A stretch of DNA of 42,655 nucleotides, taken from assembly GCA_024655825.1 (NCBI GenBank), contig JANLFJ010000027.1, positions 1-42,655 on the forward strand, written 5' to 3'. Each line of letters starts with the position of its first letter. Positions within the stretch are counted from its first letter, which is position 1. Made by a program: the position numbers and the translations under genes. Under the pieces are notes generated by a model. It was not told the origin of the DNA. It made no database searches and was given only the letters and a program-made list of their open reading frames with translations. Source of the stretch: Peptococcaceae bacterium. Lineage in GTDB: Bacteria; Bacillota; Peptococcia; DRI-13; PHAD01. Positions 1-42,655 of this stretch are shown here, in pieces.

Positions 1-51
1 TCCGAGTTCCTTCTAATTTTTGCGATTTTTATACGATTTTTTCAGGGGAAA

Positions 52-993
52 CTATTTAGGATTAACAGGTTTTAAATGAGTATACGTCTGGGTAATCCCA
101 TGGGTTTTGTACCACTCAATAGCTTTGTGAACTCCTATTTCCAATGGAGTACTAGTCTTCCAGTCAAAATCATTGTTGGTTTTAGAAGGATCTAACAAAA
201 TTGTATAAACATCATCTGCATTACGTGGACGAACTTCCACTTCTTTTTCGAGACTAATATTAAGGGCTTTTACGGTTGCATCAAATAACTCTTTGATAGA
301 ATAGTCAGTGCCTGAAGATATATGATAGGCACCTTTAATACCCCTTCCATCTACTGCCTTCATTACTACATCAACAAGGTCATCGATATAAATGAAATCT
401 CTTCTCGTATCCATTACATAACAGGGTTTACCCGTTGTTATACGATGAAAGAAAGTTGGTAGAGGACCGCTTAAGTTTCTAGGGCCATATGCGTTAGCCA
501 AACGAAACGTAATATATTCCAGCCCACTAAGTTTAATGTATAGTTCACCCGTCGTCTTGCTGATGGCATAACTGCTACCTTCAGGACGAATAGGATGATT
601 AATGGTAATAGGTTGCTCAAGGGGATAAAGTCCATAGCAAAGAGCGGTCTGGAAATAGATTAACCTCATTATACCGACTTTCTGGGCAGCCTTAACTACA
701 TTAACTGTCCCCAGTTCATTGGTTCTTATATCTTCTACCCAGTTTTCAGGGTCTTTATAAGATGCTGCCGCATGTATTACCACTTCAGGAAGAAATTCAG
801 CAAACATTTTACCGACCAGTTCATCTTCGGCAATACTGCCCTCGACTACCATCAGGTTTTTGTGGACATTCAGGTTATCATATCTTCCTGTGGAGAAATT
901 ATCAATTACTAACACCTCATCACCTCTGGCCAAAAGCCTGTCAGCAAGATGTGACCCAATAAAACCGGCGCCTCCTGTAATTAATACTTTCAT
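52..993 (-). CDS. NAD-dependent epimerase/dehydratase (extended SDR), nucleotide-sugar type
   Basis: A 313-residue extended short-chain dehydrogenase/reductase, expected to oxidise, epimerise or dehydrate a nucleotide sugar in the cytosol. The N-terminus has the Rossmann GxxGxxG loop (GGAGFIG, residues 7-13) and an acidic residue ending beta-2 (D31), which favours NAD. The catalytic YxxxK pair is Y142/K146. The usual SS(A/S)xVYG motif reads FQTALCYG, leaving T116 as the likely hydroxyl residue. The length is normal for UDP-glucose 4-epimerase or GDP-mannose dehydratase relatives. It is the last gene seen of the polysaccharide locus, 22 bp after the preceding glycosyltransferase, and is probably co-transcribed with it. 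The exact substrate cannot be told from sequence; the fold and family are secure. Confidence 0.88.
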   Translation of the reverse strand: MKVLITGGAGFIGSHLADRLLARGDEVLVIDNFSTGRYDNLNVHKNLMVVEGSIAEDELVGKMFAEFLPEVVIHAAASYKDPENWVEDIRTNELGTVNVVKAAQKVGIMRLIYFQTALCYGLYPLEQPITINHPIRPEGSSYAISKTTGELYIKLSGLEYITFRLANAYGPRNLSGPLPTFFHRITTGKPCYVMDTRRDFIYIDDLVDVVMKAVDGRGIKGAYHISSGTDYSIKELFDATVKALNISLEKEVEVRPRNADDVYTILLDPSKTNNDFDWKTSTPLEIGVHKAIEWYKTHGITQTYTHLKPVNPK

Positions 994-1015
994 AATTCTT
1001 CACTCCTTAATAGTT

Positions 1016-2317
1016 TTATGCGCGTTTCTTAAATTTCATATATTTTTCCCACCAGGGCTTAATAAATTTAAAGATAAACCTCTTGCCGGGAAACTGGTTA
1101 AACAAAAATGACAGCATTCTCTTTTTTATCCATCGCACTTTTTCGCCCTCTGAAAGATGCTGCTGAATCTTTTTCACTTCATAAGTATTCAAGTTAACTG
1201 GTATAAAGCCCTTTAATACTAAATCCTCATCAAAATCTTTTACAAATGCCTTATAACTGTATCTACCTGATGCTATAAGATCACGATATGCGTTTTCTGT
1301 TAAGTCTTTTCTTACATTTTCATTTTTAAATAAAGCTATAACTTCATTTAGATTGGAAAAATCTTTCTTTAAAGGGATATAATGTACCATCGGTTTCATA
1401 ATACCGGAATATTTTCCTTCATATAGTATCTGACATACACGGAACGCAGCAGCTTCAAAATGGCGAGGGCTAATGGTACGATAGTAAATGTTGTCTTCCC
1501 ATTTGTACAACAAATCTTTGTATATATCATCAAATGTGGCCATTGGATTCTTCGCAAGGTATACCTCGGACTCTCGGAAAACTGTATCATCCAGGTCAAA
1601 AATTGAGACACCTGCTTCAACCCCCAAACACCCCTTGCAATTTCCCAAAAACTTATACCAGTCTAATCCATAAATTCTTTTATCCTCCCTAGTTTCAATA
1701 TCAAATATCAGTCCTAACTCTTTGGTTCTTTCCAGGAATTTAACAGCAATTTGGCTTTTTTCCTGTCCTCCTTTTCCCCAGTAAAAGGGAAGCTCTCTTC
1801 CCCGATATCCAATATCTATAGTCCTTTGATTATCCGGTTTTGAATATTTGTTTGCCAGCAATACTAAATTTTCGCTTACATATCCGGGAAGGATAGTTTT
1901 GATATCAATATTACCAATATTAGAATAAACAAGGTTTGCGTAATGCGGTTCTAGCAGTGTATAAATGCAATTAATATTATATTTTTTTATAAAGTCAAAT
2001 CTCTGTTTACAAAAACAGTGTTCATCTTGAAAAATAGCAATATTATAGCTATTTAATCGTTTAATATAGTTTAAAAACTGTGTATTTAATGTATAAAAGC
2101 GATGAGCAAAAAGAGAATAATGCAAAATTAATACAGGAAAATGTATCTTATTTAAACCTTTGGGGAATCCATATTCTGTATTAACCGGCCATATTTTGTA
2201 AATGGAGTTGTTTACAAATTCCCTGACGTACTCTATAAGTGTAGGCGCCAAATTATAGACTCTATTATTATATATTAATAATATGCTGTTAGGGGATATT
2301 GCATTATCATATTTCAT
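1016..2317 (-). CDS. Glycosyltransferase, GT1-like C-terminal domain (paralogue A)
   Basis: A 433-residue protein from the ATG at 2317; a TTG codon one codon earlier is less likely because AAAGGAAG lies better spaced from the ATG. The C-terminal half resembles the glycosyl transferases group 1_2 type: IDIGYRGRELPFYWGKG, then DIETRED-RIYGLDWYKFL, LGVEAGVS, an RHFEAAAFRVCQILYEG block and HYIPLKKDFSN. No membrane segment is seen. It is a clear paralogue of the protein at 4585-5877, sharing NTE-GFP, LHYSLF, FQDE and the blocks above, and an asparagine-synthase-like gene lies between the two. It probably adds a sugar during assembly of the exported polysaccharide. Donor and acceptor are unknown. 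A 347-bp gene-free stretch with repeats lies upstream. Confidence 0.72.
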   Translation of the reverse strand: MKYDNAISPNSILLIYNNRVYNLAPTLIEYVREFVNNSIYKIWPVNTEYGFPKGLNKIHFPVLILHYSLFAHRFYTLNTQFLNYIKRLNSYNIAIFQDEHCFCKQRFDFIKKYNINCIYTLLEPHYANLVYSNIGNIDIKTILPGYVSENLVLLANKYSKPDNQRTIDIGYRGRELPFYWGKGGQEKSQIAVKFLERTKELGLIFDIETREDKRIYGLDWYKFLGNCKGCLGVEAGVSIFDLDDTVFRESEVYLAKNPMATFDDIYKDLLYKWEDNIYYRTISPRHFEAAAFRVCQILYEGKYSGIMKPMVHYIPLKKDFSNLNEVIALFKNENVRKDLTENAYRDLIASGRYSYKAFVKDFDEDLVLKGFIPVNLNTYEVKKIQQHLSEGEKVRWIKKRMLSFLFNQFPGKRFIFKFIKPWWEKYMKFKKRA

Positions 2318-2356
2318 CAAAAAAGACTTCCTTTAAAATTTATTCTATTCGTAAAA

Positions 2357-2420
2357 CGGGGCGCGAAGCCCGCGCCCCGATAATTGGACGAGCGAGCGCA
2401 GCGAGCGATGTCCGATTATC
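2357..2420. repeat. Two adjacent GC-rich hairpins, terminator- or REP-like
   Basis: Within AT-rich surroundings, 2357-2365 (CGGGGCGCG) pairs perfectly with 2371-2379 across a 5-nt loop. Directly next to it, 2379-2389 (GATAATTGGAC) pairs with 2410-2420 (GTCCGATTATC) with one wobble, around a loop containing tandem GCGAGC units. Read on the minus strand, the first stem is followed by GTTTTACG, so it could act as a weak intrinsic terminator or attenuator between asnB and the downstream glycosyltransferase. The GC-rich paired stems also resemble REP-type mobile repeats. Confidence 0.55.
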
Positions 2421-2438
2421 ATAATGTTGGCGCACTTT

Positions 2439-2673
2439 GAATTTACTCTTGCAAAAAGTTAGCTAATATTTCACGCCTTGTTCATTATACCCAAAATGGG
2501 CTCAACGTCGCTATTTTTTGTTGCTGTTAATCCGTTTAACAGCAAAATTTTACTTAATATTTCCTAATATTTCCTAAGAATAAACCTGCTTAAAAGCCTG
2601 CAAACACGAATTTTTTCAACTAATCTAGCCCTGTGGAATTTACTTTTGCAAACTGGAAGTTACTTTTTCAATT
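2439..2673. mobile_element. Remnant of an insertion-sequence end (IS21-like repeats)
   Basis: Three related 18-bp units lie in the same orientation: 2439-2456 (GAATTTACTCTTGCAAAA), 2636-2653 (GAATTTACTTTTGCAAAC) and 2656-2673 (GAAGTTACTTTTTCAATT). The last two are tandem with a 20-bp period. IS21-family elements are known to carry several such short repeats at their termini, and these strings look like such an end. No transposase gene is present, so this would be a degenerate remnant. The outermost unit overlaps the last codons and stop of asnB at 2668. The remaining DNA between 2321 and 2667 is AT-rich, and no other gene or site was recognised in it. Confidence 0.4.
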
Positions 2674-4572
2674 GACCATTTTTTTGTAGACTCCTCTTTT
2701 GTCATGAAACTCTTGCTGCCAAATTTCTAAAGAAAGCAGTCCCCAAATAGTACGACCATATTTTGATTCTTTATCGATTTTTTCCAAAACTATACGGTTA
2801 TTTATCAAATCCCTTGTTAGTGCTTTTTGTGTGGAAAAAATATCATAAACAAAATCTTTAACCTCTCCTCTAAACCATTCTTGTAAAGGTACGGGAAAGC
2901 CCATCTTATCCGTTCTATTAAGTATAACAGGCGGCAAATAATGTTTAATTGCGTTCTTTAACACATTTTTCATTGTACCGTCTTTAAATTTGATATTGGA
3001 AGGGATAGTTGCTGCCAATTCAACTAAAGGATGGTCAAGAAAAGGGACCCTTGATTCCAAGCCGTGGGCCATACTTACTCTATCTTCGACATGTAGTAAT
3101 GCCGGCAATAATGTTTTAAAGTCAAAGTGGGTCATACTGTCAAAGTAGGATTCCTTATTTACATTGTCTGCCCTAAATATGCTCCTAAAAGTCTCAAAAG
3201 CAGAATAACCATCCAGAGCTTCCCAGTTTATCTCTTCCCCTAATTGAGGAGCACGGTTGATTAACCGGAAATATCTTTTATCAAGGTCCTCAAATAAACC
3301 TTCCCGCCAAAATTCCTGTAATAATGGCTTATAATCTTTAAGGGCAGTTAAATTAGGAATAATGGACTCATAGGTTACAATAAAATTTCCCGAATGCATG
3401 GTACCGTCAATGGCAGCTTTGATACACTGCTCAAAATAAGCAATTAAATAACGAGTATATCCTCCAAAAATTTCGTCCCCGCCTTGGCCCCCTAGTACTA
3501 CCTTTCTATGCTTGCTTGCAAGTTTTGATACCATGTATTGAGGAAAGGAACCAGGTCCGGCCACAGGATAATCCAGGTGGTAAATTACTTTGCGTATGTT
3601 TTCAACAAAGTCTTTAGCTTCAATATCTAATTCCCTAAGGATAAAGCCCCTCCAATTCGCTAATTCCCTTGCATAATGACTTTCATCATAACTTTCGTTG
3701 ATGGAAAATTTCCCGTTATATCCTTCAAAATCCCGACCACTGTTCCGGGTAGCCATGGAGGCCACTACTGCAGAGTCTACCCCACCACTCACATACGCCC
3801 CAATAGGGACATCGCTGCGCAAATGCATGTCCACTGACTCAAGAAGCAACTGCTCAATCTTTTCTTGAAAATACTTTTCAGTGTGATAGAAATCGAGGTT
3901 ATAAAAAACTTGCCAGTATCTCTCAGTATTGATTTTACCGTTTTTTACGCTTAAGTAATGTCCTGGTAACAGCTCAGAAATACCCTTGAACAAGGTTTTC
4001 CCCGCTAGGCAAAACTGGAATGTTAGGTAATCTTTAAAACCCTCCAGGTCTGTTTCAATATATTTAACAAACGGTAGAAGCGCTTTAATCTCAGAAGCAA
4101 AATAAAAAACTCCGTCAACAAGGGTATAATAAAACGGTTTAATTCCAAAGCGATCCCTAGCACAAAAAAGTTCCTGTTTTTGTTCATCCCATAAGGCAAA
4201 GGCAAACATACCACGAAAATGTTTGACGCAATCTTTTCCCCATTTCCGGTATGCATATAAAATTACTTCCGTATCGGAAGTGGTCTGAAAATGCTCAATT
4301 CCCAATTCTTTTCTTAGTTCAATATAATTGTATATTTCTCCATTATAAGTCACCCAATTGCCATATTTATCTCTCATGGGTTGAGCGCCAGTTTTCAGGT
4401 CGATAATGCTTAAACGTCTGTGTGCAAAGCCGACATAACCTCTTTCATGCTCCCAGACCCCTGCTCCATCCGGTCCTCTGTGTTTTTGTAGTTCATTATA
4501 AATATATAATGCCTTTTTGAGATTGTATATTGGTTCCCTTGAAATATTAAATATTCCCGCAATGCCGCACAT
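2668..4572 (-). CDS. asnB: Asparagine synthase (glutamine-hydrolysing) family amidotransferase
   Basis: A 634-residue class II glutamine amidotransferase. Met1 is followed by the catalytic Cys2 (MCGIAGIFN), with RGPDG at about 32-36 and YNGEIYNY at about 76-83. The synthetase domain has the ATP-pyrophosphatase loop SGGVDS at 262-267 and the GGQGGDEIFGGY block. The length is normal for AsnB. A clear ribosome binding site (AAAGGAGAC) precedes the ATG. In surface-polysaccharide loci such proteins often convert sugar uronic acids to amides, as proposed for WbpS. The WlbA/B/C-type uronate genes upstream in this locus make that a better guess than free asparagine synthesis. It lies between two paralogous glycosyltransferases. 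Its last codons overlap an IS-like repeat. Confidence 0.9.
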   Translation of the reverse strand: MCGIAGIFNISREPIYNLKKALYIYNELQKHRGPDGAGVWEHERGYVGFAHRRLSIIDLKTGAQPMRDKYGNWVTYNGEIYNYIELRKELGIEHFQTTSDTEVILYAYRKWGKDCVKHFRGMFAFALWDEQKQELFCARDRFGIKPFYYTLVDGVFYFASEIKALLPFVKYIETDLEGFKDYLTFQFCLAGKTLFKGISELLPGHYLSVKNGKINTERYWQVFYNLDFYHTEKYFQEKIEQLLLESVDMHLRSDVPIGAYVSGGVDSAVVASMATRNSGRDFEGYNGKFSINESYDESHYARELANWRGFILRELDIEAKDFVENIRKVIYHLDYPVAGPGSFPQYMVSKLASKHRKVVLGGQGGDEIFGGYTRYLIAYFEQCIKAAIDGTMHSGNFIVTYESIIPNLTALKDYKPLLQEFWREGLFEDLDKRYFRLINRAPQLGEEINWEALDGYSAFETFRSIFRADNVNKESYFDSMTHFDFKTLLPALLHVEDRVSMAHGLESRVPFLDHPLVELAATIPSNIKFKDGTMKNVLKNAIKHYLPPVILNRTDKMGFPVPLQEWFRGEVKDFVYDIFSTQKALTRDLINNRIVLEKIDKESKYGRTIWGLLSLEIWQQEFHDKRGVYKKMVN

Positions 4573-4584
4573 ATAATGTCTCCT

Positions 4585-5877
4585 TTATTTCATTAGTTTA
4601 AAAAGCTTAAAGACTTTTTTTAATATTATAATAAGGTATTTTCTACCGGGGAATTGGGTTATAAGTATTCGATATTTAACATTGATAAAGAAGAAACGAA
4701 CTTGATAGTCTTTATAAAGATAGTAATCAACTATTTTAATATTTTGATTAGAAATATCAGATATAATTCCTTCATTCTTTAATTCCTCATCAAATTCATT
4801 AACAAAACTTTTATAAGTGTATTTCTCGGATTTAATTAGATCATTATATGCATTCTCGATAATTTTTTTGCATTTTTCTTTATCAAAAAATGTATCGATT
4901 ACTTCATCAAAGTTCGAGAAGTCCTTTTTCAAAGGAATATAATGTATCATTGGTTTTAAAATATTTGAATAGCTGCCTTCAAAAAGAATTTGACATATTT
5001 TAAAGGCTGCAGCTTCAAAGTGTCGGGGGCTTATTGTTCTATATGGTATATTATCTTCCCATTTAATCAAGATTTCCTTATATACCTCATCGAAGCTAGC
5101 AAGAGGATTTTTTCTAATATATTCATCATATTGTTTTTTTACAGTATCTTCAATATCATAAATTGATACTCCTGCCTCAACACCTAGGCAGCTGCGGCAA
5201 TTTGCTAAAAAATTATACCAATCATATCCATATAAACGCCTGTTTTCTTTAGTTTCAATATCAAGCTTTAAACCCAATTCGCTTGCCCTCTTTTTGAACT
5301 CATGGGCGATATATGATTTCTCCTGGGCACCTTTGCCCATATAATACGGTAATTCACGGCCGCGGTAACCAACATCAATCTTTCTTTTCTCATAAGGAAT
5401 ACTCATTTTTCTCGAGATTTCAACCAGTTCATCACTGACATATCCCGTTAAGGTATGTACCAGTTTCGAGACACTGGTATATTTAAGATAGACTTCTTTG
5501 TAATAAGCTGGATCTAGCAAAGTATATACACAATTAATTTTATATTGGTTGATGAACTGGAATCTCTGTTGACAAAAATGGTATTCATCTTGAAAAAAGC
5601 AAATTTTATAGCTGTCAATACAACTCTGAAGATATTTTCTATATTTTTTGTTCAATCTATAATTACCAGTACCAAAAAGAGAGTAATGTAAAAGAATTAC
5701 CTTAAATTTTAGGTGCCATAAATATCTGGGAAACCCTAATTCAGTATTTATTTTCCATATTTTAAAATGAGAGTATTTCTCAAATGCATTTACATGTTCC
5801 ATTATCGTTGCGGCATTAGTTCCTAGAGTATGATGATAAATTAACAATATACCATTAATTTCTTTCATTTTATTCAC
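4585..5877 (-). CDS. Glycosyltransferase, GT1-like C-terminal domain (paralogue B)
   Basis: A 430-residue paralogue of the protein at 1016-2317. Both share the order LIYHH/LIYNN near the N-terminus, FQDE-FC-QRF-FI, CVYTLLDP, VGYRGRELPYYMGKGAQEKS, DIETKE-RLYGYDWYNFL, LGVEAGVS and RHFEAAAFKICQILFEG ending in HYIPLKKDFSN. The C-terminal half matches the group 1_2 glycosyltransferase pattern. The start is a GTG with GGGTAG upstream; an ATG three codons later is also possible. The gene sits 12 bp before asnB and 8 bp after the preceding glycosyltransferase, so it is in the same operon. Two diverged copies around asnB suggest a tandem duplication in which each copy acquired its own linkage specificity. 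Confidence 0.72.
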   Translation of the reverse strand: MNKMKEINGILLIYHHTLGTNAATIMEHVNAFEKYSHFKIWKINTELGFPRYLWHLKFKVILLHYSLFGTGNYRLNKKYRKYLQSCIDSYKICFFQDEYHFCQQRFQFINQYKINCVYTLLDPAYYKEVYLKYTSVSKLVHTLTGYVSDELVEISRKMSIPYEKRKIDVGYRGRELPYYMGKGAQEKSYIAHEFKKRASELGLKLDIETKENRRLYGYDWYNFLANCRSCLGVEAGVSIYDIEDTVKKQYDEYIRKNPLASFDEVYKEILIKWEDNIPYRTISPRHFEAAAFKICQILFEGSYSNILKPMIHYIPLKKDFSNFDEVIDTFFDKEKCKKIIENAYNDLIKSEKYTYKSFVNEFDEELKNEGIISDISNQNIKIVDYYLYKDYQVRFFFINVKYRILITQFPGRKYLIIILKKVFKLFKLMK

Positions 5878-5885
5878 TGTTTAAA

Positions 5886-7058
5886 CTACCCTTTCAGTAA
5901 ACTTAAATAGATTTGTTCACATCGTATTGCAGCAGCATCAGCAGAATGCCATTTTACAGCGAATGCCCGGCTTCTTTCTCCTATTTCCCGTCTTTTCTTG
6001 GGATTAATTATCAATTCCTTTAATAAATAATACACATTATCCGGAGTAGCGCTTATAATCGGTATTTCGTCAACATACTCAGGTACCTCTTTCCTCATAC
6101 TTCGTAACCACTCAGGTCTCAAATAACAAATCACAGGTTTACCCAACATCATAGCCTCTCTAGCATTAGCTCCAAAAAAACCAAAAGTCAACATGTCCAC
6201 CACAATATCTGCCTGAACCTGGTAATATCTTAGTTTTGGGTTAGGTACATCATGAAAAAATATTAATTCTACATTATATCCTTCCTTTTTTAATCGTTCA
6301 ATCAAAGGAACATATATATGAGTACATTTAATATTTATTTGATTTTTATCTGTACGCATCTCATAATTCCCCACACAATGAAAAATTTTAATTGTATCAT
6401 TGCTAAAAGGCAATTTATAGTTTGTTGGAACTAGCAGATTTGGATGCCAAAATGCGGGATCGAGGCAATAAAACTGAGGGACCTCATGTACTCTAGGATC
6501 ATCGTTGTAATCTTTTCTATTACCACCAATTGTAATTTGATAATCTGCAAGACTGTTACGCAGTTTCCCCCAGGAAAGGTTACGTTCATCACTGCATACA
6601 TCAGGATTGTTGCGCCACTGGCAAATATCACATACTGGTTCAGGCGCCCAAGAACGAAATGAGCTTTGAGATACACCATCAAGGCAGGAATTATTGCTGT
6701 ATACAATCTTTTTGCCCAGTTTTTTTAACAACTTGATATCCCATCTTTCAGGGAGGATGTCTTTTATATAATCATCAAAATCATATAAAAACTTTAAGCT
6801 GTGAGCATTGCTAAAATGAAAAATATCGTATTGTTTTATTGAGTTTATAAAAAACTTAAGGTGTTTAAACTTATCTTTCCACCCATTATACGAAAATTTG
6901 AAGTCCTCCCCATGATAATATATTTGGGAATCCTCATTCGGGTCATAGTTTAGAACATCTGCTTTCCAGCCTAGCTTCCTTAAAGCCCTTGATAAATACC
7001 ATGTATTGTAATAACACTGTCCTACAAATAAAACTCTACCCTTAATATTATCAGGCAA
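5886..7058 (-). CDS. Glycosyltransferase, probable GT4 type
   Basis: A 390-residue protein with a two-Rossmann (GT-B) look. The N-terminal VLFVGQCYYNTWYLSRALRK is typical of GT4 proteins. The C-terminal half holds YYQVQADIVVDML followed by FGFFGANAREAMMLGKPVICYL, the GT4 E-x7-E-like nucleotide-sugar region. A Cys cluster (CDICQWRNNPDVC, about residues 147-159) sits in the middle and could bind metal or form a disulphide. The start is a TTG preceded by GGGGGAG at about 8 nt. It lies 25 bp after the ABC permease gene and probably acts with the exporter to build or cap the glycan. Sugar specificity is unknown. Confidence 0.7.
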   Translation of the reverse strand: MPDNIKGRVLFVGQCYYNTWYLSRALRKLGWKADVLNYDPNEDSQIYYHGEDFKFSYNGWKDKFKHLKFFINSIKQYDIFHFSNAHSLKFLYDFDDYIKDILPERWDIKLLKKLGKKIVYSNNSCLDGVSQSSFRSWAPEPVCDICQWRNNPDVCSDERNLSWGKLRNSLADYQITIGGNRKDYNDDPRVHEVPQFYCLDPAFWHPNLLVPTNYKLPFSNDTIKIFHCVGNYEMRTDKNQINIKCTHIYVPLIERLKKEGYNVELIFFHDVPNPKLRYYQVQADIVVDMLTFGFFGANAREAMMLGKPVICYLRPEWLRSMRKEVPEYVDEIPIISATPDNVYYLLKELIINPKKRREIGERSRAFAVKWHSADAAAIRCEQIYLSLLKG

Positions 7059-7083
7059 TTACTTCTCTCCCCCTTGTAATAGT

Positions 7084-7878
7084 TTACATTACAATGGTAA
7101 AAAATCCTTTCAATGCTCTATAATACTTTAGACCTACAATAAAACATAGCAGAGAAACACATGTTAAGTATATAAAACCGGATAACTCAGGTAAAGTATG
7201 ACTTATTAAGATGTTACGATATGATTGGATAACATGATAAAAAGGATTAAAATACTCTAATCTCCGAGCAATATCGGGTAGTGCATCAATAGAATAGAAT
7301 ATGGGGGTCCCAAAGGTTATCAGTAAAACAATGGTAGGTATTATTTGTGACAAATCACGGATAAAAACTGCTGTGGCACTTAATATAAGACCTATTCCTG
7401 CTAATAATATTACTTGCACTATAATAAGTGGAACTAAGACAATAAAATGCCAACTTGGGTATATCCCATTTATAAATAGCAAACCATTTACAAACAATAA
7501 TCCCACAGTAAATGGCACCATGGCTACAAATGTATCAGCGATAGGTATGCATTCAACTTTAAATACGATATTTTTTACCAGACTTGCACTGCGAACCACT
7601 GAAACTGTGGTAAAACTCATACTTTCAGAAATACTTAAAAGAGGAACAAATCCACTTAAAAACCAAATAACATAAGCCATTCCAGAACTAGCTCCGGGGA
7701 TCCTAGCTTTAAAAACAAAAGTGAATAAGAAAGAGTATATCACAAGAGTTAGGAGTGGATTTATGATAGCCCATAAGGGGCCAAGTCCTGAACCAAGATA
7801 TCGGTCGCGTAAATTTATCTTAAAAAGGTTTATTATCATGATTAAGTCTTCACGCTTAAATCCAAAGAACGATGTCAT
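7084..7878 (-). CDS. ABC-2 type polysaccharide exporter permease (Wzm/TagG-like)
   Basis: A 264-residue integral membrane protein with about six hydrophobic segments and the typical N-terminal amphipathic stretch (NLFKINLRDRYLGSGLGPLWAIINP) of O-antigen and teichoic-acid exporters. The C-terminal YFNPFYHVIQSYRNIL is also characteristic. It would form the membrane channel that exports a lipid-linked glycan made in the cytoplasm. Its ATG overlaps the stop of the ATPase gene by 4 bp (ATGA), indicating translational coupling. Only one permease is visible for two ATPases, so it either homodimerises with either ATPase or works with a heterodimer. Confidence 0.87.
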   Translation of the reverse strand: MTSFFGFKREDLIMIINLFKINLRDRYLGSGLGPLWAIINPLLTLVIYSFLFTFVFKARIPGASSGMAYVIWFLSGFVPLLSISESMSFTTVSVVRSASLVKNIVFKVECIPIADTFVAMVPFTVGLLFVNGLLFINGIYPSWHFIVLVPLIIVQVILLAGIGLILSATAVFIRDLSQIIPTIVLLITFGTPIFYSIDALPDIARRLEYFNPFYHVIQSYRNILISHTLPELSGFIYLTCVSLLCFIVGLKYYRALKGFFTIVM

Positions 7879-9101
7879 TGGTCCTCCTCCAGCTCTTCAA
7901 TACTCCAGGATTCAGGATAGAAATATATTGGATTCTCATATGGATAATTGTGATTATTTATTTTAAATAATTCTTTACCCCAGGTAAGCGTCCTCTTAAT
8001 TCCATTATCCTGTATATCTTTAACTTCTATCACCGCTTCATAAATCCCTTTCCCTAAGAGTATATTCTCATATAAGGCATCAATTATATTTTTACCAGGG
8101 GATAAATTTATTTCCAATCTCTCTGCTCGCATGGAATTCTGTGAAATAAGTAGACCGTCAATACGTCTTAATGAAAATATTATATCTGGATTTAAAAAGG
8201 TATGAGAAACTATTTCTATTTTTGTATTTATACATTCTCCTACTTCAAAAACATTTTTTACTAAACCGTTTTTATCATAAAAATTTATACTTTCAATCCT
8301 GACTTTATCGCCCGGACAATACATTGTCCTTTCCTTGTACCGTTCCCTAATTAATTTTTCTTCCTTTTCCCTGCAGGACTGTAAATATGCTGCTGTTACT
8401 GTTTTAGGGTCACCATCCATTATTACTTTGCCTTTTTCCATCCAAATACACCTGTTGCATAAAGCTACAATTGAGGGCATGCTATGAGAAACAACAATCA
8501 CAATATGACCCTTTTGACATATCTCTTTCATTTTGTCAAAAGCCTTTGTAGTAAAACGGGCATCTCCAACAGAAAGAGCCTCATCAATTATTAAAATCTC
8601 CGGGTCTATGTCAATATTCATAGCAAATGCCAGCCTGGCCTTCATTCCTGTGGAATATGTACGGACAGGGTAATCAATAAATTCTCCCAGTTCAGCAAAT
8701 TCAATTACCTCATTAATAATTTCGTTAACTTGAAGCCGGCTCTTACCATTGAGTTCTCCATTAATGTAAATGTTTTCGCGCCCAGAAACGTCATCGCGTA
8801 TTCCGGTAGCCAAAGACATTATACAGTTAACTCTTCCTTCAACTTCCACAATTCCATGAGAAGGTTTAAGAAAACCGGCAATCATCTGCAGTAGTGTAGT
8901 CTTACCTGCACCATTTTCTCCTATTATCCCAACTCTTTCTCCCGGGTTAATATCTAATGTTACATTATCTACAGCTTTAATAATTCTATTTGTTTTAATA
9001 TTAACAGGTTTCTTATAAAGAGCATCACGGAAAACGGATATTGCTACATCAAACAATGACTTGCGGTAATATCTTGTTACATTACTTAATTTGATGTTCA
9101 T
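7875..9101 (-). CDS. Polysaccharide ABC exporter ATPase with C-terminal domain (Wzt-like, copy 1)
   Basis: A 408-residue ATPase. Walker A is GENGAGKTT (61-69), the ABC signature YSTGM (149-153, the variant usual in Wzt/TagH), Walker B ILIIDEALSVGD (169-180) and the H-loop histidine about 206. Residues from about 260 to the end form a beta-rich C-terminal extension of the kind that in Wzt proteins binds the glycan terminus and confers export specificity. It couples ATP hydrolysis to glycan export through the permease encoded immediately downstream. It overlaps the second ATPase gene by 20 bp and the permease gene by 4 bp. Confidence 0.88.
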   Translation of the reverse strand: MNIKLSNVTRYYRKSLFDVAISVFRDALYKKPVNIKTNRIIKAVDNVTLDINPGERVGIIGENGAGKTTLLQMIAGFLKPSHGIVEVEGRVNCIMSLATGIRDDVSGRENIYINGELNGKSRLQVNEIINEVIEFAELGEFIDYPVRTYSTGMKARLAFAMNIDIDPEILIIDEALSVGDARFTTKAFDKMKEICQKGHIVIVVSHSMPSIVALCNRCIWMEKGKVIMDGDPKTVTAAYLQSCREKEEKLIRERYKERTMYCPGDKVRIESINFYDKNGLVKNVFEVGECINTKIEIVSHTFLNPDIIFSLRRIDGLLISQNSMRAERLEINLSPGKNIIDALYENILLGKGIYEAVIEVKDIQDNGIKRTLTWGKELFKINNHNYPYENPIYFYPESWSIEELEEDQ

Positions 9102-10245
9102 AACTCCACCTTATCGGTATTTGAATATAAGGTATATGATTGCTTGATTTCTCTTTGTTCATTCCGAAGTATACCTGTTTTGAGTTATCCCAACCCCAAG
9201 CATCTTCTATTACCCCATCCCAGGTATTAATGCCTCCGCGAAAAACAACAACCGACACTATGCCTGACTGTAAACCCTGTGGTACCGGAATGCTAGAAGA
9301 AATCCGTACAGGCCCTGTTCCCTCAGGAATTTTTATGTTTCTCCATCCTGTATTAACAAGGCCAGCTATTAAGCCTCTTCTTGAATCGTGAATATATAAT
9401 TGGCAGTTTAAGCTGGGATCAGGTTTTATCCTTTTAACAACTACACTTATATACAATTTATTATTACCAGATTCTACTTGGACTGATTTTATACAGGCAA
9501 CCTGGCGCGGATATGTGCTGTCAACACTTCCAGCGTCCTTGCCAAGATAGGCCATAATAACGTCCTGTGTCGGGCCGATAGCTTTAATTTTCCCTTTATC
9601 AAGCCAAATAGCTCTTTTACATAGTCTTTCAATATAAAAAATGTTATGTGATGCAATAATAGCAGTTCTTCCGGAGGAACATATTTCCTTAATTCTTTGA
9701 AAACATTTTCCTTGAAAATATTCATCTCCAACCACCAATAATTCATCGATCAGAAAAATTTCATTAATATGGGCAGTCGCAACCGCAAAAGCCAGTTTAG
9801 CTATCATTCCCCTTGAGTAAGTAAAAATCGGCTGGTTTATTATATTGTTAAGCTCCGAAAATTCTATTATATCCTTTTCTATACTGGAAATTTGTTTTTT
9901 GGAAATACCTTGAAGTAATAAATGTCTATAAACATTATCCCGTCCTGATAGATAAGGCGAAAAGCTGGTTGTCACTTCAAGGATTGCACTGACCTTACCT
10001 TTGATATCGACTTCGCCCTTGTAGTCTTTCATTACCCCTGAGAGAATTTTTAAGATGGTACTCTTACCTGCTCCATTGGCACCAATAAGGGCAATCGCCT
10101 CTCCTTCTTCAACTTCGAAAGAAATATTGTCTAAAGCCCTATAATATTTTCGTTTACCCCCAAGCAAAGTGCGAATTACTTGACCTGGAGTGTCAAGAAT
10201 TAAGTAATCCTTTGTTAGATTATTAACAATTACAGCTTTACTCAT
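9082..10245 (-). CDS. Polysaccharide ABC exporter ATPase with C-terminal domain (Wzt-like, copy 2)
   Basis: A 387-residue second ATPase of the same exporter family. Walker A is GANGAGKST (55-63), the signature YSRGM (143-147), Walker B EIFLIDELLVVGD (162-174) and the H-loop His200. All catalytic positions appear intact, so both ATPases may be active. The C-terminal 150 residues are a beta-rich extension unlike that of copy 1 (it contains LYIHDSRRGLIAGLVNTGW), suggesting a different ligand. A GGAGAG site precedes the ATG. The 20-bp overlap with copy 1 implies coupled translation and a fixed stoichiometry, which would suit a heterodimer. Two separate export specificities sharing one permease is the alternative. 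Confidence 0.86.
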   Translation of the reverse strand: MSKAVIVNNLTKDYLILDTPGQVIRTLLGGKRKYYRALDNISFEVEEGEAIALIGANGAGKSTILKILSGVMKDYKGEVDIKGKVSAILEVTTSFSPYLSGRDNVYRHLLLQGISKKQISSIEKDIIEFSELNNIINQPIFTYSRGMIAKLAFAVATAHINEIFLIDELLVVGDEYFQGKCFQRIKEICSSGRTAIIASHNIFYIERLCKRAIWLDKGKIKAIGPTQDVIMAYLGKDAGSVDSTYPRQVACIKSVQVESGNNKLYISVVVKRIKPDPSLNCQLYIHDSRRGLIAGLVNTGWRNIKIPEGTGPVRISSSIPVPQGLQSGIVSVVVFRGGINTWDGVIEDAWGWDNSKQVYFGMNKEKSSNHIPYIQIPIRWSYEHQIK

Positions 10246-10266
10246 TTAACTCTCCATTAAGTTTTA

Positions 10267-12741
10267 TTAGTTGATCCTCGTGTAGGTTTCGCTAATCGCA
10301 GTTCTAGTCACTTTCCAGTCGCCATTTTTTTCTGTTACAGAACGCATTCCAGCCCAATCGGGACATCCTTTACAATATAATATGCTCATATCATTATTAA
10401 GCTGAGCATCTCGCCAATGCCAGAACTCCTCCGAATTCCATATATCAACAATTGATGAATTTTGAATATTAAGGCCTGAAGTATCTCCACCAATATCAAA
10501 TCCACAAAAGCTTATATCACCATTCCAGCGAACATAAAGAGTAGTCCATGCCGCCCAGCAAGCCTGTCGTTTACCCAAAGGATACCAAACAGGCAGTACC
10601 GGCTGGCAATTGGAGAACTGATCCTGCATAATGGCCCTGGAAACATAATCCACTTTATTTCCCCAAAACTCGAGAAATTCTTCAAACTGATAATGATTAC
10701 GTTTTTCCATAACAAAATGAACACCAATACTAGGCTTTTTTTTATGCCCCCGCAACTGAATAAGCTTTTGAAGATTATCCCTTACTTTTTTTAGGTTGCC
10801 AGGAGGCTGTAGTAAACGATAAGTTTCCTCGTCCACTGCATCAATACTTACCACTAAAGAGTCTATCCCTAATTCCAGTAAATACCGGCTTATTTTTTCA
10901 TTTAGAGCAAGACCGTTTGTGGTTATACCGATAGGAAAACCCATTTTTTTTGCATATTCCAGTACGTCGTACAATTGTGGGTATAATAAAGGTTCTCCAC
11001 TAAAGGTAGGCGCTAAAGTAGGCTTTACTTTCCATGACTTTGTTTCATCTATAATCTTTTTTACCAACTCTACTGGCATCATCTTTGCTTCCGATAACTT
11101 AGAAGAATAAGGACTGCGAGCCGAGTGAAATTGACATTTATTACATTTCATATTACAGAAAGGCGACAAATCTAATGATATACATTTAGGAACACTAAAG
11201 TAATTCTTGAACTTTTCTTTTAGATAATATTGGTAATCCCCGTCACCTGGCCAAATAACAGGAAAATCCTTAGTAAAAGGAAGGTCTACAAGGTTGTCTT
11301 CATAATCATTTGTTTCTTTAATATTTTGTAATTGGTTACCGCTAATTATTTCCCATCGCGCCTCAGTAAACTGGCGGTAATCAACGAATGAGTATTCTCG
11401 ACCCTTTTCTTGATGAATTTTATAGGAATTTAAAAGGCAATCATCTTTTAAGTCAGCATTATCCAGACGAAGGGCTATAGTTTCATCTATTCTAGGACTG
11501 TTTGATATTAGCCACTTCCAAAAGGATGTTCGGCTTTTAAAAAAATTGGGTGGTTTAGTAAGAAACAATTGCTGAGGGTAATAATAAAGTTTAAAAATAC
11601 CCCGGGGAAACTTTTTTAATACGATAGTATTTCTACTCATGCCGCTTTTTTCACCTAGTTTCAATGCTAGTTTGATATCTTCATCAGTTTTACATTCAGC
11701 TATAAATAGCCTTCTATAATAATAATCCTCCGGAGGAAGAGTATGGTTATATAGTCGAAAATTGGATATTTTTAAACATAACATGCTAAATATTTGGGGG
11801 ATTTTAAACTTTTTCCCTCCTAAATTAAAGTACTCATTAAGGCTGTATTCGTATGCCTTTTTGGCAAACCTATTGGATTTGTAATAGTCCTTCACATACT
11901 TATTAAAATTTTTTATTCTTAATTCATAATTATCGCCCTTTTCTCTGAAATCATAAGTTAGAGGAACCGTATCTTTCTCGGCAATACAGTACTGATAGGG
12001 ATAATGATATCCCTCAAAAGTTACATGACCTGTATTGTTCTGGTTAACAATCCTAAAGCCCTGGGATTCCAACAGTATACGAAGTGTTTGTAAAGAAAAC
12101 GTAACCATATGATCTGGAAAGAAGTTCTGCCATGGAAAACCGTGTAGCTGAGCCACATCATTAGTAGCAATAAAAATCTTACCACCTTTGCGAAGCAGGT
12201 TGTATACATTTCTGATAACTTCTCGAGGATTTTTAATATGCTCGAGCACATTATCCATAATAACCATATCAAAGTATTGGGGGGGAAAGTTTTGTTCCTC
12301 AAACATTCCTACCCTTATATCTATTTTATATTTCTCACGCCCATACTGGGCAAGGTCATATTCGGGATTAACCCCGACAAGTTCTAATTTAAGTCCGCTC
12401 TCCTCTTTAAGAACTTTCATTAAAGCACCAAAACTACAACCAATATCAAGAACACTATCCCCCTCTTTTAGATAATCTTTTAGGTAACTTAATCTTAATC
12501 TTGCTATAGCTAAAACATGTTCCTCAAATTCATGTGGGATATGGGCTATTTTTTTTTGAGTCATTTTAATGTAGTTCTCATAGTAATTTTTTAAATCATT
12601 ATACGTGCTGTCTGTATTCTGGTATACTAACCCGCAATTAACGCAGATAACATTTTCTACTTTAATTCTTCTAGGAGCCCCATATTTATAAAAAGGTACA
12701 CTGTTATTTGAGTAGCAGATTGGGCATTCCATCTTTGTCAT
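10267..12741 (-). CDS. Fused SAM methyltransferase and radical SAM/SPASM protein
   Basis: An 824-residue fusion. I place the start at the ATG at 12741, which has GAGGGG about 7 nt upstream; an in-frame start at 12798 would overlap the preceding gene. The N-terminus has a zinc-ribbon-like pair CPIC (6-9) and CVNC (33-36), followed by a class I methyltransferase with motif I LDIGCSFG (98-105) and a later DNVLEHIKNP block. The second half has the radical SAM cluster CNMKCNKC (C529, C533, C536), which should bind a [4Fe-4S] cluster and SAM. It ends with a SPASM-like Cys region (CWAAW, SFCGFD, YCKGCPDW). Each domain is recognisable; the combination is unusual. It probably modifies a sugar or lipid-linked intermediate. 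The substrate is not known. Confidence 0.82.
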   Translation of the reverse strand: MTKMECPICYSNNSVPFYKYGAPRRIKVENVICVNCGLVYQNTDSTYNDLKNYYENYIKMTQKKIAHIPHEFEEHVLAIARLRLSYLKDYLKEGDSVLDIGCSFGALMKVLKEESGLKLELVGVNPEYDLAQYGREKYKIDIRVGMFEEQNFPPQYFDMVIMDNVLEHIKNPREVIRNVYNLLRKGGKIFIATNDVAQLHGFPWQNFFPDHMVTFSLQTLRILLESQGFRIVNQNNTGHVTFEGYHYPYQYCIAEKDTVPLTYDFREKGDNYELRIKNFNKYVKDYYKSNRFAKKAYEYSLNEYFNLGGKKFKIPQIFSMLCLKISNFRLYNHTLPPEDYYYRRLFIAECKTDEDIKLALKLGEKSGMSRNTIVLKKFPRGIFKLYYYPQQLFLTKPPNFFKSRTSFWKWLISNSPRIDETIALRLDNADLKDDCLLNSYKIHQEKGREYSFVDYRQFTEARWEIISGNQLQNIKETNDYEDNLVDLPFTKDFPVIWPGDGDYQYYLKEKFKNYFSVPKCISLDLSPFCNMKCNKCQFHSARSPYSSKLSEAKMMPVELVKKIIDETKSWKVKPTLAPTFSGEPLLYPQLYDVLEYAKKMGFPIGITTNGLALNEKISRYLLELGIDSLVVSIDAVDEETYRLLQPPGNLKKVRDNLQKLIQLRGHKKKPSIGVHFVMEKRNHYQFEEFLEFWGNKVDYVSRAIMQDQFSNCQPVLPVWYPLGKRQACWAAWTTLYVRWNGDISFCGFDIGGDTSGLNIQNSSIVDIWNSEEFWHWRDAQLNNDMSILYCKGCPDWAGMRSVTEKNGDWKVTRTAISETYTRIN

Positions 12742-12754
12742 TACATCCCCTCTA

Positions 12755-13819
12755 TTAAAAAATATCAAAATTATATATTTCCATAAATCTCTGCCCACGA
12801 TATCGGCGTATTAACTTTCTTGAATTACCATGTAAATCAAAAATTATAATTCTTTGTTTTCTTCTATCCTCGACCGCTATACATCTTCCATCTCGATTCC
12901 ATCTAGGTAAATAGAGTTGACTTTGATCGCTACCTATTACCAACTCTTCCTTCAATTTATTCTTAAAAGATAATATTACTATTTGGGTGCCGCCGTTATT
13001 CTTTCTATGACAAGCAATTTTATCCCCATGTGGCGAAAACCTGGGTGAAGGGTTACAAGGAGTTTGCCATTCTGTTTCAATTATAATTTGCTCAGGTTGA
13101 TTTTTATTAATAACGCATATATTAAAAAAGCCTGGATTGTTTTTGCTGCATTTTTCATAAACGACATAGTCCTTATATACATCTGGAATCCCATTGCCGT
13201 AATGTTGCGGGTCATAAACTAGTGGTATTTCCCTGGCAGCCCAATCTACCATAAATAAACCAAACAATTCATCCACTTTACCGCTTTCTGTTATTATATA
13301 GTTTCCGCACTGAGAGAAAACAGGATATGAATCCATTCTAGAATTATTTGTTAATTTCCTTTCTTTAAAACTGGGCCATTCAGATACAAATATTTCAGCT
13401 AAATTGGCAAACTTATATTCTTTTATAGGAACTCTGCACCATGCAATCCTTCTTCCATTTTTAGCCCAAACAGGGGCATAATTATCTTGATCACTATATG
13501 TTAACCTTTTAATTTTATTTGTTAATAAATTAAATTGAACCAACTCGAAGTTATTGCCATTATGCTCTGAATATAAAATATCTGTACCATTTGGAGAGAA
13601 AACTGGAGTAATACAATCATTACCAAAAAGAGAAGGCAATTCTAATGCCTTTTGGGTGCCGTCTGATAAAAATAATCCATAAAAACCTTTTTTGTTTTTG
13701 GCTGAATATACAACTTTACTTCCTGTTTCTTTTAAAACATCACTGCGCATGATCGACATTACTTTTTCACCTATATCTGAAAATGCCGTTTTACAAAGCA
13801 CGTACAGTTTTTTATGCAT
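12755..13819 (-). CDS. TolB-like PD40/WD40-type beta-propeller protein
   Basis: A 354-residue protein with repeated PD40-like units: PVFSPNGTDILYSEHNGN, APVWAKNGRRIAWCR, PVFSQCGNYIITES, PRFSPHGDKIACHRKN and PRWNRDGRCIAVEDR. These spacings predict a six- or seven-bladed propeller. Unlike periplasmic TolB it has no signal peptide, so it should be cytoplasmic. The ORF begins at an ATG at 13819 with a weak site; the ATG at 13759 has AGGTGA about 7 nt upstream and is a good alternative start. It sits between two radical SAM genes with 9-13 bp gaps. Its role in a glycan locus is not obvious; a binding scaffold or a lyase/hydrolase-like propeller are both possible. Confidence 0.68.
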   Translation of the reverse strand: MHKKLYVLCKTAFSDIGEKVMSIMRSDVLKETGSKVVYSAKNKKGFYGLFLSDGTQKALELPSLFGNDCITPVFSPNGTDILYSEHNGNNFELVQFNLLTNKIKRLTYSDQDNYAPVWAKNGRRIAWCRVPIKEYKFANLAEIFVSEWPSFKERKLTNNSRMDSYPVFSQCGNYIITESGKVDELFGLFMVDWAAREIPLVYDPQHYGNGIPDVYKDYVVYEKCSKNNPGFFNICVINKNQPEQIIIETEWQTPCNPSPRFSPHGDKIACHRKNNGGTQIVILSFKNKLKEELVIGSDQSQLYLPRWNRDGRCIAVEDRRKQRIIIFDLHGNSRKLIRRYRGQRFMEIYNFDIF

Positions 13820-13828
13820 AATCTCAAA

Positions 13829-14944
13829 TTAAACCTTTGATTTATTAAAATTTAGTTCACCTTTGTTCATATTGGTGTATGTTGTCCAAAAACCGTTTCT
13901 AATTACTTTGACATCACCATAAATGACGTCAGGAAAACTAATTTGACTATACCACCGTTGGCATGTCTCACAAAATGTTTCTTTTATCTTATTCTTTAAA
14001 TGCATATTTCTAAATTGGCGGTAATTTTTTCCTAACCATATCTCCTTAATAGTTTGGTCCTGAATATTACCTAAAATCATATTTGTTGTATTAGCCCTCG
14101 TAATGTAAATACTACAAGGAACCACATCGCCATTGTATGTTATACCGCATGTCTGCCAAGGCACTATACATACAGGGCGTTTCTTTAATTCCACTTTTGT
14201 CATCGTATCTGAAATAATTGTTCCGTTTTTATCGTTAACCTCCCCCATTGAAATGTAGTTAACTTGAGGAAGCCACTCTTCGTAAAATGCCCTTCTTTCC
14301 TCAATTGTCTGACCCAGATTACAAAGACTAACTCCTATTGTTATGGGAGAACCGGCTTCATTATTGGCATTTATAAAGTATTTCAAATTTTTTACAACAT
14401 CATCATATTTTGCAGGAACGCGAATTTTTTCAAACCAGTTTTTGTTTCCATCAATACTAAAAAAAACACTGCCCCGATAAAAACCGACAAGTTCATCGGC
14501 GAATTCTTTGGTGAACATCGTACCATTGGTATTGAAATACGTGTTTATACCCATTTCTGTAGCTAAACGAAGATATCTTATAAAATCTTTATGAATTAAA
14601 GGTTCCCCATCATAGTTCATGAGAATAGGTATCTTATACTCGGAAATTTCCTCAAAAACTTTCAACACTAAATCATCCGTTATAAAACCACGATCCCTTG
14701 TATAATGCTCCAGGCCAAACCGGTAATTACAATGCTTACATTGTAAATTGCAGGCATTTGTTATTTCTAAAGCTATATAACTGGGGAAATCCGGTATTCT
14801 ATTATTTACTGGTTCGATCACTTTTGGATATGGAAGAGCCGTCTTTGGGCCTAAAGTGCATTCCAAAGGTCTATTTTTAAACCACTTTTTAGCTGAAATT
14901 ATATTCTGATATTTTCTAAGAAAGTTCTTAGTACCTGTCAGCAT
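13829..14944 (-). CDS. Radical SAM/SPASM domain protein
   Basis: A 371-residue radical SAM enzyme. The [4Fe-4S]/SAM motif is CNLQCKHC (C65, C69, C72), preceded by the typical beta-1 strand ALEITNA, with NYDGEPLIHKDF corresponding to the GGEPLLH strand of the family. The C-terminal region carries SPASM-type cysteines (RPVCIVPWQTCGITYNGD, VVPCSIY, FCETCQRWY) expected to hold an auxiliary Fe-S cluster. Such enzymes generate a 5'-deoxyadenosyl radical; SPASM members act on peptides, sugars and aminoglycosides. It starts exactly where the upstream radical SAM gene stops, so the two are coupled. The substrate cannot be stated. Confidence 0.8.
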   Translation of the reverse strand: MLTGTKNFLRKYQNIISAKKWFKNRPLECTLGPKTALPYPKVIEPVNNRIPDFPSYIALEITNACNLQCKHCNYRFGLEHYTRDRGFITDDLVLKVFEEISEYKIPILMNYDGEPLIHKDFIRYLRLATEMGINTYFNTNGTMFTKEFADELVGFYRGSVFFSIDGNKNWFEKIRVPAKYDDVVKNLKYFINANNEAGSPITIGVSLCNLGQTIEERRAFYEEWLPQVNYISMGEVNDKNGTIISDTMTKVELKKRPVCIVPWQTCGITYNGDVVPCSIYITRANTTNMILGNIQDQTIKEIWLGKNYRQFRNMHLKNKIKETFCETCQRWYSQISFPDVIYGDVKVIRNGFWTTYTNMNKGELNFNKSKV

Positions 14945-15928
14945 CTAAAACCACATCCTTTCCTGATTTATTAAGCCTATTTTTCTATACCAAAATTTAG
15001 GGAATAGAGACCAAACAATACAGTTCTCGCAGAACTCAATCTCGTTATATTTGTTTAAACAATGCTTTTCCCTAAGAATACGAAGCTTTTCTCCTTTCCA
15101 GATAGACTCAAAAGACTGATCCATTATATTACCAAGAGGATCTTTGTCCCCAGTAACATGAATAAAACATTTTGATACATCCCCGTTAGGCTCTATTTTA
15201 GTAGCATACCATAACCAGGCGCAGGGATAACGCTCTTCGGGGATTTCCTGCTTTTCAGCGGGGGTTACACTATTTTCGTTAACCAATCCTCCCCAATTAC
15301 CGTAATTTCTGACATTAACCAAATCCACAATATTTTCCCACCGCTTAATAAAGGAATCAAATTCATGCGCTAATTCTTTAATCCCTATAATGTGAGTTGT
15401 AATTTTTAAATGTTTTGCTCCCATTTGGTTACGTATATTTACTAAATTCTCGAGATTTCTACAAACCCCATCATAATCATCAACTCCTGTTAACCATTTA
15501 TAACTTTCCTTGGAACCAGCATCAAGCGAAAAAGATAAGTGGTCGATACCGCTGTCTACTATTTTTTTACATCTTTCAGAATTTAACAAAGTCCCATTTG
15601 TCGACACAACTATTGAAGCATTTGGGCATAACGTTCTAACCATATATAGATAATTGTCAGCTTGAGGATGTTGAAATGTTTCTCCATATGCACTGATTTC
15701 AATACTAACATTACGCCGACTTCCTACTTCTCGGCAAGCCTTTTCAAAAACATCTTTTGTCATAAACCTTGCTTTTTCAGGTGGCCTAGAAAACATGGGA
15801 CACATGCGGCATAATCTGTTACAACGCCATTCACCCAACGAGATGCCGTATGCATATGGGAAATCCATACGCATATGTTGTTTTCGTTGTTTTCTCTTTT
15901 CCAACCAGTTTAAATTATGAATGTTCAA
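14945..15928 (-). CDS. Radical SAM/SPASM domain protein
   Basis: A 327-residue radical SAM enzyme with the motif CNRLCRMC (C36, C40, C43), a YGETFQHP strand in the position of GGEPL, and the STNGT/SFSLDAGSKE pattern typical of the barrel. The C-terminus has SPASM-like cysteines (YPCAWLWYATKIEPNGD, SKCFIH and FCENCIVW). It differs enough from its neighbour at 13829-14944 that recent duplication is unlikely. The gene overlaps the WbqC gene by 14 bp and abuts the next radical SAM gene with no gap. It is probably part of a sugar-modifying cassette with the fused protein at 10267-12741. Confidence 0.8.
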   Translation of the reverse strand: MNIHNLNWLEKRKQRKQHMRMDFPYAYGISLGEWRCNRLCRMCPMFSRPPEKARFMTKDVFEKACREVGSRRNVSIEISAYGETFQHPQADNYLYMVRTLCPNASIVVSTNGTLLNSERCKKIVDSGIDHLSFSLDAGSKESYKWLTGVDDYDGVCRNLENLVNIRNQMGAKHLKITTHIIGIKELAHEFDSFIKRWENIVDLVNVRNYGNWGGLVNENSVTPAEKQEIPEERYPCAWLWYATKIEPNGDVSKCFIHVTGDKDPLGNIMDQSFESIWKGEKLRILREKHCLNKYNEIEFCENCIVWSLFPKFWYRKIGLINQERMWF

Positions 15929-16676
15929 ATGAATTCTCCTTTTGGGCTTTACTTTGTAATAATATCCTTTTTACATCATCAACTCCACAGTTCATAACAG
16001 CATCAATAATTGATAAGCCTGATACAAAATCGCCGTTCTTTATACCAATTTGACTATAAATCGGATGAATAAAGTTTTGATATATTAAGCTTATTCCTGC
16101 AGCAGGAAACTTATCATCTTCCTGATAACCAGCTGCCCCTCCACCACAAAGGTAAGCTGTTCCTCCGATTTTTTTAGTTATTTCTATCAGTAAATCTGTA
16201 GATTTATTGGTTGTCATTAAATCACTTTGGGATATAAACGTTGTATTAATATTAAGCATTCTGCATACTGCAGTTATATTATTAATATTGTATTCAATTA
16301 AATAGTCATATGGCGCAAATAAAAGCGGTGCCAACCACTCCATTGTCTGTTTAAAGAAAGGGGCTTTCGTATAATTATATATTAAAGTCTTGTATATTTT
16401 TCCCTTCCACTTCTGGCTGTTATCTATCTTTACATCTTTTATCAACTCAAAACCATGGCTTTTTATTATCGGACAACTAACCCATATCGGCTTCCCCTGA
16501 ATTAATAATTTAACACGATTTAGCCAGGTACCGCTCCCTGTTCGTTGTCGAGCAACATTATCCAAAAATACAAAAACATCAGACCTGATTATTTTATCGA
16601 AATACCCCAGCCATGGAAAAAAGTTTGGCTGATGTATGGCAACTACTATTTCCTGTTTACTTAACGACACGTCCAA
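15915..16676 (-). CDS. WbqC-like family protein
   Basis: A 253-residue member of the WbqC family, found in O-antigen and surface-glycan loci. The N-terminal signature VAIHQPNFFPWLGYFDKI and the following VFLDNVARQRTGSGTWLNRVKL are diagnostic. The biochemical role of the family is not firmly known; association with amino-sugar modification is an inference from gene neighbourhoods. The start is a TTG four nt behind AAGGAG; a GTG two codons later is possible. It overlaps the formyltransferase gene by 20 bp and the radical SAM gene by 14 bp, so expression is tightly coupled. Confidence 0.82.
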   Translation of the reverse strand: MDVSLSKQEIVVAIHQPNFFPWLGYFDKIIRSDVFVFLDNVARQRTGSGTWLNRVKLLIQGKPIWVSCPIIKSHGFELIKDVKIDNSQKWKGKIYKTLIYNYTKAPFFKQTMEWLAPLLFAPYDYLIEYNINNITAVCRMLNINTTFISQSDLMTTNKSTDLLIEITKKIGGTAYLCGGGAAGYQEDDKFPAAGISLIYQNFIHPIYSQIGIKNGDFVSGLSIIDAVMNCGVDDVKRILLQSKAQKENSFEHS

Positions 16677-17460
16677 TTCTCTCCTTTTGAAGTCTCTCTA
16701 CATCATCTAGGTGCATAAAATAATCAATTATTATTTTCTGATCTTCTTGCCAGTACCAAGCACCAGGCCAAGGCGAAACCAGAGCACGTATTAGATTATA
16801 AATCTCTATCGCTGGCCGGCTCCAGTCAATATAACCATCTTCGGGTTTGCGTCGTCGAACAATAGTTGCATTTGACTCATCCTGTTCAATAATATTAATA
16901 TTCTCATGATATAATAAAGGCAAAGTTTCAGTAATTAGTTCTTTTGCTGCCATAGCAATTTTTGTACGTAAAGATAAAGCCGTATCAAAGAATGAAATAG
17001 CTAATTTTTTTTGAGCTACAATCGGTCCAGCATCTACAATATTTGTCATTTTATGTATTGTTACGCCTGTTTCTTTTTCGCCATTTATTAATACCCAATT
17101 TACGACATTAGCACCACGATAACGTGGTAGGAGAGAACCGTGAATGTTAAATATCCCCTTTCTAAAAATGTTTAACACTTCAGGTTTTAAAATGCTGTCG
17201 TATGAAAAGCATAGTCCTAAGTCCGGATTTAGTGTTTTCAATTCCTCAATAAAATTGTAGTATTTACCAGGATCATTTTTAAATTGAGGCTGAAGTATAC
17301 CTTTGCATCCATGTTTTTTTTTCCATTCTTCAACCTCCTTTTTAGCTTCCGGACGTTTTGATGAATACACAACGGCGCTAATATCTTCGTTTGTTAAAAC
17401 ATCCCTTAAGACGGCAAGGCCATATTCATCTCCAAAAACAATTATTCTATTATTTGACAT
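16657..17460 (-). CDS. Formyltransferase of the Fmt/ArnA family (probable sugar N-formyltransferase)
   Basis: A 267-residue protein from the ATG at 17460, chosen for its GGAAGGA site; an in-frame start at 17490 is less likely. It carries the formyltransferase core: N105 and H107 in FNIHGSLLPRYRG and the catalytic D143 in VDAGPI. Members in glycan loci use N10-formyltetrahydrofolate to formylate the amino group of a dTDP- or UDP-amino sugar. Its size is below methionyl-tRNA formyltransferase (about 310 residues), and the C-terminal domain ends abruptly at GRVVK. That argues for a sugar enzyme rather than Fmt. The acceptor amine could be made by one of the DegT aminotransferases in the locus. 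Confidence 0.83.
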   Translation of the reverse strand: MSNNRIIVFGDEYGLAVLRDVLTNEDISAVVYSSKRPEAKKEVEEWKKKHGCKGILQPQFKNDPGKYYNFIEELKTLNPDLGLCFSYDSILKPEVLNIFRKGIFNIHGSLLPRYRGANVVNWVLINGEKETGVTIHKMTNIVDAGPIVAQKKLAISFFDTALSLRTKIAMAAKELITETLPLLYHENINIIEQDESNATIVRRRKPEDGYIDWSRPAIEIYNLIRALVSPWPGAWYWQEDQKIIIDYFMHLDDVERLQKERIGRVVK

Positions 17461-18196
17461 TGTTCCTTCCCATCTCTTTAAGTAATTCATCGTATTTTAA
17501 GTGCTGTTTGGTGGCTCTTCCTTCGATACATCTTGTTACCCGTTCACGTGGAGTCATCGGTTGGGGTGTCCACCAACCCGGATGTGTAAGTACTTGTATT
17601 TTGTCAGGTTTCGACTGTTCCAAAATATCCCTCAACCGTGAGTGACGCCAATAACCATTTGAATCAGAACAGTAATAATAGTTTTCTTTTAGGTAGCGAG
17701 AATAAGTATTAACCATATTTTCAATAACATGTCTCTCTTCATTAATCCATTTTCCAGTTTCAGGATTATGAAAGGAAAATACTTTAATTTCTTGACCAAT
17801 CATCTCTTCAACTATCCTTTTTTCAAATGCTAGGTATTTCTCAAACATTTTTTTATCTTCACCATATTGGAGGTTATAAAAAAGAGGATCAAAATGTAGC
17901 CCAACCTCATGACCCATAAAAACAATTTCTTTTACAAGATTTAAAATCTCCAGTTCAAAGAAATTATAAAAATTATTATGAAGGTGAATAAAATAAGTAG
18001 CAACAACACCCTCATTCTTTTCTATGAGAGCAAGTTTATAAGAACGATGAACAGACAAATCAATATCATGCCTCCAAAGGATGTTCTTTCCATTCATTTC
18101 AATATCTGAATAAGAAATAAACTTATACTTAAGTTTTGCCAATCTTAATAACTCCCGGTATTTTTCTTCAGTAAAATCTTCTATGTTATAATTCAT
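17450..18196 (-). CDS. Polysaccharide-deacetylase-like protein
   Basis: A 248-residue protein from the ATG at 18196, which has TTGAGG about 6 nt upstream; a TTG four codons earlier overlaps that site. The core WRHDIDLS (about 41-48) matches the metal-binding Asp region of NodB-like carbohydrate esterases, and GHEVGLHFD (95-103) supplies the histidines. The family members in polysaccharide loci are predicted, not proven, to de-N-acetylate sugars. It has no signal peptide and so should work in the cytoplasm on a nucleotide-linked or lipid-linked substrate. It overlaps the formyltransferase gene by 11 bp, consistent with a deacetylate-then-formylate sequence (inference). Confidence 0.7.
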   Translation of the reverse strand: MNYNIEDFTEEKYRELLRLAKLKYKFISYSDIEMNGKNILWRHDIDLSVHRSYKLALIEKNEGVVATYFIHLHNNFYNFFELEILNLVKEIVFMGHEVGLHFDPLFYNLQYGEDKKMFEKYLAFEKRIVEEMIGQEIKVFSFHNPETGKWINEERHVIENMVNTYSRYLKENYYYCSDSNGYWRHSRLRDILEQSKPDKIQVLTHPGWWTPQPMTPRERVTRCIEGRATKQHLKYDELLKEMGRNNVK

Positions 18197-18251
18197 TAAA
18201 TACCTCAATTAATCGATTCTCCTTTGAAGACATATAATTCAGCCCAATTTT

Positions 18252-18917
18252 TTATTCATCAATAGCTTTAACTTGTCTAATAATCCTTGCAGGATTCCCT
18301 GCAACTACACAACATTCAGGTATATCATTAAGAACAACACTTCCCATACCCACCATAACATTATTACCTATAGAAATATTTCCGACAATCGTACTATTAG
18401 AACCAAGATAACACGACTCTCCTACATGAACTCCTCCTGAAACACAGACACCCGCAGCAATGCAAGTATAATCACCTATTACGTCATCATGACTTATTAC
18501 AGTATTGGGAAGAATTATCACATGGTTACCAATCACCACATTTGATGTAATACTTACATTTTGAAATACTACTACACCAGTTCCCAATTTTGTCATTTTT
18601 GATATAGATGCTGCCGGGTGGATTATTGTTTCAAATCTGTCTAAGGAAATACGAGTTTTACCTATAATTTTCCTTTTATTTAAATAATTCTGTGGGCTTC
18701 CAATCCCGTTAACAAAAACACAGTCGTTCATTTCATGAGCTATTTCCAATGGTCCGAGAATTCTCACGCCGTGTAGCAGTTTACCCCACTTATCAGGATT
18801 ATCATCAAGAAAACCAATACATTCGTATTTAGGTCCATATAATATATTAATTTCATACAGTGCATCTAAAATATCGATACAATTACCACCCGTGCCTAGG
18901 ATTACTATTTTTTTAAT
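18252..18917 (-). CDS. PglD/NeuD-type sugar O/N-acyltransferase with non-standard or disrupted start
   Basis: Left-handed beta-helix acetyltransferase. Residues encoded from 18767 to 18252 hold the hexapeptide repeats and the C-terminal VVAGNPARIIRQ. Reading upstream in the same frame gives the rest of the family's N-terminal Rossmann-like domain: KKIVILGTGG, YECIGFLDDN and GKLLHGVRILGP. No ATG, GTG or TTG begins this full-length form. It starts either at an ATT at 18917, in the exact position of the usual Met and 6 nt after a G-run, or at the ATG at 18933, which is out of frame by one base because of a run of eight Gs. A short product from the GTG at 18767 would lack the sugar-binding domain. 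The protein would acetylate an amino sugar with acetyl-CoA. Confidence 0.72.
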   Translation of the reverse strand: MKKIVILGTGGNCIDILDALYEINILYGPKYECIGFLDDNPDKWGKLLHGVRILGPLEIAHEMNDCVFVNGIGSPQNYLNKRKIIGKTRISLDRFETIIHPAASISKMTKLGTGVVVFQNVSITSNVVIGNHVIILPNTVISHDDVIGDYTCIAAGVCVSGGVHVGESCYLGSNSTIVGNISIGNNVMVGMGSVVLNDIPECCVVAGNPARIIRQVKAIDE

Positions 18918-18923
18918 TGCTTT

Positions 18924-18931
18924 CCCCCCCC
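18924..18931. repeat. Homopolymer of eight G (minus strand) at the acyltransferase start
   Basis: The run is eight C on the plus strand. The ATG at 18931-18933 (minus strand) overlaps its first G. With seven Gs this ATG would be in frame with the complete acyltransferase; with eight the frame reaches TAA within seven codons. Such tracts are classic slippage sites. The run may instead act as a G-rich ribosome binding site for the ATT codon at 18917. Confidence 0.6.
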
Positions 18932-19034
18932 ATCAGAATTATTGTTTGAAAGCTAATGGAAAAAGAGTAATCATTCAAATAAAATAAATTTCATATAAAA
19001 GTATGTTAATACCATATCGTCCCGTTATTTATAT

Positions 19035-20033
19035 TCATTCATTTTTCCTTGAAACAATAGTTATTCCGGAATCCTCTATATCCATATGTTCTATTGACAA
19101 TCCGGCTTCTTCACACCAGTTCTTTATTTCCTCGGGTGTATGTCTATGACAATTTAAAGGTCTATACCAGTCGAAATTAACATGGTTCATTTCTTCAAGA
19201 TTCCATTCAGGTCTATAATATGCTTTAAAAATATACCAGTAAAATAGCCGTTGTAAATCAATTTTTCCTGCCGGAATACCAAGATATGGCACATCCTCGG
19301 GTACATTAATCTCAACTTTTAATTCACCTAAAGTTTTTCCAAGCATTGTTAAGGGCATCAGGGCTTGCCACGCTTCTTCATTATTCATATTCTTTATATA
19401 TTCCCTTATATGATCGTCACAAAATTCACGAACAGGAGCTTTCTTTTTATAAACATAAAACATAAACCTTCCGCCGGATAATAATAACGAGGCCAAATAT
19501 TTAAACGACTTTTCTGTTGAATTAGTATGATGTAATACTCCTTCGGAAAAGATGATATCAAAAGTAGGACCTTCAAATGGCAGATTCATAAGATCAGCCT
19601 GCAAAAACTCCCCTTTAAGCCCCTTTTTTTCGAAAACTGAAGCGGCAATATCTATTGCCTCTGATATGTCCACTCCTAAATAGTTAATTTTATTAATGTA
19701 TTTTTCAAAAAGTAGTAAAGTCGAAAACCCGGAACCGCAACCTGCATCTAAAAACTTAGCTCCATCAAATAGATAATCATTAAGGAGGTTTTCGTCTCCC
19801 TTTAAATATCTTTGGATAAGCCATGCCTTATGAGCGTCTAGAACCACCTTAGAATCATATGACTTCCTTTTTCCCCATTTAAAAGCAAAGGCGTTTTTAG
19901 TTTGAGCCTGGTTATCAGAGTATATTTTTATTTGTCGTAATATCGCATTTTGTACTACATAATCAGTGGAAAGAATCCTAATTCTGTTTCCCTCATTTAA
20001 TCTATCCACCCCAAGAATCTTTGCCCAGTACAC
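19035..20033 (-). CDS. Class I SAM-dependent methyltransferase
   Basis: A 332-residue methyltransferase. I start it at the GTG at 20033, which is preceded by AGAGGTGA and lies 10 bp after asnB; a TTG at 20072 would overlap asnB and lacks a site. Motif I is LDAGCGSG (95-102), followed by GVDISEA, FLQADLMNLPFEG and SEGVLHHT, the usual Ubie/MT11-type order. The C-terminal 130 residues are extra and contain WYIFKAYYRPEWNLEEMNH. It probably methylates a sugar hydroxyl, amine or carboxyl in the glycan pathway. Coupling with asnB next to it hints at action on the same sugar, which is an inference. Confidence 0.8.
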   Translation of the reverse strand: MYWAKILGVDRLNEGNRIRILSTDYVVQNAILRQIKIYSDNQAQTKNAFAFKWGKRKSYDSKVVLDAHKAWLIQRYLKGDENLLNDYLFDGAKFLDAGCGSGFSTLLLFEKYINKINYLGVDISEAIDIAASVFEKKGLKGEFLQADLMNLPFEGPTFDIIFSEGVLHHTNSTEKSFKYLASLLLSGGRFMFYVYKKKAPVREFCDDHIREYIKNMNNEEAWQALMPLTMLGKTLGELKVEINVPEDVPYLGIPAGKIDLQRLFYWYIFKAYYRPEWNLEEMNHVNFDWYRPLNCHRHTPEEIKNWCEEAGLSIEHMDIEDSGITIVSRKNE

Positions 20034-20043
20034 TAAATCACCT

Positions 20044-21921
20044 CTATAAGTATTCTCTACACCAGTGCTCAAAGTTCAGTAACGACCAAATAAATAGTCT
20101 CCTATTATCTTTACCCTTCAAATGATCATCAACTAGCTTCTGTATTGAATCCCTGTCTAAAAACTCGTAGATACGAGCATTGCCATTGTAAATAATCCTT
20201 TTTACATATTCTATACTTTCTCCCCTAAACCAGGAAGCATCTGGGGCTGAAAATCCCTGTTTAATACCCTCGGTTATCTGTGCAGGGATATAACGTTCCA
20301 TAACTTTTCTTAAAATAAGTTTTCCATCTCTGGTTTTCTCAAAATACTTGTTTGTTTTAGGTCCTGGCTCATTTTCGTTTAACCTGACTATCTCGCCCAG
20401 ATTCTTTAATTTTAGAACTACTGGCACTTTAATTGCAAAATCCACTAGATCATTATCTAAAAAAGGTACCCTTGTTTCTAGGCCATGAGCCATACTAAGC
20501 TTGTCTTCCACTATCAACAATCCATGGAGAAATGTTTTTGCTTCAAAATATAAAGAGTGATTAATATAGTCTTCCGGTTTTGTTAATTTTTTGTTATGTT
20601 TCTGAAAAATGCTGCTGAAAATATCACGTGTCCAAATGTGTTTTACATCATTCCAGATTGGTAAAAACACATTCTTTATTTCTTTATTGGGTATTAACCT
20701 CTTCCAAAAACTATAATATTTATCAATGTAATTTTCAAAATCTTCATTTACAACGGCCCTATAATAGCGCCAAGGGTATCCGCCAAAAAGCTCGTCTCCC
20801 CCTGTTCCCGACAAAACAACCTTAACAAACTTAGAAGCAAGCTGTGATACGTAGTAATTTGGATAGCTTTGGCCAACGCGAGGCTCCTCGAGATGCCAGG
20901 CTAACTTGGATAAAACCCTTTCCATATCTCCTGCTTTCAATACCATTTCATAATGTTCTGTCTTAAAGAGGTAGGACATTAGTTCAGCTTTTTCTCTTTC
21001 GTCAAAACCCACTTCCAAACCGGACGCTGAATGAAGGTCAAACCCGCAGGTGAAGGTTTTAATGTATGGAAGCTGGCGGGCCGCCACTGCAGTAATGGAA
21101 CCAGAATCCATCCCACCACTTAAATACGAGCCAATTTCAACATCGCTGACCAGCTGTCGGTTGACCGCTTGAAGAAAGAGCCTGTCAAGTTCTTCCAAAT
21201 ATTCGTTTTCGCTTTTTGGTTTCTCTGGTTCATTAAAAAAGTAATCCCAATATTGAACTGGAGATAGCATGGTGTCGTTTTGTCCCAAACAAACAAACGC
21301 CCAATTGGCTGCAGGAAACAATTTTATCCCTTTTAACAATGTCTTATCAGTAAAAATATTTTGGAATGTAAAGTATTCCAACAAAGCCTCCAAGTCAAGT
21401 TCCCGTTTTACTTCCGGGTGAACAAGTATTGCCTTTTGTTCAGATGCAAAAATGAATTTTTGGTTTATAAAGCAATAATAGAGCGGCTTGATCCCATAAC
21501 GATCCCTTGCCAAAAACAATTCTTGCCTGGTCCTGTCCCAAATCGCAAAGGCAAACATCCCGTTAAACCTTTTTACACACTCAGGGCCCCATATTTTATA
21601 AGAATAAAGAACAACCTCTGTGTCTGTTTTTGAACGGAATTGGCATCCTAAGCTTTCCAGTTCCACCCTCAATTCCTGGTAATTATATATCTCGCCGTTG
21701 TAGACAATCACATAATTATTATCGTTGCTGGCCATGGGCTGATGGCCGGCCGGAGAAAGATCTATTATTGCCAAACGCCGGTGCCCAAGCCCTAAGAAAC
21801 TATCCGTATAAAAGCCTTCGCCATCTGGCCCCCTGTGAGCGATAGCATCGGTCATACGGCGAAGCAACACGGGCGATACAGGTTCTCCGTTAAGGTTAAA
21901 AACACCGGCTATGCCGCACAT
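20044..21921 (-). CDS. asnB: Asparagine synthase (glutamine-hydrolysing) family amidotransferase, second copy
   Basis: A 625-residue homologue of the protein at 2668-4572 with the catalytic Cys2 (MCGIAGVFN), RGPDG at 30-34, YNGEIYNY at 74-81 and the PP-loop SGGMDS at 268-273. GTGGDELFGGY follows in the synthetase domain. Two AsnB homologues in one glycan operon make simple asparagine synthesis unlikely; amidation of sugar carboxyl groups fits better with the uronic-acid genes just upstream. Its start is only 1 bp from the end of the aminotransferase gene, so it is in the same operon. Its AT-rich composition contrasts with the GC-richer genes on its upstream side. Confidence 0.9.
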   Translation of the reverse strand: MCGIAGVFNLNGEPVSPVLLRRMTDAIAHRGPDGEGFYTDSFLGLGHRRLAIIDLSPAGHQPMASNDNNYVIVYNGEIYNYQELRVELESLGCQFRSKTDTEVVLYSYKIWGPECVKRFNGMFAFAIWDRTRQELFLARDRYGIKPLYYCFINQKFIFASEQKAILVHPEVKRELDLEALLEYFTFQNIFTDKTLLKGIKLFPAANWAFVCLGQNDTMLSPVQYWDYFFNEPEKPKSENEYLEELDRLFLQAVNRQLVSDVEIGSYLSGGMDSGSITAVAARQLPYIKTFTCGFDLHSASGLEVGFDEREKAELMSYLFKTEHYEMVLKAGDMERVLSKLAWHLEEPRVGQSYPNYYVSQLASKFVKVVLSGTGGDELFGGYPWRYYRAVVNEDFENYIDKYYSFWKRLIPNKEIKNVFLPIWNDVKHIWTRDIFSSIFQKHNKKLTKPEDYINHSLYFEAKTFLHGLLIVEDKLSMAHGLETRVPFLDNDLVDFAIKVPVVLKLKNLGEIVRLNENEPGPKTNKYFEKTRDGKLILRKVMERYIPAQITEGIKQGFSAPDASWFRGESIEYVKRIIYNGNARIYEFLDRDSIQKLVDDHLKGKDNRRLFIWSLLNFEHWCREYL

Positions 21922-21922
21922 G

Positions 21923-23089
21923 TTATAGTCTCCTTAATGTTTCCAATACATGGTTATAGTCTTCTTCCGACATCTTGTTATGAAGAGGTAAAGCTATGCT
22001 GTACCTGTAAGCATCGCGAGAATTGGGGCATAAATCGTCGCTCAAGCCATACTTCTGTTTGTAATACCCCAGCATATGGACTGCCTGCGTGCCAACCCTG
22101 GACGATATCCCGTTCTCGAACAAGTACTTCAGCAGATCGTCGCGTGTCAGCGGGGCTTTTGTTTCGTCAACCCAGCAGACATAGGCCTGCCACGAATGAA
22201 CGCAACCTTCGGGCTTGGAAGGCGTTCTCAACCAGGTTATGCTTGACAGTTCACGGTCATAATATTGGGCCCATTTTTCTCTCTCCCGGATAAAACCGTC
22301 CACTTTTTCCAACTGGACAAGGCCTATAGCGCCCTGCAGGTCGGTCATCCGGTAGTTGTATCCGAGCAGGTTAAAGTCGGGCATGAGGTAAGGCGCGTTG
22401 TTGCCGTGGCGCTGTTCCTCGGAAATCGAGGCCCCATGATTGCGAAGGCAATTAATGATTTCAGCCAGTTGGGGATCGTTGGTCGCGCACATCCCTCCCT
22501 CGCCCGTAACCAGGACTTTGCGGGGATGGAACGAATAGCAACCCACGTCCCCGATGCTCCCGGCGCATTTTCCCTTGTATGACGCCCCGCTTGCGCAGGC
22601 GGCATCTTCTATGACCCGGAGGTCATATTCTCTTGCCAAATTCATGATTTCATCCATGTCGGCATAAAGTCCGAACAGATGAACCGGAATAATGGCCTTC
22701 ACCCTTACGCCTTTAGCCATAGTGTCTTTGATGGCTGCACGGGCGCTTTCCGGATCGATGTTGAAAGTCTCGGGAGCAATGTCGCAAAAAACCGGTATCC
22801 CGCCGCAATACTCAACCACATTGGCCGTAGCCACCCAGGTAAACGAAGGCACAACAACCGCATCGCCAGGTTGCACGCCGACTGCCAGGAGAGCAAGGTG
22901 CAACGCGGTAGTGCAACTGGTCGTAGCCAAGGCATACTTGACCCCGTGCCGCTCGGCGAATGCCTTTTCGAAGGCAGCCACTTTGGGTCCTTGTGTAAGC
23001 CAGCCGGTATCAATCGGCTCCCTTAAGGCGTCCCATTCTTCTTTGCCCATGCAAGGAGCGGCGATCTGAATTTGTTTCTGTTTACTCAT
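21923..23089 (-). CDS. DegT/DnrJ/EryC1/StrS family PLP aminotransferase
   Basis: A 388-residue sugar aminotransferase. The PLP lysine is K191 in GCYSFHPRKVLVTGEGG, PHLFG-like VHLFGLYADM precedes it, and EDAACASGA (161-169) holds the PLP-stacking Asp. It converts a keto nucleotide sugar to an amino sugar using glutamate. The protein aligns with PseC/PglE-like C4 enzymes as well as C3 enzymes, so regiochemistry is open. Its start overlaps the epimerase gene by 8 bp. Base composition is distinctly GC-richer than that of the genes further downstream. Confidence 0.88.
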   Translation of the reverse strand: MSKQKQIQIAAPCMGKEEWDALREPIDTGWLTQGPKVAAFEKAFAERHGVKYALATTSCTTALHLALLAVGVQPGDAVVVPSFTWVATANVVEYCGGIPVFCDIAPETFNIDPESARAAIKDTMAKGVRVKAIIPVHLFGLYADMDEIMNLAREYDLRVIEDAACASGASYKGKCAGSIGDVGCYSFHPRKVLVTGEGGMCATNDPQLAEIINCLRNHGASISEEQRHGNNAPYLMPDFNLLGYNYRMTDLQGAIGLVQLEKVDGFIREREKWAQYYDRELSSITWLRTPSKPEGCVHSWQAYVCWVDETKAPLTRDDLLKYLFENGISSRVGTQAVHMLGYYKQKYGLSDDLCPNSRDAYRYSIALPLHNKMSEEDYNHVLETLRRL

Positions 23090-24113
23090 CCGCTATTCCC
23101 GCTTCCTTCCTGCGCTGCTCTACCTCTGCCTTGTGGTTGTTTCGCCATTCGATGAGTCTTTTCAATCCTTCTTTCAAATCGACTTCGGCCTTATAACCTA
23201 TTTCCTTTTCAGCCTTTACCGGGCACCCAATACGGTTTTTTACAAAGGTGAGACCTGCCGGTTCATATTGTATTTTCAAATTTGACCCCGTGACAGCCAA
23301 GACCATTTTGGCAAGCTCCTTGATGCTTGTCCTGATGCCGGTCCCGACATTGTAAAACGTATCCGTAGTATCCGCTTTCATCGCGCAGACATTTGCCCTG
23401 CCGCAGTCGCCCACATATACAAAATCGTAGGTCTGGGAACCGTCGCCGTAAACAACCAGGGGCAGTCCCTTATCCAAGCGGTCAAGCATCTTCATGATCA
23501 CCGATACATATGTGCCGCGGTAATCCTGACGTGGTCCATAAACGTTCATGTAGCGGAGCCCCACATAATCAAAGGCCTTATCCGTGTTCTTGTATCTGTG
23601 GTACAAAGCCCTGCACATGTGTTCCCCGGCAATCTTCGTGGCTCCATAAAAATTGGTATTGTTATAGGGATGATCTTCCTTCATGGGTTCTTCGACGGCA
23701 TCCCCGTAAACTGATGCCGAAGAAGAGTAAACCAGCCTTTTAACGCCGTTGTTTATACACGCTTCCAGGACATTGAACGTACCGCCGATATTGACTTCAA
23801 ACGCCGAGCGGGGGAAATCATAACAATGGAGAAGCCAGAGCGCAGCAAAATGGAATACGCCGTCCACCCCTTTCATGGCGGCATTCAGAATGTCCCTGTG
23901 CAATATGTCGCCGCCGAATTCAAACACCTTCACTCTTGGGTCTTTCAAGGCTTTTTGCAGGTTTTCAACACGGCCTCGCGTGAAATTGTCATAGACGATA
24001 ATTTCCCCGACGTCTTCTTTGCACAATTCATCCACAGCGTGCGATCCGATCAGACCGGCCCCGCCGATTACCAAAAACCTTTTCCCTCTTATGTCCAAAT
24101 TCTTCTCCCCCAT
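23082..24113 (-). CDS. NAD-dependent epimerase/dehydratase (UDP-sugar 4-epimerase-like)
   Basis: A 343-residue extended SDR with the NAD loop GGAGLIG (17-23), D42 at the end of beta-2, SSSASVYGD (130-138) and the catalytic pair Y156/K160 in FYGATK. The sequence DPRVKVFEFGGDI and the FHFAALW block fit the UDP-glucose 4-epimerase/dehydratase group. It probably makes the keto or epimerised UDP-sugar used by the neighbouring aminotransferases. The ATG is 2 bp downstream of the WlbA-like gene end and the stop overlaps the DegT gene, so all are coupled. Confidence 0.87.
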   Translation of the reverse strand: MGEKNLDIRGKRFLVIGGAGLIGSHAVDELCKEDVGEIIVYDNFTRGRVENLQKALKDPRVKVFEFGGDILHRDILNAAMKGVDGVFHFAALWLLHCYDFPRSAFEVNIGGTFNVLEACINNGVKRLVYSSSASVYGDAVEEPMKEDHPYNNTNFYGATKIAGEHMCRALYHRYKNTDKAFDYVGLRYMNVYGPRQDYRGTYVSVIMKMLDRLDKGLPLVVYGDGSQTYDFVYVGDCGRANVCAMKADTTDTFYNVGTGIRTSIKELAKMVLAVTGSNLKIQYEPAGLTFVKNRIGCPVKAEKEIGYKAEVDLKEGLKRLIEWRNNHKAEVEQRRKEAGIADE

Positions 24114-24115
24114 TT

Positions 24116-25159
24116 CTATAGCGGCAGCACTATCATTTTTCTTTCCCGGTTAGATTTATAAATAGCCTCAATCAGTTCCAGCGACTTTCTACCTTCTCTC
24201 CCATCAGTGAGAGGGTTTTCCCCGTTTCTGAGAGAGTTTATGACATTCCTGTAATAAGCAACATGGCCGTAGCCGTACACGGAATCGGGATACGTGGCCG
24301 ATTCCTCCACAAGTCTATCGTCATCATGGTATTTGCTGAATTCCCAGTGAAGTATCTTATTGACAGCTATTCCCCCTATGCGCACCGTTCCCTTCTCACC
24401 GATTATCGTGATGGAACCTTCCAAATTCCTGGGATAGGTCAGCATCGTCACGTTGATGCTGGCTATCCCTCCCCTCCTGAATTTTAGAATCGCCACCCCC
24501 GTGTCTTCGGTTTCTATGTTGCGCGCCAGCGTATCCGCACAGGCCACTACCGATTCCACCGCGCCTCCCAGCCACTGGACCAGGTCTATATAGTGTGATG
24601 CCTGGTTGCAAAAGGCCCCTCCGTCAAACTCCCAGGTGCCGCGCCACTGCGCCTGGTCATAATACTCCTGGGGCCTTGTCCAAAGAACATTGGCGATGAT
24701 CATATAAATTTTACCGAATCTCCCTTCTTCTATCGCTTTCTTGACGAGCTGGATTGAAGGGTTCAACCGGTTTTGCATAACGACAAACAAGCGCACCTTA
24801 TTCTTATCGCAGGCTTTAATCAAATCATCAGCATCTTTGAGCCGGACTCCCATGGGTTTTTCCGACAGTACATGCTTGCCGTGTTCAGCCGCCATAATCC
24901 CGTGTTCCGGATGGAAACCGGAGGGCGTGCAGATGGTGATCATCTCTATATCGTCACGTTCCAGCATTTCTTCATACCTGGTCGTCCAAAAAGGAATATC
25001 GTATTTCTCAGCCGCCTGCCTGGCCCGCTCTTCAACTATATCGCAGCAGGCTACAATTTTTGCGTCGTTTTGTTTGCTAACCGCTTCAAAGTGGTTTTTC
25101 GCTATCCTGCCGCAGCCCACCAGCCCTATGCGCACCAAGTTCAACCGCCCCTCTTCCAA
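24116..25159 (-). CDS. wlbA: Gfo/Idh/MocA oxidoreductase, WlbA/WbpB type (UDP-GlcNAcA 3-dehydrogenase)
   Basis: A 347-residue NAD-dependent oxidoreductase. The Rossmann motif is GLVGCGRIA, the family EKP motif is at 100-102 (HVLSEKPMG), and the WEFDGGAFCNQASHYIDL block is the sugar-binding active site with the conserved His. In WlbA/WbpB the enzyme oxidises the C3 hydroxyl of UDP-GlcNAc uronic acid. That call rests on the adjacent aminotransferase and acetyltransferase that complete the WlbA-WlbC-WlbB route. The start is uncertain: TTG codons at the ORF start and 6-8 codons on, and a GTG, all lie near a GAGGGG site. Confidence 0.8.
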   Translation of the reverse strand: MEEGRLNLVRIGLVGCGRIAKNHFEAVSKQNDAKIVACCDIVEERARQAAEKYDIPFWTTRYEEMLERDDIEMITICTPSGFHPEHGIMAAEHGKHVLSEKPMGVRLKDADDLIKACDKNKVRLFVVMQNRLNPSIQLVKKAIEEGRFGKIYMIIANVLWTRPQEYYDQAQWRGTWEFDGGAFCNQASHYIDLVQWLGGAVESVVACADTLARNIETEDTGVAILKFRRGGIASINVTMLTYPRNLEGSITIIGEKGTVRIGGIAVNKILHWEFSKYHDDDRLVEESATYPDSVYGYGHVAYYRNVINSLRNGENPLTDGREGRKSLELIEAIYKSNRERKMIVLPL

Positions 25160-25195
25160 ATCATTCTTCTCTAATACGGCTGACTCGTCACAAAG

Positions 25196-26317
25196 TCAGC
25201 CCAGGAATTCCTTAATCGAGTCAACCACATAATTTATTTCTTCATCATTTAATTCCGGGTCTATGGGCAACGCCAAAACCCTTTGTGAGGCCGCCTCCGA
25301 TACCGGTAGGTCCCCCGGCCTGTACCCCAGCCCTTTGAAGCACTCCTGCAGATGAAGCGGCAAGGGATAATACACAGAGGTGCCAATTCCCTTTTTCTTT
25401 AAAAATTCGGCCAGCTTGTCCCTGTGGTCAACAGAAACAACGTACTGGTGAAAGACGTGGCCGTCTACAATCGCGGGACACGTAATCTTCCCCGCCAGCA
25501 CTTTTTCTTCAAATGCTTTATTATACAAGGAGGCGACCCTGCGTCTTTTCTTCGACCATTCCGGGAGGTATTTGAGTTTAACGTTGAGAACTGCCGCCTG
25601 GATGGTATCCAGCCTGCTGTTGTATCCCACAACGCTGTGATAATACTTCGGTTTCGAACCGTGGACCCTTAATACAGCTATCTTCTCAGCCAAAGCGTCG
25701 TCATTTGTCGCAACGAGGCCACCGTCTCCATAACAGCTCAAATTTTTCGTCGGGAAGAAGCTGAAACATCCTATGTCCCCTATAGAGCCGGCTTTTCTTT
25801 TTTGACCGCGGTAGTTAACATCTGCACCTATTGCCTGGCAAGCGTCCTCAATAACTTTTATTCCATATTTTTCGGCCAGGTCCATAAGTTTCTCCATGTT
25901 GCAGGGCAACCCGAAAAGGTGGACCGGGATTATCGCCTTTATTATTTCGCGGTTAATGATATCCTCAACCTGTTCCGGGTCAAGATTGTAGGAAACAGGG
26001 TTTATGTCGACGAACACCGGCTCGGCTCCCAGCCTGCAAACAGCTCCCGCCGTCGCGAAGAAAGTAAACGTCGGGACGATGACTTTGTCACCCTTGCCTA
26101 CTCCCAGCGCATGCAAAGAAAGGAGAAGGGCATCGGAGCCCGAAGCGACGCCCAGGGCGTGCTTGACTCTTAGGTATTCGGCGATGTTTTTCTCGAATTC
26201 ATTTACTTGCGGTCCCATAATGTAGCTGCCGTTTATTAAAACCGTTTCCACCGCCCTATCAATTTCCTTTTTAAGCTGTAAATACTGTCCGGCTAAGTTT
26301 AACAAGGGCACTTTCAT
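25196..26317 (-). CDS. wlbC: DegT-family aminotransferase, WlbC/WbpE type
   Basis: A 373-residue PLP aminotransferase with K191 in GCFSFFPTKNLSCYGDGG, GSDALLLSLHALG (60-72) and EDACQAIGA (157-165). These strings are those of WbpE/WlbC, which places an amino group at C3 of UDP-3-keto-GlcNAcA. The gene lies directly between the matching acetyltransferase (4-bp overlap) and the matching oxidoreductase, reproducing the three-step module. The pathway product would be UDP-GlcNAc(3NAc)A after acetylation. Family assignment is strong; the pathway is inferred from gene order. Confidence 0.85.
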   Translation of the reverse strand: MKVPLLNLAGQYLQLKKEIDRAVETVLINGSYIMGPQVNEFEKNIAEYLRVKHALGVASGSDALLLSLHALGVGKGDKVIVPTFTFFATAGAVCRLGAEPVFVDINPVSYNLDPEQVEDIINREIIKAIIPVHLFGLPCNMEKLMDLAEKYGIKVIEDACQAIGADVNYRGQKRKAGSIGDIGCFSFFPTKNLSCYGDGGLVATNDDALAEKIAVLRVHGSKPKYYHSVVGYNSRLDTIQAAVLNVKLKYLPEWSKKRRRVASLYNKAFEEKVLAGKITCPAIVDGHVFHQYVVSVDHRDKLAEFLKKKGIGTSVYYPLPLHLQECFKGLGYRPGDLPVSEAASQRVLALPIDPELNDEEINYVVDSIKEFLG

Positions 26318-26892
26318 TCTTCTACCTCTTTTATTTCAAGGTCACTAATCATTATGTACATTGACGCGCACTTCTTACAAATCGACTTCTTGCCTTCAAA
26401 ATTCAACTTTTCCCCGCACCTGCACACCCAACCTTTAAGGCCGGCCGGGTTGCCAAAAACAAGCCCATGATCCGGCACATCGGCGGTAACCACCGAACCG
26501 GCACCGATAAGGGCATATCGCCCAATAGTGTTACCGCACACAATGGTTGCATTCGCCCCAATACTGGCGCCTTTTTTAACTAGTGTCTTTTTGTATTCGC
26601 TTTTTCGTTCAATAAAGCTCCGTGGATTTATTACATTTGTGAACACCATGGACGGCCCGAGAAAAACGTCGTCCTCGCAAATGACTCCGGTATAAATCGA
26701 AACATTGTTTTGGACCTTGACGTTATTTCCCAAAATTACTCCCATGGCAATAAACACGTTTTGGCCGATATTGCAGTTTTCTCCTATCTTGCATTCTTTC
26801 ATAATATGCGAGAAATGCCATATCTTTGTATTTTTGCCTATCCGGCAGGGCTCGTCAACGTATGAAGATTCATGAACGAAATAATCCCTCAA
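26314..26892 (-). CDS. wlbB: UDP-3-amino-sugar N-acetyltransferase, WlbB/WbpD type
   Basis: A 192-residue hexapeptide-repeat acetyltransferase with a TTG start behind GGAGG. The repeats GKNTKIWHFSHI, IGENCNIGQNVFI and GASIGANATIVCGNTIG are typical of WbpD/WlbB, which acetylates the C3 amine of UDP-GlcNAc3NA. FGNPAGLKGWVCRCGEKL is the family's C-terminal hallmark. It is followed here by a second Cys pair (ICKKC), giving CRC-CKKC, a possible zinc site. The start overlaps the regulator's stop by 4 bp and the end overlaps the aminotransferase by 4 bp. Confidence 0.87.
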   Translation of the reverse strand: MRDYFVHESSYVDEPCRIGKNTKIWHFSHIMKECKIGENCNIGQNVFIAMGVILGNNVKVQNNVSIYTGVICEDDVFLGPSMVFTNVINPRSFIERKSEYKKTLVKKGASIGANATIVCGNTIGRYALIGAGSVVTADVPDHGLVFGNPAGLKGWVCRCGEKLNFEGKKSICKKCASMYIMISDLEIKEVEE

Positions 26893-27434
26893 CTTCTCTT
26901 ATCCTCCGCTTCCCAAACGATTAGCGCATTATCAATGTCCAGGTTTCTTTTATATCTTTCAAACTCTATATTGCTGAACACTAATGTGCGAATCTTCCTG
27001 TTAATAAGCTGTTCGGATTTGTCTACCAGCAACTGTAGATAGTTTTTGTCGACATCTCCTACAATCACCAGATCGATTAAGCCGGAATCAATCCCCTGGG
27101 CATAGTCACCAGTAATAAAAGCTATTTCCACATTGCCGAGATGGGCTATCACTATATCAATTAACTGGTCGATCCCCGTATACTTAAGCACAAGACTATG
27201 TAAATCGGAAAAAAGGGAATGTTTCGTGTTCGCTTTGTATTTAATCGTTCTTCCATCTTTTTCAGTACACAGCAGACCGGCTTTAGATAGACGGTTAAGT
27301 TCCACCCTGATCCCATTTGTTGACTCACCCAACTCTTCTGCAAGACCCCGTAAATATGACTGGCTATGGGGATTGAGAAAAAACTTTAGCATGAGTTTTA
27401 TCCTTGTTTTTGACGTGATCAATGATTCGAGCAA
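26889..27434 (-). CDS. Winged-helix regulator with degenerate nucleotidyltransferase-like domain
   Basis: A 181-residue protein, first gene of the polysaccharide operon. I choose the TTG at 27434 (MLESLITSKTR) because GGAG lies 8 nt upstream; the GTG at 27443 overlaps that site. Residues 5-70 form a winged helix-turn-helix (SYLRGLAEELGESTNGIRVELNRLSKAGLL). Residues 106-127 look like a MNT/Pol-beta strand-loop, but the GS...SDID signature reads GD...SGLIDL, so catalysis is doubtful. It is likely to bind the inverted repeat that surrounds its own promoter and so control the whole locus. Which signal the second domain senses is unknown. Confidence 0.75.
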   Translation of the reverse strand: MLESLITSKTRIKLMLKFFLNPHSQSYLRGLAEELGESTNGIRVELNRLSKAGLLCTEKDGRTIKYKANTKHSLFSDLHSLVLKYTGIDQLIDIVIAHLGNVEIAFITGDYAQGIDSGLIDLVIVGDVDKNYLQLLVDKSEQLINRKIRTLVFSNIEFERYKRNLDIDNALIVWEAEDKRS

Positions 27435-27465
27435 AAATATCACTCCAGATGTGAATTATAAATCG

Positions 27466-27504
27466 CAATGGTTTACGAGTAATATTATGACTCGTAAACC
27501 ATTG
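27466..27504. promoter_or_regulatory. Perfect 15-bp inverted repeat, probable operator
   Basis: The arms CAATGGTTTACGAGT (27466-27480) and its exact complement (27490-27504) are separated by 9 bp that contain the -10 hexamer. One arm fills most of the -35/-10 spacer and the other covers the likely transcription start. A dimeric repressor bound here would block RNA polymerase. The winged-helix protein encoded 40 bp downstream is the obvious candidate. A terminator is unlikely because no T-run follows on either strand. Confidence 0.75.
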
Positions 27505-27512
27505 GTTGTCAA
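27484..27512 (-). promoter_or_regulatory. Sigma-A promoter of the polysaccharide operon
   Basis: On the minus strand a perfect TTGACA (27507-27512) is followed, after 17 bp, by CATAAT (27484-27489). Transcription would start near 27477, giving a leader of about 43 nt before the regulator's TTG codon. It is the only strong promoter I see for the 27-kb gene series. Confidence 0.8.
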
Positions 27513-27545
27513 CCTTATGGTTTTGTTAAACGCCGTGCAATAATT

Positions 27546-29768
27546 TCATTTTACGCTCATTAACATTCCGATAGCTTTTTGGGCTTGATTTACTTCGTTT
27601 ATTACCTTATCATCATATGCCTCAATATTATATCCATATACCAGAACCTCAGCCCATTCCATGGGCTGCTCATTATACTTTTTCGACGTCTCAAAATACT
27701 CTTTTGCCTTTTCCATATCATTAAGATATATATAAACATACCCAATTGTCTTTATAAGCTTGGGGTGTTTTAGCCGCCATTCAGTACGCCACGGGTAATC
27801 TTTCGGCACTTCTTTTTCCTGTCTCTCTGCCATTTTTTCTATTTCAATCGCTTGAAGCAGGTGTTTTTTACCCTCAATAATGTTTTCTTTATTAATTATT
27901 AAATCTTTAGCCAGAAGAAGTTCTATATTTGCCGCATCTGCATATTCGCTGCCGTCATATTTATTGATACTAATCGCCTTTTTATAATAATCAACGGCTC
28001 TCGCATCGCCAATAAATGCCAAATAATTAGCTTTAGTGGAATACCAGTCTGACTGGTAACGGTCATATTTAATGGCATAATCCACATGCTCAAGCGCTTT
28101 TTCCATATATTTAACATCCATTGAATCCACATATTTATTGAAATATATGTTGGCAATGTTCATATGGGTTTTTTCGGCGAAGGGATTAAAGCGCGCTGCT
28201 TTTTCCGCATATTTTAGCATCAGATCAATATCACCCTGCTTTTGAGCCCCTACTATTTTATCGTTATAATAAATCGACAGCACCAATGAACAAGTGCTCA
28301 AAATAAAAACCACTGTTATGATAATAGCTGCAAATCTAACCGGGCGTAAAACCCATCCCTTTGATTTTGTATTTCCATTAATTACACCCAACATCGACCA
28401 GAAAATAATCCCAATAGCTCCATATGAAAAATCAAAGTCCATAATCCCATGGATAAACAGCCCCAGCGCAATTATGCCAGGAAGAGCCAAGGCTCTATTA
28501 CTTTTTGTAAATAAAGCTTTAATTATTAATAATAGCGATGCTCCGAGAAATGACAGCAGACCAAGTGCACCCGATTCCACAGCGATTTCAAGTATATTAT
28601 TATGAACCTGAGTAGTGTAATACGGCAGCGATCGAGCTGTTTTATACATCGCTTCCCAGGCGCCGCCGCCATAACCAATTAAGGGAGATGCGGCAATCAA
28701 TTTGATTGCGTCCTTATAGAATACTATCCTATGGTAAATGTCAACATCGTTAATGTTTAAGTTGATAATTCTACCCAGCAAATTATAAGCTATAAAGCCT
28801 CCTTTTGTAATCCCATATAAGAATATTGAGACAACCGCAGGAAATATTATGGCCTTTAAATATTTGTCTGCTTTGTCGTTATTGCTGAAATATCTCTGAA
28901 ATATATAATTAAACCCTATTAATGCAGCAGCCCCTGTCAGCACTAACCCCCAGGCAAAAAAATAGCTCTTGCTAATAACCCTGTCCAGAAATAAAACGCC
29001 AATTCCCCCGCCTGCCATTAACTGACACATAATAAGGGCCAATGCCTTATTTTTATTCCAGGCCTCCCAATTATAAATGAATAATAAAGCAGTCATTATT
29101 GCAAAGGTTATAAAACCTCCCCTAGACTGAGTACCAAATAAGCATATCAAAATTAAATAATTAGCTATTAATAAAAACAATCTTTCCGCAGTATTTTTTG
29201 TTTTACCAAATCCATTTAAACCAATCATTAACACTGCAGACAAATATACTGCCAGCGTATTGGCGTAGCCAAAAGTTGAACCAATCCTGTTTCCGCTGAA
29301 GGACCGTTCAAAAAGATTTAAGCCGTCGGAAGCCGATAAAAGGCCAATCACAGCAACAGCAACACCAGTTATAAATATTGCTGTATAAAGCGATTCATGT
29401 TCCCTTTTAATACAAATACATTCTGCAGCAATCAAATATACCATAAACAGACCCAGATAATTATAAGCGGCCTGGATGGAAAGCCATTTATTTGCTCCAT
29501 TAATTATGGCCATGAAGTTTATCAATACAAAAAAAGCAATTAATATATCAATTAATGAAAATTTACTATTAAACCCCTTAACCAAGGCAACTAAAAAAAG
29601 CATCCCTATTAGAAGGTTTATTATCAGTTGATCTCGTTCAAGAAAAACACCCTTCCAGAGTGGCGAAACCACCAAGAGAATTATCAAGCCATAATATAGG
29701 TATTTGATATAATCTTCTTTCTTTTGATGCCCTGCTAAATGGCTTCCCTTTTTAATATTTCTAGCCAT
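27546..29768 (-). CDS. O-antigen ligase/polymerase-like membrane protein with C-terminal TPR domain
   Basis: A 740-residue protein. About residues 20-490 form ten or more membrane helices with the Wzy_C/WaaL-type region: GSTFGYANTLAVYL, a QSRGGFITF block and, later, IGYGGGAWEAMY with the conserved YYTTQVHNNILEI. Residues about 510-740 are soluble tetratricopeptide-like repeats (NPFAEKTHMNIANIYF, AIKYDRYQSDWYSTKANYL, KAKEYFETSKKYN). Related proteins transfer glycans to lipid or protein acceptors. Located between the polysaccharide operon and a surface-protein gene, it might glycosylate that protein (inference). The ATG has a good GGGGGAG site. The 29769-29956 leader is AT-rich without a convincing promoter. 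Confidence 0.82.
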   Translation of the reverse strand: MARNIKKGSHLAGHQKKEDYIKYLYYGLIILLVVSPLWKGVFLERDQLIINLLIGMLFLVALVKGFNSKFSLIDILIAFFVLINFMAIINGANKWLSIQAAYNYLGLFMVYLIAAECICIKREHESLYTAIFITGVAVAVIGLLSASDGLNLFERSFSGNRIGSTFGYANTLAVYLSAVLMIGLNGFGKTKNTAERLFLLIANYLILICLFGTQSRGGFITFAIMTALLFIYNWEAWNKNKALALIMCQLMAGGGIGVLFLDRVISKSYFFAWGLVLTGAAALIGFNYIFQRYFSNNDKADKYLKAIIFPAVVSIFLYGITKGGFIAYNLLGRIINLNINDVDIYHRIVFYKDAIKLIAASPLIGYGGGAWEAMYKTARSLPYYTTQVHNNILEIAVESGALGLLSFLGASLLLIIKALFTKSNRALALPGIIALGLFIHGIMDFDFSYGAIGIIFWSMLGVINGNTKSKGWVLRPVRFAAIIITVVFILSTCSLVLSIYYNDKIVGAQKQGDIDLMLKYAEKAARFNPFAEKTHMNIANIYFNKYVDSMDVKYMEKALEHVDYAIKYDRYQSDWYSTKANYLAFIGDARAVDYYKKAISINKYDGSEYADAANIELLLAKDLIINKENIIEGKKHLLQAIEIEKMAERQEKEVPKDYPWRTEWRLKHPKLIKTIGYVYIYLNDMEKAKEYFETSKKYNEQPMEWAEVLVYGYNIEAYDDKVINEVNQAQKAIGMLMSVK

Positions 29769-29956
29769 TCAACTCCCCCTCTTATCAGGATTGTGTAAAA
29801 AGACCACTTGTTCAGAAAACACCACTTCTTCATTAGTACACATTATAAATATAACACATAACAACTTTATTGTAAGACACTACTTTATAGGAAACATTTG
29901 CCTTAGTTGACAATACAGCAAAGGGTAGTTTTAGTCCTACAAAACAGCAATTGGGC

Positions 29957-29990
29957 AAAAAAAGGAGAGGCTCGCGCCTCTCCTTTTTTA
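29957..29990 (-). terminator. Intrinsic terminator after the surface-protein gene
   Basis: GGAGAGGC (29964-29971) pairs with GCCTCTCC (29976-29983) around a TCGC loop, flanked by seven A on one side and six T on the other. The structure works in both directions; it lies 8 bp beyond the stop of the minus-strand gene that it should terminate. Confidence 0.9.
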
Positions 29991-29997
29991 GTTGTGA

Positions 29998-32274
29998 TTA
30001 TTGGGTGTAAGACACAGCCTGAGTGGCCGCATCGTAACCTACTGTCGCGTCAAACGCTTCACCGACTGCCCGGAACGGCAGCACAGTGCGACCGTTCTTG
30101 ATCTGGGCAGCAACATCAGCGGTAACCGTGGAGGTTACACCACCCTTGACCACGGTGATGGTGTTGGAACCAATAACGATGGTAACTGTCCTGTCGGAAC
30201 GGGTCAGGGTTACAGTCTGGGTAGCTGCATCCCAGCCGATTTCAGCGCCGAAGGCGTCGGCAACGGGACGCACGGCTACGAAGGTGCGGCCGTTCTCAAT
30301 AAACGGAGCTACATCGGTAACCTTGGGAGCGCCGTCCTGAACATAGCCGGTAGCGCCGATAAACATGGTAACTGACTTGGCGCCGACAACCACTTTCGGA
30401 GCGCCGAATTCAAGCGTGATAGAGTTAGTGAAGCTGATGTCATTTGCGCCGTCAGTAGCGGTGATAACCACCTGGGCTACAACTGTACCCGCCTTGTTGC
30501 TGGAGATCTTGAGAGTGGCTGAGCCTTTTTCCTTGATGTTTTTCACGATTTCAGAATCCGTGCTGTTGCTGACAATGGCATCAGCAGGCTTGGAGACGAT
30601 GTAGTAGCTCGCTGTAACGTCGCTGATATCGTTGCCGCCCGGGACCTTGGAGCCAAGAGCAACAGGTTTGCCGTCAGCGTCTAGCAGTTGGGCGGTGATA
30701 ACGGCATCCTTGCCAACCTCGGTAACCCCGGCAGGGCCGGTCAATTGCAGGCCGGAAGCCTGTTTCATAACGGTGATGGTAGCGGTGGCGCTCAGGTTCT
30801 TATCCTTGTCAATGACCGTGATGGTTTTTTCGCCTGCATATTTTTCGTCAACGTTTACCGTATCAAACGCACCAGTAGCAGCGTTAAGGTTTTTGATTGC
30901 GCGGGTGTCGCTGGCAACAAACTGCAGATTTGTGGTTATTTGCTTAGACACGCCGGCATCGTCCCATCTCTTTACGGTAGGTGCCGGGACAGTTGCGCCG
31001 ATAGGCACCACACTGGGCTTGTATTCAACCGTCAATTTTGTGGGTGTTCCCTGCTTCTTGACGGTGAATTTGAGATCGACGTATTTGCCCGAATCGAAGT
31101 AGGCTTTGATGGTGTAGTCGCCTTCTTTGTCAAGCTCTTTACCAAATATCTTCATAACAAGATATCCGGTGGTGTCTTCGGATTTGAACAGATAATCGGT
31201 TGTTTCAGAGGTGTTTTGATAGATTTTCTCGTCCATAGCGGCATCGGTCGGCCTTTGAGTTGCTTCAAACTTGAGGCCCAAGTTGCCGGCCGCCAGGTTA
31301 ACGGGAGCTGTAGAAATATCTACGCCGTCTTTGTTCGTAAGGCCGCTTACTTTCACCTGGTTCCCGTTGACGTCCAGGAGCTTGAACTTGAACTCTTTGT
31401 CCGCATCCTTGGCAATTAACTGGTTGTTGTCGGAAATTAGTTCGATGTTGTAAAGGTCGTTGGCATTAAAGTTGACATATACTTCTTTTTCTACATCTCC
31501 AGATTTGCCCTTGATGGAATATTTGCCAGGCTTGGAGGCGAACACTTTTACCTTAGCTATGCCGGCAGCGTCAGTGACAATCGATGTTTTGCTGAAAGAA
31601 ATCTCGGGCTTGCTGGCAGTAAATTCGACTGTCGTATCCCGGACAGGCGCGTTGTTTTCAGCTGACAGCTTGAAGGATATCTCATAGTAGTCGACGCTGT
31701 TGCCGTTAACAGTAGCATCGTTATAGGGGTCTCCGCTGGTACCCGCAGAACCGTCGTTTTTGTCAATTGTCAATACCTCAAGGGTTTTAGCCGCGGGAGC
31801 TGTGAAGGTTACGTCAAATACCCCGTTTTGCAGGATCTTTGCGTCTTCAGCAGATGGAGCACCGCTGCCTCCATAGAGGTATTGCTCAATTATGGTTTTG
31901 CCGGCATCAGGCAAGCCGAGAGCGATTTTTGCCGCTCCAGGAACATTGGATTTCACTTTGAAGCTAGCCTTACCAGTGGTGACATCTGTTATAACATACT
32001 GTAAGGTGCCGTCAAATGTGCCTGAATCTGCGGCAAACGTTTCAGTGGTACGGTTACTGGCAAAATATACCTTTGTGCTGCCCGCGATGGAGTTATCGGA
32101 ATTATAAGTATACACGGTAACTTTGATCGTGTCGGAGCCGTTCGCCGCGACCGAAGTCTTGTCAATGCTGGCAACTGAAGCGAACCTGTCGGCAGCTGCA
32201 AACGCAGACAGCGGCAGAAGTGTCATCATGAACACTACTAGTGTCAAGATGGCAAAAAGCTTCTTGGATTTCAA
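29998..32274 (-). CDS. Secreted surface protein with Ig-like repeats and C-terminal stalk (copper-amine-oxidase N1-like) domains
   Basis: A 758-residue secreted protein. I start at the TTG at 32274, 8 nt after a perfect AGGAGG. This gives a signal peptide (KSKKLFAILTLVVFMMTLLPLSAFA), whereas the longer open frame only runs through the leader. The body has repeated bacterial Ig-like motifs (SIDKTSVAANGSDTIKVTV, ITTNLQFVASDTRAI, TVEFTASKPEISFSK). The last about 130 residues contain two copies of a domain with PFIENGRTFVAVRPVADAFG and QIKNGRTVLPFRAVGEAFD, seen in many clostridial surface proteins. It is probably an abundant S-layer-like protein, given its strong promoter and ribosome site. No SLH domain is present, so anchoring may be through the stalk domains. 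Confidence 0.85.
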   Translation of the reverse strand: MKSKKLFAILTLVVFMMTLLPLSAFAAADRFASVASIDKTSVAANGSDTIKVTVYTYNSDNSIAGSTKVYFASNRTTETFAADSGTFDGTLQYVITDVTTGKASFKVKSNVPGAAKIALGLPDAGKTIIEQYLYGGSGAPSAEDAKILQNGVFDVTFTAPAAKTLEVLTIDKNDGSAGTSGDPYNDATVNGNSVDYYEISFKLSAENNAPVRDTTVEFTASKPEISFSKTSIVTDAAGIAKVKVFASKPGKYSIKGKSGDVEKEVYVNFNANDLYNIELISDNNQLIAKDADKEFKFKLLDVNGNQVKVSGLTNKDGVDISTAPVNLAAGNLGLKFEATQRPTDAAMDEKIYQNTSETTDYLFKSEDTTGYLVMKIFGKELDKEGDYTIKAYFDSGKYVDLKFTVKKQGTPTKLTVEYKPSVVPIGATVPAPTVKRWDDAGVSKQITTNLQFVASDTRAIKNLNAATGAFDTVNVDEKYAGEKTITVIDKDKNLSATATITVMKQASGLQLTGPAGVTEVGKDAVITAQLLDADGKPVALGSKVPGGNDISDVTASYYIVSKPADAIVSNSTDSEIVKNIKEKGSATLKISSNKAGTVVAQVVITATDGANDISFTNSITLEFGAPKVVVGAKSVTMFIGATGYVQDGAPKVTDVAPFIENGRTFVAVRPVADAFGAEIGWDAATQTVTLTRSDRTVTIVIGSNTITVVKGGVTSTVTADVAAQIKNGRTVLPFRAVGEAFDATVGYDAATQAVSYTQ

Positions 32275-32579
32275 ACTATATCCCTCCTTAAAGTTTTCAA
32301 GGTCCTCAAACCCAATGTCTTTGACAGTGGGCCTGTGCCCGGGTGAACTTACCCCCGGGGGCGGTTCCTGCCGCGAGGTCGGCTTCTTTCGGGAGCCTGA
32401 CACCGGGCATCTTGCTTGGAACCTCTACGCACTTCTATGTATCTCCTTTACACTCTAAGTGGCCCAACCACCCCCTTTAACGGGATTTAAGCAATTAACC
32501 TAAAACCTAAAGGTTTGTTTTTTTACCTTTAGAAAATTAAGGACTGTGAAAATAAAAGCAATAGTACGCCAAGTTACTA
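32275..32579 (-). ncRNA. Long structured 5' leader of the surface-protein mRNA, candidate cis-regulatory RNA
   Basis: About 305 nt separate the predicted transcription start from the TTG codon. In RNA order, GGUUCC (32423-32418) can pair with GGAACC (32368-32363), and UGCCCGG (32409-32403) with CCGGGCA (32342-32336). The pairs interleave, implying a pseudoknot or two exclusive folds. A hairpin at 32331-32311 (CCCA-TGTC / GACA-TGGG) follows, then CCUU/AAGG (32302-32286), which could mask the AGGAGG site. An 8-bp hairpin lies near the 5' end (32532-32507). The GC-rich core is unlike the AT-rich first part. I could not match it confidently to a known riboswitch class. Confidence 0.5.
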
Positions 32580-32585
32580 TACCAC

Positions 32586-32613
32586 ATTATATCACAGCAG
32601 GCGTCCAAGTCAA
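32586..32613 (-). promoter_or_regulatory. Sigma-A promoter of the surface-protein gene
   Basis: Minus strand TTGACT (32608-32613), a 16-bp spacer and a perfect TATAAT (32586-32591). Start of transcription should be near 32579, which yields the long leader described for the surface-protein gene. Confidence 0.75.
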
Positions 32614-32666
32614 TAACCATAAATAGTAAATCTGTGCAGATTCGGAGGAAATAATCAAGAAAAAGC

Positions 32667-33407
32667 TCATTTTTTGTTTTTCAGCCTAAAAAGAAGCACC
32701 AGCAGCACGAACCTCGGCAAGGCCATCATCCGCCGGATGCGAGAAGGCTGGCGGCACAGCCGGTAAAGCCATTCCAGCCCGCGGCGCTGCATCCATTCCG
32801 GCGCCCTCCTGGCCGTCCCGGCCAGGATGTCGAAGGACCCGCCCACGCCCACGGACACGGGAACCTTCAGCTGATCGATGTTCTCGCGGATGAACGTCTC
32901 CTGCCGGGGTACTCCCATGCCCACCAGGAGGATGTCCGGTTTCGCCCTGTTGATATTCGACACGACCTCTGCCGTTTCCTCCTGGGAAAAGTATCCGTGG
33001 TGGTAGCCGCAAACCCTTATTTTAGGGTGGCTGCCCAGGACGTTCAAGACAGCTTTTTCCACCACGTCCCTGGAAGCCCCAAGAAAATAGAGGCCCCAGT
33101 CCTTTTTCTCGGCGAGTTCGAGTATGCGGTAAACCAGGTCTATCCCGGTCACCCGGCCGGGGAAAGGGGTCCCCAGAAGGCGGCCCGCCAGGACAACGCC
33201 CGCCCCATCCGCCGTGACCAGGTCGGCCTTGTCCAGCACGGCATGAAAATCCTTGTCTATGTAAGCCCTGTAAATGATCTCGGCGTTGGCCGTGACGATC
33301 TGCCGGGGCTTTCCCTGCTCCACCATGACGCCTATCCATTCCACAACCTCTTCCATGGACATCCGGGCCACCCGGACCCCCAGGATGGAAACGGTCTCGA
33401 TCTTCAT
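32667..33407 (-). CDS. tagA: TagA/WecG/CpsF family glycosyltransferase
   Basis: A 246-residue GT26 enzyme. The conserved blocks are ANAEIIYRA (about 40-48), VTADGAGVV with the presumed catalytic Asp (D67), FLGASRDV, PDILLVGMGVPRQETFI and WMQRRGLEWLYRL. TagA adds N-acetylmannosamine to undecaprenyl-diphospho-N-acetylglucosamine, the second step of wall-polymer linkage units. Its presence beside two LCP ligases supports attachment of a polymer to peptidoglycan. It is the last gene of the run starting at 36204, followed by the surface protein's promoter region. The polymer itself cannot be named. Confidence 0.9.
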   Translation of the reverse strand: MKIETVSILGVRVARMSMEEVVEWIGVMVEQGKPRQIVTANAEIIYRAYIDKDFHAVLDKADLVTADGAGVVLAGRLLGTPFPGRVTGIDLVYRILELAEKKDWGLYFLGASRDVVEKAVLNVLGSHPKIRVCGYHHGYFSQEETAEVVSNINRAKPDILLVGMGVPRQETFIRENIDQLKVPVSVGVGGSFDILAGTARRAPEWMQRRGLEWLYRLCRQPSRIRRMMALPRFVLLVLLFRLKNKK

Positions 33408-33604
33408 AGACGTTTAACTCCTTTAAATTGTTCCTCAAGGGACTTTCGGAGTTTTTCGGGCGCCGGCTTGCGCAACCGGTTCCTTAATTATATTACCCTC
33501 GCACGCGGCAGGGCAAACACCAATTAGGCAACTGCAAACTAAAATGCGCTGTTATGAGGGCTGTTTTGGGGAATTTCCGCCGTTTCTTTCGTTATTGCTC
33601 CGGC

Positions 33605-34540
33605 CTAGCCCGTTTTTTTCCCGTAGATTTTTTCCAGCAGGGCGGTAAGGGCTTTTTCGTCGGCTATCCAGTAGCTCGCACCGTAGTTTATGTCATCGGC
33701 CTGTCCCGGGACGATGAACGCTTCGAGCTTTATTTCTTTCACATCGCGGAACCTGTTGGCCAGGGCGATCATTTTCTGCACCGGCATGTCGGTCTTCACC
33801 TGTTTGTTCAGTTCCTCCAGCAGGTCCGGTATTTTCCATATTGTGGAGAAGGTCAGGGCCTGGTCGGCCAAGGCCCGGAAAAACTTCTGCTGCCGCTCTA
33901 TGCGGCCGATGTCGCCATGCCCGTCGCCGCGCCAGCGCACGTATGAAAGGGCATCCCGGCCGTCCAGTTTCTGCAGGCCGGCCTTCAGGTCGATCCCCTC
34001 TTCCGGCAAATACATCCTCTCTTCCACGTTGATGGTGATCCCGCCGAGGATGTCGATGATGCTGCTGAAACCCGCAAAGTTGGTCTCCACGTAATAGTGG
34101 ACCGGGAGGTCGAGAAATTTTTCCACGGTTTTGACCGTCAGCTCGGCCCCTTCCACGGCGTGGGCGTAGTTGATCTTGCGGGTAACCCCCTTGCCCGGTA
34201 TGTCCACCCTGGTGTCGCGGGGTATGGAAAGGAGGTGGATCGCTTTTTCCTTTATGTTGATGGAAGCCAGGATGATCGTGTCCGCCCGGGCCGGCTCGTT
34301 TTCCCGCTGGTCTATGCCCAGGAGCAGGATGTTCAAAATATCCTGCGAACTGTAGAGGGGCTGCTCTTCGCCTTTTTTATCGGGAGGCACGAGGGGATCG
34401 AACAGGAGCCGCGCGCCCCAGAAACCCAGGCACGCGCAGAGCAGGAAAAGTGCGGCTGCCAGGACCAGGCCTGCCGGGGTTAAACCCGATCTTTTCCTGC
34501 GGGCCAGGCGCGGCAGGTTTATTTCTTTTTCTGTTTCCAT
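33605..34540 (-). CDS. LytR-CpsA-Psr (LCP) family wall-polymer transferase
   Basis: A 311-residue type II membrane protein: a short basic cytoplasmic tail, one membrane helix (about 24-44) and an extracellular LCP domain. The domain shows ILLLGIDQRENEPARADTIILASIN, the Arg motif SIPRDTRVDIPG, the KINYAHAVEGAELTVKTVE block and SYVRWRGDGHGDIGRIERQQ. These bind polyprenyl-pyrophosphate and transfer wall glycopolymers to peptidoglycan. It is one of a tandem pair; the second copy lies 97 bp upstream. The spacing to the TagA gene is 197 bp with nothing clear in it. Confidence 0.9.
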   Translation of the reverse strand: METEKEINLPRLARRKRSGLTPAGLVLAAALFLLCACLGFWGARLLFDPLVPPDKKGEEQPLYSSQDILNILLLGIDQRENEPARADTIILASINIKEKAIHLLSIPRDTRVDIPGKGVTRKINYAHAVEGAELTVKTVEKFLDLPVHYYVETNFAGFSSIIDILGGITINVEERMYLPEEGIDLKAGLQKLDGRDALSYVRWRGDGHGDIGRIERQQKFFRALADQALTFSTIWKIPDLLEELNKQVKTDMPVQKMIALANRFRDVKEIKLEAFIVPGQADDINYGASYWIADEKALTALLEKIYGKKTG

Positions 34541-34637
34541 CTTTTACCTCCACCGGTTGCGCCGGCCGCCGCCCGCCTGCCGCTGCCTGTAAAAATTTTT
34601 TAATAGAAAGCGGAAACCGGAAGGCGGCAAGCGAAAA

Positions 34638-35531
34638 TCATTTTCTCGCCACCTGAGCGGTGCTAAGAGGTATGGCCAGGAGTTCCCGGAGAGCGGGCAT
34701 GTCCGGCTCCCAGTACCAGAGCCCGTCGATTTTCTTGTTTTCGCCGGGCAGCACGCAGGTGGAAATGCCCTTTTCCAGCACCTCGGGAGCGATGCGGGCT
34801 AAGGCGCCCATTTCCTTGACCGTCAGGTCGGTTTTCACGTCTTTCTGGAATATGGAAATGAACTGGGGCAGCTTTGCCAGGTTCTGGGCCTTCAGCACCT
34901 TTTCCGCAAGCAGGGTGATCACCTGCTGCTGCCTTTTTACGCGCCCGATGTCCCCTTCGCTGGTCCCCCGAAAGCGCGTGTAAGCCAGGACCTGCTCGCC
35001 GTTCAAGTGCTGCCTGCCGGGCTGCAGGTCAATCCCTTCCAGGGGCACGTACATCCGCACCGGCACGTCCACTTCGATGCCGCCCAATTCATCCACCAGT
35101 TTGACCAGGCTTTTGAAATCCGCGAGCACGTAGCGGTCTATCTCCACGTCCAAAAAATCGGAGAGGGTCTTTTTGGTGAGTTCCACGCCGCCGTATGCGT
35201 AGGCGGCATTGACCTTGTCCCAGGAGCCCTTGATCCTGACCCTGGTATCGCGCGGTATGGAAAGGAGCTGGGCTTCTTTTTTCTCCCCGTCCAGGGAAGC
35301 CAGAATGATCGTGTCGGCCCGGTCGTTAACTCCCTGCCGCCCGTCGAGACCCAGCACCAGGACGTTAAACCGGTCAAACTCCGGTTTCGCGCCGCTTTCG
35401 CCGCCCTGGCCCCTTTTTTCAGACAGGGTTTTGGGGTAGGGGAGCCGGAAATACCTGTCGAAGGCCAAATAACCCAGGCACAGGACGGCCGCCAGGACGA
35501 CAGCCGTCTTAAACAGTGTTGATTTGCGCAT
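34638..35531 (-). CDS. LytR-CpsA-Psr (LCP) family wall-polymer transferase
   Basis: A 297-residue LCP protein with a single N-terminal membrane helix (about 8-24). Its extracellular domain has VLVLGLDGRQGVNDRADTII, SIPRDTRVRIKG with the catalytic-site arginines, KVNAAYAYGGVELTKKT and AYTRFRGTSEGDIGRVKRQQ. It is a paralogue of 33605-34540, with similar length and domain limits. Redundant LCP enzymes are common in Firmicutes. Together with TagA it implies covalent anchoring of a secondary wall polymer. Confidence 0.9.
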   Translation of the reverse strand: MRKSTLFKTAVVLAAVLCLGYLAFDRYFRLPYPKTLSEKRGQGGESGAKPEFDRFNVLVLGLDGRQGVNDRADTIILASLDGEKKEAQLLSIPRDTRVRIKGSWDKVNAAYAYGGVELTKKTLSDFLDVEIDRYVLADFKSLVKLVDELGGIEVDVPVRMYVPLEGIDLQPGRQHLNGEQVLAYTRFRGTSEGDIGRVKRQQQVITLLAEKVLKAQNLAKLPQFISIFQKDVKTDLTVKEMGALARIAPEVLEKGISTCVLPGENKKIDGLWYWEPDMPALRELLAIPLSTAQVARK

Positions 35532-35628
35532 GTTTTACCACCTTATTTTCGCTTTAAGAGGCACAAAGGGAACCGGGTTAAGTTAACCGGATGCAACGGG
35601 TATGAGATGTATAGAATCGCTGCCGGAA

Positions 35629-36204
35629 TCAGCGGAACACGGCAGCGGTCTTGCTCTCCGGGTCCCATTCCAAAGAGGCCCCCATGTGCTCGCCGATAAA
35701 GCGGAGAGGCACCATGGTCCGCCCGCCGGCAATGAACGGGGCGGCGTCCAGGGAAACGTTTTTCCCGTTGGCGAGGGCCGTTTTCCGGTCAATAAACAGC
35801 TCTATGGTGGTATCGTCCAGTGAGCAGGTAACCCGGCGGGACTTTTCATCCCAGGAAAAAAGCGCGCCGAAGGCTTCCCCGACGAAGCGCAGGGGAACCA
35901 TCGTCCGGCCGTTGACGATAACCGGCGCCACGTCCAGGCCAACCGGCCGGCCGTCGATGGAGGCGCTCGCCTGGCCGATGACAATCCTTATTTCCGTCAT
36001 CAGCCGGCTTCTCATTTCCTTTACGTCACGCTGCATCTGGGCAAAAGAAGCCTGCAGCGCTTTTATCCGCTCCTCGAGCGGGCTGGTGGCCGTTATCAGC
36101 CAGTTGTCAAAATAGTGTTTCGTCATGAGCTGCTCCTGGGCCAGAAGGGGAAGGGCCAAGAGCAGCAAGGCCAGGAAAACGGCGACGGCTGGGCTTTTTT
36201 TCAT
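35629..36204 (-). CDS. Small secreted stalk-domain protein (copper-amine-oxidase N1-like)
   Basis: A 191-residue protein with a signal peptide (about residues 1-22). A short helical part (about 50-70) follows, then two repeats of the stalk domain: IVNGRTMVPLRFVGEAFGALFSWDEKSR and FIAGGRTMVPLRFIGEHMGASLEWDPESK. The same domain ends the large surface protein at 29998-32274. It may be a cell-wall-associated accessory to the surface layer. It is the first gene of the run to the LCP and TagA genes, with a possible promoter at 36259-36287. Confidence 0.8.
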   Translation of the reverse strand: MKKSPAVAVFLALLLLALPLLAQEQLMTKHYFDNWLITATSPLEERIKALQASFAQMQRDVKEMRSRLMTEIRIVIGQASASIDGRPVGLDVAPVIVNGRTMVPLRFVGEAFGALFSWDEKSRRVTCSLDDTTIELFIDRKTALANGKNVSLDAAPFIAGGRTMVPLRFIGEHMGASLEWDPESKTAAVFR

Positions 36205-36258
36205 GACCGCTCCTTAAATCGTCTGGTTATAAAAATATTAACGGCGGTAACAGGAACT

Positions 36259-36287
36259 ATTCTACACGTAAAAGCTTAATCCTGCAA
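36259..36287 (-). promoter_or_regulatory. Possible sigma-A promoter for the stalk-domain/LCP run
   Basis: Minus strand TTGCAG (36282-36287), 17 bp, TAGAAT (36259-36264). The -10 box is good and the -35 weak. It lies about 55 bp from the ATG of the small secreted protein, in the 300-bp divergent gap from 36205 to 36505. The rest of that gap holds the opposite promoter at 36421-36449 and no gene. Confidence 0.4.
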
Positions 36288-36420
36288 GTCTACCGCTGGT
36301 AATTTCCCCTTGCCGGCAGGGCGGCGATTACCTGTTCACGATAAAATTGTAAGTAAAAACCAGTTTTGATGGTAATATTTATAATTCGGTGATAAATTGT
36401 TCTTATTACAAAAAAATATC

Positions 36421-36449
36421 TTAACATTTTCTTATTTTTCTACTATAAT
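36421..36449 (+). promoter_or_regulatory. Sigma-A promoter of the small plus-strand gene
   Basis: TTAACA (36421-36426), a 17-bp T-rich spacer and a perfect TATAAT (36444-36449). Transcription would begin near 36456, about 59 nt before the chosen TTG codon. Confidence 0.75.
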
Positions 36450-36514
36450 ATAGAAAAGGCACCTATCTTCCGGGAAAAATTTCGCAGAACTGAGCCAGAA
36501 ACGAGGTGGATTCT

Positions 36515-36703
36515 TTGACAGAAAACCAGCTTAATCTTTTATTGTCCGAACGCGAGCGCCTGCTCAACGCATGGCGCACGGCAGACGGGGCCGACAGGAT
36601 GGCTATTTTGACGCGCATCGAAGATATAGACGAGCAGCTCAATCACGCCGGCAACAGGCCGGTAACCCGCAGGATTTTACCGCGCCGCTTTTACAGGAGA
36701 TAA
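36515..36703 (+). CDS. Small hypothetical protein, independently transcribed
   Basis: A 62-residue protein from the TTG at 36515, which is 6 nt behind GAGGTG; the GTG at 36506 lies inside that site. The sequence is predicted helical (LTENQLNLLLSERERLLNAW, then MAILTRIEDIDEQLNHAG), followed by a strongly basic tail (RRILPRRFYRR). It has its own sigma-A promoter and a strong terminator, so it is a true single-gene unit despite lying among minus-strand genes. I do not recognise the family. The helical body with an Arg-rich end suggests binding to nucleic acid or a protein partner, but that is a guess. Confidence 0.68.
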   Translation: MTENQLNLLLSERERLLNAWRTADGADRMAILTRIEDIDEQLNHAGNRPVTRRILPRRFYRR

Positions 36704-36719
36704 GTGGAACAAAAAAATG

Positions 36720-36746
36720 AGAGCAGGGTTAACTGCTCTTTTTTTT
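36720..36746. terminator. Bidirectional intrinsic terminator between convergent genes
   Basis: AGAGCAG (36720-36726) pairs with CTGCTCT (36733-36739) around GGTTAA, followed by seven T on the plus strand. On the minus strand the stem is followed by CATTTTTTTG. It terminates the small plus-strand gene and the flagellar rod operon. Confidence 0.88.
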
Positions 36747-36765
36747 GTGCTTTTGCGCCGTCATT

Positions 36766-37125
36766 TTATTTGCTTTCGCCCGCTTGTTCTTTCAGCTGCC
36801 TGTACAGCATATCGGCCAAGCCCAGGCTGTCGCGCGAGCCGGCAATCAGGCTGCTGTAGGATTCATCCAGCATGTCGCGGTACATTTTGGCGGCGGAGCT
36901 TTCCGGCAGCAGGCCGCCCTGCGGGATGGCCGACCGCATCTGCCTTAACATGAGGTGAATGAACACGGCCTCGATGTCCCGGCAGGCCTCTTTCAGTTTT
37001 TTATCGTCTTTTTCTTGCTGGACCTGCCTGATTATTCTTTGAAAGTCGCCGCTCTCCTTTTCCCGCACGCCCGTTTCAATGCTCGCGGCGGCAGGAGAGC
37101 TTCCGGCAAGTGAGTTGATCATCAT
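36766..37125 (-). CDS. Flagellar rod-binding protein (FlgJ N-terminal domain-like)
   Basis: A 119-residue protein matching the rod-binding domain: KLKEACRDIEAVFIHLMLRQMRSAIP (about 40-66), then MYRDMLDESYSSLI and SLGLADMLYRQL. It lacks the muramidase domain of proteobacterial FlgJ, as is usual in Firmicutes. It would cap or assist rod assembly in the basal body. It follows the FlgG-like gene by 17 bp and is the last gene of the mbl-flhO-flhP operon, ahead of a bidirectional terminator. Confidence 0.85.
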   Translation of the reverse strand: MMINSLAGSSPAAASIETGVREKESGDFQRIIRQVQQEKDDKKLKEACRDIEAVFIHLMLRQMRSAIPQGGLLPESSAAKMYRDMLDESYSSLIAGSRDSLGLADMLYRQLKEQAGESK

Positions 37126-37142
37126 CCGCTCTCGCCTCCCCG

Positions 37143-37982
37143 TTAGCGCTTCAGGTTGTTGGTCAGGCCCATGATGTCGTCGGAGGTCTGGATCGATTTG
37201 GAATTGATCTCGTAGGCCCGCTGGGCGATGATCATTTTAACAAGTTCTTCCACGATTTTTACGTTGGACGACTCCAGGAAACCGGAGCGCAAAAAGCCCA
37301 TGCCCGGATCGGCGGGACTGCCCACGACCGCCTTCCCGCACACTTCATTGGCCACGTAGGTGGTGCCGCCCACCGATTCCAGCGCCGCCGGGTTGGGGAA
37401 GGTCGCCAGTTCGATCACCGGCGCGGCCGCATTATCGGCGCCCACCTTTTCGGTGGAAACTATCCCGTCCAGGCTGATGCTCACGGTGTTGGTATCGGTG
37501 TCGGGCTTAATGTACTTCATTTGTTTCCCTTCGACCTGCAGGGAACCCTCCGCGTTTGTGTTGCCTTTTGAGGAGAGCAGCGGGTAGCCGCTGGAATTCA
37601 CCAGGTAACCCCTGCTGTCGATGCGGAAAGTCCCGCCCCGCGTGTAGCCGACCCTGCCGCCGGGGAGTTCGACCATGAAGAATCCCCTCCCCTCAATGCA
37701 GAGGTCCAGCGGGTTTTCCGTCTCCTGGGGGTTTCCTTGCGAAAAGTCGTTGATGGTGCAGGCGGCTCTCACGCCGCACCCCACTTCCAGGCCGTTCGGA
37801 TTGAAAAAACCGCTTTCCGAGGCAACCGCCGGCCTTATGGTCTGGTAAAGCAGCGACTGGAAATCCACCCTGCTTTTTTTGAAGCCAATCGTATTGACGT
37901 TGGCCAGGTTATTGGCGATAACGTCGATGTTCAGCTGCTGCGCCTGCATTCCCGAACTGGCGATAAAAAGCGCGCGCATCAT
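37143..37982 (-). CDS. flhP: Flagellar distal rod/hook-basal-body protein, FlgG/FlhP type
   Basis: A 279-residue protein from the ATG at 37982, placed by GGGAGG and by the family's N-terminus (MRALFIASSGMQAQQLNIDVIANNLANVNTIGFKK). A longer open frame to 38093 is not supported. The central YTRGGTFRIDSRGYLVNSSGYPL and the C-terminal GFLESSNVKIVEELVKMIIAQRAYEINSKSIQ are hallmarks of FlgG-family axial proteins. The protein forms the rod between basal body and hook. Its place directly after the FlhO-type gene reproduces the Bacillus mbl-flhO-flhP order. Confidence 0.9.
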   Translation of the reverse strand: MMRALFIASSGMQAQQLNIDVIANNLANVNTIGFKKSRVDFQSLLYQTIRPAVASESGFFNPNGLEVGCGVRAACTINDFSQGNPQETENPLDLCIEGRGFFMVELPGGRVGYTRGGTFRIDSRGYLVNSSGYPLLSSKGNTNAEGSLQVEGKQMKYIKPDTDTNTVSISLDGIVSTEKVGADNAAAPVIELATFPNPAALESVGGTTYVANEVCGKAVVGSPADPGMGFLRSGFLESSNVKIVEELVKMIIAQRAYEINSKSIQTSDDIMGLTNNLKR

Positions 37983-38106
37983 TTCTTGCTTGCCTCCCTC
38001 CCTTAAGTATTGATTTGGTGGTTGATGGTTTTTTGTCAGGCAGTCGCTGTAACGGTTTCCTCTGTCGGTCGGAAACCGGGAGGCCTCTGGCATGCAGTCC
38101 GGCCTC

Positions 38107-38844
38107 TTACACGCGGGCTATTTCGTTGACCGCTTTTTCCAGCGCGGCGTCATGGGTCTGGATCACCTTCAGGTTGGTCTCGTAGGCCCGCATAACCTCA
38201 ATCATGTTCATCATTTCGGTGATCGGGTCGGCATTGCTGCCCTCAAGGAAGCCCTGCATGATTTCAGCTTTAACTTCCTGGGGGTCTTCGCCGCGAAAAA
38301 GGGAAGAGCCTTCTTTGGCCATATTCTTGACGGCCACTACGCGCAGGCGGTCCGTTATTTTCCCCTCGCACAGCACGTCGCCCTGCGCGCTGACCGTAAA
38401 CTGCCCGCCTTTTACGGAGATTTCCCCCTTTTCGCCCATGACCGGGTACCCGTCCGTTGTCGCCAGAACGCCCTCCGGGGTCAGGTTGAACTGGCCGCAG
38501 CGGGTATAGCGCTCGCCCGCGGGCGTGTTCACCACAAAGTACCCGTCGCCCTTGATCGCCAGCTGGCACTGGTCCTCCGTTTGCTCGTACTTCCCCGGGC
38601 CGTAGTCCGTTACCGCGCAGTCGAGCCGCACGCCCAGGGACATTTTGCCCACGTAAGGAGGCCTGTCCCCTCCAGCGACCGGGTCATTGAGCCGGTAAAC
38701 CAGCATCTCCGGGAACGACCTGGCGATGACCTGCTCTTTTTTGAAACCGGCGGTGCCGACATTGGCCAGGTTGTTGGCCGACACTTCCTGCCTGGTCTGT
38801 AAAAAGGCCAGGCTCATGGCGCTGGTATACAGTCCTTTTAGCAT
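38107..38844 (-). CDS. flhO: Flagellar rod/hook-basal-body protein, FlgF/FlhO type
   Basis: A 245-residue protein from the ATG at 38844, behind AAAGGGGGTG. The N-terminus is MLKGLYTSAMSLAFLQTRQEVSANNLANVGTAGFKKEQ, with YTRCGQFNLTPEGVLATTDGYPV in the middle and GFLEGSNADPITEMMNMIEVMRAYETNLKVI at the end. This is the FlgF/FlgG fold and is distinct from the neighbouring FlhP. It probably forms the proximal rod. A possible promoter lies at 38884-38911, so it may be expressed apart from mbl. Confidence 0.88.
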   Translation of the reverse strand: MLKGLYTSAMSLAFLQTRQEVSANNLANVGTAGFKKEQVIARSFPEMLVYRLNDPVAGGDRPPYVGKMSLGVRLDCAVTDYGPGKYEQTEDQCQLAIKGDGYFVVNTPAGERYTRCGQFNLTPEGVLATTDGYPVMGEKGEISVKGGQFTVSAQGDVLCEGKITDRLRVVAVKNMAKEGSSLFRGEDPQEVKAEIMQGFLEGSNADPITEMMNMIEVMRAYETNLKVIQTHDAALEKAVNEIARV

Positions 38845-38883
38845 ACAACACCCCCTTTCGCCGGCCGGCAGAGCCGGCATTAT

Positions 38884-38911
38884 ATTCTATATTCTGTCAA
38901 TCATATGTAAA
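38884..38911 (-). promoter_or_regulatory. Possible sigma-A promoter ahead of flhO
   Basis: Minus strand TTTACA (38906-38911), 16 bp, TAGAAT (38884-38889). A GC-rich hairpin (GCCGGC-TCT-GCCGGC) follows before the flhO site. Another TATAAT lies just downstream but lacks a matching -35. Moderate support only. Confidence 0.4.
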
Positions 38912-38957
38912 TTCCTGTCGCTCCATTAAAAATAGGCCAATCTTTTTGGCGGGTTTG

Positions 38958-40001
38958 TCAGCTTTTGGTCACCCTGGCCTGGCGTTTGAAAGAGCGGGCG
39001 CTTTCCAGCGAATCCAAGTGTTCCAGGGCTTTGGCCGTGCCCATGGCCACACACTGGATGGGGTTGTCCGGGATGTGCACGGGAAGCTGCGTCTCATGCG
39101 AAATGAACTTGTCTATCCCGTGCATGAGAGCGCCCCCGCCGGTGAGCACGACACCCTTGTCCATGATGTCGGCAGACAGTTCGGGAGGGGTTTTTTCCAG
39201 GACCTCCTTGCAGGTTCCCAGGATTGCCTCCAGGGGTTCTCTGATGGCTTCGTGGATCTCCACGGCTGATACGGTGATGTTTTTGGGCAGGCCGCTGACC
39301 AGGTCCCTGCCCCGGATCTCCGTGGATTTTTTTTCCATTTCCTGCGGGAAGGCGGAACCTATTTCCATCTTGATTTCTTCGGCCGTTCTTTCCCCGATCA
39401 TCAGGTTGTGGTACCGGCGCATGTAGCGGACAATGGCCTCGTCGACCTTGTCCCCGCCGATGCGGATCGACTTGCTGGTCACGATGCCCCCCAGGGAAAG
39501 GATGGCTACATCCGTCGTCCCGCCGCCTATGTCTATAACCATGGACCCGCTGGGCTCGCTGATATCAAGCCCTGCTCCCAGGGCGGCGGCCAGCGGTTCT
39601 TCGATTAAAAAGGCCTCTTTGGCCCCGGCGGAAACGGCCGCCTGTTTAACAGCCCTTTCTTCCACGCTGGTCACCCCGGAAGGGACGCCGATCATGACCC
39701 GCGGCCTGAAAAAGAACCTCTTTTGCAGGGCCTTGCCGATGAAATAGCGCAGCATCCTTTCGGTTACGTCGTAATCGGCTATTACGCCTTCTTTCATGGG
39801 ACGGATGGCCACAATATTGCCGGGGGTTCTCCCCAGCATGCGTCTTGCTTCTTCGCCGACGGCAATGATCTGCCCGCCGGACTTGTCAATCGCCACGACA
39901 GACGGTTCATTAAGCACAATACCCCTGCCTTTGACATACACCAGCACGCTGGCAGTGCCCAGATCAATTCCAATATCCTCGCCAAAATTAAAGAAGAACA
40001 T
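38958..40001 (-). CDS. mbl: MreB-family rod-shape protein (Mbl)
   Basis: A 347-residue actin homologue from the ATG at 40001, with GGTGG upstream; the open frame to 40028 adds nine non-family residues. The phosphate-1 loop is [12 protein letters not shown] (11-22), phosphate-2 is [14 protein letters not shown], and the adenosine motif is [13 protein letters not shown]. It polymerises with ATP and organises cell-wall elongation. Being next to spoIIID and flhO-flhP identifies it as Mbl rather than the mreBCD copy. The intergenic 40002-40120 has no convincing promoter, so mbl may depend on transcription from spoIIID, which is now interrupted. Confidence 0.92.
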
Positions 40002-40120
40002 GAGGCCACCAATCCCCCTAACCCCCATAGTTTTCGTTTTCCCCTAGCAAAGAGAATTCCCGTGGCTCATATCTTCTACATTAATCGAGTTTTTTCCTTT
40101 TTGCTTCAAAAAAAATTAGA

Positions 40121-40270
40121 TTAATTTTCTTGCGCTTCCTTATATTTTCTTTTGGTCGCCTCACCGCCGCGCAGGTGCCGTTCCGCCTTGTTTTGCTCCA
40201 GCACATACTTGACCTGCGCCGCCAGCTGTTTGTTGATCGCTGGCAGCCGTTCGGTCATATCTTTGTGTGT
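40121..40270 (-). pseudogene. spoIIID: spoIIID, C-terminal half only (interrupted gene)
   Basis: The frame ending in TAA at 40121 reads HKDMTERLPAINKQL, then VLEQNKAERHLRGGEATKRKY, the C-terminal half of the sporulation regulator SpoIIID (Bacillus SpoIIID has HKDLTERLPEINPDL and RHLRGGEATKLKY). The family is about 80-95 residues; only about 48 remain. The upstream N-terminal half with the helix-turn-helix (ending SKSTV before HKD) is missing: the frame upstream of about 40268 has no SpoIIID similarity. Position immediately before mbl is the expected one. The break coincides with the end of a serine-recombinase gene, so the gene is split by an inserted element. Translation from the internal ATG at 40258 would give only 45 residues without DNA binding. 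Confidence 0.85.
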
Positions 40271-41873
40271 TGTATTTAGTATTGGTGTCGGTTTTGGTTT
40301 CAGGCGGCATTAGGAATGTGCCGGAAAGCAGGATAGGGAAGCTCAACCCCTCCAAGTCCTCGTTGATGTTGAAATGCACATAGATTTCTTCCTCGGACAT
40401 CACCCGGATTTCCTTGATGATTTTCTTCAAGTCGGTATTGTCTATACTGTCGGTAAATTTAAAATTATCAAAGGCCTCCATAAACCTTTTCAGGCTCTCC
40501 CTGATTTGCCTGTTGAGCTCTCTGGTTTTGTCGGTGCTGTTTAACTTGAAGGAAAGCCTTTCTATTTCGGCGTTGAGAGGCTGCATGTCCTGCTTTGCTT
40601 CCTCCATGGTAATCAGCCCGTCCACCGCCAGCCTCTTGATGCGCTCGCGCTTGGCCTGCAATTCCTCAAGCTGTTCCCTGGCCTCGTCAAGGTCATAGCC
40701 CTCGCTTTCCCTGATGTATTCTCTGACCAGGGCATTGCATTTGCGCTCCACAGCCTCAAAGAAGGCTGCCTTATCCTTTATAAGATAATTAAAGAGCCTG
40801 TCCAGGCCCTCTTTAAGCCAATCTTCATTTACCCTTGCATATTCCGACTCGCAGCGGTTCTTTCCGTAAGCGCTCCGCTTGGAGCAGGTCCACCAGACAT
40901 ATAGGGGTCTGTTCTTGGAATGCCTTCTCTGATAGCGCCGGTAAGAAAAGCCGCATGACCCGCACTTAATCAAATTGGAAAACAGGTGCTTGTCGCTTCG
41001 CCGGGTAAACGTGCCCTCATAAGCCTCGGCGTTCAGCTTCATCTGTTCCTGCGCCTTGTAGAACTGCTCGTCTGAAATAATGCGGAATTCCGGCCTTTCA
41101 ACGATATACCATTCGCTTTCAGGGTTATTGGCCCTTTTATTGGTGAATATATCAATGCTGCTCTGTTTCCCGTTGATCACGCGGCCGATATAAATCTCGT
41201 TTTTCAATACTTTGCCGACAGTATTCTGCGACCAGTTGCAGTTGGGCTTTCCGTCCTTCAACTTTTTGGTTTTTACCCTGTTCTGATACAAGTATGAGGC
41301 AATCCTGGCCATGCCCCACTTTTCCTCCGTATAGAGGTCAAAAATTCTCTTCACCCATTCGCATTCTTCAGGATTAGGTACAAGGGTATATCTGTCGATC
41401 CTGTCATAGCCAAAAACAAAGTTGGGCACCCGTCCTTTTTCCTTGCCGGGCTGCTTGCCGAACTTAACCTTTTCCGAAATGCGCTGAGACTCATTCTCCG
41501 CAAGCATGGCCATCAAATTCAAAGTGAAGCTATCAATATCCTTGCCCTCGCCCATATTGACAAGGTGCAGGCAAACCCCGTAGGAATTCAGCTCTCTGGT
41601 AACGGTGATAAAGTCAAGAGTGTTTCGGAAAAGCCTGCTGATGTCCTTTACATAAAGCTTCTGGAATTCTCCGCGTTTGGCCGCTTTGCGCAAACGCTGC
41701 AGGTCTTTTCTGTTTTGCATTTTGGTAGCCGACTTGCCCTTGTCGCAGTAAATGGCTACCAGTTCATCCCCCCTGCCGGGTATGTACCTCTCAAAAAACT
41801 CCCGCTGGTTTTCCAGGGAGCTTTGCTGTTCTTCTTTATCTGTACTGACTCTGATATAGGCGGCAGCCTTCAC
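40161..41873 (-). CDS. Large serine recombinase (site-specific integrase/excisionase)
   Basis: About 570 residues. The N-terminal resolvase domain has AAAYIRVSTDKEEQQSSLENQ with the nucleophilic Ser, then YCDKGKSATKMQNR, KDISRLFRNTLDF and NLMAMLAENESQRISEKVKFG. A recombinase domain (WVKRIFDLYTEEKWGMARIASYL) and zinc ribbon (CGSCGFSYR, WWTCSKR, NRCESEY) follow, then a coiled coil (LDEAREQLEELQAKRERIKRL). The open frame reaches a GTG at 41906, but that is only 5 nt from the predicted transcript start. I prefer the GTG at 41873, 8 nt behind AAAGGA; an ATG at 41882 is possible. The last about 40 residues run out of frame through spoIIID, so its native C-terminus probably ends differently in the excised form. 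Confidence 0.88.
   Translation of the reverse strand: MKAAAYIRVSTDKEEQQSSLENQREFFERYIPGRGDELVAIYCDKGKSATKMQNRKDLQRLRKAAKRGEFQKLYVKDISRLFRNTLDFITVTRELNSYGVCLHLVNMGEGKDIDSFTLNLMAMLAENESQRISEKVKFGKQPGKEKGRVPNFVFGYDRIDRYTLVPNPEECEWVKRIFDLYTEEKWGMARIASYLYQNRVKTKKLKDGKPNCNWSQNTVGKVLKNEIYIGRVINGKQSSIDIFTNKRANNPESEWYIVERPEFRIISDEQFYKAQEQMKLNAEAYEGTFTRRSDKHLFSNLIKCGSCGFSYRRYQRRHSKNRPLYVWWTCSKRSAYGKNRCESEYARVNEDWLKEGLDRLFNYLIKDKAAFFEAVERKCNALVREYIRESEGYDLDEAREQLEELQAKRERIKRLAVDGLITMEEAKQDMQPLNAEIERLSFKLNSTDKTRELNRQIRESLKRFMEAFDNFKFTDSIDNTDLKKIIKEIRVMSEEEIYVHFNINEDLEGLSFPILLSGTFLMPPETKTDTNTKYNTQRYDRTAASDQQTAGGAGQVCAGAKQGGTAPARR
40262..40277. other. Inferred element boundary (attachment-site side) inside spoIIID
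   Basis: SpoIIID similarity stops between the HKD codons (40259-40267) and the preceding ACA-ACA codons (40268-40273). Related genes encode Ser-Thr-Val there. The crossover should therefore lie within a few bases of 40268. A short core sequence shared with the other element end, outside the window, is expected. Confidence 0.55.
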
Positions 41874-41901
41874 CTGAATCATCCTTTCTGTTACGTTTGT
41901 C

Positions 41902-41951
41902 CGCACTCAGGTGGTGGATTATAACGGAGTGCGTCTCATTAAGTCAATGAG
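41902..41951 (-). promoter_or_regulatory. Recombinase promoter embedded in two inverted repeats
   Basis: Minus strand TTGACT (41942-41947), 18 bp, TATAAT (41918-41923). CTCATT/AATGAG (41935-41940 and 41946-41951) overlaps the -35 box. CGCACTC/GAGTGCG (41902-41908 and 41927-41933) surrounds the -10 box. Palindromes over both hexamers suggest repressor control of recombinase expression. It does not resemble a sigma-E or sigma-K promoter. Confidence 0.62.
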
Positions 41952-42136
41952 TCATTCAAATTCTCTGTGTTATCCGAATTCTCATCGACTGAATCCGTAA
42001 CAGCGGATTGAGTGACGGCTTCGACCGCCGAATTTATAATGCTCCTTGCAACCCCAAAGGACAGAGCATCCAATATCATTTCCAGGATGGCGGGATCAAG
42101 ACTTTCTTTTGCGATATTCAGTTGCGCTTGTCCCAT
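41939..42136 (-). CDS. Small hypothetical protein of the element
   Basis: A 65-residue protein from the ATG at 42136, directly behind GGTGGGGAG; the open frame extends to 42241 without a better site. The sequence starts MGQAQLNIAKESLDPAILEMI, continues with a helical DALSFGVARSIINSAVEAV stretch and ends in an acidic, Asn/Asp-rich tail (DSVDENSDNTENLNDSLT). I do not recognise the family. The stop lies within the recombinase promoter region, 33 bp before the recombinase open frame. It could be a regulator or directionality factor for the recombinase, but nothing in the sequence shows this. Confidence 0.5.
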   Translation of the reverse strand: MGQAQLNIAKESLDPAILEMILDALSFGVARSIINSAVEAVTQSAVTDSVDENSDNTENLNDSLT

Positions 42137-42655
42137 CTCCCCACCCCCAAACTTCTCTCTCTGTCTAATGTATATTAATGGCAAAGCGGTTTTATTCCCT
42201 GATAAACTTAACAGGCTTCGAGCCTTTGCGTTCCCTTTCATTGCTTTTTCTCCATCTTCTCTGCGCGCAAAGAGGTTTATTCAAGCTTGCAAGTCCATGC
42301 TATCAGGGATTGTCTGTTTTCATTTCGAGCGGGTTTATAGGGACGTCTTGAATCCGGTTCCGCCATGCCGAGCATGAAAAAACAGACGATGAATTGTTTT
42401 CACCGCCTGCCTGCTGAATAATTTTCTTTGAGATTTTAAAAATTTCTCTATCTTTATAAAAGCTGCTCTCGAATGCCTATGGCTTGCTCTTAGCCGGTTT
42501 TTTCACCGTAAGAGTCATTGGCCGGAGGTAACCCAAATCCCGTTTTTCAATATCCTTGCGTGACTTTACTAACGCAATCTGCTCGCCCCTGATTTTCCGT
42601 GTATTTGCAGGGTTTTTCCGTATATATAAACTAACATGAGTTACACTTCAAGACA
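42137..42655. other. Gene-poor end of the window inside the element
   Basis: No convincing gene is seen. GTCTGTTTTCAT (42312-42323) is the near-complement of 42374-42387, an imperfect inverted repeat around 50 bp. On the minus strand an open frame from 42647 to 42477 reads TRKIRGEQIALVKSRKDIEK, then RDLGYLRPMTLTVKKP. It looks protein-like but has no start codon before its middle, so it may be a gene remnant. No SpoIIID N-terminal coding sequence is found here on either strand. Confidence 0.4.

Follow-up and report, generated by a model that had tools for sequence, protein, structure and literature searches.

A conserved, structured leader with a Shine-Dalgarno-like core before surface-layer genes, a possible 5' mRNA stabiliser

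What does a long, structured leader do ahead of the gene for a surface protein? S-layer proteins are among a cell's most abundant and need very productive messages, and the leader considered here precedes the gene of an S-layer-like protein in a 42,655-nucleotide stretch of DNA from a Peptococcaceae bacterium (hereafter the window; Table 1). The Cu_amine_oxidN1 domain of this protein is C-terminal, and a domain search found no SLH domain in it. Its domain make-up, its signal peptide and the analogy with SLH genes suggest that it is a major surface protein. The gene is presumably transcribed from the predicted promoter, and relatives have a similar promoter-like site at a comparable distance, as judged by eye. 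At the extreme 5' end of the predicted transcript, AUAGUA and UACUAU could pair into a hairpin (32580-32561, minus strand), which, again by eye, relatives do not conserve. The neighbourhood (window 26314-36204) is one of envelope genes: it encodes a WecG/TagA glycosyltransferase, two LytR_cpsA_psr proteins, an O-antigen-ligase-like protein with TPRs, a hexapeptide transferase and a second Cu_amine_oxidN1 protein.

Table 1. Features of the leader and its surroundings in the window (arms and motifs are given in transcript direction).
Feature	Position	Strand	Sequence or arms	Remarks
Promoter-like site	32586-32613	minus	TTGACT-16-TATAAT	extended -10 (TG); 11 of 12 consensus matches
Leader	32275-32579	minus		conserved, structured; directly before the TTG start at 32274
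P1 hairpin	32507-32532	minus	CUAAAGGU 32532-32525 / ACCUUUAG 32514-32507	73% of cells paired
Conserved element	32491-32500	minus	GGUUAAUUGC	invariant in 11 aligned leaders of the order
Core	32466-32478	minus	AAAGGGGGUGGUU	Shine-Dalgarno-like, no conserved start codon; GCCAC follows at 32463-32459
P2	32363-32423	minus	GGUUCC 32423-32418 / GGAACC 32368-32363	variable inner stem; identical with pair A
Pair A		minus	GGTTCC 32423-32418 / GGAACC 32368-32363	6 bp
Pair B		minus	TGCCCGG 32409-32403 / CCGGGCA 32342-32336	7 bp
P3 hairpin	32338-32359	minus	CCCGGG 32359-32354 / CCCGGG 32343-32338	overlaps B'
P4 hairpin	32309-32333	minus	32333-32323 / 32319-32309	loop AAA; two-sided changes in 7 of 11 pairs
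P5 hairpin	32282-32302	minus	CCUUGAA 32302-32296 / UUUAAGG 32292-32286	overlaps the RBS
RBS	32289-32282	minus	AAGGAGGG	overlapped by P5
Surface-protein gene	29998-32274	minus		TTG start; Big_1 and Cu_amine_oxidN1 domains, signal peptide

The leader is a real, conserved and folded piece of mRNA that is common to the surface-layer genes of many related bacteria. A DNA search of 120 relatives, which are a sample of genomes and include many MAGs, returned full-length copies at 70-74% identity from several families of the same order, every one of them preceding a gene for a secreted surface protein with Big_1 and Cu_amine_oxidN1 domains. The proteins encoded behind these leaders have similar signal peptides ('KLFAILTLxxFMMTLxP' and variants). 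Among the nine downstream proteins that were read whole, from nine genomes, Cu_amine_oxidN1 scores above cut-off in all and Big_1 in eight, the ninth reaching 34.8 against 34.9 bits. Consistent with the structured leader described in the initial annotation, the RNA of the window folds better than its dinucleotide shuffles (z -2.87), as do all 11 aligned leaders (z -2.3 to -4.7).

Among the relatives, P1, P2, P4 and P5 taken together covary more strongly than any of 500 shuffles and than all slid controls. This signal stems mostly from P4 and to some extent from P1, which shows some two-sided changes and is also found ahead of several SLH genes. P5 is paired in 97% of cells and nearly invariant; because P2 and P5 hardly vary, covariation argues neither for nor against them. 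All 11 leaders have a P3 hairpin, the sequence of which varies, in a test that leans towards this result because the arms were hand-picked from computed folds; RNAalifold, run on a plain MAFFT alignment, missed P3 and proposed an almost invariant AGGUU/AACCU long-range pair. An invariant UACAUA, followed by GUA in many relatives, suggests a further small UAC...GUA hairpin with a conserved AUAR loop (32441-32426, minus strand).

The initial annotation had drawn attention to two perfect pairs that interleave in the order A-B-A'-B' and had read them as a pseudoknot or as mutually exclusive folds. Both pairs exist on the minus strand as described; their interleaving alone is not beyond chance, because pairs this long are common in 305 nt, and the leader holds 14 maximal perfect inverted pairs of at least 6 bp. 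Pair A is invariant in all ten leaders that have P2, the entire element being absent from one further leader (L013). Pair B is peculiar to the window: it is paired in 69% of cells over 11 leaders, its exact 7-bp Watson-Crick form occurs in none of the nine other leaders possessing P2, its arms belong to the interior of P2 and to P3, and it competes with a hairpin kept in every one of the 11. Since B is unconserved and covaries no better than shuffles, the pseudoknot is most likely a coincidence, and the exclusive A-B folds lose their basis with it. The hairpin said to mask the ribosome-binding site is real and corresponds to P5; it covers AAGG and leaves AGGG free.

Does the leader belong to a known RNA family? 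Rfam 15 yields no family at the gathering threshold in the window; a relaxed search of the leader gave chance matches alone, and one of 18 related loci gave a single unrelated sRNA match. A suggested likeness to the ydaO c-di-AMP riboswitch comes down to the common short strings GGAACC and GGTAAGT, and cmscan of the leader lists no ydaO match even at E<=10, so this identity is not supported. Among the relaxed matches, HgcG (RF00064, an archaeal H/ACA-type RNA) aligns over the full length of the leader (32548-32272, minus strand; 27.3 bits, E 8.9e-6). We judged it a chance match because orthologous leaders do not match, and its score falls well short of the gathering threshold of 77; it exemplifies a misleading E-value. 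Being conserved, covarying in places, lying outside Rfam 15 and carrying an apparently non-initiating anti-Shine-Dalgarno match that resembles those of known 5' stabilisers, the leader supports the proposal of a new cis-regulatory RNA or mRNA-stability leader.

This match lies in the most conserved part of the leader, the core, which reads GGUUAAUUGC-n-GAARGGRGKGAU and is followed by GCCAC in the window's class; family f7 has a AAACACAUUGAAU-like sequence in place of GGUUAAUUGC. Most relatives carry GAAAGGGGGGAU as their core, of which the window has a weaker variant. When leaders were scored against GGAUCACCUCCUUUCU, by duplex energies that ignore leader folding, the core was the strongest match to the 16S anti-Shine-Dalgarno sequence in 33 of 33 leaders, with energies of -15 to -24 kcal/mol; in the order's leaders the next-best site, usually the RBS, ranged from -12 to -15 kcal/mol. 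In the window the core reaches -18.8 versus -13.6 kcal/mol for the RBS, and in L003 it reaches -24.0; shuffles of two leaders gave a best site with a median of -12 and a 5% point of about -16.5 kcal/mol. The core is also predicted to be comparatively open, its mean unpaired probability exceeding the leader average in 11 of 11 leaders. The tail GGAUCACCUCCUUUCU was found in three of the seven related genomes searched; a search of the window's own MAG, from which the 16S may be missing, did not find the 16S 3' end. Of 37 leaders, 24 have no ATG, GTG or TTG at a usable distance behind the core, and the other 13, among them that of the window with its TTG, offer a possible start there.

The core is far more widespread than P2 to P5, which do not extend beyond the order and, in part, its relatives. 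A sequence-only core model trained on the window's order and class has matches at E<=0.1 in 28 of 46 class genomes; in 20 of the 28 the E-value is below 1e-6, and most of these 20 are training members of the model. Outside the class, where it has no training members, it matches eight genomes at E<=0.001, and in all eight the gene behind the best match has an SLH domain. Another core model, built from a broader set and matching many of its own members, added weaker matches before SLH genes (L150, L154) and before a secreted protein with no Pfam match (L153), along with three other places, two of which resemble ordinary RBSs before Hsp20-like genes while the third is unrelated; the classes of G158 and G154 were represented in the search by three genomes each, none of them new. 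A scan of genome contigs with the exact pattern returned 17 records, mostly Clostridia or Bacillota MAGs, of which at least two are apparent chance matches (L092, L094) and none carries a Synergistota title. The core precedes two unrelated kinds of surface protein, SLH-domain S-layer proteins in other parts of the phylum and Big_1/Cu_amine_oxidN1 proteins.

How might such a leader promote expression? We propose, with a probability of roughly 0.55, that it is a 5' mRNA stabiliser of the STAB-SD type that works through docking of 30S subunits; the proposal is made because its features resemble the cry3A STAB-SD and the stabilisation of Bacillus mRNAs by strong Shine-Dalgarno sequences. We envision that a 30S subunit would dock on the core by pairing of the 16S 3' end, with no conserved start codon to follow, and that the docked subunit would keep RNase J from degrading the message in the 5'-to-3' direction. 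Stem-loops P1 to P4 might add protection or maintain the fold, and P5 might tune access to the real RBS. Binding of 30S, stabilisation and the functions of GGUUAAUUGC and the stem-loops are what we infer from the leader. RNase J is encoded: RNase_J_C scores above cut-off in 16 of 16 genomes, that of the window included. A point against the proposal is the distance of about 100 nt between the predicted transcript start and the core, since the 5' end would first have to be trimmed by RNase J or an endonuclease.

The precedent is close in several respects. STAB-SD binds 30S subunits in the absence of initiation and blocks RNase J1 (PMC4113751), and a strong Shine-Dalgarno sequence stabilises Bacillus mRNAs even when a start codon is lacking (PMC3997798). 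Like the STAB-SD of Bacillus thuringiensis cry3A and other stabilisers of this kind, the core is a Shine-Dalgarno-like 5' UTR sequence far upstream of the RBS of the gene, with complementarity to the 16S 3' end, in most leaders no evident productive start codon, a presumably very abundant product and RNase J present (PMC4113751, PMC3997798). Unlike STAB-SD, it sits within a long, conserved and structured leader, after the invariant GGUUAAUUGC and a hairpin. Also against the proposal, neither the conserved GGUUAAUUGC nor the large 3' structure would be required by a stabiliser as such, the core of the window is a weaker variant, and a start codon is possible in the 13 leaders mentioned. A literature search on S-layer leaders and mRNA half-life found nothing.

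An alternative is a translational switch, be it a riboswitch or a protein-responsive leader, in which a ligand or protein would select between two folds. In one of them P5 would mask the RBS; in the other the 5' strand of P2, AGGUUC, would pair with GAACCU on the 5' side of P5 and free it. We consider such a switch unlikely. The near-invariance of P2 and P5 fits it, as does the pairing of the P2 strand with the anti-P5 sequence over 7-8 bp, G-U pairs allowed, in seven of the ten leaders with P2, the window among them; so do the otherwise unexplained invariance of GGUUAAUUGC and the riboswitch candidate that Stav et al. associate with S-layer genes (PMC6429828). However, invariant strands offer no covariation test, L013 keeps P5 yet has no P2, no Rfam riboswitch matches, and the confinement of P2-P5 contrasts with the far wider distribution of the core.

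If the docked subunit instead served initiation, then the core would be a standby site or translation enhancer, from which 30S would reach the structured RBS by sliding or by handover, with a gain in translation and not in stability. Its rank as the best anti-Shine-Dalgarno match in all leaders scored and the partial masking of the real RBS by P5 would suit this role, but the distance between core and RBS, about 80 to 320 nt, is beyond that expected for a handover, and structured elements lie in between, which makes it quite improbable in our view. We give very little credence to the idea that a small upstream ORF, with the core as its RBS, controls the gene by translation or stalling. A TTG or ATG is in place in the 13 leaders, and three leaders of family f10 (L052, L053, L056) share a frame after the core, xPHHFEKSSWT with an ATG or CTG head, possibly an upstream ORF restricted to this family. 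Across the 37 leaders no conserved frame follows the core; the 13 frames are, except among close relatives like the f10 leaders, mostly short and unrelated, and a conserved upstream ORF is rejected for most members by the missing start codon in the 24.

Could the putative stabiliser extend beyond this order? The SLH motif, a riboswitch candidate described by Stav et al. (2019; PMC6429828), stands ahead of SLH genes of Clostridia, Negativicutes and Synergistaceae, and the core likewise sits before SLH or surface-protein genes, although the gene of the window lacks an SLH domain; the two were compared by location. They may be the same element, a possibility that we put, by guess and not by computation, clearly below even. 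Somewhat more speculatively, one might imagine a widespread element for surface-layer mRNAs in which GGUUAAUUGC and a non-initiating Shine-Dalgarno core recruit 30S, and perhaps a further factor, and so give the message an unusually long life; today it would precede SLH-anchored proteins in some classes and proteins that bear Cu_amine_oxidN1 in others. Retention of the core ahead of two unrelated kinds of surface protein would suggest that protecting a message with a docked ribosome, a strategy best known from an insecticidal crystal gene, has recurred. The core is a compact element and open to testing in Bacillus subtilis. In two of the genomes the leader and its surface-protein gene occur twice, on opposite strands and a few kb apart (L117 and L118 in G013; L046 and L060 in G011).
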